From: Hymenobacter yonginensis
Lineage (GTDB): Bacteria > Bacteroidota > Bacteroidia > Cytophagales > Hymenobacteraceae
Length of the DNA: 64,000 nucleotides
Direction: 5' to 3'
Assembly: GCF_027625995.1 (NCBI RefSeq)
Contig: NZ_CP115396.1
Coordinates: 3,844,501-3,908,500 of the forward strand
The notes under the pieces were generated by a model. It did not search any database. It was not told where the DNA came from and worked only from the letters and a program-made list of their open reading frames with translations. Shown piece by piece: positions 1-64,000 of the stretch (positions are counted from its first letter, which is position 1; the number at the start of each line of letters is the position of its first letter). Both the position numbers and the translations under genes were made by a program.

Positions 1-147
1 GCCGCAGGAGGCGGCGTAGTGAAGCATGGCCTGGTAGCCGGCGCGCAGCTCGCCCGATTCCGCCGGCCGGGTCCAGCGGGCGGCCACGATGCCCAGATCG
101 GGGCGGTGGCTGAGGTGGAGAAAGTCAGCTAGCGTGGTGGGCGTCAT
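1..147 (-). CDS. Small unknown protein, copy A (C-terminus cut by window edge)
   Basis: An ATG at 147 opens a frame that runs without a stop to the window edge, giving 49 residues. They contain HRPDLGIVAARW and, further on, GYQAML followed by YAASCG. The same spacing of RPDL, a conserved RW, a GY/NY and an AA-x-C stretch recurs in the proteins at 7629-8051 and 12385-12813, so this is a third member of the family. The later WLxDARRR motif would lie beyond the edge. No signal peptide or membrane segment is visible, so it is probably cytosolic. The function is unknown; a small STAS-like single-domain fold is possible but is only a guess. Confidence 0.7.
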   Translation of the reverse strand, partial: MTPTTLADFLHLSHRPDLGIVAARWTRPAESGELRAGYQAMLHYAASCG

Positions 148-293
148 GCAAACAGGGGTAGGTGGCAGGCCGGGAAACAGGGCAGTGGTACCGATACGCA
201 CCAACGGCACTTCGTGTTGGCTGTGCTGACCGCAGCCCCCCGTAAACGCGGCGGCCCGGCTCACTCCTGGGGAGGAAGCCGGGCCGTCACAGG

Positions 294-656
294 CTAGGGC
301 CGCACCGGGGGCGCGGGCACCACCGGCGGCTGGATGTTGTAGCGGCGGTTGAACTCGGCCACAGCCTCGGAACTCACGTTGCGCTTGGTTACTACCACCA
401 TCACGCCGCCAGTGGCACCGTCGCCGAAAATCCGGGTGGCCTCGGGGCCTTTCACCACATTCACGCTGGCAATGGTGCGGCGGTTGAGCTCGTTGATGGC
501 CTGCTGGGTGGACGGCTGGCCGTCGAGGAAATACAGGCTGGGCGCGCTGGCCTGCACCGGGGCGGGTGCCGGCGCTGCCTGGGCAAATACGCCGGCCGGC
601 AGCACCAGCAGGGCCGTGCGCAGCGCCAGCCGCAGGGAAACAGATAGAAGCTTCAT
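294..656 (-). CDS. Exported TonB-receptor plug-like mini-protein
   Basis: A 120-residue protein with an N-terminal signal peptide (hydrophobic core about residues 8-24, ending near VFAQA) and an Ala/Pro-rich linker. One module follows at about 41-92 with the pattern LYFLDGQ, then INELNRRTIASVNVVKG, then GDGATGGVMVVVTKR. That pattern (xxDG, I-xx-V-xVxKG, G-xGGVxxVxTK) is the one seen in plug domains of SusC-like TonB receptors and in the tail of BlaR1-like M56 proteins. The neighbouring M56 protein at 754-2310 carries two such modules, so this gene looks like a detached copy. It is probably periplasmic or outer-membrane associated. It lies 97 nt downstream of the M56 gene on the same strand and may be co-transcribed. 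Its role is unknown. Confidence 0.75.
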   Translation of the reverse strand: MKLLSVSLRLALRTALLVLPAGVFAQAAPAPAPVQASAPSLYFLDGQPSTQQAINELNRRTIASVNVVKGPEATRIFGDGATGGVMVVVTKRNVSSEAVAEFNRRYNIQPPVVPAPPVRP

Positions 657-753
657 AGTTGGGATATACGCCCCGGGGGCTCGTTTGACTGAAAAAAGAC
701 GCTCCCGCAGCCTGGCAGGTTGCGGGAGCGGAGTATCGGGCGGATGCTATCTG

Positions 754-2310
754 TTATTTGGTGATGATGACAATAGCCCCTTGTCGACCTTTTTCGCCGT
801 ATTTCTTTACGGCGTGCTCGGCATCCAGTACAAACACTGACTCCAGCTTGTCGGGCGTCAGCTGCACGTCGGCCGGACTCACTTCGCGGCCATCCACCAT
901 CAGCAGCCGGCCGTTCAGGTCGGCGGCCGTCAACGGCTTGCCTTGCTTGGCATTTTCCATAAGACGCGCATCGGCGCCGGAAGCGGGCTGCAGCACGATG
1001 CTGTGCGTTTTCATGAATGCCAGCACCTCGGCCGAGTTCCGGTTCTGCTTGGTAAAAACCAGGATTACGCCATTGCTGGCTTCGGGGCCGAAGGTGGCCG
1101 TAGCGGCGCCTTTCACCACGTTCATGCTTTCAATAGTGGCCGGATTCAGGTTATCCAGTGCTTTTTTTTCGATCCGCTCGCCATCCAGAAAGTAAATCGG
1201 CTCAGCTACCACCACCGGTTGCCCCTGAGCATCGAACAATACATTTTCCGGCCGGCGGCCAATGGCTATTTCGGCTTTGTAGCGCAGGTTGGTACCATCA
1301 GCGGCCCGTACTTCCGATACACCGATCAGCCGGTAGCCAGGGTACTGCTGCACGATGTGCCGCAACGCGGCCGGCGGCAGGGCGCTGATGGGAGCAGGCT
1401 TCTCTGTATCGGCCAGGGTGCTGGTTGCTACCGCAGGAGTAGCCTGGGTGGCGGCGGCGGTCAGGAGCAAGCCCAGCGCTATAGGCAGCACAGCGGCGTA
1501 GCGCAGCAGTTGCCGCCGGCCGGAAGGAAGGGAATTCATCATACGAATACGGTTTTTAAGGGTGATAAAGGAGAAAGGGGTTGTTAAAGGGGAGCCGGCC
1601 GCCAGCGTACTGAGCCGGACCAGGCTGTATTGATACTGTTTCGGGGCCAGCTGGCTTTCGCGCAGCACGGCGGCATCGGCAATGAACTCCAGATTTTCCT
1701 GGGTGGCGCGCAGCCACAGCCAGGCCGCCGGGCTGGCCCAGGCCAGCACCCGGTGCAGGTGGCCCAGCAGCACATCCAGCGTGTGGGCCTGGCGCACGTG
1801 CACCTGCTCGTGGAGCAAGGCCACCGGCAGTTCGGCCGGCGCGTGGTGGGCCGGGTTTAGGTAAATGGCGCGCCCGAAAGAAAACGGACTCACCTCCCCC
1901 GCCACCGCCCGAAACCGCACCCCCGCCGCCTCCACCGGCCGGGAAGCCCGGTGCAGCCGCCACAACGACGCGCCCTGCACCAGCAGCCGGAGCAGCAGCC
2001 CCGCCGCCCCCAACCCGTAAGCCGCCAACAGCCACGCGCCATACTCAGGGCCAGAAGCAGCCGGGGCGGCCGTGCCGGTTGCCTCAGTCCAGGCGGGCAC
2101 TACCTGCATCAGCGGGGCGGCTGGGGCCACGGCGGGCCGCAGCCAGCCCAGATCCAGCACCGGGTAAACGGCCGCCAGGGCCAGCGCCGCCAGCAGGTAC
2201 CCGCGGTTGAGCTGGTGAAACGTGAGCCGGCGCAGCAGCCCGTAGTACACTGCCAGCAGCAGCAGAAGGGCCAGCTGCATCTGCAGCAGATAGAGCAGCA
2301 GCGCAGGCAT
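754..2310 (-). CDS. M56 family metallopeptidase, BlaR1-like sensor
   Basis: A 518-residue membrane protein. Hydrophobic segments at about 3-25, 36-55 and 90-112 precede a zinc-protease site HEQVH at 167-171, with a downstream Glu in the stretch NLEFIADAAVL (about 206-216). Another membrane segment lies at about 270-290. The periplasmic tail holds two plug-like modules at about 372-421 and 469-518, each ending in a GV/AI-xx-xTK motif. BlaR1/MecR1 relatives sense a signal outside and trigger cleavage of a BlaI repressor. The start codon overlaps the BlaI stop by one base (TGATG), so the two are translationally coupled and probably form one sensory unit. The ligand is not evident; no beta-lactamase is present in the window. 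Confidence 0.9.
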   Translation of the reverse strand: MPALLLYLLQMQLALLLLLAVYYGLLRRLTFHQLNRGYLLAALALAAVYPVLDLGWLRPAVAPAAPLMQVVPAWTEATGTAAPAASGPEYGAWLLAAYGLGAAGLLLRLLVQGASLWRLHRASRPVEAAGVRFRAVAGEVSPFSFGRAIYLNPAHHAPAELPVALLHEQVHVRQAHTLDVLLGHLHRVLAWASPAAWLWLRATQENLEFIADAAVLRESQLAPKQYQYSLVRLSTLAAGSPLTTPFSFITLKNRIRMMNSLPSGRRQLLRYAAVLPIALGLLLTAAATQATPAVATSTLADTEKPAPISALPPAALRHIVQQYPGYRLIGVSEVRAADGTNLRYKAEIAIGRRPENVLFDAQGQPVVVAEPIYFLDGERIEKKALDNLNPATIESMNVVKGAATATFGPEASNGVILVFTKQNRNSAEVLAFMKTHSIVLQPASGADARLMENAKQGKPLTAADLNGRLLMVDGREVSPADVQLTPDKLESVFVLDAEHAVKKYGEKGRQGAIVIITK

Positions 2311-2678
2311 CAGGGGCGGGTTTTGCGGTTTTCAATCATGTCGATGATGTCCTGCAGCTCCTCGGGGCTGATTTTCTGCTCCTGGGCGAAGAACGACACC
2401 AACTCCTTGTAGGAATTGCGGAAGTAGTCGCCGACGAAGGTGCCCAGGAAGCGGCGGCGGTACTCCTCGGCCGTGACGCTGGGCACAAACCGAAAGGTGT
2501 TGCCTAGCTTGCGGCTGGTCAGGTAGCCTTTGCGCTCCAGGTTGCGCACCGTGGAGGCCAGGGTGGTGTAGGGCGGACGCGGCTCGGGCAGCAGCTCCAG
2601 CACCTCCTTGATGAAGCCGCCGCCCAGCTGCCAGAAGCCCCGCATAGCCTCTTCCTCGGGTTGAGTTAATCGTTCCAT
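2310..2678 (-). CDS. BlaI/MecI/CopY family transcriptional repressor
   Basis: A 122-residue winged-helix protein. The first 80 residues carry the family pattern: a helix containing PPYTTLASTVRNLERKGYL (recognition helix and wing), then RFVPSVTAEEYRRRFL. The C-terminal dimerisation part is rich in charged residues. BlaI proteins bind dyad operators upstream of their own operon and are released when the partner M56 protease is activated. Here the M56 gene starts on the last base of this gene. Two palindromes lie just upstream (2685-2703 and 2724-2736) and are candidate autoregulatory sites. Confidence 0.93.
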   Translation of the reverse strand: MERLTQPEEEAMRGFWQLGGGFIKEVLELLPEPRPPYTTLASTVRNLERKGYLTSRKLGNTFRFVPSVTAEEYRRRFLGTFVGDYFRNSYKELVSFFAQEQKISPEELQDIIDMIENRKTRP

Positions 2679-2684
2679 TTTCTT

Positions 2685-2736
2685 ATTACGAACTTTTCAT
2701 AATTCTACGAATAAATCATACTTATTGATTATCAAT
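2685..2736 (-). promoter_or_regulatory. AT-rich promoter region with two dyads upstream of blaI
   Basis: Directly upstream of the BlaI start, the GC-rich background gives way to AT-rich DNA. ATTACGAA (2685-2692), spacer CTT and TTCATAAT (2696-2703) form a 19-bp palindrome with one mismatch. ATTGAT (2724-2729), T and ATCAAT (2731-2736) form a perfect 13-bp palindrome. Their placement fits repressor operators for the BlaI-M56 operon. They do not match the TACAnnTGTA core of staphylococcal BlaI sites, so binding is inferred from position and symmetry only. Confidence 0.5.
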
Positions 2737-2763
2737 GGAAAATATTTTTTTCAATAGAAAAAG

Positions 2764-2798
2764 AAAGAGGCCGCCTGCATGATGCAGACGGCCTCTTT
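2764..2798 (-). terminator. Hairpin terminator
   Basis: A 16-bp stem (AAAGAGGCCGCCTGCA with its partner at 2783-2798, one G-T mismatch) closes a 3-nt loop. Read on the minus strand it is followed by a T-rich tract. It would end transcripts from the M13 peptidase gene before the blaI promoter. Confidence 0.75.
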
Positions 2799-2849
2799 TG
2801 GTCTTGGAGCTTTTGTGACAGCAGGGCATTGGCTCAGCGGCTGTTGAAC

Positions 2850-2953
2850 GGTGTAGAGACGCGACACTTCGCGTCTCGCCGTTGAATGACTGGAACCGCA
2901 CCCGATAAACAACCTCAGCAACGACGAGACGCGAAGTGTCGCGTCTCTACACC
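2850..2953. repeat. 29-bp inverted repeat, each arm itself a palindrome
   Basis: Positions 2850-2878 and 2925-2953 are perfect reverse complements (29/29), separated by 46 nt. Inside each arm GAGACGCGA, a 4-nt loop and TCGCGTCTC form a separate 9-bp hairpin. The unit could therefore fold either as two small hairpins or as one long stem. It lies 87 nt downstream of an M13 peptidase stop codon and resembles REP/BIME-type intergenic elements. No transposase is linked to it. Confidence 0.85.
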
Positions 2954-3039
2954 TTTCCTGAAATCACCCTTCACTGAGCAACCTCAGCACGCGACGACCG
3001 GCCCGACGGCTTGCAGCCGCCGGACCGGGACGTTCTGGG

Positions 3040-5163
3040 CTACCAGATGTTGGCGCGCTGGTTCTGAGCGCGGACCATCTTGGCGTCTTCCTTGCAGCCG
3101 AAGGCCTCGTAGAACTGGGGCATGTTCATGAGCGGGCCGTTGGTGCGGTACTGGGCCGGGGAGTGCGGGTCGGTGAGGACTTGCTGGCGGATGTACTCGG
3201 GGCGGGCGTTGGTGCGCCACACCTGCGCCCAACCCAGGAAGAAGCGCTGCTCGGGCGTGAAGCCGTCGTAGCGGGGGCGCGGGTTGCTGCCGTACTTCTT
3301 CTGCAACTCCTTTTCGAGGGCCGAGTAGGCCAGGGCCAGGCCGCCGAAGTCGGCCAGGTTTTCACCCATCGTGAGCTTGCCGTTCACGAACACCGAATCC
3401 AGGGGCTGGAAGGCCGAGTACTGGGCGCCCACCATGTCGGCGCGCTTCGTGAATTCGGCGGCGTCTTCCTTGGTCCACCAGTCGCGCAGGTTGCCCTGGG
3501 CGTCCGACTGCCGGCCCCGGTCGTCGAAGCCGTGGGTGATTTCGTGGCCGATGACCGCGCCCATGCCGCCGTAGTTTACCGCGTCGTCGGCCTTGGGGTC
3601 GAAGAACGGGGGCTGCATGATGCCGGCCGGAAACACGATTTCGTTGAGCGAGGAGTTGTAGTAGGCATTCACCGTGGGCGGCGTCATGCCCCATACTTCG
3701 CGGTCAATCGGCTTGCCGTAGCGGCTCAGGTTGTCTTTCGACTCCCACTCGCGGGCGGCCAGCACGTTTTTCAGGTACGATTCGCGGCTCATCGAGAGGG
3801 CCGAATAGTCCTTCCACTTATCGGGGTAGCCGATTTTGACGGTGAAGGCGTTGAGCTTCTTGATGGCCTCCTCCTTGGTGGCAGCGCTCATCCACTCCAG
3901 GCCGCGGATATGCTCGCCCATGGCTTCCTTGATATTAGCCACCATCTGCTGGGCCTTCACCTTGGTTTCGGGCGCGAAGGCCTTGTCCACGTACAGCTGG
4001 CCGAAGGCTTCGCCCAACGCACCATCCGTGGCGCGGAGCATGCGCTTCCAGCGGGGTTGCTGCTGCTTGGCTCCACTCAACACCTGCTGAAACCGGAACG
4101 ACTCATCGCCGAACGACTGCGGCAGCGCCGACATCAGCGACGAGGTGAGGTGCCAACGCAGGTAGGTTTTCCAGTCACCAAGCGGCTCTTGCTTCAGAGC
4201 AGTGCTGGCTTCCTGCAGGAACTCGGGCTGACCCACAATCACCTCTTTGGCCGAGCTGAGGCCCAGGGCGGGCAGCATCACGGGCAGACCCAGGTTGGGG
4301 TATTTCTGGGCGGCCTCGGCCACCGTCATCTTGTTGTAGTTGGCGTAGGGGTCGCGCAGGGCTACGCGGTCCTTGCTGGCTTTGGCGAGCCGGGTTTCGA
4401 GGCGCAGCACCGTGGCGGCGCTTTTAGCGGCCACGGCCGAGCTTTCGCCCAGCATCTTGAACGTGTTGGTGAGGTAGGTGGTGTAGGCCGTGCGGATGGC
4501 TTTCGAGCGGGCGTCGTCCTTGAGGTAGTAGTCCCGGTCGGGCAGGCTGAGGCCGCCCTGGCTGAGGTAGAGGGCATACTCGTCGCTCTTTTTGCGGTCC
4601 TGGTTCACGCCCAGCCCGAACACCGAGCGGGTTTGCAGGCGCTGGGCGCGCACCAGCTCGGTTTGCAGGCCACGCAGGTCTTTCACCGCATTGATGCGGT
4701 TTAGTTCGGGCTGCAGGTACTTCAGGCCGGCCTTGTCAATAGCCACCGAGTCCATGGCCGTGGCGTAGTAGTCGCCTACTTTCTGCAGGTTGGTGCCCTT
4801 GGCGGCGGTTTTGTTGGCGGCCGAGGTTTCCAGAATCTGGCGCATCACGGCCTCATTCTGGTTGATGAGCCCGTTCCAGGAGCTCCAGCGCGACTCGGCG
4901 GCCGGAATCGGGTTGTTCTTCAGCCAGGTGCCGGAAGCGTACTGAAAAAAGTCGTCGCAGGGCGACACCGACTTGTCAATATTGGCCGGATCAATCCCGA
5001 CGCCGGGCAGCACGGGGCCGAGCTGGGCCGTAGCATCAGTCGTGGCCGGAGTTGCAGCAGGCGGCGTGGTGGCGGTGGTAGCGGGCGTGCTGGCGGCGCA
5101 TCCGGCCAGGGCCATACCGGCTGCCGTGCCCAAGGAGAGCAGGAAGGTGCGTTGTGGGGTCAT
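3040..5163 (-). CDS. M13 family zinc metallopeptidase, lipoprotein (copy 1)
   Basis: A 707-residue neprilysin/PepO-type endopeptidase. The chosen start (ATG at 5163) gives a lipoprotein signal with lipobox ALAGC near residue 22; the longer frame upstream adds only a Ser/Thr-rich tail. The zinc site is GHEITHGFDD near residue 540, followed by GENLADFGG, which supplies the third ligand. NAYYNSSLNEIVFPAG upstream is the conserved substrate-binding segment of the family. The protein ends in RANIW, like the Trp-terminated M13 enzymes. It probably cleaves peptides at the outer membrane or in the periplasm. A close paralogue (5368-7470) lies directly upstream on the same strand. Confidence 0.95.
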   Translation of the reverse strand: MTPQRTFLLSLGTAAGMALAGCAASTPATTATTPPAATPATTDATAQLGPVLPGVGIDPANIDKSVSPCDDFFQYASGTWLKNNPIPAAESRWSSWNGLINQNEAVMRQILETSAANKTAAKGTNLQKVGDYYATAMDSVAIDKAGLKYLQPELNRINAVKDLRGLQTELVRAQRLQTRSVFGLGVNQDRKKSDEYALYLSQGGLSLPDRDYYLKDDARSKAIRTAYTTYLTNTFKMLGESSAVAAKSAATVLRLETRLAKASKDRVALRDPYANYNKMTVAEAAQKYPNLGLPVMLPALGLSSAKEVIVGQPEFLQEASTALKQEPLGDWKTYLRWHLTSSLMSALPQSFGDESFRFQQVLSGAKQQQPRWKRMLRATDGALGEAFGQLYVDKAFAPETKVKAQQMVANIKEAMGEHIRGLEWMSAATKEEAIKKLNAFTVKIGYPDKWKDYSALSMSRESYLKNVLAAREWESKDNLSRYGKPIDREVWGMTPPTVNAYYNSSLNEIVFPAGIMQPPFFDPKADDAVNYGGMGAVIGHEITHGFDDRGRQSDAQGNLRDWWTKEDAAEFTKRADMVGAQYSAFQPLDSVFVNGKLTMGENLADFGGLALAYSALEKELQKKYGSNPRPRYDGFTPEQRFFLGWAQVWRTNARPEYIRQQVLTDPHSPAQYRTNGPLMNMPQFYEAFGCKEDAKMVRAQNQRANIW

Positions 5164-5220
5164 TGGTGGAAGATTGGAGGTTGTGGATGAAGTTGAAGAT
5201 GTCAAACATTAGAGCTAAGG

Positions 5221-5353
5221 CTAGTTCCCCTCCTTGGAAAGGAGGGGCTAGGGGTGGTTGATGGCCGGTAGAACGGGTTTTAGAACTAGCTCTAGATGAT
5301 GTTCAACGGGTATCAACCACCCCTAGCCCCTCCTTTCCAAGGAGGGGAACTAG
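5221..5353. repeat. 42-bp perfect inverted repeat between the two M13 genes
   Basis: Positions 5221-5262 and 5312-5353 are exact reverse complements, separated by 49 nt. Each arm contains its own small dyad, CCCCTCCTTgGAAAGGAGGGG. The element starts 14 nt downstream of the stop codon of the second M13 gene and fills most of the gap to the first. It is probably a dispersed intergenic repeat that can also act as a terminator-like structure. Confidence 0.85.
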
Positions 5354-5367
5354 TTTTTAGCTTCCGG

Positions 5368-7470
5368 CTACCAAATCACCGCCCGTTCAGCATCGGGGCG
5401 GACCATTTTCTGGCCGGGCTGGCAGCCGAAGGCCTGGTAGAACTCGGGCATGTTCATGAGGGGGCCGATGGTGCGGTACTGGCCGGGCGAGTGGGGGTCG
5501 GTGAGGATTTGCTGGCGCAGGGCTTCGGGGCGGATGTTCTGGCGGCGCAGCTGGGCCCAGCTCAGGAAAAAGCGCTGCTCGGGCGTGAAGCCATCAATCA
5601 GCGGGCGGTTGCCTTTGCCGTACTGCTTGTCGAGCTGCTTCTGGAGGGCGGCGTACACGATGGTGAGGCCGGCAAAGTCAGCCAAGTTTTCGCCCATGGT
5701 CAGCTTGCCGTTCACGTGCACCGAGTCGAGGGGCGAGAAGGCGTCGTACTGCCGGCCCACCACGGCGGCGCGCTTCGTGAATTCGGCCGCGTCAGCCGGC
5801 GTCCACCAGTCACGCAGGTTGCCTTCCGAGTCGTACTGCCGGCCCGAGTCGTCGAAGCCGTGGGTCATTTCGTGGCCCATCACGCCGCCGATGGCGCCGT
5901 AGTTCACCGCGTCGTCGGCTTCAGGGTCGAAGAACGGGGGCTGCAGGTAGCCAGCCGGAAACACGATTTCGTTCATCGGCGGGCTGTAGTAGGCGTTGAT
6001 GGTGGGCGGCGTCATGCTCCACTCGGTGCGGTCAATCGGCCCGCCGAACTTCTTCACGTTCTGCTGATAGCCCCACTGGCGCGCCGCCAGCACGTTTTTC
6101 AGGTACGACTCGCGCGAAATATTCAGCGCCGAATAGTCCTTCCACTTGTCGGGGTAGCCGATTTTCACGCGCAGGGCGCTGAGCTTCTTGAGGGCTTCCT
6201 GTTTGGTTGCGGCGCTCATCCAGGTGTTGGTCTGGATGTGCTCGGCCATCGACTCGCGGATGTTGGCCAGCATATCCAGCGCCTTCTGCTTGGCGGCGGG
6301 CGAAAACGCCTGATCCACATAGAGCTGCCCGAAGGCCTCGCCCAGCGTGCCGTCGGTGGCGGCCAGCATGCGCTTCCAGCGGGTGGGCTGCTGCTTGGCC
6401 CCGCTCTGCACCTGCGCAAACCGGAAGGCCTCGTCGCTGAACGCCTTGGGCAGCGCCGAAGGAACCGACGAAACCAGCTGCCAGTTCAGGTAGGTTTTCA
6501 GGTCGGCCAGCGGCTCCTCTTTCAGCACTGCGCTGACTTCCTTGAAGAAATCGGGCTGGCCCACAATCACCTCCTGGGCCGCGCCCAGGCCGTTGCGCTT
6601 CAGCAAAGCCGAGGGCTGCAGGTTCGGGAATTGCTTGTCGGCCTCGGCCACCGTCATCTTGTTGTAGCTGGCATACGGGTCGCGCAGCGAAACCCGGTCT
6701 TTGCTGGCGCGGGCCAGGCGGGTTTCCACGCGCAGCACCGTGGCGGCTTTGGCCGCAGCCGTAGCTTCCGCGTCGCCGAGCAGCTTGAAGGTGTTGGTGA
6801 GGCAGGTAATGTAGGCCGTGCGCACAGTTTTGGAGCGGGCGTCGTCCTTAAGGTAGTAGTCCCGGTCGGGCATTCCCAGGCCGCCCTGGCTCATGTTTAC
6901 GGCGTACACCGAGCTGTTTTTGCGGTCGGGCGAAACGCCGGCCCGGAAGAACGCGCCGGTGCCCAGCGTCTGCTGGCGGGCAATTTCGGTGAGCATGCCG
7001 GGCCGGTCTTTCACGGCGGCAATGCGGGCCAGCTCGGGCTTGAGGTACGTCAGGCCGGCTTTTTCGAGGCCCACCGAGTCCATGCCGGCGGCGTAGTAGT
7101 CGCCCACTTTCTGGCGGTTCGAGCCGGGGGTGGCGGCGCGGTCGGCAGCGGCATCTTCCAGGATGCGGCGCAGGGTGGCCTGGGTTCGGTCGTTGAGTTC
7201 GTTGCGCGGGGCCCAGCTGCTGGCATAGGCTGGAATCGGATTGTTTTTCAGCCAGTTGCCGCCCGAAAACCGAAAGAAGTCCTCGCACGGCGACACCGAG
7301 CGGTCCACATCCTGGGGGTTGATACTACGGCCGCCGGTGGTGGAGGCAACAGCCGTGGCCGGAGGCGTGGCCGTGGTGCTGGTAGCGGCGGGCTGGGTGG
7401 TGGCACAGCCGGCCAGGGCCAGCAGCAGGGCCGCCGCGCCGGCCCGGGTAGGAACAGAAAGATGTTGCAT
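5368..7470 (-). CDS. M13 family zinc metallopeptidase, lipoprotein (copy 2)
   Basis: A 700-residue paralogue of the protein at 3040-5163. A lipoprotein signal with lipobox LAGC lies near residue 22. The zinc site is GHEMTHGFDD near residue 533, GENLADFAG supplies the third ligand, and NAYYSPPMNEIVFPAG is the substrate-binding segment. It ends in RAVIW. It is probably a peptidase anchored in the cell envelope. The two genes face the same way and are separated by the inverted repeat at 5221-5353, so they appear to be a tandem duplication that has since diverged. Differences are spread across the N-terminal two thirds, while the catalytic part is nearly unchanged. Confidence 0.95.
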   Translation of the reverse strand: MQHLSVPTRAGAAALLLALAGCATTQPAATSTTATPPATAVASTTGGRSINPQDVDRSVSPCEDFFRFSGGNWLKNNPIPAYASSWAPRNELNDRTQATLRRILEDAAADRAATPGSNRQKVGDYYAAGMDSVGLEKAGLTYLKPELARIAAVKDRPGMLTEIARQQTLGTGAFFRAGVSPDRKNSSVYAVNMSQGGLGMPDRDYYLKDDARSKTVRTAYITCLTNTFKLLGDAEATAAAKAATVLRVETRLARASKDRVSLRDPYASYNKMTVAEADKQFPNLQPSALLKRNGLGAAQEVIVGQPDFFKEVSAVLKEEPLADLKTYLNWQLVSSVPSALPKAFSDEAFRFAQVQSGAKQQPTRWKRMLAATDGTLGEAFGQLYVDQAFSPAAKQKALDMLANIRESMAEHIQTNTWMSAATKQEALKKLSALRVKIGYPDKWKDYSALNISRESYLKNVLAARQWGYQQNVKKFGGPIDRTEWSMTPPTINAYYSPPMNEIVFPAGYLQPPFFDPEADDAVNYGAIGGVMGHEMTHGFDDSGRQYDSEGNLRDWWTPADAAEFTKRAAVVGRQYDAFSPLDSVHVNGKLTMGENLADFAGLTIVYAALQKQLDKQYGKGNRPLIDGFTPEQRFFLSWAQLRRQNIRPEALRQQILTDPHSPGQYRTIGPLMNMPEFYQAFGCQPGQKMVRPDAERAVIW

Positions 7471-7553
7471 GCAGCGAAATCAGAGTAGGCTTCGCCTAAG
7501 GTCGCGGCGCGGCGGGAAAGGTTGCGGGCCGCTGCCAATCACCCTGTTAAAAG

Positions 7554-7602
7554 GCACAAGCGCGACCGAAAACCCGGAGCGGGCAGTCAGTCGCGCTTGT
7601 GC
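7554..7602 (-). terminator. Rho-independent terminator
   Basis: GCACAAGCGCGAC (7554-7566) pairs perfectly with 7590-7602. On the minus strand the stem is followed by CCTTTTAA. It ends transcripts of the small unknown gene at 7629-8051. Confidence 0.8.
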
Positions 7603-7628
7603 TGCTTAACCAGAAAACTGTCTTGTTG

Positions 7629-8051
7629 CTACACTTTGCTTTGCTCGGCCTGCAGCCAGGCAATGGCCTGGCCCTCGTCGGTGAACTGGGCAGACATGGC
7701 GTGGCCGGTGCCGGGGTGCCGCAGCTCCGGAAACGGGGGCGAATCGGTGGAGGCCAGCAGTTGGTGCGGGGCCAGCAGGAAGGCTACCCGGATTTCGCGA
7801 CCCAGCTTCTCCAGCGCCTGCCGGGGCGCGTTCTGGTTCACCCAGTTGGTGATTTCATGCGTCGTGCGGAACCGCCGCCGGGCATCGAGCAGCCAGAACC
7901 GGCAGTTGGCGGCGGCGGCGGCCTGAAACAGCTGCACGTAGTTCTGCTTCACCTCCTCGGCCAGACTGATTTCCACCAGCCACCGGCCCACCAGAATATC
8001 CAGGTCAGGGCGGTAGAGAATGGGAAAAGCAGGCGTCGAGAAGTCTTGCAT
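7629..8051 (-). CDS. Small unknown protein, copy B
   Basis: 140 residues, with start ATG at 8051 (the longer upstream frame is an antisense shadow). It contains YRPDLDILVGRW near residues 13-24, NYVQLFQAA at 37-45, and FWLLDARRR at 52-60. The C-terminus ends with an AIAWLQ motif. The copy at 12385-12813 shares all of these at the same spacing, and the partial copy at 1-147 shares the first two. No signal peptide or membrane helix is seen. The alternation of hydrophobic strands and helices over about 130 residues suggests a single small domain, perhaps STAS/SpoIIAA-like, but no catalytic residues are recognised. Confidence 0.8.
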   Translation of the reverse strand: MQDFSTPAFPILYRPDLDILVGRWLVEISLAEEVKQNYVQLFQAAAAANCRFWLLDARRRFRTTHEITNWVNQNAPRQALEKLGREIRVAFLLAPHQLLASTDSPPFPELRHPGTGHAMSAQFTDEGQAIAWLQAEQSKV

Positions 8052-8055
8052 CAAA

Positions 8056-8063
8056 CAAAGGTA
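8056..8063 (-). promoter_or_regulatory. -7 promoter element TACCTTTG for copy B
   Basis: Exact match to the Bacteroidota TAnnTTTG element on the minus strand, ending five bases before the ATG. Transcription would start within a few bases of the start codon, giving a leaderless or near-leaderless mRNA. No convincing -33 TTTG is visible. Confidence 0.55.
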
Positions 8064-8106
8064 CAGTACAGAAATCATGTACGGGCTGGCCCGCTGCGGC
8101 CTCCGC

Positions 8107-9285
<1,179 letters not shown>

Positions 9286-9322
9286 CTAGGCACCTGGCTT
9301 CCGCCACCTGTTCCCTTCCCCT

Positions 9323-10183
9323 ATGATGCGCACCATCAAGCAGCAGCACCGCGCCGTTAGCGCCCCCATTGCCGACCTGGTTACCTACCGGGCCCTGCCC
9401 ACGGAGGCCGTCGAGCACCTCGACCCGTTTCTGTTTCTCAACCACCACGGCCCCCAGACCTACCCGGCCCGCAACCGCGGCCTGCCCTTCGGCCCCCACC
9501 CCCACCGCGGCTTCGAAACGGTGACCTTTATTCTGGACGGTGACATCATGCACCAGGACAGCGGCGGGCACCAGAGCGTTATCGGGCCGGGCGGCATTCA
9601 GTGGATGCGGGCCGGCAGCGGCCTGATTCACTCGGAAATATCGTCCGACGAGTTCAAGCAGACCGGCGGCCCGCTGGAGATTCTGCAGCTCTGGGTGAAC
9701 CTGCCGGCCCAGCACAAAATGACCGCGCCGCACTACGTGGGCTTGCAGGAACCGGAAATCCCGACGGTGGCGCTGGACGAGGGCCGCGTACAGGTGCACG
9801 CCGTGTCGGGCAACTGGGCCGGCGCCGAGGGCGCCCTGCAGCCCCTCACGGATATGCAGCTGGCCACCATCAACTTCCAACAGGGCGGGCAGCTGGCCCT
9901 CACCATTCCGGCCGAGCGCACCATCTTCTGCTACGTTATCCGGGGCCGCCTGCGCATCAACGGGCAGGAAGCCGCGGCGCGGCAGCTGGTGGAGTTCAAC
10001 TACGACGGCGACGAGTTCCGGGCCGAGGCCCTCACCGACGACTGCGTGCTACTGCTAGGCCACGCCAAACCCTTCCAGGAACCCATCGTGGCCTACGGAC
10101 CCTTCGTGATGAACTCCGAAGTCGAAATCCGCCAGGCCTACCAGGATTATCAGGCCGGCAAGTTCGGCGTCTGGAAGGGCTAG
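9323..10183 (+). CDS. Pirin family protein
   Basis: A 286-residue bicupin. The N-terminal cupin carries the pirin metal motif: PFGPHPHRGFETVTF near residues 54-68, then HSE near residue 103. The second half is the C-terminal cupin-like domain. Pirins bind iron and some act as quercetin 2,3-dioxygenases; the exact role here is unknown. Two adjacent ATG codons (9323, 9326) are both plausible starts. Divergence from the flavin oxidoreductase suggests a shared redox or xenobiotic-response control region at 9181-9322, in which no operator is recognisable. Confidence 0.92.
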   Translation: MMRTIKQQHRAVSAPIADLVTYRALPTEAVEHLDPFLFLNHHGPQTYPARNRGLPFGPHPHRGFETVTFILDGDIMHQDSGGHQSVIGPGGIQWMRAGSGLIHSEISSDEFKQTGGPLEILQLWVNLPAQHKMTAPHYVGLQEPEIPTVALDEGRVQVHAVSGNWAGAEGALQPLTDMQLATINFQQGGQLALTIPAERTIFCYVIRGRLRINGQEAAARQLVEFNYDGDEFRAEALTDDCVLLLGHAKPFQEPIVAYGPFVMNSEVEIRQAYQDYQAGKFGVWKG

Positions 10184-10296
10184 CCCCGGCCAGGCAGGCC
10201 TAAGTCCTGCTAAATACACTGGCTATCAGGAATCAACCTGAAATTTTCTTTTGCCATTGATAAGGTAAATCCGGCTTTCATTCGTCTGCCAGACAG

Positions 10297-10340
10297 CAGC
10301 GGGGCGGGGCCGCCACCAACCGGGCGGCCCCGCCCCGCTG
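10297..10340 (+). terminator. GC-rich hairpin downstream of pirin gene
   Basis: Positions 10297-10314 pair perfectly with 10323-10340 (18 bp, 8-nt loop). TTTT follows five bases after the stem. Probably the terminator of the pirin transcript. Confidence 0.7.
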
Positions 10341-10359
10341 CCGGATTTTGCCGGAACGA

Positions 10360-10406
10360 TTGTCCACAACCATTTTTCTTCGTACATTTGCAACCGAATC
10401 AGTTAC
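10360..10406 (+). promoter_or_regulatory. Promoter and operator of the Rrf2 regulator gene
   Basis: TTG at 10360-10362 and TACATTTG at 10383-10390 (20-nt spacer) match the Bacteroidota -33/-7 promoter. Overlapping the end of the -7 element, GCAAC (10390-10394), a 7-nt spacer CGAATCA and GTTAC (10402-10406) form an imperfect dyad over the predicted transcription start. Nearly the same 17-mer recurs at 10894-10910, after the gene. The placement fits negative autoregulation. Confidence 0.65.
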
Positions 10407-10416
10407 ACTTATTTTC

Positions 10417-10869
10417 ATGAACACCCGCTTCGCCGTCGCAACGCACATTCTGGCTTTCCTGGCGCATAGCTCGGGGCAGCCGGTATCGTCGGAGGTGCTG
10501 GCGGGCAGCGCGGGCACCCACCCGGTGGTGGTGCGCCGCCTGATGAGCACGCTCCGCAACGCCGGCCTGGTGCGCACCCAGCTGGGAGCCGGCGGCGGCG
10601 CCCTGCTGGCCCGTTCGCCCGAAAGCATTTCGCTGCTGGACGTGTACGAAGCCATGCAGGAGCCGGAGCCCGACCTGTTTGCCGTGAGCAGCACCAAGCC
10701 CAACGCCCACTGCAACCTGGGCCGGGTGATGCAGCACACGCTCGAAGACCTGCTAGGCAGCGCCGAGCAGGCCATGCGCCAGGCGTTGGCGGCCGTATCG
10801 GTGGCGCAGCTGATGCAGGAACTGGCTACCCGCCTCCCCGCCGACTGCGGGTGCCCGGGCACCGCCTAG
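10417..10869 (+). CDS. Rrf2 family transcriptional regulator
   Basis: 150 residues, with start ATG at 10417. The N-terminal winged helix-turn-helix carries the Rrf2 pattern: FAVATHILAFLA, then SSEVLAGSAGTHPVVVRRLM, then LVRTQLGAGGGALLAR. The only cysteines are Cys98 in the stretch AHCNLG and a C-terminal CGC, so it lacks the three-Cys [Fe-S] cluster set of IscR/NsrR. It more resembles YwnA-type members that respond to thiol-reactive or redox signals. Near-identical dyads flank the gene at 10390-10406 and 10894-10910, suggesting control of itself and of the genes at 10982-11856. Confidence 0.9.
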   Translation: MNTRFAVATHILAFLAHSSGQPVSSEVLAGSAGTHPVVVRRLMSTLRNAGLVRTQLGAGGGALLARSPESISLLDVYEAMQEPEPDLFAVSSTKPNAHCNLGRVMQHTLEDLLGSAEQAMRQALAAVSVAQLMQELATRLPADCGCPGTA

Positions 10870-10893
10870 CCTCCTTTTTTCAGGTTTTGATCT

Positions 10894-10910
10894 GTAACCG
10901 GATCAGTTAC
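10894..10910 (+). promoter_or_regulatory. Putative Rrf2 operator upstream of the HlyD-like gene
   Basis: GTAAC, CGGATCA, GTTAC: a dyad with perfect 5-bp arms and a 7-nt spacer. It differs at only two positions from the 17-mer at 10390-10406 over the promoter of the Rrf2 gene. It sits just after TTTG at 10886-10889, a possible -33 element, 72 nt before the downstream ATG. Confidence 0.55.
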
Positions 10911-10981
10911 CAACTTTTTTGCCCCACGCTTTTCCAGGTTGCGCAACCACCCGTTTTCGGGCCTGCCGACTCCACACCTAT

Positions 10982-11569
10982 ATGAACAAGTTTGTTAGAA
11001 TGACGCCCGTCATTCTGCTCGGCGCACTGGGCGGGCTGGCCCTTTGGCCCAGCCACCTGCCCGAGGCCCCCACCCCCGATTCGTCGACCCTTACAGCTTA
11101 CCTGCGCGAGCCGCAGCCGGCCACTCCGCCCCTGGCGGCCGGCACGGCCGTGCCCGCTACCGTGGCCGGGCGGGTCTGGGAAGTGTATTTCACTGAAGGG
11201 CAGCACGTGCGCAAAGGCCAGCTGCTGTTGAAAGTAGCGCAGAAGCTCGTTTCGGCCGACCACCACCGCCTGCAGCAGCAGCTCACCCAGCAGCAGCAGC
11301 AACTGGCTTCTCTGGCCGCCCGGCCCGCCGCGCCGGCCGCCGAGCTAACGGCCACCACCGCCCGCGTGGCCGCCACCGAGCGGCAGCTGGCGGCCCTGCC
11401 CGCACAGCTCAGCTTCCAGTTCGTGACGGCCCCGCACGACGGCGTGATGGTGCGCCGCAGCGTGGCCGCCGGCGACTACCTGAGCGTCGGCGCGGCTATT
11501 GGCCAGCTGGCGCCGCTGCCCGCCACGCCCCCCGACGATACCACCTTACTGCTTTCCAGCGCCAACTAA
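10982..11569 (+). CDS. Truncated HlyD/membrane-fusion-like protein
   Basis: 195 residues. A hydrophobic N-terminal anchor (about 8-24) is followed by half of a biotinyl-lipoyl-like barrel (GRVWEVYFTEGQHVRKGQLLLKV). A Gln-rich coiled-coil hairpin (about residues 94-140) comes next, then the second half-barrel (APHDGVMVRRSVAAGDYL). This order matches periplasmic adaptor subunits, but the protein stops before the beta-barrel and membrane-proximal domains, so it is about half the usual length. No inner-membrane transporter or TolC-like gene is nearby. It sits between two Rrf2-associated features and an acyl carrier protein. Its partner is unknown. Confidence 0.75.
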   Translation: MNKFVRMTPVILLGALGGLALWPSHLPEAPTPDSSTLTAYLREPQPATPPLAAGTAVPATVAGRVWEVYFTEGQHVRKGQLLLKVAQKLVSADHHRLQQQLTQQQQQLASLAARPAAPAAELTATTARVAATERQLAALPAQLSFQFVTAPHDGVMVRRSVAAGDYLSVGAAIGQLAPLPATPPDDTTLLLSSAN

Positions 11570-11604
11570 CCCCGTTTTTCCGCACCGCAACTTTCTACTC
11601 CCTT

Positions 11605-11856
11605 ATGCAACAGCTCACGCAATACCAGGTGGAGCGCATGCTTCACCGCCAGCGCCGTAACCCGGCCCGCCCCCTCACTCCTTCCACCCGCCTGGTCCAC
11701 GACCTGGGCTTCGACTCGGTTGACGTGGTGGAACTTACCCTAAATCTGGAAAGCCGCTTCCATATCGAAATTGCGGATGCGGAGCTGGAAGAGCTGCACA
11801 CGGTACAGGACGTGCTCAACTGCGTAGACCTGCACTTTTCGCCGCCGGTGGCCTAA
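11605..11856 (+). CDS. Orphan acyl carrier protein
   Basis: 83 residues. The phosphopantetheine attachment site is Ser38 in DLGFDSVDVVEL, followed by the helix II acidic pattern and an I-x-I-x-DAELEEL helix III region. The basic N-terminus (residues 11-22) is unusual for housekeeping AcpP. It is 35 nt downstream of the HlyD-like gene and probably in the same transcript. No fatty-acid or polyketide synthase gene is in the window, so it serves a pathway elsewhere or a specialised one. Confidence 0.88.
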   Translation: MQQLTQYQVERMLHRQRRNPARPLTPSTRLVHDLGFDSVDVVELTLNLESRFHIEIADAELEELHTVQDVLNCVDLHFSPPVA

Positions 11857-11868
11857 TTCGGCGGCTCT

Positions 11869-11898
11869 TTTGCGGGCCCGGCGCCGTGTGTATCTTGC
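11869..11898 (+). promoter_or_regulatory. Promoter of the SUKH-like gene
   Basis: TTTG (11869-11872), an 18-nt spacer and TATCTTGC (11891-11898) resemble the Bacteroidota -33/-7 promoter with one or two mismatches in the -7 box. The predicted start near 11901 lies downstream of the ATG at 11899, so the ATG at 11923 is the more likely translation start. Confidence 0.45.
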
Positions 11899-11922
11899 AT
11901 GCCCTACGCCTGCCCTACCCTT

Positions 11923-12369
11923 ATGCCCGCTTTCCCCGACGATGTGCAGCACTCCCTGGCGGAGGCAGGCTGGTTTGAAGGCCGAACCGTATCCACGGCC
12001 GGCTACCAGCAGGACACGCTACGTCGGCAACTGACCTGGCTTCCGGCCGCCGCCGCGTTTCTGCGCGAGTTTGGGGGCCTGCACTGCTACTTCACCCGCC
12101 AAGACCAAAGTACTACCCGCATGCACTTCGAAATCCAGCAGGCGGCGGCCTTGCTGGACATGCACCGCCTGCGCACGGAGTATGAGCCGCGCGTACCCGG
12201 CCGCAAACTGGGGTTGGTAGGCCAGGCCTACACCGATCCGCTGTGCTTGCTGGTAGATACCCACGGCGCGTTTTACGGCGCCTGCGAGGAGGGCATCTAC
12301 CACATTGCGGATACTGTGCCGCTGGCCCTGGAAGCCATTGTGATGGACCTGCCTTTCCGGCAGCTATAG
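11923..12369 (+). CDS. SUKH-3-like immunity family protein
   Basis: 148 residues from the ATG at 11923; an upstream in-frame ATG at 11899 would add eight. The layout fits the SUKH-3 group: AGWFEGR, then FLREFGGLHCYF, then GRKLGLVGQAYTDPLCLLVDTHGAFYGACEEGIYHIADT. The FGGL and VDTxGxFYG segments are the strongest matches. SUKH proteins are best known as immunity proteins against polymorphic toxins, though many are solitary. No toxin gene adjoins it. A housekeeping role is possible. Confidence 0.7.
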   Translation: MPAFPDDVQHSLAEAGWFEGRTVSTAGYQQDTLRRQLTWLPAAAAFLREFGGLHCYFTRQDQSTTRMHFEIQQAAALLDMHRLRTEYEPRVPGRKLGLVGQAYTDPLCLLVDTHGAFYGACEEGIYHIADTVPLALEAIVMDLPFRQL

Positions 12370-12384
12370 CCGCCTGCCTACGCT

Positions 12385-12813
12385 TTACGGCACCACCGAT
12401 GCCAGCTGCATCTGCTGCAGCCAGTCCAGGGCCGTGCGCTCATCGATGAAGCGGTCGGCCACAAAGGGTTTGCCGTCGAAGAAGCTGGCGGGCGGGAAAG
12501 CGGCGTCGGCCTGGGGGTCGCGCAGGTGCACCGGGGGCAGCAGATATGCCAGCGCCGTGCGGCCGCCCAGCTGCCCCTGCAGGCGCGGCAGAAAATCCTG
12601 CACCATCCAAACGGCCCCTTCGCGGTCGGTGTTGTTGCGGCGGCGGGCATCTATCAGCCACTGGCGGCAGCCGTGCTGGGCCGCGGCCTGCAGCAGCAGC
12701 TCGTAGCCCTGCTGCATTTCGGCCAGCGAAATCACCCGCATCCAGCGCGCTACCAGCACCTGTAGGTCGGGGCGGTACGCGAGAGCCAGAAAGTCGGGGG
12801 TGTCAGCAAGCAT
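12385..12813 (-). CDS. Small unknown protein, copy C
   Basis: 142 residues, with start ATG at 12813. It shares YRPDLQVLVARW (about 13-24), GYELLLQAA (36-44), CRQWLIDARRR (49-59) and a C-terminal ALDWLQ with copy B at 7629-8051. The start matches copy A at 1-147. A TACCTTTG -7 element lies at 12838-12845 on the minus strand. The region between the blocks is more variable (LPPVHLRDPQ versus LLAPHQLLAS). It is probably cytosolic and has no recognised function. Three copies within 13 kb point to a lineage-expanded family. Confidence 0.8.
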   Translation of the reverse strand: MLADTPDFLALAYRPDLQVLVARWMRVISLAEMQQGYELLLQAAAQHGCRQWLIDARRRNNTDREGAVWMVQDFLPRLQGQLGGRTALAYLLPPVHLRDPQADAAFPPASFFDGKPFVADRFIDERTALDWLQQMQLASVVP

Positions 12814-12930
12814 AAGCGGGATGAAGGCGACGGACCGCAAAGGTAGATAGAGTGTTTTACATATAGTCTTCTTTCCCGGCCACCTCATGGCCGGCTTTGG
12901 CTGCCGTGTGGCAGCCCCGTATATTTCGCC

Positions 12931-13509
12931 ATGATTCCCCTCATTACCCGCACTTCCCGCCTGACCATTCTGGCTGCCAGCCGTGCCCTGCTTACGGCTG
13001 AGCTCCACAAGCCCCAATACTTCCCGGTGCTGCTGGGTGCGGCCCTGCCCGCCGACTGGCCTCCCGGAGAGTACGACGCCGAAGCCAGCCGCTATTTTCT
13101 GGCGCAGCTGACAGCGGGCGGCCGGGCCGCGGCCGGCTGGTATGGCTGGTACGCCATCCTGCGGGCCACCGAGCAGCAGCCCGCCACGCTGGTAGGCGCC
13201 GGCGGCTTCTGGGGCCCGCCCGATGCCAACGGCACGGCCGAAATCGGCTACTCCATTGCGGCCGACTGGCGCGGGCAGGGTCTGGCCACCGAACTGGTGG
13301 GCGGGCTGGTGCAGCAGGCCTCGCACACGGGCATGGTGCGCCGCCTGATAGCGCACACGCTGCCCGGCAACGAGGTGTCGCAGCGCGTGCTGCTCCGCAA
13401 CGGCTTTACATTGACCGACCCCGACACAGAAGGTCGCATGCGGTTTGAGCGGGCCGTAGAGCCCTCGGAGGCGCCGCAGGCGCCGGGCCAGATTACGCCT
13501 ATCAGCTAG
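12931..13509 (+). CDS. GNAT family N-acetyltransferase
   Basis: A 192-residue RimJ/RimL-type acetyltransferase. The acetyl-CoA binding segment is IGYSIAADWRGQGLATELVGGLV (R/Q-x-x-G-x-G/A equivalent: RGQGLA), followed by the N-x-x-S-x-R-x-L-x-x-N-GF pattern (GNEVSQRVLLRNGF). The substrate is unknown. TATATTTC at 12920-12927 places a possible -7 element four bases before the ATG. The gene converges on the PPK2 gene and overlaps its 3' end by 8 bp. Confidence 0.9.
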   Translation: MIPLITRTSRLTILAASRALLTAELHKPQYFPVLLGAALPADWPPGEYDAEASRYFLAQLTAGGRAAAGWYGWYAILRATEQQPATLVGAGGFWGPPDANGTAEIGYSIAADWRGQGLATELVGGLVQQASHTGMVRRLIAHTLPGNEVSQRVLLRNGFTLTDPDTEGRMRFERAVEPSEAPQAPGQITPIS

Positions 13510-14278
13510 CCGGCTTGCGGGTGGCCTTGGGCGCGGGCAGCTGCGGGTCGAGGCGGAGCAGGGCATCGCGCAGAGTGCGAGCCACCACGTAGGCTTTGTA
13601 CCAGTTCTGGTCGGCGGGCACGAGGTGCCAGGGGCAGCTGGCTGGGCTGCAGTGCCGGAACACGTCTTCGTACACGGCGCGGTACTGGGGCCACTGGCGC
13701 GCCTTTTCTTCGTCGCCGGCCTCGTATTTCCACTGTTTGTCGGGGTCGAGGGTGCGCTCCAGCAGCCGCTCCCGCTGCTCGGCTTCCGAGACGTGGAGGT
13801 AGAACTTGAGCACCGTGGTGCCCGCCTGCTGCAGCAGCTTCTCGAAGTTGTTGATGGCCACAAACCGGCGCTTGGCTTCCTCGGCCGGTATCAGGCCCTG
13901 CACCCGCGTGATGAGCACGTCCTCGTAGTGGGAGCGGTTGAACACCTGCAGCATGCCGCGAGCCGGCGCCTGCTGGTGCACCCGCCACAGGAAGTCGTGC
14001 GCCAGCTCTTCGGCAGTCGGTTCTTTGAAGGAATGCACCTGCACGCCCTGCGGATTGAGGCCGCTGAACACCCGCCGGATCAGGCCGTCTTTGCCGCTGG
14101 CATCCATGCCCTGTAGAATCACGAGCACGCTGTGGCGGTTTTCGGCGTAGAGCCGGTACTGCAGTTCAATCAACTCCTGCCGGATGCGCTTTAGCTCCCG
14201 TAGCGTGTGCTCTTTGTGAAACTCGGCAGGCGCTCGGCTGGGCAGCTTGGTCAGGTCAGGGGTGGCGTGTTTGCTCAT
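13502..14278 (-). CDS. Polyphosphate:nucleotide phosphotransferase, PPK2 family
   Basis: 258 residues, with start ATG at 14278. The Walker A equivalent is GMDASGKDG (57-65), Walker B lies near NRSHYEDVL (about 113-121), and a lid region with R and K residues follows. PPK2 enzymes move phosphate between polyphosphate and NDP/NMP. The single-domain length and the GMDASGKDGLIRRV form fit the class with relaxed substrate use (class III-like), but class assignment needs a tree. Its stop overlaps the convergent acetyltransferase gene. Confidence 0.93.
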   Translation of the reverse strand: MSKHATPDLTKLPSRAPAEFHKEHTLRELKRIRQELIELQYRLYAENRHSVLVILQGMDASGKDGLIRRVFSGLNPQGVQVHSFKEPTAEELAHDFLWRVHQQAPARGMLQVFNRSHYEDVLITRVQGLIPAEEAKRRFVAINNFEKLLQQAGTTVLKFYLHVSEAEQRERLLERTLDPDKQWKYEAGDEEKARQWPQYRAVYEDVFRHCSPASCPWHLVPADQNWYKAYVVARTLRDALLRLDPQLPAPKATRKPAS

Positions 14279-14546
14279 GGTAGCTTGGTATACGCAGGAG
14301 TTGCGGCTTGCTACAGCTAATCTGGGCACTTCCCGCTCTGGCCTATGGATACCACGCGGCAAAGAGGCGATGAAATGGCGTTCTGCGGCTTATACTCGGC
14401 GGCAATACGCGACAAATCGACCGAAACCGCCTTTAAAACCCGCAAAAACCGGTCATTTTGGCCGAATACAGCCCTATGGGCGGGTTGTTTACTGTTGGTA
14501 CACGGTTTGCAATAGCCTTGTCGAACCTACCAATAGGAACCCAACC

Positions 14547-14930
14547 ATGAATCTGATTAGCCGAGAATTCATTCGTAACTTGGCCCCGCAACTTGATCTG
14601 CTCAACACGCTGGGTGGGGGCATCGCGCAGGTTCAGCTGCGCGTGGACAAGCGGGAGCAAGGCGTACTGGTACGCGTAGCGGCCCCGTCGGTGAGCCCCG
14701 AAAATATTCATGTGCTGCTCAACAACAACCGCCTGACGGTGCTGGGCGAATACCGCCATCAGCCCGAGGACCAGCTGGCCGCGCCGCTCTTCACGCGCGT
14801 GCTCGACCTGCCTGCCAACCTCGACCTGACCCGGATTGATGCCGTGCATGAAGAAGGAGAGCTCCACATACGGATTCCGTACCAGAATCCGGCCGACCGC
14901 CCCCGCGAAATCACCATTAAGCAGCGCTAA
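14547..14930 (+). CDS. Hsp20/alpha-crystallin family small heat-shock protein
   Basis: 127 residues with an alpha-crystallin domain at about 28-110: VQLRVDKREQGVLVRVAAPSV, then VLLNNNRLTVLGEY, then LDLPANLDLTRIDAVHEEGELHIRIPY. It lacks the usual C-terminal I-x-I tail except for ITIKQR. It probably acts as an ATP-independent holdase. It is divergent from the PPK2 gene across a 268-nt gap in which no clear promoter was recognised. Confidence 0.85.
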   Translation: MNLISREFIRNLAPQLDLLNTLGGGIAQVQLRVDKREQGVLVRVAAPSVSPENIHVLLNNNRLTVLGEYRHQPEDQLAAPLFTRVLDLPANLDLTRIDAVHEEGELHIRIPYQNPADRPREITIKQR

Positions 14931-14981
14931 GCCGCGCCTGCCTTCTTATATCGCCGGGACCGACCGGCGCCATGTTTCACC

Positions 14982-15009
14982 AGCCACTGCGCCCGCAGTG
15001 GCTTTTTTA
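14982..15009 (+). terminator. Rho-independent terminator of the Hsp20 gene
   Basis: AGCCACTGCG, a 2-nt loop and CGCAGTGGCT form a perfect 10-bp stem, followed by a run of seven Ts. A textbook intrinsic terminator. Confidence 0.92.
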
Positions 15010-15044
15010 TTGCCCCCCGGGGCCGGGCGGGCGGGCCGGCGGCC

Positions 15045-15368
15045 TCAGCTCATCAGCACAAACACCAGCACGAAGCCCATCAGCAACGACAGGTAGAACC
15101 AGCCCATCACCAGCCCGCGGTAGCGGCGCGGCAACTGGTTGCTGAGCACCAGCACGGCCACCACCACCAGCACCAAATGCAGCAGCAGAAACAGCACGGC
15201 CTTCACCCAGTTGGGCACGATGGTGTTTTCGGGCTGGAACTGGTCGGGCCGGCCCAGCGGCGACGTCACCCAGCGCAGCAGGTAGTAGGCCACCACCTCA
15301 AACACCACAAAGCCCGCCGCCCCCGCCACCTGCGCCCACCCACTCGTTTTCTGCGTTACGTCAGCCAT
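15045..15368 (-). CDS. Small integral membrane protein, three predicted helices
   Basis: 107 residues with hydrophobic segments at about 12-32, 54-75 and 84-106. Loops contain RRYRG and a Pro-rich stretch. No family is recognised. The gene is preceded by a TGATGGAG tandem repeat rather than a clear promoter. Confidence 0.65.
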   Translation of the reverse strand: MADVTQKTSGWAQVAGAAGFVVFEVVAYYLLRWVTSPLGRPDQFQPENTIVPNWVKAVLFLLLHLVLVVVAVLVLSNQLPRRYRGLVMGWFYLSLLMGFVLVFVLMS

Positions 15369-15389
15369 TTTCTTTTTGGGTGAATTTTG

Positions 15390-15488
15390 GTGGTGAGGTG
15401 ATGGAGTGATGGAGTGATGGAGTGATGGAGTGATGAGGTGATGAGGTGGTGAGGTGGTGAGGTGGTGAGGTGGTGAGGTGGTGAGGTA
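15390..15488. repeat. Tandem GGTGATGAG/GTGATGGAG repeat
   Basis: About a dozen degenerate 7-9 bp units rich in TGATG and TGAGG. Its reverse complement (CTCATCACCTCATTACC) reappears at 15592-15619, so the two tracts flank the element at 15489-15593 as outer inverted arms. Low complexity, non-coding. Confidence 0.85.
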
Positions 15489-15593
15489 AGAAAGTCATTC
15501 CGAGCCTGCGAGGAATCTCGCGTGCTGATGTTGCCAAAGTAATTCAGTCGTCAGCAAGCGAGATGCTTCGCTCCGCTCTGCATGACGTTCTTA
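15489..15593. repeat. Dispersed GCGAGATGCTTCG repeat, copy R1
   Basis: Imperfect inverted repeat: a left arm with GTCATTCCGAG...ATCTCGC and a right arm with GCGAGATGCTTCG...CTGCATGACGTTC. The right arm is shared with copies at 30027-30130, 50087-50245 and 56515-56611. It lies downstream of the VF530-like gene on the minus strand. Confidence 0.85.
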
Positions 15594-15617
15594 CCTCATC
15601 ACCTCATTACCTCATCA

Positions 15618-15881
15618 CTATTTACCAAGCACTTCGGCGCTGCGGGTGCGGATGTAGAGCTCTTCCACTTTGGCGCGGGCCCAGGGCGTGCGGCGCAGAA
15701 ACGCCAGCGCCGACTTGGCACTGGGGTTCACGGCAAAGCAGTTCATGCGCAGCCGCTCATCGAGGCCGGGCCAGCCGTAGCGGGCCTGCAGGTAGTCGAT
15801 GATGGAAGCCAGCGTGACGCCGTGCAGCTCACGGATGAGGTGGCCGTTTTCGTCGCGGGCATCTTGGGGGGCAGAGGGCAT
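15618..15881 (-). CDS. VF530-like DNA-binding family protein
   Basis: 87 residues, with start ATG at 15881. It matches the VF530 family pattern: LHGVTLASIIDYLQARYGW, then a conserved CF, then NPSAKSALAFLRRTPWARAKVEELY. The family is named for a Vibrio protein with DNA-binding activity; its cellular role is unknown. The stop codon TAG is immediately followed by a TGATGAGG repeat tract. Confidence 0.88.
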   Translation of the reverse strand: MPSAPQDARDENGHLIRELHGVTLASIIDYLQARYGWPGLDERLRMNCFAVNPSAKSALAFLRRTPWARAKVEELYIRTRSAEVLGK

Positions 15882-15978
15882 AAGGCAAAGGGCAGGTAAG
15901 GTGCGCGGCGGCAAGTTCGCAAAAAACCGGCACGCTGGCTTTTGCCCGCATGGGCACTAGTTGCTTAGCTTACGGCGT

Positions 15979-15986
15979 TACTTTTG
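15979..15986 (+). promoter_or_regulatory. -7 promoter element TACTTTTG of the GH25 gene
   Basis: Exact TAnnTTTG match ending two bases before the ATG at 15989. It predicts transcription starting at or next to the start codon. If the mRNA needs a leader, the in-frame ATG at 16001 is the alternative start. Confidence 0.55.
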
Positions 15987-15988
15987 CC

Positions 15989-16825
15989 ATGACCCTGCTG
16001 ATGAAACGCCCTGCCTCCACTCCGCCGCGCCGCCGCCCGAGCCTGCCGCCCTGGCTGCGCTGGGTTGTGGGAGTGGTGCTGCTGGGCACGCTGGGGTTCT
16101 ACCTCACCCACCGCCGCCAGATCAACCGCCATGCGCGCCTAGCCTGGGCCTCGCTCATCAGCCGCCACCTCACGGGTCACGAAAAAACGCCCCTGCTCGA
16201 CGGTTACTCCGTGCACGGCATCGACGTATCGGCCTACCAGGGGCGCATCAACTGGGCCGAGGTGGCCAGCCACGACGTGCAGTTTGCCTTCATCAAGGCC
16301 ACCGAGGGCGTGACGCTGCGCGACCAGCGCTTCCGGCGCAACTGGGAGGCCGCCCGCAAAGCCGGCGTGTACCGCGGCGCCTACCACTACTTCCAGCCCA
16401 ACTACGACGGCGCCCGGCAGGCCAACCTGTTTACCCGGACCGTGCCCCTGGCCCCCGGCGACCTGCCGCCGGTGCTGGACGTGGAGCACGCCGAGTTTCA
16501 CGATGTGGCCGCCATGCGCCGCAACGTGGGCGTGTGGCTGCGGCTGGTGGAGCGCCACTACGGCGTGCGGCCCATCCTGTACTCCAACTACAGCTTCTAC
16601 AAGCGCCATTTAGCGGGCCATTTCGATAAATACCCGCTCTGGCTGGCGCACTATGAGGTGCCGGAGCCCCGGCTGCCGCGTGAGAAGTGGATTATCTGGC
16701 AGCATTCCGACGAAGCTTACATTCCCGGCATCCGCGGCACCGTCGATTTCAACGTGTTTCAGGGCAGCTTCCAGACGCTGCTGGCCCTGCGTATTCCTCC
16801 CAAAACCGGGCCGGCGCCACGCTAA
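15989..16825 (+). CDS. GH25 family lysozyme, membrane-anchored
   Basis: 278 residues. A basic Pro-rich N-terminus precedes one membrane segment (about 28-48), then a GH25 domain: HGIDVSAYQGRINW with the catalytic-site Asp, FAFIKATEGVT, AYHYFQP, and DVEH with the second acidic pair. The C-terminal end carries DFNVFQG. GH25 muramidases cleave peptidoglycan glycan strands, so it probably remodels the wall or lyses cells from the periplasmic face. It lies next to an RlpA gene, suggesting a small cell-wall cluster. Confidence 0.93.
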   Translation: MTLLMKRPASTPPRRRPSLPPWLRWVVGVVLLGTLGFYLTHRRQINRHARLAWASLISRHLTGHEKTPLLDGYSVHGIDVSAYQGRINWAEVASHDVQFAFIKATEGVTLRDQRFRRNWEAARKAGVYRGAYHYFQPNYDGARQANLFTRTVPLAPGDLPPVLDVEHAEFHDVAAMRRNVGVWLRLVERHYGVRPILYSNYSFYKRHLAGHFDKYPLWLAHYEVPEPRLPREKWIIWQHSDEAYIPGIRGTVDFNVFQGSFQTLLALRIPPKTGPAPR

Positions 16826-16861
16826 AGGCCCCGCGCCCGGGCCCGCCTTACCTTTGTGCGT

Positions 16862-17278
16862 ATGACCCGACCTGCTTTTCTTCCTTTCGGACTGCGGCCC
16901 GGCCCCGGTCCGCGGCTGGCTACCGGGCTGCTGCTGCTCCTACTGGCCGCCCTGGGCGGCTGCGCCGGCGGCGGCTCCACCTTCACCCAAACCGGCCAGG
17001 CCTCTTACTACGCCGATAAGTTTGAGGGCCGCAAAACGGCCAGCGGCACGGTATACCGCGGCGGCCGGCTCACGGCGGCCCACAACACGCTACCCTTCGG
17101 TACGGTGGTGAAAGTCACGAACCCGCGCAGCAAAAAGTCCGTCAAGGTCACCGTCACCGACCGGGGCCCGCACGCCAAAGGCCGCATCATCGACCTGTCC
17201 AAGAAGGCCGCCCGTAAAATCGACATCCTCGACGCCGGCGTGGCCCCCGTGAAGCTCAAAGTGGTCCGGAAGCGCTAA
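16862..17278 (+). CDS. RlpA-like double-psi beta-barrel lipoprotein
   Basis: 138 residues. A signal with lipobox LGGC (Cys near residue 37) precedes a DPBB domain: [18 protein letters not shown], then [17 protein letters not shown], then VTVTDRGPH and [10 protein letters not shown]. RlpA proteins cleave denuded glycan strands in some bacteria. The SPOR domain of septal RlpA is absent. TACCTTTG at 16849-16856 lies five bases before the ATG, a likely -7 box giving a very short leader. The neighbour is the GH25 gene. Confidence 0.92.
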
Positions 17279-17343
17279 GCTTCTCCCAGTCCCACGCCTG
17301 CGGCGTTCGACCGGGAGCATCACTCCACCATTTTCCCTTTTCC

Positions 17344-17541
17344 ATGCGCATCAAGAAGAAAGTAACCTGGACTCTGCCGCCTGCCACCACCTCCCGGTTC
17401 GAGGCGCTGGCGGCCTTCATCAAAGCAGCCGAGGCCCAGCATTGGTCGGAAGCCGAGGTGCAGTTTGTCATCGACGAAGTAGTGGAAGCCACCAACGAAG
17501 TCGAGGTGCGCGAAATCCTGCAGGACTACACCCAGCGCTAG
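17344..17541 (+). CDS. Small hypothetical protein
   Basis: 65 residues: a basic start (RIKKKVTW), then helical, acidic sequence with [20 protein letters not shown]. It is followed directly by a strong terminator, supporting a real gene. No family is recognised. Confidence 0.6.
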
Positions 17542-17554
17542 CCACCCCAAACGC

Positions 17555-17633
17555 CACCGCGGCGCCCCTGCCATTGCCGAACCCCACCCAAAGCGGGAGA
17601 TTCGGCAACGGCAGGGGCGCCGCGGTGTTTTTT
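17555..17633 (+). terminator. Strong hairpin terminator
   Basis: Positions 17555-17572 pair with 17610-17627, and an inner TTGCCGAA/TTCGGCAA pairs as well. The stem is followed by six Ts. It separates convergent genes. Confidence 0.9.
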
Positions 17634-17686
17634 GTGCTGCCCGGCAGGACCCGCTGGTCAGCGGCGGCCTGCCCTGCAGGGACCGG

Positions 17687-18103
17687 CTATTTGCCTTTCT
17701 TCTTCATTTTGGTTTTGCCCTTGGCTTTCGGGTCTGCCATGGCGGCTTTCATCAGGCTGTCCTGCTCGGCTTTCATGGCCATGGTGGTGAGGCGGCCGGT
17801 CAGCGACATGTAGTCGCCTTCCTTCATTTGGGCGGTGGTGCCATCGGGCATGGTTAGGGTGCCGTCGGGCTTGATTTTGGTGCCGTTGATGAGGGCGGTT
17901 TCCTGCAGAACCGGGTTGGTGAGGCCCTGCTGGGTGAGAATCACCTTGCCGTCCTTCATTACCGCCCCGTCGCGGGTGGCGCCGTCTTTCATCACCATGC
18001 GGCCACGTGGCTGCACTGGTTTGCGGGGCGGGAGTTTAGTTTGTGCCTGGGCCACGAAGCTGCCCGTAGCCAGCAGCAAGGCAAGAGAAAGAATCCGTTT
18101 CAT
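17687..18103 (-). CDS. Exported DUF6799-like repeat protein
   Basis: 138 residues, with start ATG at 18103. A signal peptide ends near AQAQ (about 21-24). The mature part has short repeats built on MKDG and [41 protein letters not shown]. The C-terminus is very Lys-rich ([13 protein letters not shown]). The repeated xDG pattern fits the DUF6799 group found in Cytophagales. Function unknown; probably periplasmic. Confidence 0.75.
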
Positions 18104-18323
18104 AGCGGAGAATGTGAAGAGGGGAAAAAATGGGTGGGGAAGCAACAGTTTGGTAATCTACAAAAGAAGGGCCATTTCCGTTTCAGCAACCCCGGTCAGC
18201 TTCCTGCCGTTTGTAAAACCGGAGCGGCAGCCGCACCGGACAGGCCTAAACGCCTGCATTTCCGGGTCGCGCCGCTCCAGATCCGTCGTTCTCACCTGCC
18301 ACGCTTTTCCGTCATTCTGTCCT

Positions 18324-19238
18324 GTGGACTACAAAGACTACTACAAGATTCTGGGCGTAGAGAAAACCGCTACCACCGACCAGATAAAGAAAGCATACCG
18401 CAAGCTGGCCCGCCAGCATCACCCCGATGTGAACCCCAACAACCCGGACGCGGAGCAGAAATTCAAGGAGGTAAACGAGGCCAACGAGGTTCTCTCCGAT
18501 CCGGAAAAGCGGCAGAAATACGACCAGCTCGGCAGCGACTGGCAGCGCTATCAGCAGGCCGGCGCCGGGGGCGGCAGTGCCCGGGGCGGCGGCTTCGACT
18601 GGAGCCAGTACCAGCAGCAGGGCGGCTTCGGCGGCAACGACTTCGGCGACGGCGCCGACTTCTCGGACTTCTTCGGCTCTATTTTCGGAAATATGGGCGG
18701 CGGCGGCGGACGCAGCACACGCGCCGCGGCCGGCCAGGACTACCAGGCCGAGCTGGAGCTGAGCCTGCAGGACGCCTACGAAGGCGGGCCGCGCACGCTC
18801 ACTGTCAACGGCAAAAGCCTGCGCCTCACCATTCAGCCCGGCGTTGAGGATGGGCAGGTGATCCGGCTGCGCGACCAGGGCGGCCCCGGCCGCAACGGCG
18901 GGCCGGCCGGCTCGCTCTACATCACGCTGCGCGTGCGGCCCGATGCCCGCTTCGCCCGCACCGGCAACGACCTCACCCAGGAAGTGCAGGTGCCGCTGTA
19001 CCGGGCCCTGCTGGGCGGCGAGCAGATAGTAGAAACCCTCTCGGGCCCGCTCAAAATCAACATCAAGCCCGAAACCCAGAACGGCACCCGCCTACGCCTG
19101 CGCGGCAAGGGCTTCCCAGTGCACAAGCAGGCCGGCCAGCACGGCGACCTGTACCTGCGCCTCACGGTGCAGCTGCCCCAGCGGCTTTCTGAGCAGGAAA
19201 AAGACCTGTTGCAGCAGCTGGCCGCACTGCGGCCCTAG
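18324..19238 (+). CDS. cbpA: DnaJ-type co-chaperone, CbpA-like
   Basis: 304 residues from a GTG start; no ATG lies near the J-domain. The J-domain at about 2-68 has the HPD motif (QHHPDVN), followed by a Gly-rich linker and a DnaJ C-terminal substrate domain (about 130-300). The Cys-rich zinc finger of DnaJ is absent, as in CbpA. It would stimulate DnaK. The next gene is a CbpM-like regulator, which supports the CbpA assignment. Usual family length is about 300. Confidence 0.92.
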
Positions 19239-19291
19239 CGACTTCGCTCACGTTATCGTTTTACCAGCCAACCACATAGCCTCCCTCGCGC

Positions 19292-19624
19292 ATGGAAACG
19301 CACCGCATCACCATCACGTACCACGACTGCGCCAGCCAGTACGCGCTGACCGAAACGGACCTGCGCGACTTTGTGGAGCTGGGCCTGCTGGCGGCCGGCC
19401 CCCGGCCCGGCACCATCCACGACGAGCCCGAACACGTAGCGCGCCTCTCGCGCCTGCAGCACGAGCTGGAGCTGAGCCACGCGGGCATTGAGGTGGTGCT
19501 GGCCATGCGGCAGCGGCTCCTAAGCTTGCAGGCCGAGCTGGTGCGGCAGCAGGCCCGCGCCCGGCAGCTGGAATTTCTGCTGCGCAGCTCTGGCCCCCAA
19601 CTCGAAGCCGACGACTGGCTCTAG
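19292..19624 (+). CDS. cbpM: CbpM-like chaperone modulator
   Basis: 110 residues. A MerR-like N-terminal helix-turn-helix (ITITYHDCASQYALTETDLRDFVELGLL) precedes an amphipathic coiled helix (LSRLQHELELSHAGIEVVLAMRQRLLSLQ). CbpM binds the J-domain of CbpA and blocks its activity. It is 53 nt after the cbpA-like gene and 3 nt before the next, so the three form an operon. Confidence 0.85.
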   Translation: METHRITITYHDCASQYALTETDLRDFVELGLLAAGPRPGTIHDEPEHVARLSRLQHELELSHAGIEVVLAMRQRLLSLQAELVRQQARARQLEFLLRSSGPQLEADDWL

Positions 19625-19627
19625 GGT

Positions 19628-20143
19628 ATGTGGGAGGATGACGACGACCACGACGACGAGGGTTTCGACCAGGGCTTGCGGGAGCTGCACGCGGCCCCGC
19701 TGCGCCAGAAAGCCCGCGAGATTGGCTTGCTAACACAAGCGCTGGTGCAGAGCCTGGCTCCCGCCACCACTCCGCACCCCGATGATGCGGCCCTGCTGCC
19801 GCCCGAAAACCAGTCCGAAGAACCCGAGCTGCGCCCCGAAGACGTGCGCGGCATTGGGGAGCTGATGCTCAGCAACGGCTTTCAGTTGGCCGCCAAGCTG
19901 GCTGCCGCCCGTGCTACCACCGACTATGGCCGGAGCATGGAACTGGCCATGCTCATCAAAGTGGCGGCCGAAAGCCTGCTCACCCAGACGTCGCTGTGCC
20001 GGGAACTACGCCTCACCCACCCCGACTATATCCAGACGCTACGCCGCGAGCTAGACGAGTTTCGCCTCCTATTCCGCGACTGGGTCGCCACCTTCGACCC
20101 CACTGACCATTACGACGACGGCTGGGGACTTTTTAGGGCTTAG
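19628..20143 (+). CDS. Unknown third gene of the cbpAM operon
   Basis: 171 residues, starting 3 nt after cbpM. A very acidic start (MWEDDDDHDDEG) precedes a Pro/Glu-rich linker (about 50-75) and a helical domain (about 75-160), with IKVAAESLLTQTSLCREL and LRRELDEFRLLFRDWV. There is no signal peptide or zinc motif. Position suggests a chaperone-linked role. The final codons and stop fall inside a TTAGGGC tandem repeat. Confidence 0.75.
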   Translation: MWEDDDDHDDEGFDQGLRELHAAPLRQKAREIGLLTQALVQSLAPATTPHPDDAALLPPENQSEEPELRPEDVRGIGELMLSNGFQLAAKLAAARATTDYGRSMELAMLIKVAAESLLTQTSLCRELRLTHPDYIQTLRRELDEFRLLFRDWVATFDPTDHYDDGWGLFRA

Positions 20144-20233
20144 GGCTTAGGGCTTAGGGCTTAGGGCTTAGGATATATGAAAGAGGCCCCGCCGGGTTAC
20201 GGCGGGGCCTCTTTCATATATCCTAAGCCCTAA
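20136..20233. repeat. TTAGGGC tandem units and 34-bp perfect hairpin between convergent genes
   Basis: Four TTAGGGC-type units (about 20136-20168) lead into a perfect inverted repeat, 20161-20194 against 20200-20233, with a 5-nt loop. The core AAAGAGGCCCCGCCG stem reads as a bidirectional terminator. The stop codon of the plus-strand gene (20141-20143) and that of the minus-strand ZIP gene (20230-20232) both lie within repeat sequence. Confidence 0.92.
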
Positions 20234-20967
20234 AGTGCTTCCACGCCTAGGGCCAGCAGGGTGCCGGCCAGGGTGGCGGCCAGCTTGGGCATGTTGAGTT
20301 TGTGCTCGGGGCTGGTTTCGAAGAGGATAGTGGTGGAAACGTGCAGGAAGTTGCCGGCCACAAAGCCCAGCAGCGCCGCGTAGAGGCCACCGGTCAGGAG
20401 CTGGTCGAGCACCACGTAGTTGCTGACGATGATACCGATTGGGGCCGCCAGCGCAAACAGCACCAGCAGCGGCAGCGCCTTCCGGAAACTGCCCAGCCGC
20501 AGCCGCAGCGCGGCCATCAGGGCGAAGGCAGCCGGAATGTGGTGGAGCGCCACGCCCGTCAGGATGGCGTAGAAATTGTCGCTCACGGCGCCGGCGGCGG
20601 GGGCCTTCACCAGGATGCTGCCCTCCAGAAATGAGTGAATCACCAGCGAAAACAGCAGCAGGAACGGTACGTGTCCCACGTGCTCGGAATGATGGTGCAC
20701 GTGCCCGTGCTCCACGCCCTGCGAGAAGACCTCCAGAATCAGCTGCCCGAAAAAGCCCGCCAGCACAAAGTAGCCGATGCGGTGCATGTTGCCGGGCACC
20801 AGCAGCAGCGCTTCGGGCAGCAGGTGCGTGATGGTGAGCGTAAACAGATACGCGCCGCTAAAGGCCAGCAGCGGCTTCATCCAGACGGTGCTGGCGGTTG
20901 GTACCAGCCGGGTAGACCAGCCGGCCCCCAGCACGGTAAGAAACAACAGCAAAACAGCAAACCACAT
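20230..20967 (-). CDS. ZIP family metal transporter
   Basis: 245 residues, with start ATG at 20967; the longer frame upstream is only translated tandem repeat. About eight hydrophobic segments are seen. A His-rich variable loop reads HGHVHHHSEH (about 88-97). The metal-site helices carry HSFLEG and ALHHIPAAFAL, matching the TM4-TM5 binuclear site of ZIPs. It would import zinc or another divalent metal. Upstream on the same strand lie two putative metal-binding lipoproteins. Confidence 0.9.
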   Translation of the reverse strand: MWFAVLLLFLTVLGAGWSTRLVPTASTVWMKPLLAFSGAYLFTLTITHLLPEALLLVPGNMHRIGYFVLAGFFGQLILEVFSQGVEHGHVHHHSEHVGHVPFLLLFSLVIHSFLEGSILVKAPAAGAVSDNFYAILTGVALHHIPAAFALMAALRLRLGSFRKALPLLVLFALAAPIGIIVSNYVVLDQLLTGGLYAALLGFVAGNFLHVSTTILFETSPEHKLNMPKLAATLAGTLLALGVEAL

Positions 20968-21103
20968 AAACCGGTGATGAAGTGATGAAGTGAACGGTGA
21001 TGAGGTGAACAGTGATGAGGTGAATGGTGACAGGCTGCGTAGCTTCCGCATAGTACCTGTTGCCTGTTGCCTGTCCCCTCTTCACTATTCACCTCATCCC
21101 TCG
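20968..21103. repeat. TGATGAGG-type tandem repeat with inverted second half
   Basis: Degenerate units (GGTGATGAAGTGATGAAGTG and variants) from about 20973 to 21050, then reverse-orientation units (CACTATTCACCTCATCC) up to the stop codon of the methyltransferase. The two halves can pair imperfectly. In-frame reading produces a false Ser/Phe-rich N-terminus for the ZIP gene. Confidence 0.8.
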
Positions 21104-21856
21104 TCACTTTTTAAGAATGAAAATCATGCGCGGGCTGCTAGCCTCGTCGTAGGGGCGCAGCTGGTAGTCGCCGAGCACGTCTACCAGCCGCAGCCCGGCC
21201 AGCAGGAAATACTCCTCAAACCGTTCCCGGCTCAGGGCCCGCACCCGCTCCTCGAAATGCATTTCCTGGCTGTCGGCGGTCCGGAAGTCGATTTCCTTCA
21301 CGATGAAGTCCCGGTCGAGGTGGCGGCGCAGCTGGAACGTAATGCCGTTCACCGTTTTTTGTTCGTGCGCTACCAGCTCGCGCACCGTGCGTTCGGTGTT
21401 CAGGAAGTCGATGACCAGCTTGCCGCCCGGCCGCAGGGCCGCCGTGGCGTTGCGCAGCGCCAGCACGTTTTCGCTCTCGTGCTGAAAGTAGCCGAAGCTG
21501 GTGAACAGGTTGAAAATGAAATCGAAAGGCCCGAACGGCAGCGGCTCCCGCATGTCGTGCACCGCAAAGTGCAGGTGCTGGTGGGCGTGGCGCCGCGCCG
21601 CCGCAATGCTCTCCGCCGACAGGTCGATGCCGGTTACGTCGTAGCCCCGCTCGCTCAGGTAAATGGAATGCCGGCCCTTGCCGCAGGCAAAGTCCAGCAG
21701 GCGCGCCTGCGGCTTGGGGTGCAGGCGCGTCAGCAGCGTATCCAGGAAAGCCTGGGCTTCGGCCTGGTTCCGGTCGTGGTAGAGCAGGTGGTAGTAAGGC
21801 GAGTCGAACCAGGTGCTAAACCATTCCGGCTCCGCCGGGGCGGGTAAAGGCGTCAT
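21104..21856 (-). CDS. Class I SAM-dependent methyltransferase
   Basis: 250 residues, with start ATG at 21856. The SAM-binding motif I is LLDFACGKGRHSIYL (about 60-74), followed by GYDVTGIDLS and a motif with FDFIFNLFTSFGYF. The substrate is unknown; the late beta-rich segment (about 165-240) is typical of small-molecule methyltransferases. The stop TGA merges with the tandem repeat tract. Confidence 0.88.
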   Translation of the reverse strand: MTPLPAPAEPEWFSTWFDSPYYHLLYHDRNQAEAQAFLDTLLTRLHPKPQARLLDFACGKGRHSIYLSERGYDVTGIDLSAESIAAARRHAHQHLHFAVHDMREPLPFGPFDFIFNLFTSFGYFQHESENVLALRNATAALRPGGKLVIDFLNTERTVRELVAHEQKTVNGITFQLRRHLDRDFIVKEIDFRTADSQEMHFEERVRALSRERFEEYFLLAGLRLVDVLGDYQLRPYDEASSPRMIFILKK

Positions 21857-21962
21857 ATCAGAAAACCACAGGTTGCTTGCGCGAGGCAAGGCGCAATGTT
21901 CGGGGCCCGGAGCAGCCGTGGCGGATATCATGCAACAATGTTACAAAATATCCGCAACAACA

Positions 21963-22020
21963 GCAGTTCCACGTCCGGCGGACCTGCCCCATAGGCGGGT
22001 TTCACCGAACGTGGAACTGC
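21963..22020 (-). terminator. Hairpin downstream of metal-binding lipoprotein gene
   Basis: GCAGTTCCACGT (21963-21974) pairs perfectly with 22009-22020. GGCGG and CCTGCC segments within the loop add further pairing. There is no strong T run, so it may be a structure rather than an efficient terminator. Confidence 0.5.
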
Positions 22021-22035
22021 ACTTCGCGGTAGTTT

Positions 22036-22305
22036 CTAGCCGGCAGGCTTGCTGGCTTCAACAGGCTCCAGCGCCATTTCGCACACCGGGCATTTGCCGG
22101 GCTTGTCGCTGGCGCTGCCTTCGCACTTCATGGGGCAGATGTAGGCCGCGGCCGCCGCTGGGGCAGCCAAGCTGTCGGTTGGGGCGGCAACGCTGGCTTC
22201 CGGAGCGGCGGCGCCGGCTTCCGTGGCGGGCTTGCTGTCGCAGCCGGTTAGGCTACCCAGCAGCAGGGCGGCAGCCGCCGCTACTTTCAGAGAAACGATA
22301 CGCAC
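22036..22305 (-). CDS. Heavy-metal-binding domain lipoprotein
   Basis: 89 residues. A lipoprotein signal with LTGC (Cys near 22) and an Ala-rich linker precede a short Cys module, YICPMKCEGSASDKPGKCPVCEM. This CPM-C...KCPxCxM pattern is the heavy-metal-binding domain found at the N-terminus of some CusB-type and copper proteins. It is probably anchored in the outer membrane facing the periplasm. It is 3 nt downstream of the His-rich lipoprotein gene, so the two are co-transcribed. Confidence 0.85.
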   Translation of the reverse strand: MRIVSLKVAAAAALLLGSLTGCDSKPATEAGAAAPEASVAAPTDSLAAPAAAAAYICPMKCEGSASDKPGKCPVCEMALEPVEASKPAG

Positions 22306-22308
22306 GGG

Positions 22309-22746
22309 CTATTCGGGCTTTTCAGCTTTGGCGGCCGGGTCGGCTGTAGTTGCTTTTTCAGCCGCGGTTTCGTCGCTCTTGTTGAGCAGCGTTTCCTTGG
22401 CGTTGGCCGAGGTAGCACCATCAGCCGTCGGCTTGGCGCGGCGGTCCAGGTTCACGTTGGAGCTAGGCGGCGTGGCTACGCCAGCTTCGTGCTGCGTGCC
22501 TTCTGCACCGTGCTCTACGCCTTTGGCACCGTGCATGGCACCGGCTCCTTCGTGGTGCGCGGCAGCACCCTCGTGGTGGGCACCGCCCGCCGTGGCCTGG
22601 TCAAAGTTGTCGGAAGAGCGGGTACCGGGCTCCACCATATCTACCGATACTTTCTTGTCGGGGCGCCAGTCGGAAGGCTCGCTGCTGCACGCAGACAGGG
22701 ACAGAGCGGCTACAGCCAGCGCGGAAAGCAGAAGTTGCTTGGTCAT
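22309..22746 (-). CDS. His-rich lipoprotein of unknown function
   Basis: 145 residues. The lipobox is LSAC (Cys near 20). The mature part has short His repeats between about 56 and 90 (HHEGA twice, then HGAKGVEHGAEGTQHEAG). The rest is low-complexity Ala/Thr/Glu. Spaced His residues suggest metal buffering. It is in an operon with the heavy-metal-binding lipoprotein. No homology to a named family is recognised. Confidence 0.75.
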   Translation of the reverse strand: MTKQLLLSALAVAALSLSACSSEPSDWRPDKKVSVDMVEPGTRSSDNFDQATAGGAHHEGAAAHHEGAGAMHGAKGVEHGAEGTQHEAGVATPPSSNVNLDRRAKPTADGATSANAKETLLNKSDETAAEKATTADPAAKAEKPE

Positions 22747-22791
22747 GAGAAGAAAAAGAGAGTTGAAATAACAGGTAAAAAGCGCGGCAGG

Positions 22792-23421
22792 CTACTTAGC
22801 CTCAGGCGCGGCAGCCGGCAGCAGGTTCTTGCGGCGCAGCATCGACTCGAACAATTTCTGGTCGGTGGCCGTGTTGAAGATCTTAAACGGAACGTGCAGG
22901 AACATGGGCGTTTCGAAGGTGCGGGCCACCCAGGCGCGCCAGCCGGTAATCTCGGCCGGCACGTCCTGGTTGCGGAACCAGAGCAGGTAGCCTTCGCCTT
23001 CCCGCTCTACGCGCCCGATCATGTCCCAGTTGACGCCCATACCTTTTCCTTCCTTCTCGTTCTGCATCAGCCCGATCTGGCGCTGGTCTATCACGTAGCT
23101 CATGCGCTCGAAAAGGGGCTTGGTCTGCTCTACCTGCGTCACGGCTGTAATCTGCGAGGAGCGCAGCAGCACGTAGAGCAGGGCCAGCACCAGCCCGCTG
23201 GCCAGCCACCACCACGAAGGCCAGATAGCGGCCGGCAGCACGCCCACCACAAACGGAATCAGGACAAACCACCATTCCTTGCGCCACACGTAGCCCATGG
23301 CCACGCGGGTGTAGAGGTTGGAGTCGAGCTGGTGCTTTTTCGTACGGATAGCCAGGGGCGAGCCAGCCGGCTGCTGCTGTTGCTGGCGGTAGCTGGCACC
23401 GCGTTGGTTGGGGAGTTGCAT
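22792..23421 (-). CDS. YcxB-like membrane protein
   Basis: 209 residues. A cytosolic Gln-rich start precedes two adjacent hydrophobic segments (about 51-68 and 70-87), then a C-terminal domain resembling YcxB: MSYVIDQRQIGL, VNWDMIGRVEREGEGYLLWF, FLHVPFKIF, FESMLRRKNLL. Function is unknown for the family. It is 46 nt from the His-rich lipoprotein gene on the same strand and may be co-transcribed. Confidence 0.7.
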   Translation of the reverse strand: MQLPNQRGASYRQQQQQPAGSPLAIRTKKHQLDSNLYTRVAMGYVWRKEWWFVLIPFVVGVLPAAIWPSWWWLASGLVLALLYVLLRSSQITAVTQVEQTKPLFERMSYVIDQRQIGLMQNEKEGKGMGVNWDMIGRVEREGEGYLLWFRNQDVPAEITGWRAWVARTFETPMFLHVPFKIFNTATDQKLFESMLRRKNLLPAAAPEAK

Positions 23422-23429
23422 GGAGGGTA

Positions 23430-23521
23430 AATTGCTAAATGGCTGAATGGTTAAATGGCTGGCTGTTCAATCAACTGCTGAAACGGGTAACCAGGTAACC
23501 ATTCAGCCATCCAACCATTTA
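23430..23521. repeat. AATGGCTGAATGG inverted repeat at the nadC stop codon
   Basis: Left arm with AAATGGCTGAATGGTTAAATGG, right arm with CCATTCAGCCATCCAACCATTT. The right arm contains the TAA stop of nadC (23519-23521, minus strand). Related elements lie at 39512-39612 and 40378-40441. Confidence 0.8.
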
Positions 23522-24379
23522 AAACGCTTTCAGGCTGAGGTCGAGGCTTTTGGTGGAGTGCGTGAGGGCGCCCACGGAAATGTAGTCGACGCCGGTGGCC
23601 CCGACGGCGGCAATGGTGTGCTCGGTGATGCCGCCGCTGGCTTCGGTTTCTACGCGGCCGGCAATCAGCTCCACGGCTTCGCGCAGCTGGGTTGGCGGCA
23701 TGTTGTCGAGCATGATACGGTCGATGCCGCCGGCGTCGAGGGCCTGTTGCACTTCGGTCAGGTTGCGGGTTTCCACCTCAATGGGCAGCTGGCGACCGGT
23801 GCGGGCCAGGTAGGCCTTGGTGGCCGCAATGGCTTCCGTAATGCCCCCGGCGTAGTCCACGTGGTTGTCCTTGAGGATAATCATGTCGAACAGGCCGTAG
23901 CGGTGGTTGACGCCGCCCCCGATGAGCACCGCCCACTTCTCGCAGAGGCGGAAATTGGGCGTGGTTTTGCGCGTATCGAGCAGGCGGGCCTTAGTGCCGG
24001 CTAGCAGGTGGCGCAGGTGGGTGGTGTGGGTGGCAATGCCGCTCATGCGCTGCATGCAGTTGAGCACCAGCCGCTCCGCCGTCAGGATGCTCTGGGCGCA
24101 GCCCTCTACCGTCAGTACCACGTCGCCGTGCTTGATGGAGTCGCCGTCGGCGAGCAGGGTTTCCACCTGCAGGTCGGCGTCCACGGCCCGGAAGATGTGG
24201 CGGGCCAGCTCCACGCCGGCCAGTATGCCCTCGTCCTTCACCAGCAACCGCGCCCGGTTGCGGGCGTCGGCCGGAATGGCCGCCAGCGAAGAATGGTCAC
24301 CGTCGCCGACGTCTTCGCGGAGCGCCGTACGAATGAACTCTGAAATTGCTTCCGGGGTGAGGTAGGGGGTGTTTTGCAC
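23519..24379 (-). CDS. nadC: Nicotinate-nucleotide pyrophosphorylase (carboxylating)
   Basis: 286 residues from a GTG at 24379, chosen because a TATTTTTG -7 element lies just upstream and the longer ATG start would fall before it. The enzyme converts quinolinate and PRPP to nicotinate mononucleotide in NAD synthesis. Visible motifs: LNCMQRMSGIATHT, DTRKTTPNFR (PRPP/quinolinate Lys-Arg site), GGGVNHRYGLFDMIILKDNH, and EVETRNL. The length fits the family. It is downstream of a DUF4783 gene, separated by a promoter and hairpin. Confidence 0.95.
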   Translation of the reverse strand: MQNTPYLTPEAISEFIRTALREDVGDGDHSSLAAIPADARNRARLLVKDEGILAGVELARHIFRAVDADLQVETLLADGDSIKHGDVVLTVEGCAQSILTAERLVLNCMQRMSGIATHTTHLRHLLAGTKARLLDTRKTTPNFRLCEKWAVLIGGGVNHRYGLFDMIILKDNHVDYAGGITEAIAATKAYLARTGRQLPIEVETRNLTEVQQALDAGGIDRIMLDNMPPTQLREAVELIAGRVETEASGGITEHTIAAVGATGVDYISVGALTHSTKSLDLSLKAF

Positions 24380-24383
24380 GGGG

Positions 24384-24391
24384 CAAAAATA
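24384..24391 (-). promoter_or_regulatory. -7 promoter element TATTTTTG of nadC
   Basis: Exact TAnnTTTG match on the minus strand, four bases before the GTG start. It sets the nadC start and implies a leaderless or nearly leaderless mRNA. Confidence 0.55.
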
Positions 24392-24519
24392 GTGAAAACG
24401 GCGCACCTATGAGTAACTGAGTACGGGAGGAGCTGAGTAGGTGACAGGTGGGCAGACGGGCGCAGAGCACCGGTCCTCGGAAACGCGCCCATTGCAGGCC
24501 GCCAGCGCCTATTACGCAA

Positions 24520-24553
24520 CAGGCCCCCAGCGCACGGATGCACTGGGGGCCTG
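24520..24553 (-). terminator. Hairpin terminator of the DUF4783 gene
   Basis: CAGGCCCCCAG and CTGGGGGCCTG form a perfect 11-bp stem with a 12-nt loop. The following minus-strand tract is only weakly T-rich. Confidence 0.6.
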
Positions 24554-24609
24554 AAAGAAAAACAGCGGCGGCGAGCAGGAACAGCTTACTCAGCTACTCC
24601 ATTGCTCCG

Positions 24610-25008
24610 CTACTCTTTCGTGAAATCCATGTTGTCGATGCGCAGGGCACCGTTCACGTTTTTCATCTTGATGAACACCCGATAAGGGCCCGATTTGCCG
24701 TTGTACTTGCCAATGGCGTAGGGAATGCCCCCCTGGCTGGCGCCCTGGTGCACGATATCGAAGGTGGCGGGGGCGGTTTTGGCGAAGAAGTCTTTCAGGA
24801 CGAACTCGGCCTGGGTGGCGCTGTAGCTCTGCCGGTCGCCATCGAAGCTGATGTTGACCGTGGTGCCGAAATACTGCGACAACTCGCGCGAGGAAGCACT
24901 GCGCAACGCATTGCGCACGGCCCCGAAGGTTTCGGCCTGCGCCAGCACCGCTCCCGAACTCAGGAGCAGCCATACGAACAGGAAGGCGTGGAAGAAGGTG
25001 CGTTTCAT
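24610..25008 (-). CDS. Exported DUF4783 family protein
   Basis: 132 residues, with start ATG at 25008. A signal peptide ends near VLAQA (about 21-25). The mature domain reads ELSQYFGTTVNISFDGDRQSYS, FVLKDFFAKTAPATFDIVHQG, and GPYRVFIKMKNVNGALRIDNMDF, a single alpha+beta (cystatin/NTF2-like) domain typical of DUF4783 in Bacteroidota. Function unknown; probably periplasmic. It lies between nadC and the divergent gpmI. Confidence 0.85.
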   Translation of the reverse strand: MKRTFFHAFLFVWLLLSSGAVLAQAETFGAVRNALRSASSRELSQYFGTTVNISFDGDRQSYSATQAEFVLKDFFAKTAPATFDIVHQGASQGGIPYAIGKYNGKSGPYRVFIKMKNVNGALRIDNMDFTKE

Positions 25009-25142
25009 GGGGTTGGTAGAGAATTCGTCATGCAATACGCTAAAATGATGCCAAGCCTCCGCTACGCGCCAACCACCCGGCGGGTTGTAGCTGCACCTGC
25101 TGAGCAAGATAAGAAAATGCGGCTGGTACGGCGCGCGGCGCG

Positions 25143-25150
25143 TATCTTTG
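25143..25150 (+). promoter_or_regulatory. -7 promoter element TATCTTTG of gpmI
   Basis: Exact TAnnTTTG match ending five bases before the ATG at 25156, predicting a very short or absent 5' leader. No clear -33 TTTG is visible upstream. Confidence 0.55.
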
Positions 25151-25155
25151 CCGGC

Positions 25156-26703
25156 ATGAACAAACAGGTATTGTTGGTAATTCTGGACGGCTGGGGTCTG
25201 GCGCAGAATAAGGAGGTTTCGGCCATCGACAAGGCCCAGACGCCCTTTGTGGATTCGTTGTTCGAGCGGTTTCCGCACAGCAAGCTGCAGGCTTCCGGCG
25301 AGGCCGTAGGTTTGCCGGACGGACAGATGGGCAACTCGGAAGTAGGCCACATGAACATCGGGGCCGGCCGCGTGGTGTACCAGGATCTGGTGCGCATCAA
25401 CAAAGCCATCCGGGAGCGGAAGCTGGGCCTCGTGCCGGCGCTGGAAAAAGCCTTCGAGTATGCCCGCCTTAACGGCAAGCCCGTGCACCTGATGGGGCTG
25501 CTCTCCGATGGCGGCGTGCATTCGCACCTCGACCACCTCAAAGCCCTGTGCACCCTTGCCCACGACGCCGACGTGCACAACGTGTTCATCCATGCCTTCA
25601 CCGACGGCCGCGACACCGACCCCAAGGGTGGCGTGAGCTACGTCAATGACCTCGAGCAGCACCTGCAGCGCGGGGCCAGCGGCAAGATTGCCTCCATCGT
25701 GGGGCGCTACTACGCCATGGACCGCGACAACCGCTGGGAACGGGTGAAAGTAGCCTACGACCTGCTGGTGAACGGCAAAGGCACGGCCTCGCAGAACCTG
25801 ATCCAGAGCATGCTCGACTCCTATAAGGAAGGCGTGACCGACGAGTTCCTGAAGCCGATTGTGAAAACCGGCGCCGACGGCCTGCCGCTGGCCACCATTC
25901 AGGAAGGCGACGTGGTGATCTGCTTCAACTTCCGCACCGACCGGGGCCGCGAAATCACGCAGGCCCTGACGCAGCAGGACTTCCACGCCTTTGAGATGCA
26001 CCGGCTGAACCTGCATTACCTCACCATGACCAACTACGACGCCACGTTTGTGGGCGTCACGCCTATTTTCGAGAAGGATAACCTCGAAAATACGCTGGGT
26101 GAGGTGCTGGCCGCAAACCACAAAACGCAGATCCGGATTGCCGAAACCGAGAAGTATCCGCACGTGACGTTCTTTTTCTCCGGGGGGCGCGAGGTGGAGT
26201 TTGCCGGCGAAAACCGCATCATGCGCAACTCGCCCAAGGTAGCCACCTACGACCTGCAGCCCGAGATGAGCGCCTACGAGCTGCGCGACGCGCTGGTGCC
26301 CGAGCTGCAAGCCAAGTCGGCCGACTTCGTGGTGCTCAACTTCGCCAACACCGACATGGTGGGCCACACCGGCGTGTTTGAGGCTGCCGTGAAGGCCGCC
26401 GAAGCCGTGGACGCCTGCACCCGCGACGTGGTGGAAACGGCCCTGGCCGCCGGCTACGCCTGCATCGTCATTGCCGACCACGGCAACGCCGAGTTCATGA
26501 TGAACCCCGACGGCTCGCCCAACACGGCCCACACCACCAACCTGGTGCCCTGCATTCTGGCCGACACCGACTACCACGGCGCCCTCGCCGATGGCAAGCT
26601 CGGCGACATTGCGCCCACGGTGCTGGCCCTGATGGGCGTGCCACAGCCCGCCGTAATGACCGGCCAGAGCCTGCTGCTTGCTAACGCTCCGGCCCGTGCC
26701 TAA
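25156..26703 (+). CDS. gpmI: 2,3-bisphosphoglycerate-independent phosphoglycerate mutase
   Basis: 515 residues. It interconverts 3- and 2-phosphoglycerate in glycolysis using two Mn ions and a phosphoserine. Metal and nucleophile sites are visible: VILDGWG (Asp11), MGNSEVGHMNIGAG (Ser61), HAFTDGRDTDP, FNFRTDRGREIT, NFANTDMVGHTG and IADHGNAE. The ATG at 25156 follows a -7 element closely; long upstream extensions are shadows. A lipoprotein gene starts 8 nt before its stop. Confidence 0.97.
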   Translation: MNKQVLLVILDGWGLAQNKEVSAIDKAQTPFVDSLFERFPHSKLQASGEAVGLPDGQMGNSEVGHMNIGAGRVVYQDLVRINKAIRERKLGLVPALEKAFEYARLNGKPVHLMGLLSDGGVHSHLDHLKALCTLAHDADVHNVFIHAFTDGRDTDPKGGVSYVNDLEQHLQRGASGKIASIVGRYYAMDRDNRWERVKVAYDLLVNGKGTASQNLIQSMLDSYKEGVTDEFLKPIVKTGADGLPLATIQEGDVVICFNFRTDRGREITQALTQQDFHAFEMHRLNLHYLTMTNYDATFVGVTPIFEKDNLENTLGEVLAANHKTQIRIAETEKYPHVTFFFSGGREVEFAGENRIMRNSPKVATYDLQPEMSAYELRDALVPELQAKSADFVVLNFANTDMVGHTGVFEAAVKAAEAVDACTRDVVETALAAGYACIVIADHGNAEFMMNPDGSPNTAHTTNLVPCILADTDYHGALADGKLGDIAPTVLALMGVPQPAVMTGQSLLLANAPARA

Positions 26704-27289
26704 GCGGCTCGGGGCACTGGTGCTGCTAAGCCTGCTGGCAGCCTGCGGAACAACTGACGACGAGGTGACCATGCGCACCAACCCGGCCAACCGCAAGCCC
26801 GGCTACTTCGACGTGAAGGGATACTTGGATGCGCAGGTAACCCGCCTCAACCAGCTGCAGCCCGCCGTGGAGAAGCAGGTGCAACTGCGCGACGGCCGCC
26901 AGGAAACCACCCGCGTCACGAAAACCGACTGGGCCAAAGAGCTGCAAATCTTCTACCAGGCCGACATCAACAAGCCGGCTTTGCGAGGGCTGTATGCGGC
27001 CGATGCCGCGCCCAAGCTGCAGGACGGTGTCGTGCGCGAAACCTATGCCCTGCAGCCCGGCAACGACGCCCCGGTGAAGCGCCTGACCGTGGAAGCGGCG
27101 CAGGAAAGCGGCGCCACTCAGCAGCTCACGGCCACCGTTCAGCAGGACAACCCGCTTTTTTACAGCGAAAAGAAGTTACTCTTAGCTGTACGCAACGGCC
27201 AGCTAACCGAATACGAGGTGCGCGGCGTGCAGAAGCTGGTATTCTTCGACACCGTGCGCTACTCCGTCCGGACGCGGGTGGTGCAGTAG
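26696..27289 (+). CDS. Lipoprotein of unknown function, coupled to gpmI
   Basis: 197 residues from a GTG at 26696 that overlaps the gpmI stop by 8 nt; a TTG at 26678 is an alternative. The signal peptide ends in the lipobox LAAC (Cys near 17). The mature part is mixed alpha/beta with many Gln and Arg and no Cys: GYFDVKGYLDAQVTRLNQLQP, then LQIFYQADINKPALRG, then YEVRGVQKLVFFDTVRYSV. No family is recognised. The gene overlap suggests translational coupling. Confidence 0.75.
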   Translation: MPKRLGALVLLSLLAACGTTDDEVTMRTNPANRKPGYFDVKGYLDAQVTRLNQLQPAVEKQVQLRDGRQETTRVTKTDWAKELQIFYQADINKPALRGLYAADAAPKLQDGVVRETYALQPGNDAPVKRLTVEAAQESGATQQLTATVQQDNPLFYSEKKLLLAVRNGQLTEYEVRGVQKLVFFDTVRYSVRTRVVQ

Positions 27290-27307
27290 ACGTGCCGCCC
27301 CAACAAA

Positions 27308-27355
27308 GCAAGGAGCCTGAGCGAAGCCAACAACGGTTTCGCTCAGGCTCCTTGC
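27308..27355. terminator. Bidirectional hairpin terminator
   Basis: Positions 27308-27325 and 27338-27355 form a perfect 18-bp stem with a 12-nt loop between two convergent genes. There is no long T run on either side. Confidence 0.75.
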
Positions 27356-27374
27356 TGTATTAGGCTAATTGGTT

Positions 27375-27959
27375 TCAGTCGAAGTAGGGCTGCACGCGGG
27401 CTATGCTGGGCTGGCCGGCCGTGAAGGTTGCCGAGACGTTATTGGCCCGCTCGGTGTCGCGGAGGCGCAGCTGCAGACACGTCCCGCCGTTTTGCCGCGC
27501 CGACTCGTTGAGCGTGGCCCGCAGGCGGCGGCCGTAATCGGGCCGAAAGTTGGTAATGATGGCCTGCCGGAGCAGATCCTTGTCTGGAGTCCGGTAGAAC
27601 TCAAACTCGTTGCCCTGGTGCTGCAGCGTCAGGATGGTGTCCATCTGGCCGGCTTCGTGCAGGTTGGCGAAGGGCTTGCGGGTTTTGATGGTAGCGCCCA
27701 CGCTCAGCAGCTCCTGCACGGTAGGCTCGGGCCCGAAAGGCTGGCCGGCCAGGCTGTCGTTGGTGAGGGTGCACACGGCTTTAGGAGCCACGGCGGGTTG
27801 CGTACGGGGGCGCGGTGCCTGGCGGCGTGTGGGCTTCGGCTCCGGGCGGGTAGCAGCTTGGCCGTTGTCATCGGAACCACAGCCAAACAGGCCCAGCGCA
27901 GCGTACAGCAGCGCGGCAGAAACGCCTTTGGAAGTGGACAGCAACATAGCGGACAACAT
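27375..27959 (-). CDS. Lipoprotein of unknown function
   Basis: 194 residues; ATG codons at 27959 and 27947 are both possible starts. The signal carries lipobox LFGC (Cys near 27), followed by a Pro/Arg-rich linker (about 35-60). The C-terminal domain reads VCTLTNDSLAGQPFGPEPTV, then LHEAGQMDTILTLQHQGNEFEFYRT. No family is recognised. Confidence 0.7.
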   Translation of the reverse strand: MLSAMLLSTSKGVSAALLYAALGLFGCGSDDNGQAATRPEPKPTRRQAPRPRTQPAVAPKAVCTLTNDSLAGQPFGPEPTVQELLSVGATIKTRKPFANLHEAGQMDTILTLQHQGNEFEFYRTPDKDLLRQAIITNFRPDYGRRLRATLNESARQNGGTCLQLRLRDTERANNVSATFTAGQPSIARVQPYFD

Positions 27960-28053
27960 GGCGCAGACAGAGGAACGATTTGACTGTCATACGCAAAAGC
28001 GCTGCCGGCGGCTTGCTTACGGCCGATAATTCTCCGCAATCCGGGCCTGCGCT

Positions 28054-28479
28054 TTACTCACTTCCCATCAGGGTAGCCACCACCCAGCGGCGGCCGCCCT
28101 GGTTGCGGTGCTCACCCAGATAAATGCCCTGCCAGGTGCCCAGCGCCAGCTCGCCGTTGCTGATGGGCACACTCACGGCGTGGCCCAGCATAGCCGCTTT
28201 CAGGTGCGCGGGCATGTCGTCGGGGCCTTCCAGGGTGTGGCGGAAGTAGGGCGCGTTTTCGGGTACGGCCTGGTTGAAGTAGGCCTCGAAATCGTGGCGC
28301 ACGGTGGGGTCGGCGTTTTCATTGATGCTCAGGCTGGCCGAGGTATGCTGAATGAAGAAGTGCGCCGTGCCCATCCGCAGCTGCTCCAGCTCGGGCAATT
28401 CCGCCACCAGCAGATCGGTAATCAGATGAAAGCCCCGGCGCACGGCCGGCAGCCGCAGCCGCTTCTGGAAGTAGATCAT
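28054..28479 (-). CDS. YjbQ/UPF0047 family protein
   Basis: 141 residues. The family signature is present: GTAHFFIQHTSASLSINENADPTVRHDFE, then HTLEGPDDMPAHLKAAMLG, then LGTWQGIYLGEHR. The conserved His and Glu form a metal site. The family is annotated as secondary thiamine-phosphate synthase from complementation work; its normal role is uncertain. It starts 4 nt after the stop of the beta-helix lipoprotein gene, so the two are co-transcribed. Confidence 0.92.
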   Translation of the reverse strand: MIYFQKRLRLPAVRRGFHLITDLLVAELPELEQLRMGTAHFFIQHTSASLSINENADPTVRHDFEAYFNQAVPENAPYFRHTLEGPDDMPAHLKAAMLGHAVSVPISNGELALGTWQGIYLGEHRNQGGRRWVVATLMGSE

Positions 28480-28483
28480 AGCG

Positions 28484-30010
28484 CTACGGATTCACCCGCT
28501 CGTAGGCGCCCAGGTCGGGCGTGGAGGTGTTGCGGGCCTTGTTCACCAAGTCGCGCGGCACCAGCGCATCGAAGCGGGCCTTGTTGCTGGCCGGCGACAG
28601 GGTATCGAGGCGGTAGTCGTACTTGTCGGCGGCGTTTTCGGGCGAGCGTTTGAACTTCGGGTTGACGTTGAGCAGGTTGTTGAGGGCGGGATTGCCAAGG
28701 CCCGGCTTGTCGGCCGCATCGGCGGCGGCGGCATACGCGCGGGTGCGCAGCAGGCTGTTGCGGATGCTGAGGCTGCTGCGGTACCGGTCGCTGTTTTCAA
28801 AAAACAGCTCTTCCGCAATCGAGCCCCACACAATGGAGTTGTTGATGCTGACCCCGATGGTGATAGGGCTCACCAGCGGCCGCTTGTCGTCGGGCGGGGT
28901 ATTGGTGAACGACAGGGAGGCCGTTTCGCGCCGGCTGAACAGTGGCGTGTAGTTGGCGACGGTGCAGTAGTTGAGGTTGTAGATGCCGCCGCCCACGCCC
29001 GCAACGGCGTACTCGCCGCAGTTGGTAAACAGGCAGTTGGTAAGGTCAAAGTCGCCGGAGAAGCTCAGCACCCCGCCCCCATCAAAGCTCTGGCCGCCGC
29101 TGGCAAACGTGAGGCCCGCGCCCGATATGTTGCGGATGCTGGTGTTGCGCACCGTCACTTTGGGGTGGGGCCGGTTGCGGGGGTTGAACACCAGAAAGCC
29201 AAACGAGGCGTTCTTGATGTCCACGAAGTTCACCACGTTGTTGCGGCTGCTGCTGGCATCAAACTGGATGCCGGCCCACTGGCCCGGCACGTCGTTGTAG
29301 GCCGCCTCCAGCCGGTCGCCCTGGAAGCGCACGATGGTGCTGCGGTCGTCGTCTTTGAGCTCGGTGGTGGGGTTGGCGTTTTCGTTGATGAGCAGCGTGC
29401 CGCGCACCACCAGCGCCGCTCCGCCGTGTGAGTAGATGCGGGTGCCGGGCTGAATGCGCAGCGTGCAAAGCGAATCGACGAGGGCCGCGCCGTAGATGAC
29501 GTGGGGCTTGTCGTTGCGCCACACGGCGTCGCAGGGCAGGCGCTCCAGCACGTGGAAGTAGGCGTTCTGCCCGTAGGCCACCAGCTTCACGTCCTGCTCG
29601 TTGCCGTTGGTCGTGAACAGCAATTGTTCAGTAAGCAAAAACGGCTTCAGGGCCGAGGTGGCGCCGAGGCGGGCCTTCACCAGCACCAGCAAACTGTCTT
29701 TGCCCCGGATTTCGAGGCCGGCGGCGGCTTGGCGCTCGTCGCCGTTGATGATGAGCGAGTAGGTGCCGGGGTTGGTGTCGGCCAGCCGAATCTGGTCGAT
29801 TTTCACGGCCCGGCTGTTGCGGTTGTACACCCACAGGCGCTTGCTCACGGTGCCCACCTGCGTGAATACCGTATCGAAGAGCACGGTATCGGCCGAAAAC
29901 TCCAGCTTGGCGCTGTTGTCGGTGGTGAGCAGGTCTTCCTTCGGCTCGCAGCCCGGCAGCAAGGCCAGCAGCGCACAGCAGATCAGAAGCAGGGGCAGGA
30001 GAAAGCGCAT
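28484..30010 (-). CDS. Right-handed beta-helix lipoprotein
   Basis: 508 residues. Lipobox LPGC (Cys near 21). The N-terminal part (about 35-150) is immunoglobulin-like. A beta-helix region (about 190-450) carries repeated short strands with Asn/Gly turns (IKNASFGFLVFNP, VRNTSIRNISGAGL, LTNCLFTNCGEYAVAG, SINNSIVWGS). The C-terminal motif STPDLGAYER matches the end of many Bacteroidota beta-helix surface proteins. It is probably surface-exposed and may bind or process polysaccharide; no catalytic residues are recognised. Confidence 0.85.
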   Translation of the reverse strand: MRFLLPLLLICCALLALLPGCEPKEDLLTTDNSAKLEFSADTVLFDTVFTQVGTVSKRLWVYNRNSRAVKIDQIRLADTNPGTYSLIINGDERQAAAGLEIRGKDSLLVLVKARLGATSALKPFLLTEQLLFTTNGNEQDVKLVAYGQNAYFHVLERLPCDAVWRNDKPHVIYGAALVDSLCTLRIQPGTRIYSHGGAALVVRGTLLINENANPTTELKDDDRSTIVRFQGDRLEAAYNDVPGQWAGIQFDASSSRNNVVNFVDIKNASFGFLVFNPRNRPHPKVTVRNTSIRNISGAGLTFASGGQSFDGGGVLSFSGDFDLTNCLFTNCGEYAVAGVGGGIYNLNYCTVANYTPLFSRRETASLSFTNTPPDDKRPLVSPITIGVSINNSIVWGSIAEELFFENSDRYRSSLSIRNSLLRTRAYAAAADAADKPGLGNPALNNLLNVNPKFKRSPENAADKYDYRLDTLSPASNKARFDALVPRDLVNKARNTSTPDLGAYERVNP

Positions 30011-30026
30011 AGAAAGAAAATAAAAC

Positions 30027-30130
30027 AGAACGTCATGCAGAGGCGGAGCCGAGGCATCTCGCGTGCTGATGTTGCTATAGCAAGTACCACACTAGCGAGA
30101 TGCTTCGGCTCCGCCTCTGCATGACGTTCT
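30027..30130. repeat. Dispersed GCGAGATGCTTCG repeat, copy R2
   Basis: Arms 30027-30062 and 30095-30130 are reverse complements at 35 of 36 positions. The best-preserved copy of the family also seen at 15489, 50087 and 56515. It lies about 39 nt downstream of the prfA stop codon. Confidence 0.92.
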
Positions 30131-30168
30131 CACTCGCCAATAGGGCTAACGAGCGGATTTCGCTCTTA

Positions 30169-31239
30169 TTACGACACGCCTTCCTTCAGGCGCTCGGCGC
30201 TTTCGGCCAGGCGCAGTTGCTCCACGAAGTCGTCGATGTTGCCGTCCATCACGCTGGCCAGGTTGTACACCGTGAACCCGATGCGGTGGTCGGTTACGCG
30301 GCCCTGGGGGTAATTGTAGGTGCGGATTTTATCGGACCGGTCGCCGCCGCCAATCATGTTTTTGCGGGCAGCGCCTTCGGCTTCGTTTTTCTTGGCCAGC
30401 TCGATTTCATAGAGGCGCGAGCGAAGTACCTGCAGGGCCTTATCGAAGTTCTTGAGCTGCGACTTCTGGTCCTGGCACTGGGCCACCAGGCCGGTGGGCA
30501 AGTGGGTGAGGCGCACGGCCGAGTAGGTGGTGTTTACCGACTGCCCGCCGGGCCCGCTGGACATAAACAGGTCCTTGCGCACGTCGTTCATGTCAATCTG
30601 TACGTCCAGCTCCTCGGCTTCCGGCATCACCACAATGGAGGCCACCGAGGTGTGGATGCGGCCCTGGGTTTCGGTGGCCGGCACGCGCTGCACACGGTGC
30701 ACGCCGCTCTCAAACTTGAGCTTGCCGTACACGTCCTCGCCCTTCACGGCCAGGATAATTTCCTTGTAGCCGCCCGAAGTACCTTCGGTGGCATCGATGA
30801 GGTCCATCTTGAGGCCGTTCTTTTCGGCGTAGCGCATGTACATGCGTTGCAGGTCGCCGGCAAAGATGGCCGCTTCGTCGCCGCCGGCCCCGGCCCGGAT
30901 TTCCATGATGACGTCCTTGCTGTCGTTGGGGTCGCGCGGGAGCAGCAGGTCTTTGATGACGCCTTCGAGGCGCTCCTGCTCGGGGTAGAGCGTTTCCAGC
31001 TCGTCCTTCGCCATCTGGCGGAAGTCCTCGTCCTTTTCAGTCGAGATGACCTCCTTGGCGCCGTCGATGTTGGCCAGCACGTTCTGGTAGGCCTTGTACT
31101 CGGTCACGATCTTGCCCAGGTCCTTGTATTCTTTGTTCAAGGACTTAAAGCGTTTCATGTCGCTCATGGCGTCAGGCTGGGTTAGCAGCTCGCTCACGTC
31201 GTTGAAGCGCTGTTGGATGGCCTCCAGTTTATCTAGCAT
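30169..31239 (-). CDS. prfA: Peptide chain release factor 1
   Basis: 356 residues, with start ATG at 31239. It releases the peptide at UAA/UAG codons. The GGQ catalytic motif is [17 protein letters not shown]; the codon-recognition PxT tripeptide is in [10 protein letters not shown], as in RF1. The length fits the family. TACCTTTG at 31270-31277 (minus) is a likely -7 box. The stop is followed by repeat R2. Confidence 0.97.
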
Positions 31240-31269
31240 CTTGCCTTCGGGGAATTGTATTTGCAGCTG

Positions 31270-31277
31270 CAAAGGTA
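31270..31277 (-). promoter_or_regulatory. -7 promoter element TACCTTTG of prfA
   Basis: Exact TAnnTTTG match on the minus strand, 30 bases upstream of the prfA start codon. Confidence 0.5.
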
Positions 31278-31434
31278 CTGAAAACAAACACGTGTAGGTT
31301 GGCGCCCGGTTCCGGATTGGCCGGGCCGGGGCCGGCGGCCGGCGGCAGTACCCGGCAGCGGCGCAAAAAAAAGCCGGAGCCCCTGCGTGCATCCTGAAAA
31401 GTTTTTCTACTTTGAGCCCGTTCTCCTGCCTGCT

Positions 31435-31527
31435 ATGCTTCCACTCATTGCGCTAAGCTTACTTCTGCACACCCCGGCTGCCGGCGCTCCGCTGACAACC
31501 ACCGGTACGGCTACCACAACCCGCTGA
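31435..31527 (+). CDS. thrL: Threonine operon leader peptide
   Basis: A 30-codon open frame (ATG 31435, TGA 31525-31527), too short to be listed by usual ORF callers. Residues 21-29 read TTTGTATTT: seven Thr codons out of nine, using ACA, ACC and ACG. It sits 178 nt before the aspartokinase-homoserine dehydrogenase gene and directly ahead of competing hairpins. Enterobacterial thrL peptides are likewise runs of Thr codons (with Ile) that sense charged tRNA by ribosome stalling. No Ile run is present, so threonine alone would be sensed. This is inferred from sequence and not tested. Confidence 0.8.
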
Positions 31528-31620
31528 CGCGGGCTGCCGAACCTCCTTTTCCCTTTCCCCAGAGTTTTCGCAGCCCGTCGCCGGCCGCTTCCCACCCCGG
31601 AAGCTCCGGCCCGACGGGCT
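31520..31620 (+). promoter_or_regulatory. Transcription attenuator of thrABC
   Basis: Three mutually exclusive pairings are visible. Segment 1:2 is CCCGC (31520-31524) with GCGGG (31529-31533), around the leader stop codon. Segment 2:3 is CGGGCTGC (31530-31537) with GCAGCCCG (31570-31577), a perfect 8-bp antiterminator. Segment 3:4 is AGCCCGTCG (31572-31580) with CGACGGGCT (31612-31620), extended by GGCC/GGCC and GCTTCC/GGAAGC. A ribosome finishing the leader would cover segment 2 and allow 3:4; one stalled on the earlier Thr codons would free 2 to pair with 3. The weak point is the short U tract (CTTCT) after 3:4. Confidence 0.75.
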
Positions 31621-31705
31621 TCTCCGTGTAGTGCCCTTCCGCTCCAGCCTCCCTCCTGCCCGCCCCGCGTTTCCTGTCTTCTATCTCTGTTTAATCTCTA
31701 CGCTC

Positions 31706-34150
31706 ATGCAGGTCCTCAAATTCGGTGGTACGTCGGTGGCTACGGCCGCCAATCTTCAGCGCGTGGCGCGGCTGGCCGAGGCCGCTGCCCGGCAGCAGCC
31801 CACTATCGTCGTGGTGTCGGCGCTGGGTGGCACTACGGATCTGCTGATTGAGGCCGGCCGCGCCGCCGCCGCCGGCCATCAGGACTACCGCGCCCACTTG
31901 CGCCAGCTGGAGCTGCGCCACCTGGAGGCGGTGCGCGGCCTGCTGCCGGTGCCCGAGCAAAGCGAAGTGCTGAGCTTCGTGAAAAGCTCCTGCAACGAAC
32001 TGGAAAACCTCTGCGACGGCGTCTTCGCGCTGGGCGAGCTGTCTGACCGCACCCTTGACCGGCTGATGAGCTACGGCGAACTGCTGGCCTCGGGGCTGCT
32101 GGCGGCGGCGCTGCGCAGCCACGGCACGCCGCACCTGTGGTACGACAGCCGCCAGCTGATCCGGACCAACTCGCAGCACGGCTTTGCGGCCGTGGACGTT
32201 GCCTTCACCAACCTGCAGATCCGGGAGTTTGTGGCCGAGCAGCCGGCGGCGCTCTATGTGGTGCCCGGCTTCATCGGCAGCGACGCGCACGGGGCCACCA
32301 CCACCCTGGGCCGCGGCGGCTCCGACTACACGGCGGCCCTGTTTGCGGGCGCGCTGGCCGCCGAGCGCCTGGAAATCTGGACCGACGTGAGCGGCATGAT
32401 GACGGCCGACCCGCGGCTGGTATCGGCGGCGCGGCCCATTCCGCGCATCTCCTACCAGGAGGCCATGGAACTGTCGCACTTCGGGGCCAAGGTGCTGTAT
32501 CCGCCTACCATTCAGCCGGTCATGAGCCAGGGCATTCCGCTCTGGATCAAAAACACCTTCGCGCCCGACGATGCCGGCACGCTGGTGGAAGTGCGCCCAC
32601 CCGCCAACCACGAGGTGGTGCGGGGCCTGAGCAGCATCAGCGGGCTGGCTTTGCTGAGCCTGGAGGGCAGCGGCATGGTGGGCATTCCGGGCTTTTCGCG
32701 GCGGCTGTTCGGGGTGCTGGCGCAGGAGCGGATCAACGTCATTCTTATCACCCAAAGCTCCTCGGAGCACTCCATCTGCGTGGCCGTGCGCGCCGCCGAC
32801 GCGCCCCACGCCCAGGTAGCCGTAGACGAGGAGTTCGGGCCCGAAATAGCGGCCGGCCGCGTGGAGCCGCTGCGCCTGGAAACCGACTTGGCCATTGTGG
32901 CGCTGGTGGGCGAGCAGATGCGCAACCACTCGGGCATCAGCGGACGCATGTTTGGGGCACTCGGCAACAACGGCGTCAACATCCGGGCCATTGCGCAGGG
33001 CTCGTCGGAGCGCAACATCTCCGTCGTGATTCGGGCCCACGACGTACGCAAGGCCATCAACGTGCTGCACGAGGACTTCTTTGAGGAGTCGGTGAAGCAA
33101 GTGAACGTGTTTGTGGCGGGCGTGGGCAACGTGGGCGGCAAGCTGCTGGAGCAGCTGGCCCGGCAGCAGCCCTGGCTGCGCGAGAAGCTGCGCCTGAACC
33201 TGCGCGTGGTGGGGCTGGCCAACAGCCGCCGCTTCGTGCTCGACGACAACGGCCTCGACCTGGCGCATTGGCCCGAGGCGCTGGAGCAGGGCCAGCCGCT
33301 ACGTTTGCCCGAGCTGGTGCGCGAGCTGCAGGCCCGCAACTTGCGCAACACCGTGTTCGTGGACGTGACGGCCAACGCCGACGTGGCCAACATCTACGGG
33401 CAGCTGCTGGAAAAAAGCATTGCCGTGGTGGCCTGCAACAAGGTAGCTGCATCGGCGGAGTACGCCAGCTACGCCCGGCTGAAGGCGCTGGCACGGGAGT
33501 TCAGCGCGGGGTTCCTGTTTGAAACCAACGTGGGCGCGGGCCTGCCCGTCATCGGGACGCTGAACGACCTGCTGCGCAGCGGCGACGAGGTGCGGCGGAT
33601 GGAAGCCGTGCTGTCGGGCACGCTCAACTTCGTGTTCAACCACTATGACGGCAGCCGGCCCTTTGCCGAGGTGGTCCGCCAGGCCCAAACCGAAGGCTAC
33701 ACCGAGCCCGACCCGCGCCTCGACCTCAACGGCTCCGACGTGGCCCGCAAAATCCTGATTCTGGCCCGCGAGGCCGGCCGGGAAATGGAAATGGCCGACA
33801 TCCGCAACGAGTCGTTTCTGCCCGAATCCTGCCTGCAGGGCGACGTGGAGGCGTTTTATGAGCAGCTGGCCGTGCACGAACCACACTTCCGGGCGCTGTA
33901 TGACGCCGCGGCGGCCGAGGGCAAGCGCCTCAAGTTTGTGGCCCGCTACGCCGACGGCCAAGCCGGTGTGGGCCTGCAGGCCGTGGCCCCCGGCCACGAC
34001 TTCTACGACCTGCAGGGCAAGGACAACGCTGTGCTGTTCTTCACCAACCGCTACCCCCGTCAACCGCTGGTAGTGAAGGGGGCAGGAGCTGGCGCCGACG
34101 TAACGGCCTCCGGCGTGTTTGCCGACATCGTGCGCGCCGCCCGGGTGTAG
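31706..34150 (+). CDS. thrA: Bifunctional aspartokinase / homoserine dehydrogenase I
   Basis: 814 residues, with start ATG at 31706. The aspartokinase domain begins with [10 protein letters not shown] and runs to about 300. Two ACT regulatory domains follow (about 310-460, with [15 protein letters not shown] and [21 protein letters not shown]). Homoserine dehydrogenase follows from about 465, with [16 protein letters not shown] (NAD(P) site) and later [18 protein letters not shown]. It catalyses the first and third steps from aspartate toward threonine. The ACT pair normally gives threonine feedback inhibition. It is the first gene of thrABC, under the leader at 31435. Confidence 0.97.
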
Positions 34151-34259
34151 AAACTTAGCTGCAAGCCGTAAGCCACAAGCTACAAGTCTTCGTCCTGGGG
34201 GCGGGCGGCGTAGCTCCTGACTTGCCGCTTGTAGCTTGCAGCTTATAGCTCTCTAAATC
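34151..34259. repeat. AAGCTGCAAGC/GCTTGTAGC inverted repeat between thrA and thrB
   Basis: Left part with AGCTGCAAGC and AAGCTACAAG, right part with CTTGTAGCTTGCAGCTT, forming an imperfect inverted repeat around a GC-rich centre. It begins about 6 nt after the thrA stop and ends just before thrB, so thrA and thrB are probably still co-transcribed but with a structured spacer. Confidence 0.7.
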
Positions 34260-35183
34260 ATGACCGATTCCGTTACCGTTTACTCGCCGGCTACCGTGGC
34301 CAATGTGGTGTGCGGGTTTGATGTGCTGGGCTTCGCGCTGGCCGCACCCTTCGACACCATGCACCTGCGCCGCACGCCGGAGCCGGGCGTAGTCATTCTC
34401 AACGAAGACGACTACGACCTGCCCACAGAGCCTGCCCACAACGTGGCCGGGGCGGCGCTGCTGGCGCTGCTCCGGGCCACCGGCGAGCCGCTGGGCTTCG
34501 AGATGCGCATCAAAAAAGGCATCAAGCCGGGCAGCGGCATCGGGAGCAGCGCGGCCAGCGCGGCGGGGGCGGTGGTGGCTGCTAACCGCCTGCTCAACGA
34601 CCGGTTCAGCCCGGAAGAGCTGGTGCAGTTTGCCATGTTCGGGGAGGAAGTGGCCAGCGGCGCCCGCCACGCCGACAACATCGCGCCGGCCATCTACGGC
34701 GGCTTCACCCTCATCCGCTCCGCCGACCCGCTCGACATCGTACCGCTGCAGGCGCCGCCCCTGCACGTGACGGTGGTGCACCCGCAGATTGAGGTGCGCA
34801 CCGCCGACGCCCGCCGGATTCTGCGCCAGCAGGTGCCGCTGAAAGACGCCATCCGGCAGTGGGGCAACGTAGCCGGGCTGGTGGCCGGCCTGCTGCAATC
34901 CGACTACGACCTGATTGGCCGCTCTCTGGAAGACGTCATCGTGGAGCCCGTGCGCAGCATTCTGATTCCGGGCTTTGCGGCCGTGAAGGCGGCCAGCCTG
35001 GCGGCCGGGGCGCTGGGCGGCGGCATTTCCGGCTCCGGCCCCTCGGTGTTCATGCTCAGCCGCGACGAAGCCACGGCCCAGGCCGTAGCCCAGGCCATGC
35101 GCGGCGTGTACCAGCCGCTGGGGGTGGATTTTCACATTCACGTCACGAGCCTCAGCCCGGTGGGCGTGCGGTTTGCCGTTTGA
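34260..35183 (+). CDS. thrB: Homoserine kinase
   Basis: A 307-residue GHMP kinase. The ATP loop is KPGSGIGSSAASAAGAVVAANRLL (about 92-115); the C-terminal GHMP motif has GALGGGISGSGPSVFML. It phosphorylates homoserine before threonine synthase. It is 15 nt upstream of thrC and downstream of thrA, so the full pathway from homoserine is in one operon. Confidence 0.96.
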   Translation: MTDSVTVYSPATVANVVCGFDVLGFALAAPFDTMHLRRTPEPGVVILNEDDYDLPTEPAHNVAGAALLALLRATGEPLGFEMRIKKGIKPGSGIGSSAASAAGAVVAANRLLNDRFSPEELVQFAMFGEEVASGARHADNIAPAIYGGFTLIRSADPLDIVPLQAPPLHVTVVHPQIEVRTADARRILRQQVPLKDAIRQWGNVAGLVAGLLQSDYDLIGRSLEDVIVEPVRSILIPGFAAVKAASLAAGALGGGISGSGPSVFMLSRDEATAQAVAQAMRGVYQPLGVDFHIHVTSLSPVGVRFAV

Positions 35184-35198
35184 TATCCGTTGTTTACT

Positions 35199-36491
35199 AT
35201 GCGCTACTACAGCCTCAATCACCAGTCGCCTACCGTTGATTTCCGGGAAGCCACCATTGCCGGGCAGGCGCCCGACGGCGGCCTGTACTTCCCGGAGCAG
35301 ATTCCGCGCTTCTCCGCCGAATTCCTGACCCGGCTGCCAGCCCTGCCCCGCGCCGAAGTCGCCTACGAAGTCATCCGGCCCTACGTGGGCGCCTGCATCC
35401 CGGAAGACGAGCTGCGCCGAATCTGTGCCGAAACCGTGGACTTTGAGTTTCCGCTAGTGCCGGTTTCCGACCGAATTTCGGCGCTGGAGCTGTTTCACGG
35501 GCCCACGCTGGCCTTCAAGGATGTGGGCGCGCGGTTTATGAGCCGCTGCTTGGGCTACTTTTCGCGGCGGCAGGCGGCGCCCATCACGGTACTGGTGGCC
35601 ACCTCCGGCGACACCGGCGGGGCCGTGGCCGACGGGTTTCTGGGCGTGCCGGGCGTGGAAGTGGTGATTCTGTATCCGTCGGGCAAAGTGAGCCCGCTGC
35701 AGGAAAAGCAGCTCACCACGCTCGGCCAGAACATCACGGCCCTGGAGGTGCGCGGCAACTTCGACGACTGCCAGCAGCTGGTGAAGCAGGCGTTTCTGGA
35801 TGCCACGGTGACGCAGCGCCGGCAGTTGACCTCCGCTAATTCCATCAACGTGGCGCGCTGGCTGCCGCAGCAGTTCTACTACCTGTTTGCGCTGCAGCAG
35901 TGGACGCACGCCGCGCCGCCGGTGGTAGCCGTGCCCAGCGGTAACTTCGGCAACCTGTGCGCCGGGCTGCTGGCCCACGCCTCGGGGCTGCCCATCGGCC
36001 ACTTCATAGCCGCCTGCAATGCCAACGACGCCGTGGCCGACTACCTGCGCACTGGCGCATTTGCGGCCCGGCCGGCCGTGGCCACGCTTTCCAACGCCAT
36101 GGACGTAGGCAACCCCAGCAACTTCGGGCGCATTCTGGAGCTGTTCGGGCAGCAGCATGCGGCCCTGAGCGCGCTGGTCAGCGGCGCCACCATCACCGAT
36201 GCCGACACTCAGGCGACCATCCGGCGCACCTACCAGCACACCAGCTACCTGCCCGACCCGCACGGCGCCGTGGCCCTACTGGCGCTGGAAAACCATCTGG
36301 CCGAACACCCAGACGCCCGCGGCTTCTTCCTGGAAACGGCCCACCCCATCAAGTTCCCGGAAGTGGTGGAGCCAGTGATTGGGGCGGCCGTGCCGGTGCC
36401 GGATTCGGTGCAGGGCTTGCTGTCGAAGCCCAAGCAAAGCATTCTGCTGGAGCCGCGCTATGAGGCGCTGCAGGAGTTTTTGCTGCGCTGA
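35199..36491 (+). CDS. thrC: Threonine synthase
   Basis: 430 residues from ATG 35199 (a TTG at 35190 is less likely). The PLP lysine is Lys107 in GPTLAFKDVGARF; other sites are VATSGDTGGAVADGF and VPSGNFGNLCAG. The N-terminus (MRYYSLNHQSPTVDFREA) is that of the class that uses O-phosphohomoserine. It completes threonine synthesis. Confidence 0.97.
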   Translation: MRYYSLNHQSPTVDFREATIAGQAPDGGLYFPEQIPRFSAEFLTRLPALPRAEVAYEVIRPYVGACIPEDELRRICAETVDFEFPLVPVSDRISALELFHGPTLAFKDVGARFMSRCLGYFSRRQAAPITVLVATSGDTGGAVADGFLGVPGVEVVILYPSGKVSPLQEKQLTTLGQNITALEVRGNFDDCQQLVKQAFLDATVTQRRQLTSANSINVARWLPQQFYYLFALQQWTHAAPPVVAVPSGNFGNLCAGLLAHASGLPIGHFIAACNANDAVADYLRTGAFAARPAVATLSNAMDVGNPSNFGRILELFGQQHAALSALVSGATITDADTQATIRRTYQHTSYLPDPHGAVALLALENHLAEHPDARGFFLETAHPIKFPEVVEPVIGAAVPVPDSVQGLLSKPKQSILLEPRYEALQEFLLR

Positions 36492-36578
36492 AGCCCCTGG
36501 GAATGCTGCGCACCGCTTATCCTGGAAACGAACAGCGGCGTGGCCTGTTTATCTTGCCGACTCCATCTTCTTATTTTC

Positions 36579-37259
36579 ATGATGCGCCATTTCCTTCGTG
36601 CCGCCGGGGCCGCTTTGCTGCTGCTGGCCGCCGCCTGCCGTCCCGACCAGATTGAGCACCTGCGTGAAAGCAAGCGCATCGGGGCCGAGGCCGAAAACTG
36701 GGTGGTGAAGCGCATCATGCCCGAAGACCTGCTCCGCGCCACCCGCTGGGCCGGCGACTCGCTCACCCGCCACGCCGACCGTGAGCTGCTGCGCGTGTTG
36801 CGCGAAAAGCTCGCCGAGGGCGGTGTGGCTACCGCCCTGCCCTACTGCCGCCCCGAAACCTTTCCCGGCGTCGACTCGGTGGCCAAAACCCTGCAAGCCA
36901 GTCCCCGGCGCCTGAGCAGCAAGCCCCGCAACCCCGCCGCCCTTACGGCCCTCACCGCCTCCGACCTGCAGCCCGACACCGCCCGCCAGGTGGCCCGCTC
37001 CAACGCAGAGACGTTCTTCTACCAGCGCCCCATCATCGCCAACGATGCCCTATGTCTGCGCTGCCACGGCACAGTAGGCCAGGACCTTAGCGCCGCCGAT
37101 TACGCCCTCATCCGCAAGCAGTTTCCGCAGGACCGGGCCACCGGCTACGCGCTGGGCGAGCCCATGGGCGTGTGGCGCTTCACGCTCCAGCGCCCTGGCG
37201 TGGCCGAGTTCTGGACCATGAAAACCCGCAAGATTCCCAAGCGCCGCAAGCTGTTTTAG
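36579..37259 (+). CDS. DUF3365 family c-type haem lipoprotein
   Basis: 226 residues, with two adjacent ATGs at 36579. The lipoprotein signal has AAAC (Cys near 20). A c-type haem motif CLRCHG lies at about 159-164, preceded by a helical region and followed by GYALGEPMGVWRFTL. DUF3365 proteins bind one haem in the periplasm and may act in signalling or redox sensing. There is a TATCTTGC-like -7 box at about 36549. It follows thrC on the same strand but after an 87-nt gap. Confidence 0.85.
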   Translation: MMRHFLRAAGAALLLLAAACRPDQIEHLRESKRIGAEAENWVVKRIMPEDLLRATRWAGDSLTRHADRELLRVLREKLAEGGVATALPYCRPETFPGVDSVAKTLQASPRRLSSKPRNPAALTALTASDLQPDTARQVARSNAETFFYQRPIIANDALCLRCHGTVGQDLSAADYALIRKQFPQDRATGYALGEPMGVWRFTLQRPGVAEFWTMKTRKIPKRRKLF

Positions 37260-37416
37260 GCTGGGCCCGGGCACGTTGCGGGAACCGGTGGGCGTGAGTT
37301 GATAAAGCAGCATAAAAATTGCGGGCAACTGCTCCACGCGGGCGGCAGCTCCAACCAGCACTTTGCCGGCCGCGTACCAGCTTTATCGTTCCGGCTTATT
37401 CTTACCCCGACTACTC

Positions 37417-38169
37417 TTGAACCGCTACTGTTACTCCCTGCTGCTACTGTTCTGTTTCAGCCTCGGGCCGGCCCGGGCCCAGACGGCCGCCCTGCCCAAA
37501 GCCAAGCTCAACGACTGCTACCGGGTGGTAGGCAAAGACAGCGTAGTGTTCTACTACTCCGACGAGTACGTGCTGACGCCGCCCGGCTGCGCCACCATCC
37601 GCCGCCACGTGCGCCTCGACAGCGCCGGCCGCTTCCAGGGCTTCGTGCGCGACTACCGCCTGACAAACAATGTGCTGCTGGTGCAGGGCGCCTACCGGGC
37701 CGGGCGCAAAGAGGGCCTGTTCGAGATTTATCACCCCAACGGCGAGCTGGCCACGCGCGGCCGCTACCTGCAGGGCCGGGAAGTCGGCGACTGGGCCTAC
37801 TGGTACCCCACGGGCCGCCCCCGCCAAATCCTGAGCTTCCGCGACGGCCGCGCGCCCCTCATCCAGCAGTTCTGGGACGAAACCGGCACCCAGCTCGTTA
37901 AAGACGGCAACGGCACCTGGTACCGCAACGAGCTGGGCTTGAACCTGTCGGGCGCGGTGCTACAGGGCGCCCCGGATGGCCGCTGGGTGCTGCGCCGCCT
38001 CGCCAACGACGCCGTGGTAGTGCGGGAGATTTTTCGGAAAGGCTACTTCAGCAGCGGCGTTGTAGTCGACACGCTGGAAACCTACCAGGACGAGTCGCGC
38101 CTGGAAATTGCCGACTGGGACGCCTATAGCCAGGGCGAAGTGTACACGCTCAGTAAGGTGTGCCAATAG
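37417..38169 (+). CDS. Exported MORN/YwqK-like protein
   Basis: 250 residues from a TTG at 37417, which yields a clean signal peptide ending near ARAQ; an in-frame TTG at 37363 is longer and less convincing. Short repeats of the MORN/YwqK kind follow: LVQGAYRAGRKEGLFEIYHPNGELATRGRYLQGREVGDWAYWYPTG. Such repeats mark many Bacteroidota toxin-antitoxin-like or surface proteins. Function unknown. There is no ATG nearby, so the start is uncertain. Confidence 0.65.
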   Translation: MNRYCYSLLLLFCFSLGPARAQTAALPKAKLNDCYRVVGKDSVVFYYSDEYVLTPPGCATIRRHVRLDSAGRFQGFVRDYRLTNNVLLVQGAYRAGRKEGLFEIYHPNGELATRGRYLQGREVGDWAYWYPTGRPRQILSFRDGRAPLIQQFWDETGTQLVKDGNGTWYRNELGLNLSGAVLQGAPDGRWVLRRLANDAVVVREIFRKGYFSSGVVVDTLETYQDESRLEIADWDAYSQGEVYTLSKVCQ

Positions 38170-38181
38170 CCGCACTGCTGG

Positions 38182-38204
38182 CCTGGCCGCCACGGCCGGG
38201 TTTT
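38182..38204 (+). terminator. Hairpin terminator
   Basis: CCTGGCCG, a 3-nt loop and CGGCCGGG (one G-T pair) are followed by TTTT, 12 nt after the MORN-like gene's stop. Confidence 0.7.
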
Positions 38205-38254
38205 CAGGCCGCACGGCCCCAACCTTCGGGGCGTTTTTGGAGTTTGGGGCTGAT

Positions 38255-39523
38255 ATGACTGCTTCTCTTCCTGACTCCGCGCCCATCGTTATCATCGGGG
38301 CTGGCATGGCCGGCCTGACCTGTGCCAACTACCTGCACCGTGCCGGCCGCGCCGTGGTGGTGCTGGAAGCCGCCGAGGCCGTGGGCGGCCGCGTCCGCAC
38401 CGATGTTACGCCCGAAGGTTTTCGCCTCGACCGCGGCTTCCAAGTGCTGCTGACCAAATATCCCGAGGTGCAACGCCTGCTCGACTACGGTGCCCTCGAT
38501 CTGAAAGCGTTTCGCTCGGGCGCGGTCATCCGGCTTGCCTCGGGCCAGGAAACCACCCTGCGCAACCCGTTGCGGCAGCCGGTGGCGGCCCTGCCGGCCG
38601 TGGTATCGCCCATCGGTACGCTCTTCGACAAGCTGCGCATTGCCAGCCTGGCCCGCCACGTGACCAGCCACAGCAACGAAGACCTGCTGAACCGCCCCTC
38701 CACCGACACCCTGACGTTTCTGCGCCGCTACGGCTGGAGCGAGCAAATCATCGACAACTTCTTCCGGCCGTTTTTTGGGGGCGTGTTCCTGGATCGGGGC
38801 CTGACCACGGCCAGCAACTTCTTTGAGTTTGTGTTCAAGCAGTTTGTGGAAGGCGACGCCGTGGTGCCGGCGCTGGGCATGCAGCAGATTCCGGAGCAGC
38901 TGGCTGCCCGCCTGCCCGCCGGCACCGTGCGCCTCCACTCGCCGGCCATCGCCCTGGAGGGCACCACCGTGCACCTGCGCGGCGGCGAAACGCTGCAGGC
39001 CGCCGCTGTGGTAGTGGCCACCGAAGGCAACACCGCGTCGGAGTTGCTGCCGGCACTGCCCCAGGCCCCGGCCACCGCTTGGCGCCGTACCACCTGCACC
39101 TACTTCTCGGCGCCCGCCTCGCCGGGCCGCCACGACAAGCTGCTGCGCCTCAACGCCGTGCCTGGGCAGCTGGCGCACAACGTCTGCTTTCCGTCGGATG
39201 TGGCCTCGGCTTATGCGCCGGCGGGCCGCACGCTGGTGTCGGTGAGCACCCACGGCGAGCATGGCCTGCCCGAAACCACCCTCACCACCACGCTACGCGC
39301 CGAGCTGATGCTATGGTTTGGTGAGGAAGTGAGCCAGTGGGAGCACCTGCGCACCTACGACCTGCCTTACGCTCTGCCCGTGTACCCGGCCGGCCAGCCC
39401 GTGCAGCAGCCCCAGCGCATCAGCCCTACTCTCTACCGCTGTGGCGACGTCACGTCGTACCCCTCGCTGAACGCCGCCATGGCCTCCGGACGCGAAGTAG
39501 CGGAGATGATTTTGAATGGTTAA
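38255..39523 (+). CDS. FAD-dependent amine-oxidase-fold oxidoreductase
   Basis: 422 residues, with start ATG at 38255. The FAD-binding GxGxxG is IVIIGAGMAGLTCANYL, followed by the conserved EAAEAVGGRVRTD. The C-terminal flavin motif has YRCGDVTSYPSLNAAMASGREVAEMI. The layout fits phytoene-desaturase/protoporphyrinogen-oxidase relatives. The substrate is not clear. The protein ends in LNG, and the GGTTAA codons come from the repeat that follows. Confidence 0.9.
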   Translation: MTASLPDSAPIVIIGAGMAGLTCANYLHRAGRAVVVLEAAEAVGGRVRTDVTPEGFRLDRGFQVLLTKYPEVQRLLDYGALDLKAFRSGAVIRLASGQETTLRNPLRQPVAALPAVVSPIGTLFDKLRIASLARHVTSHSNEDLLNRPSTDTLTFLRRYGWSEQIIDNFFRPFFGGVFLDRGLTTASNFFEFVFKQFVEGDAVVPALGMQQIPEQLAARLPAGTVRLHSPAIALEGTTVHLRGGETLQAAAVVVATEGNTASELLPALPQAPATAWRRTTCTYFSAPASPGRHDKLLRLNAVPGQLAHNVCFPSDVASAYAPAGRTLVSVSTHGEHGLPETTLTTTLRAELMLWFGEEVSQWEHLRTYDLPYALPVYPAGQPVQQPQRISPTLYRCGDVTSYPSLNAAMASGREVAEMILNG

Positions 39524-39612
39524 ATAGTTGAATGGTTGAATTGCTAAATGGCTAAGTGACCAGCACAAAAACCAACCATTCGACCATTTAGCAATTCAGC
39601 CACTTAACCGTT
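39512..39612. repeat. AATGGTTAAATGG inverted repeat holding both stop codons
   Basis: The left arm begins with GAATGGTTAAATAGTTGAATGG and the right arm ends with GCAATTCAGCCACTTAACCGTTC. The plus-strand oxidoreductase stop (TAA 39521-39523) and the minus-strand exonuclease stop (39604-39606) both lie within the arms. Confidence 0.9.
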
Positions 39613-40371
39613 CACCTCCACCCACACCGGGCAATGGTCGGAATGGACGGCGTCCGGGAGCAGGCCGGCGCCGGTGAGGCGGGGCAGCAGCTCCGCATCA
39701 ACCAGCAGATGGTCGAGGCGCCAGCCGACATTGCGGGCCCGGGAGCCGGTGCGGTAGCTCCACCAGGAGTAGTGGCCCGTCGCATCGCCGTGCTGGTGCC
39801 GGAACGAATCGGTGTAGCCGTCGGCCAGAAAATCCTTGAACCACTGGCGCTCCTCGGGCGTGTAGCCGGGGCTGTTCTGGTTGGCCTTGGGGTTGTGCAG
39901 GTCGATGGCGGTCTGGCAGCAGTTGAAGTCGCCACCAATGACAAGCTGGCGGCCTTCGGCGCGCAGCTGCCGCACGTACGTGCGGAAGAAGTGCAGCCAC
40001 TCCACCTTAAACGCCTGCCGCTCCGGCCCGCTCGTACCCGACGGCATGTACACGTTCAGCACCGATACCTCATCGAAATCCAGCCGCAGCACGCGGCCTT
40101 CGGCGTCGTAGAGGTCGGTGCCGCAGCCCACCACCACGGCCGTGGGCGTCTGCTTCGTGAACGTGGCCACGCCGCTGTAGCCGGGCTTTTGGGCCGGATG
40201 CAGATACGCCTCATAGCCCAGCGCCGCAAACCCCGACACGTCCAGCGGCTCGCGCCCCGCCTTTATTTCCTGTACGCATAGCACGTCGGGCTGCGCTTCC
40301 CTCACCCAGTCCAGCAGCCCCTTGCTCAGAGCCGAACGCAGGCCATTGACGTTGTAGCTGATGATTTGCAT
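39604..40371 (-). CDS. xth: Exodeoxyribonuclease III
   Basis: 255 residues, with start ATG at 40371; the longer N-terminus is translated repeat. Endonuclease/exonuclease/phosphatase fold: SYNVNGLRSAL, VCVQEIKAG (catalytic Glu), LNVYMPSG, GGDFN, and the C-terminal SDHCPVW (catalytic Asp-His). It removes 3' blocks and acts at abasic sites. The last residues VNG are followed by TAA inside the repeat at 39512-39612. Confidence 0.95.
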   Translation of the reverse strand: MQIISYNVNGLRSALSKGLLDWVREAQPDVLCVQEIKAGREPLDVSGFAALGYEAYLHPAQKPGYSGVATFTKQTPTAVVVGCGTDLYDAEGRVLRLDFDEVSVLNVYMPSGTSGPERQAFKVEWLHFFRTYVRQLRAEGRQLVIGGDFNCCQTAIDLHNPKANQNSPGYTPEERQWFKDFLADGYTDSFRHQHGDATGHYSWWSYRTGSRARNVGWRLDHLLVDAELLPRLTGAGLLPDAVHSDHCPVWVEVNG

Positions 40372-40377
40372 GGTTTG

Positions 40378-40441
40378 AATTGGTGAATGGCTGGATTGCT
40401 GAGCGGTTGACTGTATAACCATTCAGCAATCCAGCCATTTA
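40378..40441. repeat. AATGGCTGGATTGCTGA inverted repeat
   Basis: Left arm with GAATGGCTGGATTGCTGAGCGG, right arm with CATTCAGCAATCCAGCCATTT. The right arm abuts the TAA stop (40439-40441) of the gene upstream on the minus strand. Confidence 0.88.
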
Positions 40442-40801
40442 TCCTTCCATTTCGGCGAAATACTCTAGGATGTGCCACTTCAGCATCCGCTCCTGCTCCT
40501 TGAGGCTGGCAAACGGCACGGGCTTCACCAGCCGGAAATGCGGCCAGCCTTCCTCGTCTACCTGCTCCAACTCGTAATAGCCGGAGAGGCTGAACAGGCG
40601 GCAGGTGGCAATGTGCATCAGGTCCTGCTTCTGTTCCTTGGTGAACGGCCCGGCGCCCTGGCCCAACTCCTGTACACCTATTAAGAGGAGCAGCGCGTTC
40701 AGGTCGGGCTTTTTGCCGAACCGCTCGCGCATCTCGTTCATGAAACCGTACCAGCGTTCTTCAAACTGGGTTTCGGTTTCGTCGGGGTGCATGAGGCTCA
40801 T
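40439..40801 (-). CDS. Conserved hypothetical protein
   Basis: 120 residues with an acidic amphipathic character: ETQFEERWYGFMNEMRERFG, then LLLLIGVQELGQG, then FTKEQKQDLMHIATCRLFSLSGYYEL, ending LKWHILEYFAEMEG. It resembles small Bacteroidota hypothetical proteins with one cytosolic helical domain. Its ATG overlaps the stop of the upstream AhpD-like gene by four bases (ATGA), so translation is coupled. Confidence 0.8.
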   Translation of the reverse strand: MSLMHPDETETQFEERWYGFMNEMRERFGKKPDLNALLLLIGVQELGQGAGPFTKEQKQDLMHIATCRLFSLSGYYELEQVDEEGWPHFRLVKPVPFASLKEQERMLKWHILEYFAEMEG

Positions 40802-41175
40802 GCCTCGTGGTGGTGTTCGGGCGCAGCTTCCACGGCCTCCGTTTTCAGAATTTCCCAGTACTCCACGGCCCGGCGGAAGTGCGGAATCACGATGCTGCCG
40901 CCGATGAGGTTGGCAATGGCAAACACCTCATAGATTTCCTCGTCGGTGAGCTTTTCCTCGAAGCACTTGCCGAGGTGGTACTTGATGCAGTCGTCGCAGC
41001 GTAGCACCATGGAGCAGGCCAAGCCCAGCATCTCCTTGGTTTTCACGTCCACGGCGCCGGCCTGGTAGGTGTTGGTATCGAGGTTGAAGAAGCGCTTGAT
41101 GACCTTGTTGTCGGCCGCCATGATCTTCTCGTTCATGCGCTGGCGGTACTCGTTGAATTCAGTGACTTGCGACAT
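40798..41175 (-). CDS. Carboxymuconolactone decarboxylase / AhpD-like protein
   Basis: 125 residues, with start ATG at 41175. The all-helical CMD fold carries the AhpD active-site motif CDDCIKYHLGKC, with two Cys separated by two residues plus His. It may be an alkylhydroperoxidase-type redox protein. It ends in a His-rich tail (EHHHEA). It is coupled to the hypothetical gene at 40439. Confidence 0.9.
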   Translation of the reverse strand: MSQVTEFNEYRQRMNEKIMAADNKVIKRFFNLDTNTYQAGAVDVKTKEMLGLACSMVLRCDDCIKYHLGKCFEEKLTDEEIYEVFAIANLIGGSIVIPHFRRAVEYWEILKTEAVEAAPEHHHEA

Positions 41176-41202
41176 ATGGGTGATGAGGTAATGAGTGAGT
41201 TG

Positions 41203-41296
41203 TAGCGCGAAGCTTTTGCTTCGCGTGTGGCCGAACGAGCTATCCGAAAGTATTCGTGCCAAAGCAACGATACACGAAGCAAGAGCTTCACAATAC
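41203..41296. repeat. GCGAAGC/GCTTCGC inverted repeat in a divergent gap
   Basis: GCGAAGCTTTTGCTTCGC (41208-41225) is a perfect hairpin. A related unit, ACACGAAGCAAGAGCTTCACA, lies near 41271-41291 in inverted orientation. It is one of only two repeats here that lie between divergent genes. Confidence 0.75.
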
Positions 41297-41416
41297 TACG
41301 GCAACTATGGCCGCGAATTGCTACTTTCAATCCGGCCCGTTCTAACCGCGAAATTAGGCAGAAGTTCGCCAGCGGATGCCGCCGGGCTTATTCGCTACCT
41401 GTTAGGACTATCTACG

Positions 41417-42121
41417 ATGCGCGCCACCGCCGCTACTATCCTCGCCGATTTCTGGGGCCTGATTTTCCCGCGCGTGTGCCTGGGCTGCCAGGAGCCGCTG
41501 GCCCGCGGCGAAGACCACCTCTGCACCAGCTGCCGCGCCCAGCTCCCCTACACCGACTACCACCTGCTGCCCCCGGCCGATAATCCGCTGGCCCGCCGCT
41601 TCTGGGGCAAGCTGCCCGTACGCCACGCCCTGAGCTACCTGCGCTTCCTGCGCCGCGGCCGGGTGCAGCACCTGCTCCACCAGCTCAAGTACCAGGGCCA
41701 GCGCGACGTCGGCCTGGCCCTGGGCCGCTGGTACGGCCACGACTTGGCCGCGGCTGGCTTCACCTTCGACCTCATCGTACCCGTGCCGCTGCACCCGCGT
41801 AAGCTGGCCAAGCGTGGCTTCAACCAGTCCGCCCCTTTTGCCGAGGGCCTCGCTGAAGCCCTGCACATGCCCTGGCACGCCGCCGCCCTGCGCCGCACCG
41901 CCCACACCGACTCCCAGACCCGCAAAAACCGCGTGCAGCGCTGGCAAAACGTCGCCGAAGTATTTGAAGTAGCCGATGTAATAGCCATTCAGGGCAAACA
42001 CGTACTGGTAGTAGACGACGTGCTGACCACCGGCGCCACCCTCGAAGCCTGCGCCGCCGCGCTGCTGGCCGCCGGCGCCACCGAGGTCAGCATCGCCACC
42101 ATTGCCTGCGCGGATCGCTGA
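41417..42121 (+). CDS. ComF family protein
   Basis: 234 residues, with start ATG at 41417. A zinc-binding N-terminus (CLGCQEPL and CTSC) precedes a phosphoribosyltransferase domain with the PRPP loop VLVVDDVLTTGATLE. ComF proteins are tied to DNA uptake or to PRPP-related steps; the role in Bacteroidota is unclear. The long N-terminal extension in the same frame crosses the repeat and is discarded. The stop TGA starts a TGATTTGCGC repeat. Confidence 0.93.
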   Translation: MRATAATILADFWGLIFPRVCLGCQEPLARGEDHLCTSCRAQLPYTDYHLLPPADNPLARRFWGKLPVRHALSYLRFLRRGRVQHLLHQLKYQGQRDVGLALGRWYGHDLAAAGFTFDLIVPVPLHPRKLAKRGFNQSAPFAEGLAEALHMPWHAAALRRTAHTDSQTRKNRVQRWQNVAEVFEVADVIAIQGKHVLVVDDVLTTGATLEACAAALLAAGATEVSIATIACADR

Positions 42122-42265
42122 TTTGCGCTGATTTCTGCAAGGCAGACGACTTGCCGTAAGATCCTAAAAAAGAAGAGAGCCGCTTCATCTGAAGCGGCTC
42201 TCTTCTTTTGTGGCTAAGTAAAAATCAGCGCAATCAAGTCAATCAGCGCAAATCAGCAGTTCTTA
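42119..42265. repeat. TGATTTGCGC inverted repeat anchored at two stop codons
   Basis: On the plus strand TGATTTGCGCTGATTT begins at the comF stop (42119). On the minus strand TAAGAACTGCTGATTTGCGC begins at the GldJ/GldK-type gene's stop (42265). The two tracts are inverted relative to each other and enclose the terminator at 42168-42209. Confidence 0.88.
42168..42209. terminator. Bidirectional Rho-independent terminator
   Basis: AGAAGAGAGCCGCTTCA (42171-42187) pairs perfectly with 42190-42206 around a 2-nt loop, extended by A-T pairs; T tracts flank both sides. It separates convergent comF and the GldJ/GldK-type gene. Confidence 0.92.
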
Positions 42266-43501
42266 CTTGTTCGAGCCGGCGTTGATCATGGCGCAGCGGA
42301 AGCCGATGGTGGCCGTAGCCGAGTCCTCAGCCATAAAGCGGCGCGTGCCGGGCGACAGCCAGTAGGCCACATCGCGCCACGAACCACCTTTGTACACGCG
42401 TACGTGGTCGTCGATCAGCGACTGGTAGCCTTTCTTATCGTACTTCTCCGAAGGGTCGAGGAAGCCGTTGCGGCGGAAGGGGTTCAGATCTTCCACGTCC
42501 TCAAACGAGAGCGGGCGGTAGATGTCCTGCACCCACTCGTTCACGTTGCCCGACATATTGTACAGGCCGTAGTCGTTCGGTGGGTAGGCGTATATGTACT
42601 CTGTAATCATGGCGCCGTCGTTGAGCGAACCGGCAATACCGGCGTAGTCACCGCGGCCACGCTTGAAGTTGGCGAGGAACTGGCCCATCTTGCCACCGTA
42701 GGAGTTCCGCACCTGGCGGCCATCCCATGGGTAAATGCGCTTGTTTTCCTGGTTTTCGTTGCCGGTTTCCTGCGTACCAACCAGTGCCTGCGCGGCGTAC
42801 TCCCACTCTGCCTCGGTGGGCAGGCGGTAGTTGGGCAGCGTGTTGCCGTTTTCGATGGAAATCTTGGGCTTGCCTTCCGAATCGGTGCCTTCGGCCGCGT
42901 CGCCTTTCTTCTTACGCTTGAACAGGCCACCGCCGCCGCTGCTCTCTTCCGAGTTGCCGGCCAGCGTTTCATTCACCTTCGACGTACGCCAGGTGCAATA
43001 GTCGTTGGCCTGCAGCCAGCTTACGCCCACCACGGGGAAGAAGCGGAAGCCGGGGTAACGCAGGTAGTAGTCTACGTACGGGTCGTTGAACGACAGCTCA
43101 CGGGCCCACACGGTGGTGTCGGGCAGGGCCGACTGGTAGAATTCCTCAGAGGAGTCTTTGCGGATAAAGTGCAGGTATTCCAGCCAGTGGATGTTGGCTA
43201 CTTCGGCTTCGTCCATGTAGAACGAGGCGATGGTTACGGTGCGCTCCACGTTGTCGTGGGTCATCGTCACGTCCTCTTCCTGCGAGCCGAGTACGGTACG
43301 GCCGCCTTCAATAAAGATAAGGCCCGGGCCTTCGGGAATGCCGGCGTAGTCTGCCACTTTCATCCCTTCCTCGGTGTTATAATCGATGCCCGTAGTGGAG
43401 CTATACTTACCGGGTTTAGTAGCAGTCGGCGGACCGCTTTTGCAGGAAGCCAAAGCGCAGGCTCCTACGACCGCAAAACGCAGGTACTTGGAAAAATTCA
43501 T
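42263..43501 (-). CDS. GldJ/GldK-type gliding/T9SS lipoprotein (FGE-sulfatase fold)
   Basis: 412 residues, with start ATG at 43501. Lipobox ASC (Cys near 20). The formylglycine-generating-enzyme-like domain reads GPGLIFIEGGRTVLGS, SFYMDEAEVANIHWLEYL, YPGFRFFPVVGVSWLQANDYCTWRT, LPTEAEWEYAAQ, NMSGNVNEWVQD and YKGGSWRD. GldJ and GldK both have this fold and support T9SS-dependent secretion and gliding. The N-terminal segment looks closer to GldJ as remembered, but no alignment was run. A PorP/SprF gene lies directly upstream, and no gldL/M/N genes follow. Confidence 0.85.
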   Translation of the reverse strand: MNFSKYLRFAVVGACALASCKSGPPTATKPGKYSSTTGIDYNTEEGMKVADYAGIPEGPGLIFIEGGRTVLGSQEEDVTMTHDNVERTVTIASFYMDEAEVANIHWLEYLHFIRKDSSEEFYQSALPDTTVWARELSFNDPYVDYYLRYPGFRFFPVVGVSWLQANDYCTWRTSKVNETLAGNSEESSGGGGLFKRKKKGDAAEGTDSEGKPKISIENGNTLPNYRLPTEAEWEYAAQALVGTQETGNENQENKRIYPWDGRQVRNSYGGKMGQFLANFKRGRGDYAGIAGSLNDGAMITEYIYAYPPNDYGLYNMSGNVNEWVQDIYRPLSFEDVEDLNPFRRNGFLDPSEKYDKKGYQSLIDDHVRVYKGGSWRDVAYWLSPGTRRFMAEDSATATIGFRCAMINAGSNK

Positions 43502-43568
43502 GATTGAGTTGAAACTACCTGTTAGAAAACGTTTTAGGCAAGGCAAGTTGCTGCAATAATACAACAAT

Positions 43569-44621
43569 TCAGAACGATGGCCAAGGAGGCGCCGGGGAAT
43601 TTCGACGTTTGAGGCGGCGCCAGGCGGCGTCCAGCGAATCAAACGCCCGCAGGGTCAGAGTTATTTCATGCGCGCCGCCCAGATCGGCACTCAAGCTGCT
43701 CAGCGCCACGTCGTAAGCATATCCAACCCGGAAGCTGCCCACGCTGACGCCCGCAATGGCCGTCAGAATCTGCTGCGGGCGTGGGGCGCCGGGCAGCGGA
43801 ATGCCGCGGTAGACGGCGCCCAGCGTAAGCGGCGTCACGGTTGCGTACAATCCGGCTTCGGCCCGCTCGGAGCCGCCCTGCCGCACGTAATGCGCGGTGG
43901 GCGTGACACTTATTTCGCGGGTTTGCTGGCGCGTGGTGCGCTGCAGGAAGTAGTGCTTGTAACCGGTGCTGACCTCGTAGCGGATGGGCAGCGTGCCCTG
44001 GGTGCGGAAACCGAGGTCGGGCTGGTTGAGATGGTGGCCGGCCACCGACACCCAGAAGTTCTGGGAGTAGAGCAGCACGCCCGTGCCCACGCTCAGGTAG
44101 CTGACGGGGTTGAAATCGAGCGGCTCGGCGGTGGTGGGCGTCGTGGTGCCGTCTTCCGAAAGCTGGTCGCCGAAGACGAGGTTGCCGTAGCTGATGCGCT
44201 GGTTGCCGTAGCTGGCGCGCAGGCCGCCACTAAACGACAGCGCTTTGTTGAGGCGGGTCTGGTAGGCGTAGAGGCCGCCTACCTCGAAGCGGGTGTAGCC
44301 CAGGCCGCCGGTCCGGTCGTGGTTGAGCAGCAGGCCGATGGAGTTATGCTGGTCCTTGAGGCGGTAGTCGGCGGCGAGCTGGCTGGTGGTGAAGGTGCCG
44401 GCCAGCGTGGGGAACTGGTTGCGGTAGCTGAGCGTGACGCTGGCATCGTCGAGAAGGCCGGCGAAAGCGGGGTTCTGGTGCAGGCGGTTGGCGTAAGGCT
44501 GGGCAAAGTACAGGTCCTGCGCGGCGGCGGGCAGCGCCACTACGGCGACTACTGCCGCCAGCAGCGGCCGGCGGAAGCGGCCGGAACGGCCCCTGATTTT
44601 GCGTCGGAATAGCCCTGTCAT
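43569..44621 (-). CDS. PorP/SprF family T9SS membrane protein
   Basis: 350 residues, with start ATG at 44621. A signal peptide ends near AAAQD. The PorP/SprF pattern reads YFAQPYANRLHQNPAFAGLLDDASVTLSYRNQFP, then beta-barrel strands to the C-terminus. PorP/SprF proteins sit in the outer membrane and help T9SS cargo or motility adhesins. The Ala/Pro-rich C-terminal tail after LRRLKRRN is unusual. It probably forms an operon with the lipoprotein gene 67 nt downstream. Confidence 0.9.
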   Translation of the reverse strand: MTGLFRRKIRGRSGRFRRPLLAAVVAVVALPAAAQDLYFAQPYANRLHQNPAFAGLLDDASVTLSYRNQFPTLAGTFTTSQLAADYRLKDQHNSIGLLLNHDRTGGLGYTRFEVGGLYAYQTRLNKALSFSGGLRASYGNQRISYGNLVFGDQLSEDGTTTPTTAEPLDFNPVSYLSVGTGVLLYSQNFWVSVAGHHLNQPDLGFRTQGTLPIRYEVSTGYKHYFLQRTTRQQTREISVTPTAHYVRQGGSERAEAGLYATVTPLTLGAVYRGIPLPGAPRPQQILTAIAGVSVGSFRVGYAYDVALSSLSADLGGAHEITLTLRAFDSLDAAWRRLKRRNSPAPPWPSF

Positions 44622-44785
44622 CAAGAGGTTAAACGCCGGCCTGGCTTGGTATCGTACACAACAATGTGGCTTTGCGGAAACTAAATTGCCACTTTCCGGC
44701 CTCATTAGCAGTATCCGGCGGGCATTAATCGACCAACGCGGGCATTTTGGCGACCAGCCCGCGGCCGTTGCCGGGCCAAGGCTGC

Positions 44786-44793
44786 TACTTTTG
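44786..44793 (+). promoter_or_regulatory. -7 promoter element TACTTTTG upstream of the AsmA gene
   Basis: Exact TAnnTTTG match; a TTG at 44768-44770 is only 15 nt upstream, so the -33 part is weak. It is 104 nt before the AsmA start, with a repeat in between. Confidence 0.4.
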
Positions 44794-44805
44794 CTACGCT
44801 TTAGG

Positions 44806-44888
44806 CTTAGTACATAGGGCTTGGAAAGTAGGACGTTTGTCCTTCCTAAGCCCTATGCCCTAAGCCCGGTTTCCTAAGCCCTAACTCC
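44806..44888. repeat. TTAGGGC-family repeat
   Basis: CTTTAGGCTTAG and TAGGGCTTGG in forward orientation, then CCTAAGCCCTATGCCCTAAGCCC and CCTAAGCCCTAAC in reverse. The same heptamer as at 20136-20233, but here in the leader of the AsmA gene rather than at a gene end. Confidence 0.8.
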
Positions 44889-44896
44889 TCTCTCCT

Positions 44897-47800
44897 ATGC
44901 GTAAATTCTGGATTGGCTTACTGATTTTCGTGGTGGTGCTGGTGGCCGGCGTGGCCCTGACGCCGCTGCTGTTCAAAGACAAAATCAAGCAGGCGCTCGA
45001 CAAGCAGCTAGCCCAACGGGTGGACGCCGAGGTGCAGTACCAGCCCGAAAACGTCAGCCTGACCCTATTCAGCACCTTCCCGGATCTGGCACTGGGCATC
45101 GATGAGCTGCGCGTGATTGGGCAGGACTCGTTTGCGCGCGACACGCTAGCCTATCTGCCGTCGTTGCGGGTGGGGCTGGATCTGATGAGCGTCATCCGGG
45201 GCGAGCAAATCAAAATAAAGAGCATCGTGCTCGACCGGCCCGACATCAGCGCGAAGGTGCTGAAAAGCGGCCGCGCCAACTGGGACGTGATGCTGTCCGA
45301 CTCGGCCGCCGCGGCCCAGGGCCAGGATACGACTTCGCTCAACCTGGCCATCAGCAAATGGGAAGTGACCGACGGGCACCTGCGCTACGAGGACCGCACG
45401 ATTCCCTTCAACATGGAGCTGCGCGGCCTCAACCACACCGGCTCCGGCGACTTCGAGCAGAACGTCTTCGATTTGGTCAGCCAGACTGAGGCGCGGGAGT
45501 TTTCGATGACCTACGACGGCACTGAGTACGTGACGCGCAAAAAGCTGACCGGCGACGTGACCCTGGCCATGGACCTGGAGAAGATGCTGTTCACGTTCAA
45601 AGACAACAAGGTGCAACTCAATGATTTCCCGGCCCAGTTTGCCGGCACCATCGGGCTGCCGAATGACACGGACATCACCTACGACCTGACATTCAAGGCG
45701 CTGGAAACCGACTTCAAGAACATTCTGAGTCTGGTGCCGGGCGTGTACACGGCGCAGTTCAAAGACGTGGAAGCCAGCGGGCAGGTGGCGTTTAATGGCT
45801 ACTTCAAGGGCGTGCAAAACGACGTACGGATGCCCGGCTACGGCGTGAACCTGCAGGTGAAGAACGGTATGTTCAAGTATCCGCAGCTACCGCAGGCGGC
45901 CAAGAACATCAACGTGGACATGGTGGTGGACAACCCGTCGGGCTTTACCAACAACATGAAAGTCAACGTGAAGCAGTTTCACCTCGACCTGGGCCAGAAC
46001 CCGATTGATGGCAACGTGGCCATCGACGGGCTGGAGCCGATGAAGGTGGACGGCCGCGTGAAAGCCAACGTGGACCTGGCCGAAATGATGAAGGTGTACC
46101 CGGTGCAGGACTTGCTGCTGCGCGGCAAGCTGTTCGTGGATGGCACCGCCAAAGGCACGTACTCCAGCACCCAGATGCCGGTGGTGCAGGCCAAGATGAA
46201 CCTGACCAACGGCTACGTGAAGAGCAAGCAGTTTCCGGCCCCGATTGAGAATCTGACGGTTACGGGCGTGGTGACCAACCCCACGGGCCAGCTCAACGAC
46301 ACGCGCGTGGACATCAGCAACTTCCGGATGCTGCTGGACGGCGAGCCGCTGGCCGGCCGCGTGAGCACCCAGGGCGTAGACAAGCTGCGCTTCGATGCCG
46401 ACGTGAAAGGCACCGTGGACCTCACCAAAATCACGAAAATATTCCCGCTGGACGGCATGACCGTGACGGGCCGCCTGAACGGCAACGTGGCCGCCAAAGG
46501 CAACATGGCCGACATCGAGGCCGGGCGCTACCAGACGGTGGTAGCCTCGGGCACGGTGCAGGCGCAGAACATCACCTACAAAAGCGCCGACCTGCCGCAA
46601 GGCATGCGCGTAACCCGCGCCACGGCCACCTTCAATAACGACAAGATTGTGCTGCAGAACATGGCCGGCTTCGTGGGCTCGTCGGACGTGGCGGCCTCGG
46701 GCACCATCAGCAACTACATGGGCTACCTGTTTGTGCCCGGCCAGCCGCTGCGTGGCAACCTGACGGTGAACTCCAGCCGCTTCAATGTGAACGAGTGGAT
46801 GGTAGACGAGGTGACGGCGGCGCCGAGCAAGGGCGCCACGGCCGCCACCAAAGCCCCCACCGCCGCCACCAAGGCCGACGGCGTGCTACAGATTCCGAAG
46901 GAGTTCGACCTGACCTTGAACACCACTGTGGGCCAGGTGATTTACGACAACCTCAAGCTCGACAACGTGAAGGGCACGGTGGGCGTGCGAGACCAGACAG
47001 CAACGCTCAACGGCCTGACGTTTAACACGCTGGGCGGCGCGTTTGCCACCACCGGCTCGTATAGCAGCAAGAACCTGGCGCACCCCAAGTTCAACTTCGG
47101 GCTGAACATCAAGAACCTGAACTTCCAGAACGCCTTTGCGGCCTTCAACTCCATCAAGACGCTGGTGCCGCTGGCCGACAACCTGGAAGGCATCTTCTCC
47201 ACCAACTTCAGCGTGAGCGGCGAAATGGGCCCCGACATGATGCCTAACTACAGCACGCTCACCGGCAAGGGCCTGTTTGAGGTGGTGCGGGCGGCCGTGA
47301 GCGGCTCGCCGGTACTCAATAAAATCAGCAGCCTCACGCAGTTTCAGGAGCTGAAAAGCTTTGCGGTGAACAACAAGGATGTGGCCGCCGAAATCCTCAA
47401 CGGCAACTTCATCGTGAAGCCGTTTGACCTGACTGTGGGCCAGGTAAAAATGACCGTGGGCGGCTCCAACAACATCAGCAGCGGCGGGCTGGAGTACGTG
47501 ACGGCCCTGAACGTGCCCACCGGCAAGCTCGGCAGCCAGCTCAGCGGCCAGCTCACGCGCCTCACCGGCGTCTCCGACATCAAGGGCACGGAGCGCGTGA
47601 CGCTGGGCCTCAGCATCGGGGGCACCGTGAGCAACCCGCAGGTGAAGCTGACCACCGGCAGCGTGAAGGCGCAGGCCAAGGACATCGTCAGCAACATCGT
47701 GCAGGCCAAGGTCGACGACGCCAAGGTGCAGCTGCAGGCCAAAGCCAAAGTGGCGCAGGACAGCCTGCAGCGCGAGTTGCAGCGCAAGCAGCTGGAGCTG

Positions 47801-48019
47801 CAGAACAAGGCCCAGCTGGAAATTGAAAAGCGCCGCCTTGAAGCCCAGGCCAAGTTGAAGGAGCAGGCCACCAAAGGCCTCAACTCGCTGTTCGGCAAGC
47901 CCAAAGCCCAACCGGCCAAGCCCGCCACCCCGGCCCCCGACCCCACGCCGGCCCCCGCCGACCCCAAACCCGCCGACCCGGAGCCCACCAAGCCCGACAC
48001 GGCCAAAACCGGCGGCTAA
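44897..48019 (+). CDS. Large AsmA family protein
   Basis: 1040 residues. One N-terminal membrane helix (about 4-26) precedes a long periplasmic beta-rich region with repeated strands typical of AsmA/TamB-like proteins. The C-terminus is a long charged helix rich in Gln, Lys and Ala (about 920-1000) and a Pro/Asp tail with PAPDPTPAPADP. AsmA relatives act as bridges for lipids between membranes. Ser/Ala/Thr-rich insertions occur near residue 640. No partner gene adjoins it. Confidence 0.9.
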   Translation: MRKFWIGLLIFVVVLVAGVALTPLLFKDKIKQALDKQLAQRVDAEVQYQPENVSLTLFSTFPDLALGIDELRVIGQDSFARDTLAYLPSLRVGLDLMSVIRGEQIKIKSIVLDRPDISAKVLKSGRANWDVMLSDSAAAAQGQDTTSLNLAISKWEVTDGHLRYEDRTIPFNMELRGLNHTGSGDFEQNVFDLVSQTEAREFSMTYDGTEYVTRKKLTGDVTLAMDLEKMLFTFKDNKVQLNDFPAQFAGTIGLPNDTDITYDLTFKALETDFKNILSLVPGVYTAQFKDVEASGQVAFNGYFKGVQNDVRMPGYGVNLQVKNGMFKYPQLPQAAKNINVDMVVDNPSGFTNNMKVNVKQFHLDLGQNPIDGNVAIDGLEPMKVDGRVKANVDLAEMMKVYPVQDLLLRGKLFVDGTAKGTYSSTQMPVVQAKMNLTNGYVKSKQFPAPIENLTVTGVVTNPTGQLNDTRVDISNFRMLLDGEPLAGRVSTQGVDKLRFDADVKGTVDLTKITKIFPLDGMTVTGRLNGNVAAKGNMADIEAGRYQTVVASGTVQAQNITYKSADLPQGMRVTRATATFNNDKIVLQNMAGFVGSSDVAASGTISNYMGYLFVPGQPLRGNLTVNSSRFNVNEWMVDEVTAAPSKGATAATKAPTAATKADGVLQIPKEFDLTLNTTVGQVIYDNLKLDNVKGTVGVRDQTATLNGLTFNTLGGAFATTGSYSSKNLAHPKFNFGLNIKNLNFQNAFAAFNSIKTLVPLADNLEGIFSTNFSVSGEMGPDMMPNYSTLTGKGLFEVVRAAVSGSPVLNKISSLTQFQELKSFAVNNKDVAAEILNGNFIVKPFDLTVGQVKMTVGGSNNISSGGLEYVTALNVPTGKLGSQLSGQLTRLTGVSDIKGTERVTLGLSIGGTVSNPQVKLTTGSVKAQAKDIVSNIVQAKVDDAKVQLQAKAKVAQDSLQRELQRKQLELQNKAQLEIEKRRLEAQAKLKEQATKGLNSLFGKPKAQPAKPATPAPDPTPAPADPKPADPEPTKPDTAKTGG

Positions 48020-48040
48020 CCCTCGTAACCGCACACACGC

Positions 48041-48077
48041 AAAAGCGCCCCGCAGCAACAGCTACGGGGCGCTTTTT
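48041..48077. terminator. Bidirectional Rho-independent terminator
   Basis: AAAAGCGCCCCG (48041-48052) pairs with CGGGGCGCTTTT (48065-48076), with a T tract on the plus side, between the AsmA gene and the convergent thioredoxin-like gene. Confidence 0.93.
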
Positions 48078-48094
48078 ATTGGCCGGTGGGCGTT

Positions 48095-48718
48095 CTAGCG
48101 CAGCTTTTGCACCAGGGCCAGCAGCTCGTGCTGGGTGGTTTGGGTCTTGTCTTTGGCGTACCAGCCGTGAATTTTCTCGGCGTATTCCTCGTGGGTGGCG
48201 CCCTGGGCTTTCAGGTCGAGTAGCAGCGCTTGGGCGGGCACGGGGCGCGGGCCCCAGTGGGCGGCCTCGGTGAGCGTCTCGGCGTGGAGCACTACCAGCT
48301 GCGGGATGGAGCGGGCGCCGTTGGTGAGGTAGCGGTCCATGAGGTCGGGGTTTTCGTCGCGCAGCAGGTAGTGGGTGCGGATGTTGCCGCCTGAAGCCTG
48401 GGCCACGGCTTCCAGCACGGGCACGATCTGGGCCGCGTCGCCGCACCAGCCTTCCGTGATAATCAGCCACTCGTAGCGCTGCGGCAGGGCCTGCACGGCG
48501 GCCGCCAGCTCGGGCAGCACGCGGGTGGTTTTGTCGAGGCGCTGCATGCGCTGCACGTTGAGGTGGGTGTACTCGGTCAGCTCCGGGCTTTGCTGGGGGC
48601 CGGTGGTTTTGCCGTCGGCCTGCAGCTCGTCGATGAGCTGGCGGTAGCGGGCGTAGGTGTAGGCCGAGGCGAGGCGCTCGGGCGTGAGAACGGGCTGGGT
48701 GGTGGGTTCGGTGGTCAT
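48095..48718 (-). CDS. Thioredoxin-like fold protein with WCGDA motif
   Basis: 207 residues, with start ATG at 48718. A helical N-terminal part (about 1-80) with YTYARYRQLIDEL precedes a thioredoxin-like domain: YEWLIITEGWCGDAAQIVPVLEAVA, then TNGARSIPQLVVL with the cis-Pro. The active-site pair is Cys-Gly-Asp-Ala rather than CxxC, so a disulfide exchange role is unlikely; such proteins occur widely in Bacteroidota. No signal peptide. Confidence 0.85.
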   Translation of the reverse strand: MTTEPTTQPVLTPERLASAYTYARYRQLIDELQADGKTTGPQQSPELTEYTHLNVQRMQRLDKTTRVLPELAAAVQALPQRYEWLIITEGWCGDAAQIVPVLEAVAQASGGNIRTHYLLRDENPDLMDRYLTNGARSIPQLVVLHAETLTEAAHWGPRPVPAQALLLDLKAQGATHEEYAEKIHGWYAKDKTQTTQHELLALVQKLR

Positions 48719-48783
48719 GCAGGAAACAAGGTTAGCAGCACTACATACGCAGGCGGCGCGGCGGCGGCGGTACCCGGTTGTGG

Positions 48784-48829
48784 CCAAAAAAAGCCGAAGC
48801 CTTTCCAGGAAATCCTGAAAAGGCTTCGG
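48784..48829 (-). terminator. Rho-independent terminator of the DinB gene
   Basis: CCGAAGCCTTT and CAGGA (48794-48810) pair with 48813-48829, with one mismatch. On the minus strand the stem is followed by seven Ts. Confidence 0.92.
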
Positions 48830-48854
48830 TATAACCCGCAAACCGGGATTTTGC

Positions 48855-49358
48855 TTACAGGCTGGGCACGTCGGCGGCCTGCGCCTTCGCCGACAGCTCG
48901 CGGCAGTAGGTGATGTAGTCGGTGTTGATGGGCTCCAGGCCCTGCTCGCGCAGCTTGATGGCCACCTGGCCGCGGTGGTAGTTGCCGTGAATGGGCAGGT
49001 GCGTGAAGATGTCGGACACTTGGCTGGTGAAGCTCTCCCCTACCGAGTTGGTGTAGCTGATGAGGCGGTGCAACTCGGTTTCGTCGGCGGCGGCGGCCAG
49101 GCCGTAGAAGCGGGCCGTCGACTGCTCGTGCCAGTGGTGCAGGCCGGCCAAGTCGTGCTCCTGCCATACTTTCACGGGGCTGGGCGTGCCCGTGAGGCGG
49201 CCAATCCAGATAGACTGGGCGTTGAGCACGTGGCTGAACAGCCGCAGCACGTTGGCCGGGATGGTAGCGCCGTTGGCTACGAGGCCGTCGAGGTGGCGGA
49301 GCAGGGTTTCGTTGGCCCACACGTTGTAGGCCCCCAGTTTGTCAATGGTATTAATCAT
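48855..49358 (-). CDS. DinB family protein
   Basis: 167 residues with the DinB four-helix layout: YNVWANETLL, then LFSHVLNAQSIWIGRL, then FTHLPIHGNYHRGQVAIKLREQG. The three His ligands of the metal site are visible in FSHV and HGNYHRGQ. DinB proteins include thiol transferases; the role here is unknown. Confidence 0.92.
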   Translation of the reverse strand: MINTIDKLGAYNVWANETLLRHLDGLVANGATIPANVLRLFSHVLNAQSIWIGRLTGTPSPVKVWQEHDLAGLHHWHEQSTARFYGLAAAADETELHRLISYTNSVGESFTSQVSDIFTHLPIHGNYHRGQVAIKLREQGLEPINTDYITYCRELSAKAQAADVPSL

Positions 49359-49457
49359 ACGTGTGCTGTGCTGGTGGAAGAAGCGCCAGGGCTGCCGCCG
49401 GCAAACTCAGGCGTTATACCACGCCCGATGGTCTTGCCGCCCGCAGGCCGCTGGCCC

Positions 49458-49931
49458 CTATCTGGGGTCCTGCCAAACCAGCTTTTCTTCGGTTTTATTT
49501 TTGTTGAAATCAGAGCAGTTGCCGTCGCCGCGGCCCGTGAGGCCGCCGTCGGGGTGGCACAGTAGCTTGCCTTTCTGGTCGTAGAGGTTGGTGTACTGGT
49601 CGCAGCAGGGGCTGGTTTCGTAGTACACCACGGCACCTTTGTAGCGGTACCGGAACACCTGAATGGGCGGGTTCTGCTTCTCCTCGGCCAGATGCGCCTC
49701 AATGCGGGCCTTCAGCCAGCCCGGGCGGGCGGTGGTGTCGAACTGCGCTACGGGAGCATCGGGCACGGGCGTGGTGGTGTTGCGGGCGGCCGGGGCCGGC
49801 GTGGAGGTGATGCCCGTGGTGCCGTTGGCCGGTGTGTCGGTTGGCGTCGTGACACTCACGTTTTTCTGGCAGCCGAAGCTGCAGAGCAGTACACCCAGCG
49901 CAGTGGCCGGCAATAGTAGAAAGGAGCGCAT
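49458..49931 (-). CDS. Lipoprotein with conserved CCD...GDGNC domain
   Basis: 157 residues. Lipobox SFGC (Cys near 21), a Thr/Pro-rich linker (about 25-62), then a small domain: GWLKARIEAHLAEE, FRYRYKGAVVYYETSPCCDQY, and CHPDGGLTGRGDGNCSDF. The CC plus two further Cys suggest disulfides. It looks like a DUF6970-type protein of Bacteroidota, from memory. A TACTTTTG -7 box is at 49952-49959 on the minus strand. Confidence 0.78.
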   Translation of the reverse strand: MRSFLLLPATALGVLLCSFGCQKNVSVTTPTDTPANGTTGITSTPAPAARNTTTPVPDAPVAQFDTTARPGWLKARIEAHLAEEKQNPPIQVFRYRYKGAVVYYETSPCCDQYTNLYDQKGKLLCHPDGGLTGRGDGNCSDFNKNKTEEKLVWQDPR

Positions 49932-50017
49932 GGCAACGGGAAAAGAGGGCGCAAAAGTACAGACGGCAGCCGATAAGCCAACCGTTGGTCTGTACGTACG
50001 CCTATCCGGCGCTGAGG

Positions 50018-50245
50018 TTGGTGATGAGGTGACAGGTGACAGGTGACAGGTGACAGGTGACAGGTGACAGGTGACAGGTAAAGAAAGAACGTCATTCCGA
50101 GCAGAGCGAGGAATCTCGCCCGCGGGCTAATTCAAGAAAACACGGCCGTCTGAGAAAAGTCGTCTGTCTCTCCCTCTCTGAAGGAGAGGGGGCCGGGGGG
50201 TGAGGCCCACGCGAGATGCTTCGGCTGCGCCTCTGCATGACGTTC
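50018..50245. repeat. Nested repeat: TGACAGG tandem plus GCGAGATGCTTCG copy R3
   Basis: A GGTGACA tandem tract (50018-50080) leads into R3, arms 50087-50119 and 50211-50245. The loop holds a second hairpin, CTCTCCCTCTCTGAAGGAGAG (about 50168-50188). The whole 349-nt gap (49932-50280) between two minus-strand genes contains nothing else recognisable. Confidence 0.87.
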
Positions 50246-50280
50246 ATGGTTTGTCACTCCATTATCATTCCATCACCCTA

Positions 50281-50679
50281 TCACAATAACGCCCACAAGC
50301 GCGGGCCAAATACTAGCGCGCCCACTGCTGCGGCGGCTATGGCTCCGGCCAGCACGGCGCCGGCGGCCACGTCCTTGGCTCGGCCGGCCAGCGGGTGGTA
50401 CTCCGGCGACACCAGGTTCACAACGGCCTCCACGGCGGTATTCAACAGCTCCAGGCTCCAGACCAGCCCCACGGCCAGTACCACCAGCGCCCATTCCCAG
50501 CGCGCCAGCTCCAGATACCAGCCCAGCCCCAGCACCGCTACGGTGGCGGCCGCATGAAACTGCAGATGCACCTCCGTGCGCAGCGCCGCCGCCACACCCC
50601 GCAGCGCATAGCCGAAGCTAGCGGCCCGGCGCCGCAGCACCGCCGGAAACCGCCGCGGCGGCCGCTCCGGGCTAGCCAC
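50281..50679 (-). CDS. dgkA: Diacylglycerol kinase family protein
   Basis: 132 residues from a GTG at 50679 that overlaps the upstream gene's stop by eight bases. Three membrane helices are seen, with the DgkA signature ELLNTAVEAVVNLVSPEYHPLAGRAKDVAAGAVL. It phosphorylates diacylglycerol or undecaprenol in the inner membrane. The stop TGA continues into a TGATAGGGTGATGGAATG repeat tract. Confidence 0.9.
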   Translation of the reverse strand: MASPERPPRRFPAVLRRRAASFGYALRGVAAALRTEVHLQFHAAATVAVLGLGWYLELARWEWALVVLAVGLVWSLELLNTAVEAVVNLVSPEYHPLAGRAKDVAAGAVLAGAIAAAAVGALVFGPRLWALL

Positions 50680-51271
50680 GGGCCACCGCGTCGAAGGCGC
50701 CGAATACCGTCCGGCGCAGCTGCTCCCACTCGGGCCGGATGATGCTGAAGATGACCGTGTCTCGGCGGATGCCGCCTTGGGTGCGGCGGTGGCTGCGCAG
50801 CGTCCCTTCCTCGGTGGCCCCCATGCGGCGCATGGCGTTCTGCGACTTATGGTTGCGCGAGTCGGTTTCCAGCTCCACCCGCTCACAGCCCAGCACCTCG
50901 AAGGCATAGTGCAGCAGTAGGTGTTTGGCGGCGCGGTTGAGGCCCGTGCGCTGAAACTCCTGCCCCACCCAGGTGTAGCCAATGCTCAGCCGGGCGTCAG
51001 CCTCATCCAGGTTGTAGTAGCTGGTGCTGCCGGCTGCACGGCCGGTCTGCTTGTCCACGATAAGAAACGGGTAGCGGCGCTGCTGCTCCCGGCCCCGCAC
51101 GGCCTCGGTCAGATACGCGGCCAGGCTGATTGGGTCGTCGGCGCGGGTGAGGGTGTAGGCCCACAGCTCCGGTGTAGCCGCCACGGGGCGCAGGGCCTCG
51201 AAGTCGGCCGTTTGCAGCGGGCGCAGCAGGACGCGGTGGTTTTCCAGAACGATATCCTTGGCGAAATCCAT
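50672..51271 (-). CDS. GNAT family N-acetyltransferase (RimJ/RimL type)
   Basis: 199 residues. The core reads LSIGYTWVGQEFQRTGLNRAAKHLLLHYAF (acetyl-CoA loop QRTGLN), then RVELETDSRNHKSQNAMRRMG. The substrate is unknown. It is coupled to dgkA by overlapping stop and start. Confidence 0.9.
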   Translation of the reverse strand: MDFAKDIVLENHRVLLRPLQTADFEALRPVAATPELWAYTLTRADDPISLAAYLTEAVRGREQQRRYPFLIVDKQTGRAAGSTSYYNLDEADARLSIGYTWVGQEFQRTGLNRAAKHLLLHYAFEVLGCERVELETDSRNHKSQNAMRRMGATEEGTLRSHRRTQGGIRRDTVIFSIIRPEWEQLRRTVFGAFDAVARG

Positions 51272-51311
51272 GCGGGCAAAGGAGTTGGGGGAGTACGCCG
51301 TAAAGATGCCG

Positions 51312-51350
51312 AAAAAACAAAACGCCGCTGCCTGGAGTAAGGCAGCGGCG
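51312..51350 (-). terminator. Rho-independent terminator of fumC
   Basis: CGCCGCTGCC (51323-51332) pairs with GGCAGCGGCG (51341-51350). On the minus strand GTTTTGTTTTTT follows. Confidence 0.92.
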
Positions 51351-51383
51351 CTTTGTATTAGCGGGACGAACCCGCTGTAAGCA

Positions 51384-52790
51384 CTACTTCTTGATTTCGC
51401 CTACCATATCTTCGGGCTTGAGCCACTCGTTGAACTGCTCCTCGGTGAGGTAGCCGAGTTGGAGGGCGGTTTCCTTCAGGGTCGAGCCGTTTTTGTGGGC
51501 CGTCTGGGCAATTTCGGCGGCTTTGTAGTAGCCGATGTGGGGGTTGAGGGCCGTTACCAGCATCAGCGACGAATCAACGTGCTTCTTGATGTTGGCTTCC
51601 AGGGGCTCGATACCCACGGCGCATTTGTCGTTGAACGACACGCACACGTCGCCGATGAGGCGGGCCGAGTGCAGGAAGTTGTAGATCATCACGGGCTTGA
51701 ACACGTTCAGCTCGAAGTGGCCGTTCATGCCGCCGATGTTGATGGCCACGTCGTTGCCCATCACCTGGGCGGCTACCATCGTCATGGCCTCGCACTGGGT
51801 GGGGTTCACCTTGCCGGGCATGATGCTGGAGCCGGGCTCGTTGTCGGGAATGTGCAGCTCGCCGATGCCGGCGCGCGGGCCCGAGGCCAGCAGGCGAATA
51901 TCGTTGCCGATTTTCATCAGCGAGGCGGCCACCGTTTTCAGCGCGCCGTGGGCTTCCACGATGGCGTCGTGGGCGGCCAGAGCTTCAAACTTGTTTTCAG
52001 CGGTGATGAAGGGCAGACCGGTGAGGTCGGCAATGTGCTTGGCCACGTTCTCTGAGTAGCCGGCGGGCGTGTTGATGCCGGTGCCTACGGCGGTGCCGCC
52101 CAGCGCCAGCTCCGAGAGGTGCGCCAACGTGTTCTTGATGGCGCGCAGGCCGTGGTCGAGCTGCGACACGTAGCCGCTGAACTCCTGGCCCACCGTCAGC
52201 GGGGTAGCATCCATCAGATGGGTGCGGCCGATTTTGACGATGTGCATGAACTGCTCCGACTTCTGCTTCAGCGTATCGCGCAGCTTCTCGATGCCGGGAA
52301 TGGTGGTTTCCACCAGGATTTTGTAGGCCGCAATGTGCATGGCCGTCGGGAACGTGTCGTTGCTCGACTGCGACTTGTTCACGTCGTCGTTGGGAGCCAG
52401 CACTTTCTTCTCGTCGGAGAGGCTGCCGCCCTGCAGTACGTGGCCGCGGTAGGCCACCACCTCGTTCACGTTCATGTTGCTTTGGGTGCCCGAGCCGGTC
52501 TGCCACACCACCAGCGGAAACTCCTTGTCGAGCTTGCCGTCCAGGATTTCGTCGCACACGCGGCCAATCAGCTCGGCTTTGTCGGCAGGCAGGATGCCGG
52601 CGTCGCGGTTGGTGAGGGCGGCAGCTTTCTTGAGGTAGGCGAAGGCGCGGATGATTTCCTTGGGCATCCGGTTGATGTCCTGGGCAATCTGGAAGTTGTC
52701 GATGCTGCGCTGGGTCTGGGCGCCGTAGTAGGCGTCGGCCGGCACCTGCACGGTGCCCATGGTGTCTTTCTCGGTGCGGAACTGCGTCAT
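51384..52790 (-). CDS. fumC: Fumarate hydratase class II
   Basis: 468 residues. It interconverts fumarate and malate in the TCA cycle. Motifs: [17 protein letters not shown], and the signature loop [16 protein letters not shown] with the catalytic Ser. The length fits the family. A TACTTTTG box lies 48 nt upstream. It is distinguished from aspartase by general likeness only. Confidence 0.96.
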
Positions 52791-52837
52791 GCTTCTTGTG
52801 GGGTGAGAAGAGGATGAGGTGACAGGTAAGGATGGGG

Positions 52838-52845
52838 CAAAAGTA
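52838..52845 (-). promoter_or_regulatory. -7 promoter element TACTTTTG of fumC
   Basis: Exact TAnnTTTG match on the minus strand, 48 nt before the fumC ATG, downstream of the start of the neighbouring secreted-protein gene's terminator-free end. Confidence 0.45.
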
Positions 52846-52877
52846 CGGAAGGCCTGCCGAAGAAGCGGCGCGCCGGC

Positions 52878-55800
52878 CTACTTCACCACTTCCACCCAGC
52901 CTTTGCTGGCCGGCGTGCAGAACAGCTCGTTTTCCAGCGTGTAGTAGTAGACGCCGGCCGGCTGCTCGGCGGCGTTCCAGTCGTTGCGGTAGTTGTCGGT
53001 GGCGTATACCTGGCGGCCCCAGCGGTTGTAGAGGCGCAGGCGGGTGCCGGGCTCCAGCACATCCTGGTCGGGCTTGAAGAAGTCGTTGTCGCCGTCGCCG
53101 TTGGGCGTGATGACGTTGGGCGGCAGAATGGGGCGCCGCAGGTTCACGGTCACGGTTTTTTCCTCGGTGCAGCCGCCCTGCGTGACGCGCACCGTGTAGC
53201 GGCCCGAGGTGGTGGCCACAATCTCCGGCGTAGTAGCCTGCGTCGACCAGAGGTAGGTGCTGCCGGGCGCGGCCTGCGCCCGCAGCCGCACGCCGCCGCT
53301 TACGCAGCCCGTGGTGTCAGCCGGCAGCCTCGCCAGAGCCGGCTGCAGCACCACGGTACTGTCGCGGGTGGTGCAGCTGCCGTTGCTGACCGTCACGACA
53401 TATTTGCCGGGCTGCGTGATGCGGATGCCGGCGGTGGTGGCGCCGGTGTTCCAGCGGTAAGTAGTGCCGGGGCTGGCGGCGGCCGTCAGCGTGAGCGAGC
53501 CGCCGGGGCACAGCACCTGGTTGCGGGGCAGCGTCACCGTTGGGCGGCTTTTCACACGCACCGTCACGTAGGTGGTATCGTTGCGCGAGCAGCCCGTGCC
53601 GGTGCCCAGCGCCACCAGCCGCACCCGGTAGGTGCCGGGGTTCTGGAACAGGTGCACCGGGTTCTTGTCGGTGCTAGGGGCCGTGCCGTCGGCGAAATTC
53701 CAGAGGAAGCTGCTGCTGCCAGTCGAGGTGTTGGCAAACGTGACCGTAGCCGGCGCGCAGACAGAGTCGACGGCGGCCACGGTGGCCTGCACCAGGGTAC
53801 TGGCGCTACTGGCCTGGTCTATCTTGAACGTCAGCATATCGAACCCGGAGCTGCGGCGGATGGGAGAGTAGGCCGAAACAGTAGTAATAAAGCTGCTTGT
53901 GGTACAGATGCTGTGGTAGAGCTTCCCCTGCGCATCGAAGCGGTGCGCGGGGCCATGCGCGTGCTGCACCGACGGGCCGAAATACGAGCCAAACAGTCGG
54001 GCGTTGCCGGCCGCGCTGAGGGTGGTCAGATATACGCCGCCCGTGGTGCCGGTGCCCGGCAGCGGGTTCAGCAGCGGCTGCCCGCCCCCATCAAAGCCCG
54101 CCAGATGGATATTGCCGCAGGCATCCACGCCCAGCGCAGTAGGCTGGGAGAAGGAGAAGTTAACCGGCTTGGCCAGAAAGAACTGGCTGGTCAGGGCCTT
54201 GTTGAGCTTGGCAACAAACACGTTGCCCGCCAACGCCAGCGCGCCGGGCGTGGCTTCCAGGACACCGACACCGCCGGCGGTGCCGCACACCACCACGTTG
54301 CCCTCCGCGTCGAGCCCCAGCTTTTGTACCTGGTCGATGCCAAGCAGGGAGCCTATAAACGTGGAAGCCAGCAGCGCACGGCCATCGGCCTGCAGACGCG
54401 CCACAAACCCGTCGCCGGGAGCGGCGTAGGTGGTGCGCAGCGCGCCGGGCGTTACCGGAAAGTCGGGGGCATTGGTAGCGCCGGCCACCAGGATGTTGCC
54501 GTTGGTTTCCACCTGCAGGCTGTTGGCCGTTTCGGCATTGCCAACGCTGCCGCCCAGAAACGTGCTCCACTGCAGCGTCGTCAGCGACTGGCTGAGGCTG
54601 GCTACCAGCACGTCCTGGCCGCTCAGCGTCCGGTCGTAGGCCCCGGCGGTGGTCGGGAAGTTGTCGGAAGTGGTGTTGCCGGTCACGACTACTCCGGTAC
54701 TGGTCAAGGCCAATTCGGTGCCGTAATCAGAGTAGAGGCCGCCCAGATACGTGGACCCCAGCAGCGACGTGCCGGTAGCATTGAAGCGTGTAATGGCCAG
54801 ATCGACATTGCCGTTGGCCGAGGGGTCGTAGCAGCCGGCTGTCACCGGGAAGTTGCTGGACGAGGTCTGGGTGAGAACGTACAGGTCGCCCGTTGCCGAG
54901 GTGCGCAGGGCCCGCACTTCATCCACCCCGGCGCCGCCCAGGTAGGTGGCATACAGCAGCTGCGAGCCGGTAGGGCTGAACTTGCTGATGGCTACTTCCG
55001 TGCCCCCCTGATAGGCATTCTGGTAGGCGCCCGGCGTCACGGGAAAGCCCGGAGTCTGCGCGAAGCCGGCGGAATAGATGTTGCCGGCGGCATCGTAGCC
55101 GCTGGCCGCGCCCCAGGTTTCGCCGGCGCCGCCCGAGTAGGTGCAGGCCACCACCGCCGGGTCAATCACCAGGGTTGTGGCGGGGTCGTAGCCCTGCGGA
55201 AACTCGTAGTGCAGCAGGTTGCCGCTGAGGCGGTAGCGGCAGGGCACCGCGCGGCGCTGCCCCTGCACGAGCTGATAGGCGTAGGGGCGCTGCTCCACCA
55301 CATCTGTCACGGAGGTGTGCACCAGCAGCGTGCCGTCGGGCTGCACCTGCAGGCCGTCGGTGCCGCGGTAGCGCAGGGCAATGGCTTCGGGGTGGCCGCC
55401 GGGCTGCACCTCAAAATCGTACTTCAGGCCGCCCGGCTCGGTGCCGTACACGCGCAGGTCGGTGCCGGGGTAGAGGCCGGAGTAGCGCACCTCCCCGAAC
55501 AACGCCACGTTGCTGGCCCAGCGCGCCGGGTCGTTGCCGAAGAAGTAGTTGTGGTAGGTTTTTTCCTGCTCCCGGCCCACTGGCGCCCCAGTGGGCGCGG
55601 CATCCACAAAATCAACGAACACCGCGTGCCCGCGGACAGGCACGGCCGGAGCCGGCTTGGACGCGCGGCTGGTCGTTTCGAGGGCGTCGTGGGCCCGGCG
55701 CAGGTCGGCGGCGCTGTGCCAGTCGTAGACGAAGCCGCTACAGGTCAGGTAGACGCTGCCACCCGGTATTTCGGCCCGAAACTTCACCGGGTCTGCCCAT

Positions 55801-55910
55801 TGCTTCCGGTTTTCGACAAAGTGCAGGCCAGAGCCGGCATAGGCGGAGGGGCCGGCCAAGGTGGCCAGCAACGCCAGGGCCTGCGGCACCCGGCGGGATA
55901 GTAGTGACAT
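52878..55910 (-). CDS. Secreted SBBP-repeat/PKD protein with T9SS type B C-terminal domain
   Basis: 1010 residues, with start ATG at 55910. Signal peptide ending near AYAG. N-terminal domain (about 25-260) with HFVENRKQWADPVKF, then beta-propeller SBBP repeats (about 270-620; recurring YSGGAGET, FPVTPGAYQ, LLYATYLGG). A PKD domain follows at about 720-800 (FANTSTGSSSFLWNFADG), then two Ig-like repeats (GTTYRWNTGATT, GSTYLWSTQATT). The C-terminus has NVITPNGDGDNDFF and LRLYNRWGRQVY, the CHU_C/type B sorting domain. It is probably secreted by T9SS and attached to the surface; perhaps an adhesin. Confidence 0.93.
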   Translation of the reverse strand: MSLLSRRVPQALALLATLAGPSAYAGSGLHFVENRKQWADPVKFRAEIPGGSVYLTCSGFVYDWHSAADLRRAHDALETTSRASKPAPAVPVRGHAVFVDFVDAAPTGAPVGREQEKTYHNYFFGNDPARWASNVALFGEVRYSGLYPGTDLRVYGTEPGGLKYDFEVQPGGHPEAIALRYRGTDGLQVQPDGTLLVHTSVTDVVEQRPYAYQLVQGQRRAVPCRYRLSGNLLHYEFPQGYDPATTLVIDPAVVACTYSGGAGETWGAASGYDAAGNIYSAGFAQTPGFPVTPGAYQNAYQGGTEVAISKFSPTGSQLLYATYLGGAGVDEVRALRTSATGDLYVLTQTSSSNFPVTAGCYDPSANGNVDLAITRFNATGTSLLGSTYLGGLYSDYGTELALTSTGVVVTGNTTSDNFPTTAGAYDRTLSGQDVLVASLSQSLTTLQWSTFLGGSVGNAETANSLQVETNGNILVAGATNAPDFPVTPGALRTTYAAPGDGFVARLQADGRALLASTFIGSLLGIDQVQKLGLDAEGNVVVCGTAGGVGVLEATPGALALAGNVFVAKLNKALTSQFFLAKPVNFSFSQPTALGVDACGNIHLAGFDGGGQPLLNPLPGTGTTGGVYLTTLSAAGNARLFGSYFGPSVQHAHGPAHRFDAQGKLYHSICTTSSFITTVSAYSPIRRSSGFDMLTFKIDQASSASTLVQATVAAVDSVCAPATVTFANTSTGSSSFLWNFADGTAPSTDKNPVHLFQNPGTYRVRLVALGTGTGCSRNDTTYVTVRVKSRPTVTLPRNQVLCPGGSLTLTAAASPGTTYRWNTGATTAGIRITQPGKYVVTVSNGSCTTRDSTVVLQPALARLPADTTGCVSGGVRLRAQAAPGSTYLWSTQATTPEIVATTSGRYTVRVTQGGCTEEKTVTVNLRRPILPPNVITPNGDGDNDFFKPDQDVLEPGTRLRLYNRWGRQVYATDNYRNDWNAAEQPAGVYYYTLENELFCTPASKGWVEVVK

Positions 55911-56209
55911 AATGCTTGGTAAAGGATAGAAATCGGGTGTAAGGTAGCAAGTAATCAGACACAAGCATCGAGTATTTAGATTACAAGCAACTGCCTTTAA
56001 AACAGGAATTTGACGATAATTCAACTACTCACTACCTGTAAATCAGCACGTAAACCAGATGCTCTGGCACTGGCGCCGCCACGCTTGTTCCGGGTGTACA
56101 CGGTTCGGCCCGGGCGGCACGTCAATCCCCAAATTATGCGCGGCCCGGGCATAGCCCCGGCACTGGCCGGCTGCGTATACACCGGCACATCACCAGCCTA
56201 TACTTTCCC
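55911..56209. other. Intergenic region, no gene recognised
   Basis: 299 nt between divergent genes. The first 130 nt are AT-rich relative to the genome and probably hold the promoter of the secreted protein. TATACTTTCC directly before the ATG at 56210 is a degenerate -7-like sequence. No repeat or operator is recognised. Confidence 0.4.
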
Positions 56210-56488
56210 ATGAAAAAGACCTTCGAAGACGAATCCGACGCCCTGTCGACCTCGCCCGCCACACCGACCGCCCACCAGGACGCCGCCGTAACGCCGCCTA
56301 ACCACGAAAACCAGGAGTCCACCAGCACCCGGATATCCGCCACCGCCGAAACGCCCGTGCCCACCGCCGGCAACGGTGCCCCCGACTACAGCCAGGTAGA
56401 GCTGAAAACCGAGCCCGAGCTACCCACCCCCGATAAAGCCGGCGGCAGCGCCACCGAGCCCGAAAGCGGCGGCGGCTACAGCGGCTAA
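56210..56488 (+). CDS. Small disordered acidic protein
   Basis: 92 residues of low complexity, rich in Thr, Pro, Glu, Ser and Ala, with no hydrophobic core: starts MKKTFEDESDALSTSP and ends ESGGGYSG. No signal peptide, so probably cytosolic and unstructured. It may be a genuine small gene, since a GC-rich codon pattern and a following inverted repeat frame it; no homologue is recognised. Confidence 0.55.
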   Translation: MKKTFEDESDALSTSPATPTAHQDAAVTPPNHENQESTSTRISATAETPVPTAGNGAPDYSQVELKTEPELPTPDKAGGSATEPESGGGYSG

Positions 56489-56514
56489 CGGCGTATTAGC
56501 GGGTAGTTACCGCC

Positions 56515-56611
56515 CGTCATGCAGAGGCCGGCGGCCAAAGCGTCTCGCCAGTGTAGTAAACTAATTCTACTACACCGGCGAGATGCTTCGGCCGCCGGCC
56601 TCTGCATGACG
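56515..56611. repeat. Dispersed GCGAGATGCTTCG repeat, copy R4
   Basis: Arms 56515-56558 and 56568-56611 match at about 41 of 44 positions, with a 9-nt loop. It lies between two convergent genes, 26 nt from one stop and 21 nt from the other. Confidence 0.92.
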
Positions 56612-56632
56612 TTGTATTATTCAACTATCACG

Positions 56633-58000
56633 CTACCGCTGCACAATCTTGAACGGCACGTCAACCACGACTTTGCGGGCTACGCGGCGGTTGCTTTGCA
56701 CGGCCGGAAACCAAGCCGGGCCCGCCTGCAGCAGCCGGATGGCTTCTTCATCGCACTCCGGCGACACTTTGCGCAGCACCTTAAAGTCGCTCAGCTTGCC
56801 ATCGGTGCCTACCATGAACTGCAGGCGCACGGTGCCTTCCAGCCGTTCGTCCAGGGCTTTTTGCGGGTAGTCGAGGCTGTCGCGCAGGTACTTGCGCAGG
56901 GCGGGGTAGCCGCCGGCCGGGGTGGCGCCGATGCTGGGCAGCAGCGGCGGTGCCTCGCGACGCACCACTACCACCTCGCTCAGCTGCCGGCTATCCGGCG
57001 CCAGCGCCAGGGCCAGCGTGGAGTCGGAGGGACGCAGGGTGCGGGTCTGGGCGACGTAGCCGACGGAGCTGACCGCCAGCTGTGGGGCCGCGGCCGGCAC
57101 CTGCAGCGAAAACGCCCCGTCGGCGTTGGTGCTGGTGGCAGTCTGGGTGCCAGCTACCAGCACGGTGGCACCGGGCAGTGGCTGGCCGCTCGTATCCGTA
57201 ATGCGGCCCTGCACGGTGCGGGTAGCCGGCGGAGCCACCGGCGCGGCCGTTACCGAAACGCCGGCTACGCGGGCCATTTTAGCTTTGGCTGCTGCCGGAG
57301 CCGCGGCCGCCGCCACCGACTTACTTTCCACAGTATCCGGCGCGGCCACGGCAGCCACGTCCATCATGCTGCCCAGGCCAGAAACCTGACTGCCGGACGC
57401 AAGATCAGCCGCCGGAGCGGGCACTTCGGCATCAGACACTACTATTGCCCGCTGCCGCATTGGCGCTGCCGGTGGCCGCCGCAGCGGCGAGGCCGGCGCA
57501 GCAGGCGGGATTACAACTGCCACATCAGAAGCGGCGGCCGCCGGCTCGGCGGGCTGCACGGTGGCAGGCGCGCCGGTGGGTTGGCGGGCGGCGGCTTTCG
57601 GGGCTGTGCGGGCCGCTATGTTGGGCGCGCTGCTGAACCGACTGACTGCCAGCCAGCCCACCACGCTCAACGAAATCAGCAGCACGGCCGCTGCCGCCAG
57701 CGGCCGCCACGCCCACAGAGGAACTACGGCGGATTCGGGGGCAGCTTCAGGGGCCAGCTCGGCTACGCGGGTGTGCAGGCGCTGGCGTAGCGCGGCCAGG
57801 CTGGCCTCGTGGGCGGCGGCGGGCTGCAGCTCCAGGCCTTCCAGCATATCGGCGCACACGGCGCAATCCAGCGTGTGGGCTTCCACGGCGTGCTCCTCGG
57901 CCGGCGGCAGCTGCCCGGCCACGTACCGGCGCAGCTGCTCCACCGGCAGGTGGGCGCCGGCCGGGGCAGAGGGTGCGGAGGTTGGGTTAGGGCGAGGCAT
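56633..58000 (-). CDS. Anti-sigma-like protein fused to CarboxypepD_reg and TonB C-terminal domains
   Basis: 455 residues. The N-terminus has a zinc-finger-like HTLDCAVCADML (about 42-53), as in anti-sigma factors. One membrane segment lies at about 98-116 (WRPLAAAAVLLISLSVVGWLAV). Then come a Pro/Ala-rich linker, a carboxypeptidase-regulatory-like domain (QGRITDTSGQPLPGATVLVAG), and a TonB C-terminal domain with LEGTVRLQFMVGTDGKLSDFKVLRK. It overlaps the sigma factor gene by 14 nt, so it is very likely its partner. The TonB end could sense or energise an outer-membrane receptor. Confidence 0.88.
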   Translation of the reverse strand: MPRPNPTSAPSAPAGAHLPVEQLRRYVAGQLPPAEEHAVEAHTLDCAVCADMLEGLELQPAAAHEASLAALRQRLHTRVAELAPEAAPESAVVPLWAWRPLAAAAVLLISLSVVGWLAVSRFSSAPNIAARTAPKAAARQPTGAPATVQPAEPAAAASDVAVVIPPAAPASPLRRPPAAPMRQRAIVVSDAEVPAPAADLASGSQVSGLGSMMDVAAVAAPDTVESKSVAAAAAPAAAKAKMARVAGVSVTAAPVAPPATRTVQGRITDTSGQPLPGATVLVAGTQTATSTNADGAFSLQVPAAAPQLAVSSVGYVAQTRTLRPSDSTLALALAPDSRQLSEVVVVRREAPPLLPSIGATPAGGYPALRKYLRDSLDYPQKALDERLEGTVRLQFMVGTDGKLSDFKVLRKVSPECDEEAIRLLQAGPAWFPAVQSNRRVARKVVVDVPFKIVQR

Positions 58001-58598
58001 CGGAGGCGGAGGCTTGCAGGAGGCGGCGCAGGTTGCGCTTGCCGTTTTGGAGGTGGCTTTTTACGGCGTTGAGGTCGAAGCCGGTGAGGGCCGCCACTTC
58101 GCGGTAGCTTTTCTTTTCAAGGTAAAACAGCTCCAGGCACTGGCGCTGACCGGGGGGCAGTTCGGCGAGGGTGTGTTCCAGCTGCTGCAGGTGCTGCTCG
58201 TGCAGCTCGGCGTCGGCGGGGTCGTCGGCGGTCAGATGCCGGGCCGCTACCGATTCCATACCGGCCTCGTCGGAAAAGTGCACCAGCGCGGGGCCGGCCC
58301 GTTGGCGGGCCCGCAGCACCATCAGGCAGTGGTTGCGGGCCGTGGCGTGCAGCCAGGGCGGGAAGTTCTCCACGGTGTGCTGCCGCAGCTTGGGCACTAG
58401 CTGCTCGAATAGCTGCATCACGGCATCCTGGGCATCGGCTTCGTCGCGGAGGTAGCGGCGGGCAATGGCCAGCACGCCGCTCATATGCCGCTCGTAGAGC
58501 ACGCCCAGGTCGGCCACCTCGCCCTGGGCGTGGTAGCGCCGCAGCAAGTCCGCATCGGACAGCTCGGCAGCAGCAACAGGACGACGACGAAACAACAT
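57987..58598 (-). CDS. ECF-type RNA polymerase sigma factor
   Basis: 203 residues. Region 2 has LYERHMSGVLAIARRYLRDEADAQDAVMQLFEQL; region 4 has LAELPPGQRQCLELFYLEKKSYREVAALTGFDLNAVKSHLQNGKRNL. It directs transcription of an envelope regulon, probably including its own operon. The next gene, overlapping by 14 nt, is the fused anti-sigma protein. Confidence 0.93.
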   Translation of the reverse strand: MLFRRRPVAAAELSDADLLRRYHAQGEVADLGVLYERHMSGVLAIARRYLRDEADAQDAVMQLFEQLVPKLRQHTVENFPPWLHATARNHCLMVLRARQRAGPALVHFSDEAGMESVAARHLTADDPADAELHEQHLQQLEHTLAELPPGQRQCLELFYLEKKSYREVAALTGFDLNAVKSHLQNGKRNLRRLLQASASDASP

Positions 58599-58696
58599 AG
58601 CGCAACGGCAGGGCCAGCCAGCGGCCCACAGGTTCCGCCAAGATACGGGCAGCGCGGCGTTTAGCGGCGCAGGTAGCCGGAAAGTGGCAAAGGTGA

Positions 58697-59236
58697 TTAC
58701 AGCTTCTTATCGAAGCGGCCTTGCGTGACGCGGATGGAGTCGCAGCCGGGTTTGTAGAGCGTGAAGTCGAACGTACCGGAGACGATACCGGCCTGCAGAT
58801 CTAGCCGGGTGATAGTCAGATTGCCGCGTCGATAGGTAACTGCAGAATCTGTACTGCTCCAATAACAGTTGGTCTTCCGGTTTAAAAAGCCTGCGGCGGC
58901 ACTTGATGAGTTTGCAAAGTAGAAAGTGCCGACACCCTGTATTCCTTTTGCCCAGACAGAAATCGTTTGGAAATCATTAGCGCCCTGTCCGTATATCCTG
59001 TACGTGCTAATATTTATTATCCCCCCACTCGGGAATAGGTCATACGACACTGTGTAATTAGCTGTACCATCGTTCCCCTGTGGTGTCCAAGCTTCCCCAT
59101 TCACAAGGCAGCCGAAGGTGTTGGCGCCGGTTTGGGTGACGGGTGGTAGCCGGGCTTCGGGCGAAGGGTCGTTGTCCTTGCACTTGGAGCATTGCGAGAG
59201 CAGCAGCAGGGCCGCGTAGAGGAATAGTTTGCGCAT
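58697..59236 (-). CDS. DUF6252-like lipoprotein
   Basis: 179 residues. Lipobox LSQC (Cys near 16), then CSKCKDNDPSPE. The domain begins GANTFGCLVNGEAWTPQG and continues with beta strands to GTFDFTLYKPGCDSIRVTQGRFD. The GANTFGxxVNG start is typical of DUF6252 lipoproteins in Bacteroidota. Function unknown; surface or periplasmic. The gene's codon use is more AT-rich in the middle (58800-59060) than its neighbours, a possible sign of recent transfer. Confidence 0.8.
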   Translation of the reverse strand: MRKLFLYAALLLLSQCSKCKDNDPSPEARLPPVTQTGANTFGCLVNGEAWTPQGNDGTANYTVSYDLFPSGGIINISTYRIYGQGANDFQTISVWAKGIQGVGTFYFANSSSAAAGFLNRKTNCYWSSTDSAVTYRRGNLTITRLDLQAGIVSGTFDFTLYKPGCDSIRVTQGRFDKKL

Positions 59237-59410
59237 AGAAATTCAGGCGAAATCCAGGATACTTGATTACCCATACTGTAGCCCGGCCTACCAGCCGGAG
59301 GCAATGCAGCGAGGCCACCAGGCCAGGCGAGCAGGGCGCAGATACAAAATATCCGTAAGCTATTGATTTTGCGCACACATACCCCACTTGGGTCAGCGGC
59401 CAGCCAACAA

Positions 59411-59438
59411 AAAAGCGCCCCCGGTTAGGGGCGCTTTT
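59411..59438 (-). terminator. Rho-independent terminator
   Basis: AAAAGCGCCCC (59411-59421) pairs with GGGGCGCTTTT (59428-59438). On the minus strand six Ts follow. It ends the three-gene operon read from 63240 to 59461. Confidence 0.92.
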
Positions 59439-59460
59439 CAACCGCTTGCCAGCGCAACAC

Positions 59461-60912
59461 CTACTCGCGCACCAGCTTTACAATCTGCTGCTGCCGGGCC
59501 TGGCCCACCGATAGCAGATACAAGCCCTGGGGTAGCTCGGCAGCGCGGGGCAGCGCCTGCTCGTTCCAGCCGGCTTGCACTGGCCGGGTTTCCTGCCACA
59601 GCAGGCGGCCGGTGGCCTCGTGCACGCGCACCGTGATGGTACCAGCCTCCGGGGCCTGCACGCGCAGCGTGAGCTTGCCGTTGCGGTGTGGGTTGGGGAA
59701 AGCCTCGGCCAGCAGCTTAGGCGTGGCGCCGGGCACCTGCACCGTCCGGACGGGCGAAGTGGTGGTGGTGCCATCCTGGTCTACCTGACGCAGACGGTAG
59801 TACACGGGGCTGGCCTGATAGCGGGCCAGATTCCGGTCGAGGAAACGGTAGTCGGAGCGCTGGCTGGTGGTGCCGCGGCCATCCACCTGCCCGATACGGC
59901 TGAACGTGCGCCCGTCGGCGCTGGCTTCCACCTCAAAGCGGGCGTTGTTTGTTTCCGAGGCCGTAGTCCAGCGCAACAGGCCGTCTTCGCCCTGGCGCTC
60001 AGCCGTGAACTCTACCAGCTCTACCGGCAGCGGATTGGCCGAGTTGCTGACCGTGAGCAGGCCCAGCACGGTGGTGCTGAACGAGAAGCTGCGGCTGCTG
60101 GGCGTAGTGGTGGCGGCCGCCTGCGCCCCGGCTTTCTGCCAGGACGAAGGCGTAGCAGCCTGCCACGCCTGCATCGCCGCGAAGCTGCTCAGGCTGTTGT
60201 CGTTCTCGGGCAGCCAGTCCAGGGTCACGGCCACGGCCGAGTTGGGGTTGTTGCCGCTGGTGATGGTCCAGATCCGGTCGATGCCTTTAAAGGCGGGAGC
60301 CGCCGTATTCTGGCCGTAGCTCACGTTGGGCAGCAGCAGGCCCGCGGTGCGCTTCACCGTTACGGTACCCAGGTTGTTGCCGGGGTTGAGCGTGGCGCCG
60401 TTGCCGAAGTTGGTGGTGCTGTTTACGCCGGTGCGCGTCACCTGCAGGTTGCCCTGCACGTAGCGGCCCGGCGCTTCCCCGCTCACGGAGGCTGTGTTGG
60501 GCAGCAGCACCGTAGCGGTGGTGGCCGTCTGCACCATACCACTAGTGAGCGTGAGCTGCTGCGTGATGGTCAGGTCGGCCGGAACGCTCACCACGTTCTG
60601 GCCCGCCGGGCCGGTGTTGGCTATTTCCAGCTGCGCGAGGCTGGCGCCGCCGGAGGTCAGGCTCTGGTTGGCGGTGCCCACCGCCCGCACCAACCCTGCC
60701 GACGTGAGCGTGCCAGCGTTGGTCAGATTGCCGCCGACCAGCACGGTACCGGCATTGCTGAGCGTGCTGCCCGCCTGGTTGTTCAGAGCGCCTGGCACGT
60801 AGAGCGTCGCGCCGGCCGGCACCGTCAGGACAGCGCCGTTGTTGGTCAGGCCCTGGGCCGCCAGCGGGCCGGCCGCCAAACCCAGGGCCAGAAGAGAGTA
60901 GAAAGGCTTCAT
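59461..60912 (-). CDS. Secreted protein with T9SS type A sorting domain
   Basis: 483 residues, with start ATG at 60912. Signal peptide ending near LAAQG. N-terminal beta-solenoid-like repeats (about 20-130) with GALNNQAGSTLSNAGTVLVGGNLTNAG. A middle region has LPVELVEFTAERQGEDGLLRWTTASETNNARFEVE (about 315-350). The C-terminal sorting domain (about 410-483) carries AEAFPNPHRNGKLTLRV and YLLSVGQARQQQIVKLVRE. It is probably secreted and surface-bound. It is 13 nt downstream of the tail-collar-like gene. Confidence 0.92.
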   Translation of the reverse strand: MKPFYSLLALGLAAGPLAAQGLTNNGAVLTVPAGATLYVPGALNNQAGSTLSNAGTVLVGGNLTNAGTLTSAGLVRAVGTANQSLTSGGASLAQLEIANTGPAGQNVVSVPADLTITQQLTLTSGMVQTATTATVLLPNTASVSGEAPGRYVQGNLQVTRTGVNSTTNFGNGATLNPGNNLGTVTVKRTAGLLLPNVSYGQNTAAPAFKGIDRIWTITSGNNPNSAVAVTLDWLPENDNSLSSFAAMQAWQAATPSSWQKAGAQAAATTTPSSRSFSFSTTVLGLLTVSNSANPLPVELVEFTAERQGEDGLLRWTTASETNNARFEVEASADGRTFSRIGQVDGRGTTSQRSDYRFLDRNLARYQASPVYYRLRQVDQDGTTTTSPVRTVQVPGATPKLLAEAFPNPHRNGKLTLRVQAPEAGTITVRVHEATGRLLWQETRPVQAGWNEQALPRAAELPQGLYLLSVGQARQQQIVKLVRE

Positions 60913-60925
60913 ACCAGACAACGCC

Positions 60926-61615
60926 TTAGTTCCGAGGCGGAAAAACCCCTTCCAGCGCAATGCAGAAGTTGATGCCCAAATACGGCGGCATGATAGAGTG
61001 GGGCTGGCTCGCCCCGGCTACCCCGATGCTCTGCGGAGCCAGCGTGGCGCCAGCGGTGCCGGTTGCGTATTGCGTGCCGCCGCGCCCATCGTTAGCCAGG
61101 AAAGCTCCATCGGGAGAGGCCGAGGTGCCAGAGGCGGTGGTAGCTACCATCTGATGGGTGTGGGCCGGCATCTGGCTGGAAAGCAGCGTTACGCTTTCGG
61201 CGCCAGCTTTCTCACCCAGCGCGTGCGGGCTGAGTCCTGGCCCTGTTGACGCGCCGGCGTGCATAGGAAAACGGCCGCGCAGGTCTGGTAGGCCAAAATT
61301 CTGAATACCATTTCCGCCGTATGTCGTTCCGAGGATAGAGAACAGGGCGGTATACTGCGAAATAGACAAGAGCTGACCTTCGCAAAACGCGTATCCTCTG
61401 GGTGGAAAGTTGCCGGCAAACAGCATGATTTCACCAATAAAAGGATCTGCGCTTTGCACCGAGGCCGTACCACGGGTGCCGGCGGCTGCAGTGCCAGCCA
61501 GCAGGCCGCCGCCCAGCAGGGCGCCCAGGCGCTTGAGCCAGCCACGGCGCTCGGGCTCAGCAGCAGGAAGAGAAGAGGCCGGTACAATGCCGGCAGGAGT
61601 AGCGAGAATTCGCAT
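60926..61615 (-). CDS. Exported tail-collar domain protein (MdpB-like)
   Basis: 229 residues. The N-terminal twin-Arg-like signal ERRGWLKRLGALLGGGLLAGTAAA (about 21-45) is unusual for this fold. A phage tail-collar domain follows: FIGEIMLFAGNFPPRGYAFCEGQLLSI, GGNGIQNFGLPDLRGRFPMHAG, then PAHTHQM and MPPYLGINFCIALEGVFPPRN. Microcystin-dependent protein-type members share it. It is between a tail-fibre-like gene upstream and a T9SS-secreted gene downstream. Such proteins may form surface fibres or trimers; no other phage genes are present. Confidence 0.88.
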   Translation of the reverse strand: MRILATPAGIVPASSLPAAEPERRGWLKRLGALLGGGLLAGTAAAGTRGTASVQSADPFIGEIMLFAGNFPPRGYAFCEGQLLSISQYTALFSILGTTYGGNGIQNFGLPDLRGRFPMHAGASTGPGLSPHALGEKAGAESVTLLSSQMPAHTHQMVATTASGTSASPDGAFLANDGRGGTQYATGTAGATLAPQSIGVAGASQPHSIMPPYLGINFCIALEGVFPPRN

Positions 61616-61647
61616 ATTCAGAGAAAAAGAAGGTCGGAAGAAAAGGA

Positions 61648-63240
61648 TTAGTTGACACGGAACCAGCCACTGGTGGTGCCATTCACGATGTACACGAACT
61701 CCGCCGCGAAATTGGGCAGCAGGTTACCCGTGCCGCTGGTGCTAATCAGGCTCACGGCCTGCGCATCCAGGTTGGTGACCAGCAGCGTCTGGCCGTTGGT
61801 GCCGGCGCCCAGCGTGATGGTGCCGTTGCCGGTGCTGGCATTGTCCGTCAGTACCACTACGCCGGTGGTGGGTGCCAGCGAAGCGTTGCCGGTGCCAGGC
61901 ACGGCAAAGGTGCCGGTCGTCTGGATGTTGGTGGCAGTAGAACCAGCGGCTGGGGTCTGCCATGTAGCTAGGCCGCTGGCGTCGGAGGTCAGAACTTTAC
62001 CGGCACCAGGCGCGCCGCCCGTAATCTTCACTTGCCCTGCCACTTCCAGCTTCGCGCCGGGGTTTGTCACGCCGATGCCGAAGTTGCCGTTGTTCAGGAA
62101 ACGGGCCCACTCGGTCGCAGCATTGCCCTGCGTTACGCCACCAAACCGGATGCCCGCGTTGCCCCCGCCCAGGCCCTGCTGGTTGAGCAGCCAGGTTTCG
62201 CCATCACCGCCGGAGCGGTTCCACTCCAGAAATGCGCCCTGCTTGCTGATGGCAGTGGCCGAAGAAGCCGAAATGCCCCCGGCTACCTCCAGCGCCTGCG
62301 CCGGGTTCGTAACTCCGATGCCGACGTTGCCGCTGGTTAGCAGACGCATCACATCGCGGTAGTTCTGGGTGGGGTCGCCGTAGCTGCCTTGGGCGCTGCT
62401 GCCTACACGCAGCGACAGGCCGCCTTCGGCCCCGCCGGCATTCACAAAGGCCGTGACGCCATCGTGGGTGAAGTAGAGATGGTCCCAGGCAGCATTATTG
62501 CGCAGGCCAATGGCGCCAAGCGCGTCCAGTGTGAGGTCCGGCGTAGTGCCGATGCCCAGGCGGCCTTCCTGGCTCAGGGTCATGAAGGTGGCGCTACGGG
62601 CGGAAGCGGCGTCGTAGCTCACCCATTGAAACTGCTTGCCGCCCAGCGCTGGCACCCCAAACGTGAGGGTGTTGGCTTCCATGAACAGGCCCCAGCGGCC
62701 CAGGCCGTTGTAGGCGCCCGAAGTAAACTTGTCCCAGCCGCGCGTGATGAGCGGCGCATCCGCCTGGTTCAGTGCAATGCCTTTAGCCGAGGTGGCGAAC
62801 TGCGTGCCGTCGATGTCGAGGCGGAGCTTCTCGGTGTTGTTGGTGCGCAGCACCAGGTCCTGCGCATCAGTAGTTCCTACAAAGTTTGACGCCGGGGTAG
62901 TACCGGCATTGCCGGTGCGCAGCCAGCTTTGGGCGCTGGTGCCCGAGCCAATGCCCAGCGGCAGCCACTGCCCGCCCTGAAAGTACCAAAAGCCCGGCTG
63001 AGTGCCATTGGTCTGGTACACGAGCATCCCCTGGCTGGTGGTGGTGAGGGCCGTGCGCTGGGCTTCCGTCATGCGCGGAACCAGCAGGCCCTTGTTGGCC
63101 CCTGTGCCCGCCGAAATATCCAGGGCGGCGTTGGCATCGGGGGTGGTAGTGCCTACGCCAACTGCGCCAGTCTGCGCCAGCGCTGAGTAAGACAATCCGC
63201 TGAGGCCGACGCCAAGTAGCAGACGGTAATAGTGTTTCAT
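61648..63240 (-). CDS. Exported tail-fibre-like repeat protein
   Basis: 530 residues. Signal peptide ending near ALAQ (about 20-23). The mature part starts VGVGTTTPDANAALDISAG and has repeats of IGVTNPAQALEVAGG / IGVTNPGAKLEVAGQ, together with VGIGT/LGIGT motifs, as in tail fibres and collagen-like cell-surface proteins. No C-terminal chaperone or sorting domain is recognised. First gene of a three-gene operon with a TATTTTTG -7 box at 63311-63318. It probably makes a surface fibre; function unknown. Confidence 0.85.
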   Translation of the reverse strand: MKHYYRLLLGVGLSGLSYSALAQTGAVGVGTTTPDANAALDISAGTGANKGLLVPRMTEAQRTALTTTSQGMLVYQTNGTQPGFWYFQGGQWLPLGIGSGTSAQSWLRTGNAGTTPASNFVGTTDAQDLVLRTNNTEKLRLDIDGTQFATSAKGIALNQADAPLITRGWDKFTSGAYNGLGRWGLFMEANTLTFGVPALGGKQFQWVSYDAASARSATFMTLSQEGRLGIGTTPDLTLDALGAIGLRNNAAWDHLYFTHDGVTAFVNAGGAEGGLSLRVGSSAQGSYGDPTQNYRDVMRLLTSGNVGIGVTNPAQALEVAGGISASSATAISKQGAFLEWNRSGGDGETWLLNQQGLGGGNAGIRFGGVTQGNAATEWARFLNNGNFGIGVTNPGAKLEVAGQVKITGGAPGAGKVLTSDASGLATWQTPAAGSTATNIQTTGTFAVPGTGNASLAPTTGVVVLTDNASTGNGTITLGAGTNGQTLLVTNLDAQAVSLISTSGTGNLLPNFAAEFVYIVNGTTSGWFRVN

Positions 63241-63542
63241 ACTTGAACAAGTAAAGAGAAGAGAAAACCGATCAGAAGACTGATGCTTGGAACCAGCCCA
63301 CGCAATAAGGCAAAAATACTATATAGAAGGTATTATTCATTTTATTATTCGAGTTATTATATAAGTATTCGCTTCGACACTATCCTGCCCACCGCAGGGC
63401 GGATTTGGGCTTACTCCGGCTGTAAAGGCTCATATACTACCGTCCATAAAAAGCGCCCGGGAAACCTGCCGCCAAATGCCGTTCTTGCTAAACTTTTTGG
63501 CGCAAATTTGCCTTACACCCATTCTCCCCAACCTGTTTAGGA
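63241..63542. other. Divergent promoter region between fibre operon and radA
   Basis: 302 nt. TATTTTTG on the minus strand (63311-63318) is a -7 element for the gene starting at 63240. The AT-rich stretch 63310-63370 differs from its surroundings. A GGGCG... segment and TTTGCC tracts precede radA, but no clear -7 element could be assigned to it. Confidence 0.5.
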
Positions 63543-64000
63543 ATGGCCAAGCTCAAGACCTTATTTTTCTGCCAGAACTGCGGCGCCCAAAGCGCCAAAT
63601 GGCTCGGCCGCTGCGCCAGTTGCGGCGAGTGGAACACTTACGTTGAGGAAGTCATCCAGAAGGAAGACAACTCGGCGGCCGGCTCCTGGAAAGCCTCCAC
63701 CACGGTAGGCACCACCAAGGCCGCCAAGCCCCGCGTCATCTCCGAAATTCACTTCGAGGAAGAGTCGCGCTTTGATACCAACGACGGCGAACTGAACCGG
63801 GTGCTGGGCGGCGGACTCGTACCGGGCTCCTTGGTGCTCATCGGCGGCGAGCCGGGCATCGGCAAAAGCACGCTCATGCTCCAGATTGCCATGAGCCTGA
63901 CGCAGATGAAGGTGCTCTACATCTCGGGCGAGGAAAGCGAGCAGCAGATCAAGATGCGCGCCGAGCGCCTCGGCGAGCAGCACCCCAACTGCTACATCCT
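63543..64000 (+). CDS. radA: DNA repair protein RadA (3' part outside window)
   Basis: 152 codons are present, from ATG 63543, with no stop before the edge. An N-terminal zinc finger has CQNCGAQSAKWLGRCASCG (Cys10 onward). The Walker A motif GGEPGIGKST lies at about 100-109, within a RecA-like fold. RadA/Sms helps process branched DNA in recombination. The open frame was recovered by reading the end of the window directly. Confidence 0.95.
   Translation, partial: MAKLKTLFFCQNCGAQSAKWLGRCASCGEWNTYVEEVIQKEDNSAAGSWKASTTVGTTKAAKPRVISEIHFEEESRFDTNDGELNRVLGGGLVPGSLVLIGGEPGIGKSTLMLQIAMSLTQMKVLYISGEESEQQIKMRAERLGEQHPNCYI

Follow-up and report, generated by a model that had tools for sequence, protein, structure and literature searches.

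A predicted ribosome-mediated threonine attenuator with its own sequence upstream of thrABC in Hymenobacter

Results

The thr locus and its leader peptide

The window analysed here is a stretch of 64,000 nucleotides from the genome of Hymenobacter yonginensis, and it carries the thrABC genes on the forward strand. The first gene, thrA (31706..34150), encodes a bifunctional aspartate kinase/homoserine dehydrogenase (NF006959, 1011 bits with a cut-off of 726); it is followed on the same strand by thrB for homoserine kinase (34260..35183; NF002288, 383 bits; TIGR00191, 208 bits) and thrC for threonine synthase (35199..36491; TIGR00260, 269 bits, cut-off 167). On the reverse strand, prfA for release factor 1 (30172-31239) diverges from the thr leader, and the prfA‒thrA gap of about 466 nt contains both the leader and the RNA helices described below. 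By eye, the apparent start of prfA is closer to thrA in some leaderless upstream regions of the genus, e.g. L043.

The leader peptide ORF (31435..31527, forward strand) has 30 codons and the stop codon TGA, which lies 178 nt before the ATG of thrA at 31706. Its regulatory codons 21-29 (31495..31521, forward strand) contain seven Thr codons, at positions 21, 22, 23, 25, 27, 28 and 29, and no Ile codon, so that the operon for threonine synthesis is preceded by a small ORF in which codons for its product are clustered. The 30 codons, the seven Thr within codons 21-29 and the distance of 178 nt had been given in the initial annotation and were reproduced exactly. Among the 801 ORFs of 8-80 residues on both strands of the window, the leader is the only one with seven Thr in nine residues, and 30 simulated windows (second-order Markov) contain no such ORF. 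Five further ORFs of the window have six Thr in nine residues, where the simulation expects 0.07 with six or more; because of this excess the Markov null is lenient, and the case for the leader is therefore carried by conservation and not by the rarity of the ORF.

Conservation was assessed in 46 rows, i.e. 45 thrA upstream regions of the genus plus the window, from which the model R1 (alignment A2) was built. An intact leader ORF of 27-32 codons starting with ATG is found in 45 of the 46. Thr is conserved in this frame only: the final ten leader codons of the 46 rows encode 236 Thr and 45 Ile among 460 residues, and the other two frames of the same stretch give just 6 and 3 Thr. Pairwise differences in the last eight leader codons amount to 1609, 2348 and 3471 at the first, second and third codon position, the third varying most. 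In the remaining row, L010:1342-1484 from genome G063, the attenuator is intact but the leader lacks an ATG in phase with it, through either a mutation or an assembly error. It is conceivable that the locus holds a small conserved protein, or an ordinary terminator with no relation to threonine, and that the Thr run stems from base composition. The leader does vary in its N-terminal half, and the five other ORFs with six Thr in nine would fit such an origin; against it stand the retention of Thr/Ile codons near the stop in a single frame, the strong element matches, which lie exclusively before thrA, and the tendency of the Ile codons to accompany the ilv pathway. We regard this explanation as highly improbable.

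A promoter −7-like box of the putative leader transcript is located at 31407..31414 on the forward strand (CTACTTTG). The pattern TAnYTTR, which was picked after viewing the rows, occurs 18-24 nt 5′ of the leader ATG in 42 of the 46 rows, where a local control expects 0.05; among the exceptions, three more rows read CTAGCTTTG and L010 offers no in-frame ATG to measure from. The Bacteroidota promoter −7 consensus is TAnnTTTG, from which the leader box differs in that its spacing is off by one. From this box we infer a transcript start just upstream of 31435. The initial annotation had considered a start downstream of 31527; what the rows show instead is a conserved box resembling a promoter on the 5′ side of the leader.

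Competing RNA helices

Around and beyond the leader stop, three helices on the forward strand compete for the same bases. Hairpin 1:2 (31520..31533) pairs 31520-31524 with 31529-31533, holds the stop codon in its loop and may serve as a pause or protector hairpin. The putative antiterminator 2:3 (31530..31577) pairs 31530-31537 with 31570-31577, and the putative terminator hairpin 3:4 (31572..31620) pairs 31572-31580 with 31612-31620 and contains nested pairs. Recounting confirms the pairings proposed in the initial annotation, with 5, 8 and 9 pairs, all Watson-Crick. Terminator and antiterminator are mutually exclusive, as is the case in amino-acid attenuators. With its nested pairs the 3:4 hairpin of the window reaches −34.4 kcal/mol (z −6.0 relative to shuffles), and the antiterminator alone −20.4 kcal/mol. 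The stability of 3:4 exceeds that of shuffles with z < −2 in 45 of the 46 rows, and strand 2 (GGGCYGC) starts 1-3 nt past the stop codon in every row.

RNAalifold on alignment A1 recovers helix 2:3 alone, because the arms of 3:4 are offset by two columns from one clade to another; arm-swap scoring, in which each arm is folded with its own and with foreign partners, was therefore used instead. For 3:4 the own partner beats the mean of the foreign arms in 46/46 rows (averages −30.1 versus −23.4 kcal/mol) and for 2:3 in 45/46 (−20.0 versus −17.7 kcal/mol), scores that are inflated by the relatedness of the rows. In terms of alignment cells, helix 1:2 is 92.3% paired, with a C-G to G-C swap in 7 rows; helix 2:3 is 90.9% paired, one mid-helix pair failing to form in 18 of the 44 distinct rows; and helix 3:4 is 74.6% paired, a count lowered by the misaligned arms. 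The inner stem of 3:4 differs in sequence from clade to clade, and its pairing is intact within each in the rows inspected.

In the covariation check suggested in the initial annotation, two-sided changes exceed shuffles for one helix and not for the others. In alignment A2, changes on both sides of a pair affect four pairs of helix 3:4, a number matched by only 7 of 500 shuffles; no excess is seen for helix 2:3 (one pair; 256/500 shuffles as high) or helix 1:2 (one pair; 458/500). A covariation score lies above all 500 shuffles for each of the three helices, although this measure is inflated by relatedness. The helix cores appear nearly invariant, and column covariation by itself is modest.

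Stepwise folding separates the two states. If the transcript can pair from 31526 onwards, the antiterminator gives the best fold at lengths from 31580 to 31620; if it can pair only from 31538 onwards, the terminator has formed by 31620. Once the transcript extends to 31630, its full length here, the best fold is the terminator form even when strand 2 is free, and the switch must therefore be kinetic, i.e. a matter of timing.

A predicted switch and its U tract

We propose that the element is very probably a ribosome-mediated transcription attenuator of thrABC, the regulation being predicted from the sequence. When charged tRNA-Thr is plentiful, the ribosome would reach the stop codon at 31525 and cover strand 2 (31530-31537), strands 3 and 4 would form the terminator, and most polymerases would halt before thrA. 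Under a shortage of charged tRNA-Thr, the ribosome would stall in codons 21-29 with strand 1 covered and strand 2 free, and strand 2 could pair with strand 3 before strand 4 exists, so that thrABC would be transcribed. A ribosome covers some 15 nt downstream of its P site; when positioned at the stop codon it would thus extend to about 31537, where strand 2 ends, and when stalled at codons 21-27 it would leave strand 2 free. Ile codons in the leaders of most relatives that carry the element would add control by isoleucine, and the run of the window's lineage has none. The enterobacterial type of attenuation that the initial annotation had read from the geometry is supported by the conserved Thr codons, the helices and the stepwise folding.

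The main doubt raised there was the weak U tract (CTTCTCCGT), which occupies the 9 nt at 31619..31627 on the forward strand and directly follows GGG. The weakness is real: with 4 U in 9 the window is the lowest of the 45 rows measured (L044 left out), the median being 6, and a simple terminator scan of the window did not list the 3:4 hairpin. It is a trait peculiar to the window's lineage, since relatives have more, namely 5 U in G001, 6 in G013 and G085, and 5-8 in the remaining measured rows. The same leader and helices might instead act on translation, with 3:4 hindering ribosome loading at thrA, or on Rho access, with translation of the leader shielding the RNA. The weak tract of the window would suit such a scheme, as would the position of the hairpin end near thrA in most relatives (U tract to ATG 11-110 nt, median 23). 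In the window itself, however, 85 nt separate the hairpin end from thrA, and the start of the gene lies outside the hairpin; moreover, the 9-nt tract contains 6-8 U in 39 of the 45 measured rows, a mark of intrinsic termination, and by eye textbook terminators follow the leaders of other genera. Control of translation or of Rho access is thus an unlikely, though not negligible, alternative to transcription attenuation.

Distribution in Hymenobacter

Fused ThrA is encoded in 102 of 120 Hymenobacter genomes. The upstream DNA was read in 90 of these, and later also in G062 and G015; the remaining ten were covered by the model search alone, under strict filters. The comparison of upstream regions that the initial annotation had proposed finds the Thr frame and stems in 45/90 and no such element in the other 45, i.e. 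the element is common in the genus and not universal. Of the 45 carriers, 44 have a Thr/Ile-rich frame ending in TTR or similar, with its stop 108-206 nt 5′ of thrA, and the 45th is L010, with the same sequence and its ATG out of frame. Since half of the regions lack the element, control of thr in the genus apparently does not depend on it.

A search with R1 matches 47 of the 120 genomes with at least 63 bits, every match lying directly 5′ of thrA; 45 of these are matched by construction, while G062 and G015, where thrA is in two pieces, are new. R1 has no match in the ten further genomes with fused ThrA, in at least two of which (G091, G095) the contig ends less than 100 nt from thrA, so that a leader could have been missed. 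There are also 17 weaker matches away from thrA, and the ten that were opened look like genes or ordinary terminators, none resembling a Thr leader.

The genome closest to the window is G001. In a tree of 66 ThrA proteins (45 with leader including the window, 17 leaderless and 4 outgroup sequences; G016 left out), the window groups with G001, G013 and G085, and the presence of the leader needs two changes. Ancestral inheritance of the element with losses would be the simplest story for this tree with its 17 leaderless genomes.

Isoleucine codons and the ilv pathway

Most carriers of the element have Ile codons in the leader, and these tend to go with the ilv pathway. Among 45 of the 47 element genomes (G062 and G015 left out), Ile occurs in the last 12 leader codons of 35/38 genomes with ilvD, whereas it occurs in only 1/7 without (Fisher p 7e-5, kinship ignored). 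The exceptions are G071, G082 and G037, which have ilvD and no Ile, and G110, with one Ile and no ilvD. Five independent contrasts show Ile going with ilvD in 3-4 cases and against it in none (sign test p 0.125); when the pairs are formed from Ile instead, 4 contrasts agree and an average of 0.3 run counter. The association is suggestive of leader Ile codons that follow the presence of the pathway.

The seven genomes with leader and without ilvD (G001, G013, G085, G024, G110, G022 and G099) stand at five separate places of the ThrA tree. No ilvC match over the cut-off was found in these seven; in five control genomes ilvC was found in four and fragmented in one. Repeated loss of isoleucine/valine synthesis in these Hymenobacter genomes is likely.

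Thr and his leaders elsewhere in Bacteroidota

Outside the genus, Thr leaders were sought by eye and Thr count. They were found at 10/20 loci of the family (0/8 in genus g4), at 2/20 loci of the order and at 11/18 loci of the phylum, where 20 loci had been fetched and L172 and L173 were dropped because the start was not located. Named Chitinophagaceae loci also have Thr leaders. The ThrA identity to the window is 61-65% for Chitinophagaceae versus 44-50% for other genera of the window's own family, and this closer similarity suggests a possible transfer of the thr operon.

The Thr leaders of Chitinophagaceae and other Bacteroidota resemble that of the window in their Thr/Ile run, which closes with Arg, Leu or Pro ahead of the stop, in a hairpin whose loop holds the stop codon, and in the same fused thrA. 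They differ in that no clear 3:4 terminator is visible by eye and an ATAT box is present instead. For a count of this box, 44 loci were picked for a stop-codon hairpin (e.g. CAACCC-stop-GGGTTG), comprising 37 of 63 loci (L191-L253, 12 of which are from Hymenobacter) and 7 of 10 phylum loci (L154-L163). ATAT follows the stop in 42/44 of these selected loci, at 14-17 nt in 38/44, with GGG soon after in 39; the background further downstream is 86 in 1222 windows of comparison. The pattern CATATYAYCN{1,6}GGGC, searched in three genomes, matched no thr locus and was as frequent as in the control, being too strict.

A similar arrangement was observed at ten hisG loci of Hymenobacter (L289-L298). A His-rich ORF (such as one ending in AHHHLHGHHSSF before the stop) was flagged in 8/10, and in seven the leader ends about 200-219 nt before the hisG match. 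The stop codon lies in a hairpin of at least 7 pairs in 10/10, further hairpins are predicted, and ATATTG follows 14-15 nt past the stop in 9/10 and 18 nt in one. An Rfam scan of eight of these loci gave no relevant match. For Flavobacteriaceae, PMC9723704 describes a structured element before hisG that has no Rfam family.

Discussion

The E. coli thr operon leader encodes a short peptide with a Thr/Ile run, followed by competing hairpins and a terminator before thrABC, with a fused ThrA. The window element is like this thrL attenuator (RF00506) in having a leader with a Thr run, competing hairpins and a putative terminator directly before thrABC, and unlike it in that its run contains no Ile. 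The resemblance is one of apparent working and not of family membership, since the 55-bit threshold of RF00506 is not reached: an Rfam scan of the window gave no match at the gathering score and no Thr_leader match at E up to 10, and RF00506 did not match L004, L012 and L018 of Hymenobacter at E up to 1. L133 and L122, two loci from a different genus of the family, score 31-32 bits with RF00506; L133 matches on both strands, and therefore the hairpin alone drives the score. As a search model for Bacteroidota, RF00506 was rejected as unspecific, with matches in 139/148 genomes at E up to 1 and in 9/14 controls; its only match over the cut-off in the 148 genomes (G034:C7) lies on a contig other than that of thrA. 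One sub-threshold match of 36.5 bits, about 39 nt before thrA in G298, looks by eye like a real Thr/Ile leader with a terminator.

The initial annotation knew of no such attenuator in this group. Vitreschak et al. are said to have described in 2004, in FEMS Microbiol Lett, candidate amino-acid attenuators in proteobacteria and some Bacteroidetes/Chlorobi. Within the phylum, structured 5′ regions before amino-acid operons of Flavobacterium psychrophilum have been read as leader-peptide attenuation, the hisG and pheA elements being among those kept in other genera, according to PMC9723704, and the window element, from the same phylum, is read in the same way. The main text of that paper contains no mention of thrA or threonine. 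In Bacteroides thetaiotaomicron, sORFs reminiscent of leader peptides are reported in PMC7366714. No thr attenuator of Hymenobacter or of other Bacteroidota is described among the matches listed in open-licence literature. As far as these listings go, the initial view holds for printed examples of the thr case; it does not hold for leader-peptide attenuation as such, and Thr leaders are present in several families of the phylum. The element is a well-supported predicted attenuator of a known kind whose sequence is its own, leader-peptide attenuation itself having already been proposed for the phylum (PMC9723704).

A joint reading of all these leaders is offered tentatively, as an idea that we doubt somewhat more than we believe. 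Bacteroidota may possess a separate lineage of leader-peptide attenuators that shares no sequence relationship with those of enterobacteria. One widespread form, found outside the window, would combine the stop-codon hairpin with AUAU at an almost constant distance of about 15 nt after the stop, as in the thr leaders of Chitinophagaceae and the his leaders of Hymenobacter, with no clear intrinsic terminator. The window would represent a classical-switch form, retuned from Thr plus Ile to Thr after the loss of ilv.

What the locus offers is a predicted textbook three-strand thr attenuator in Bacteroidota with a sequence of its own, together with 47 natural variants in addition to the window. 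The Ile codons, which tend to be missing from the leaders of genomes that have lost ilvD and ilvC, may serve as a natural experiment on the amino acids that the leader detects. The other architecture, common to thr and his leaders, points to a regulatory RNA that has yet to be named.
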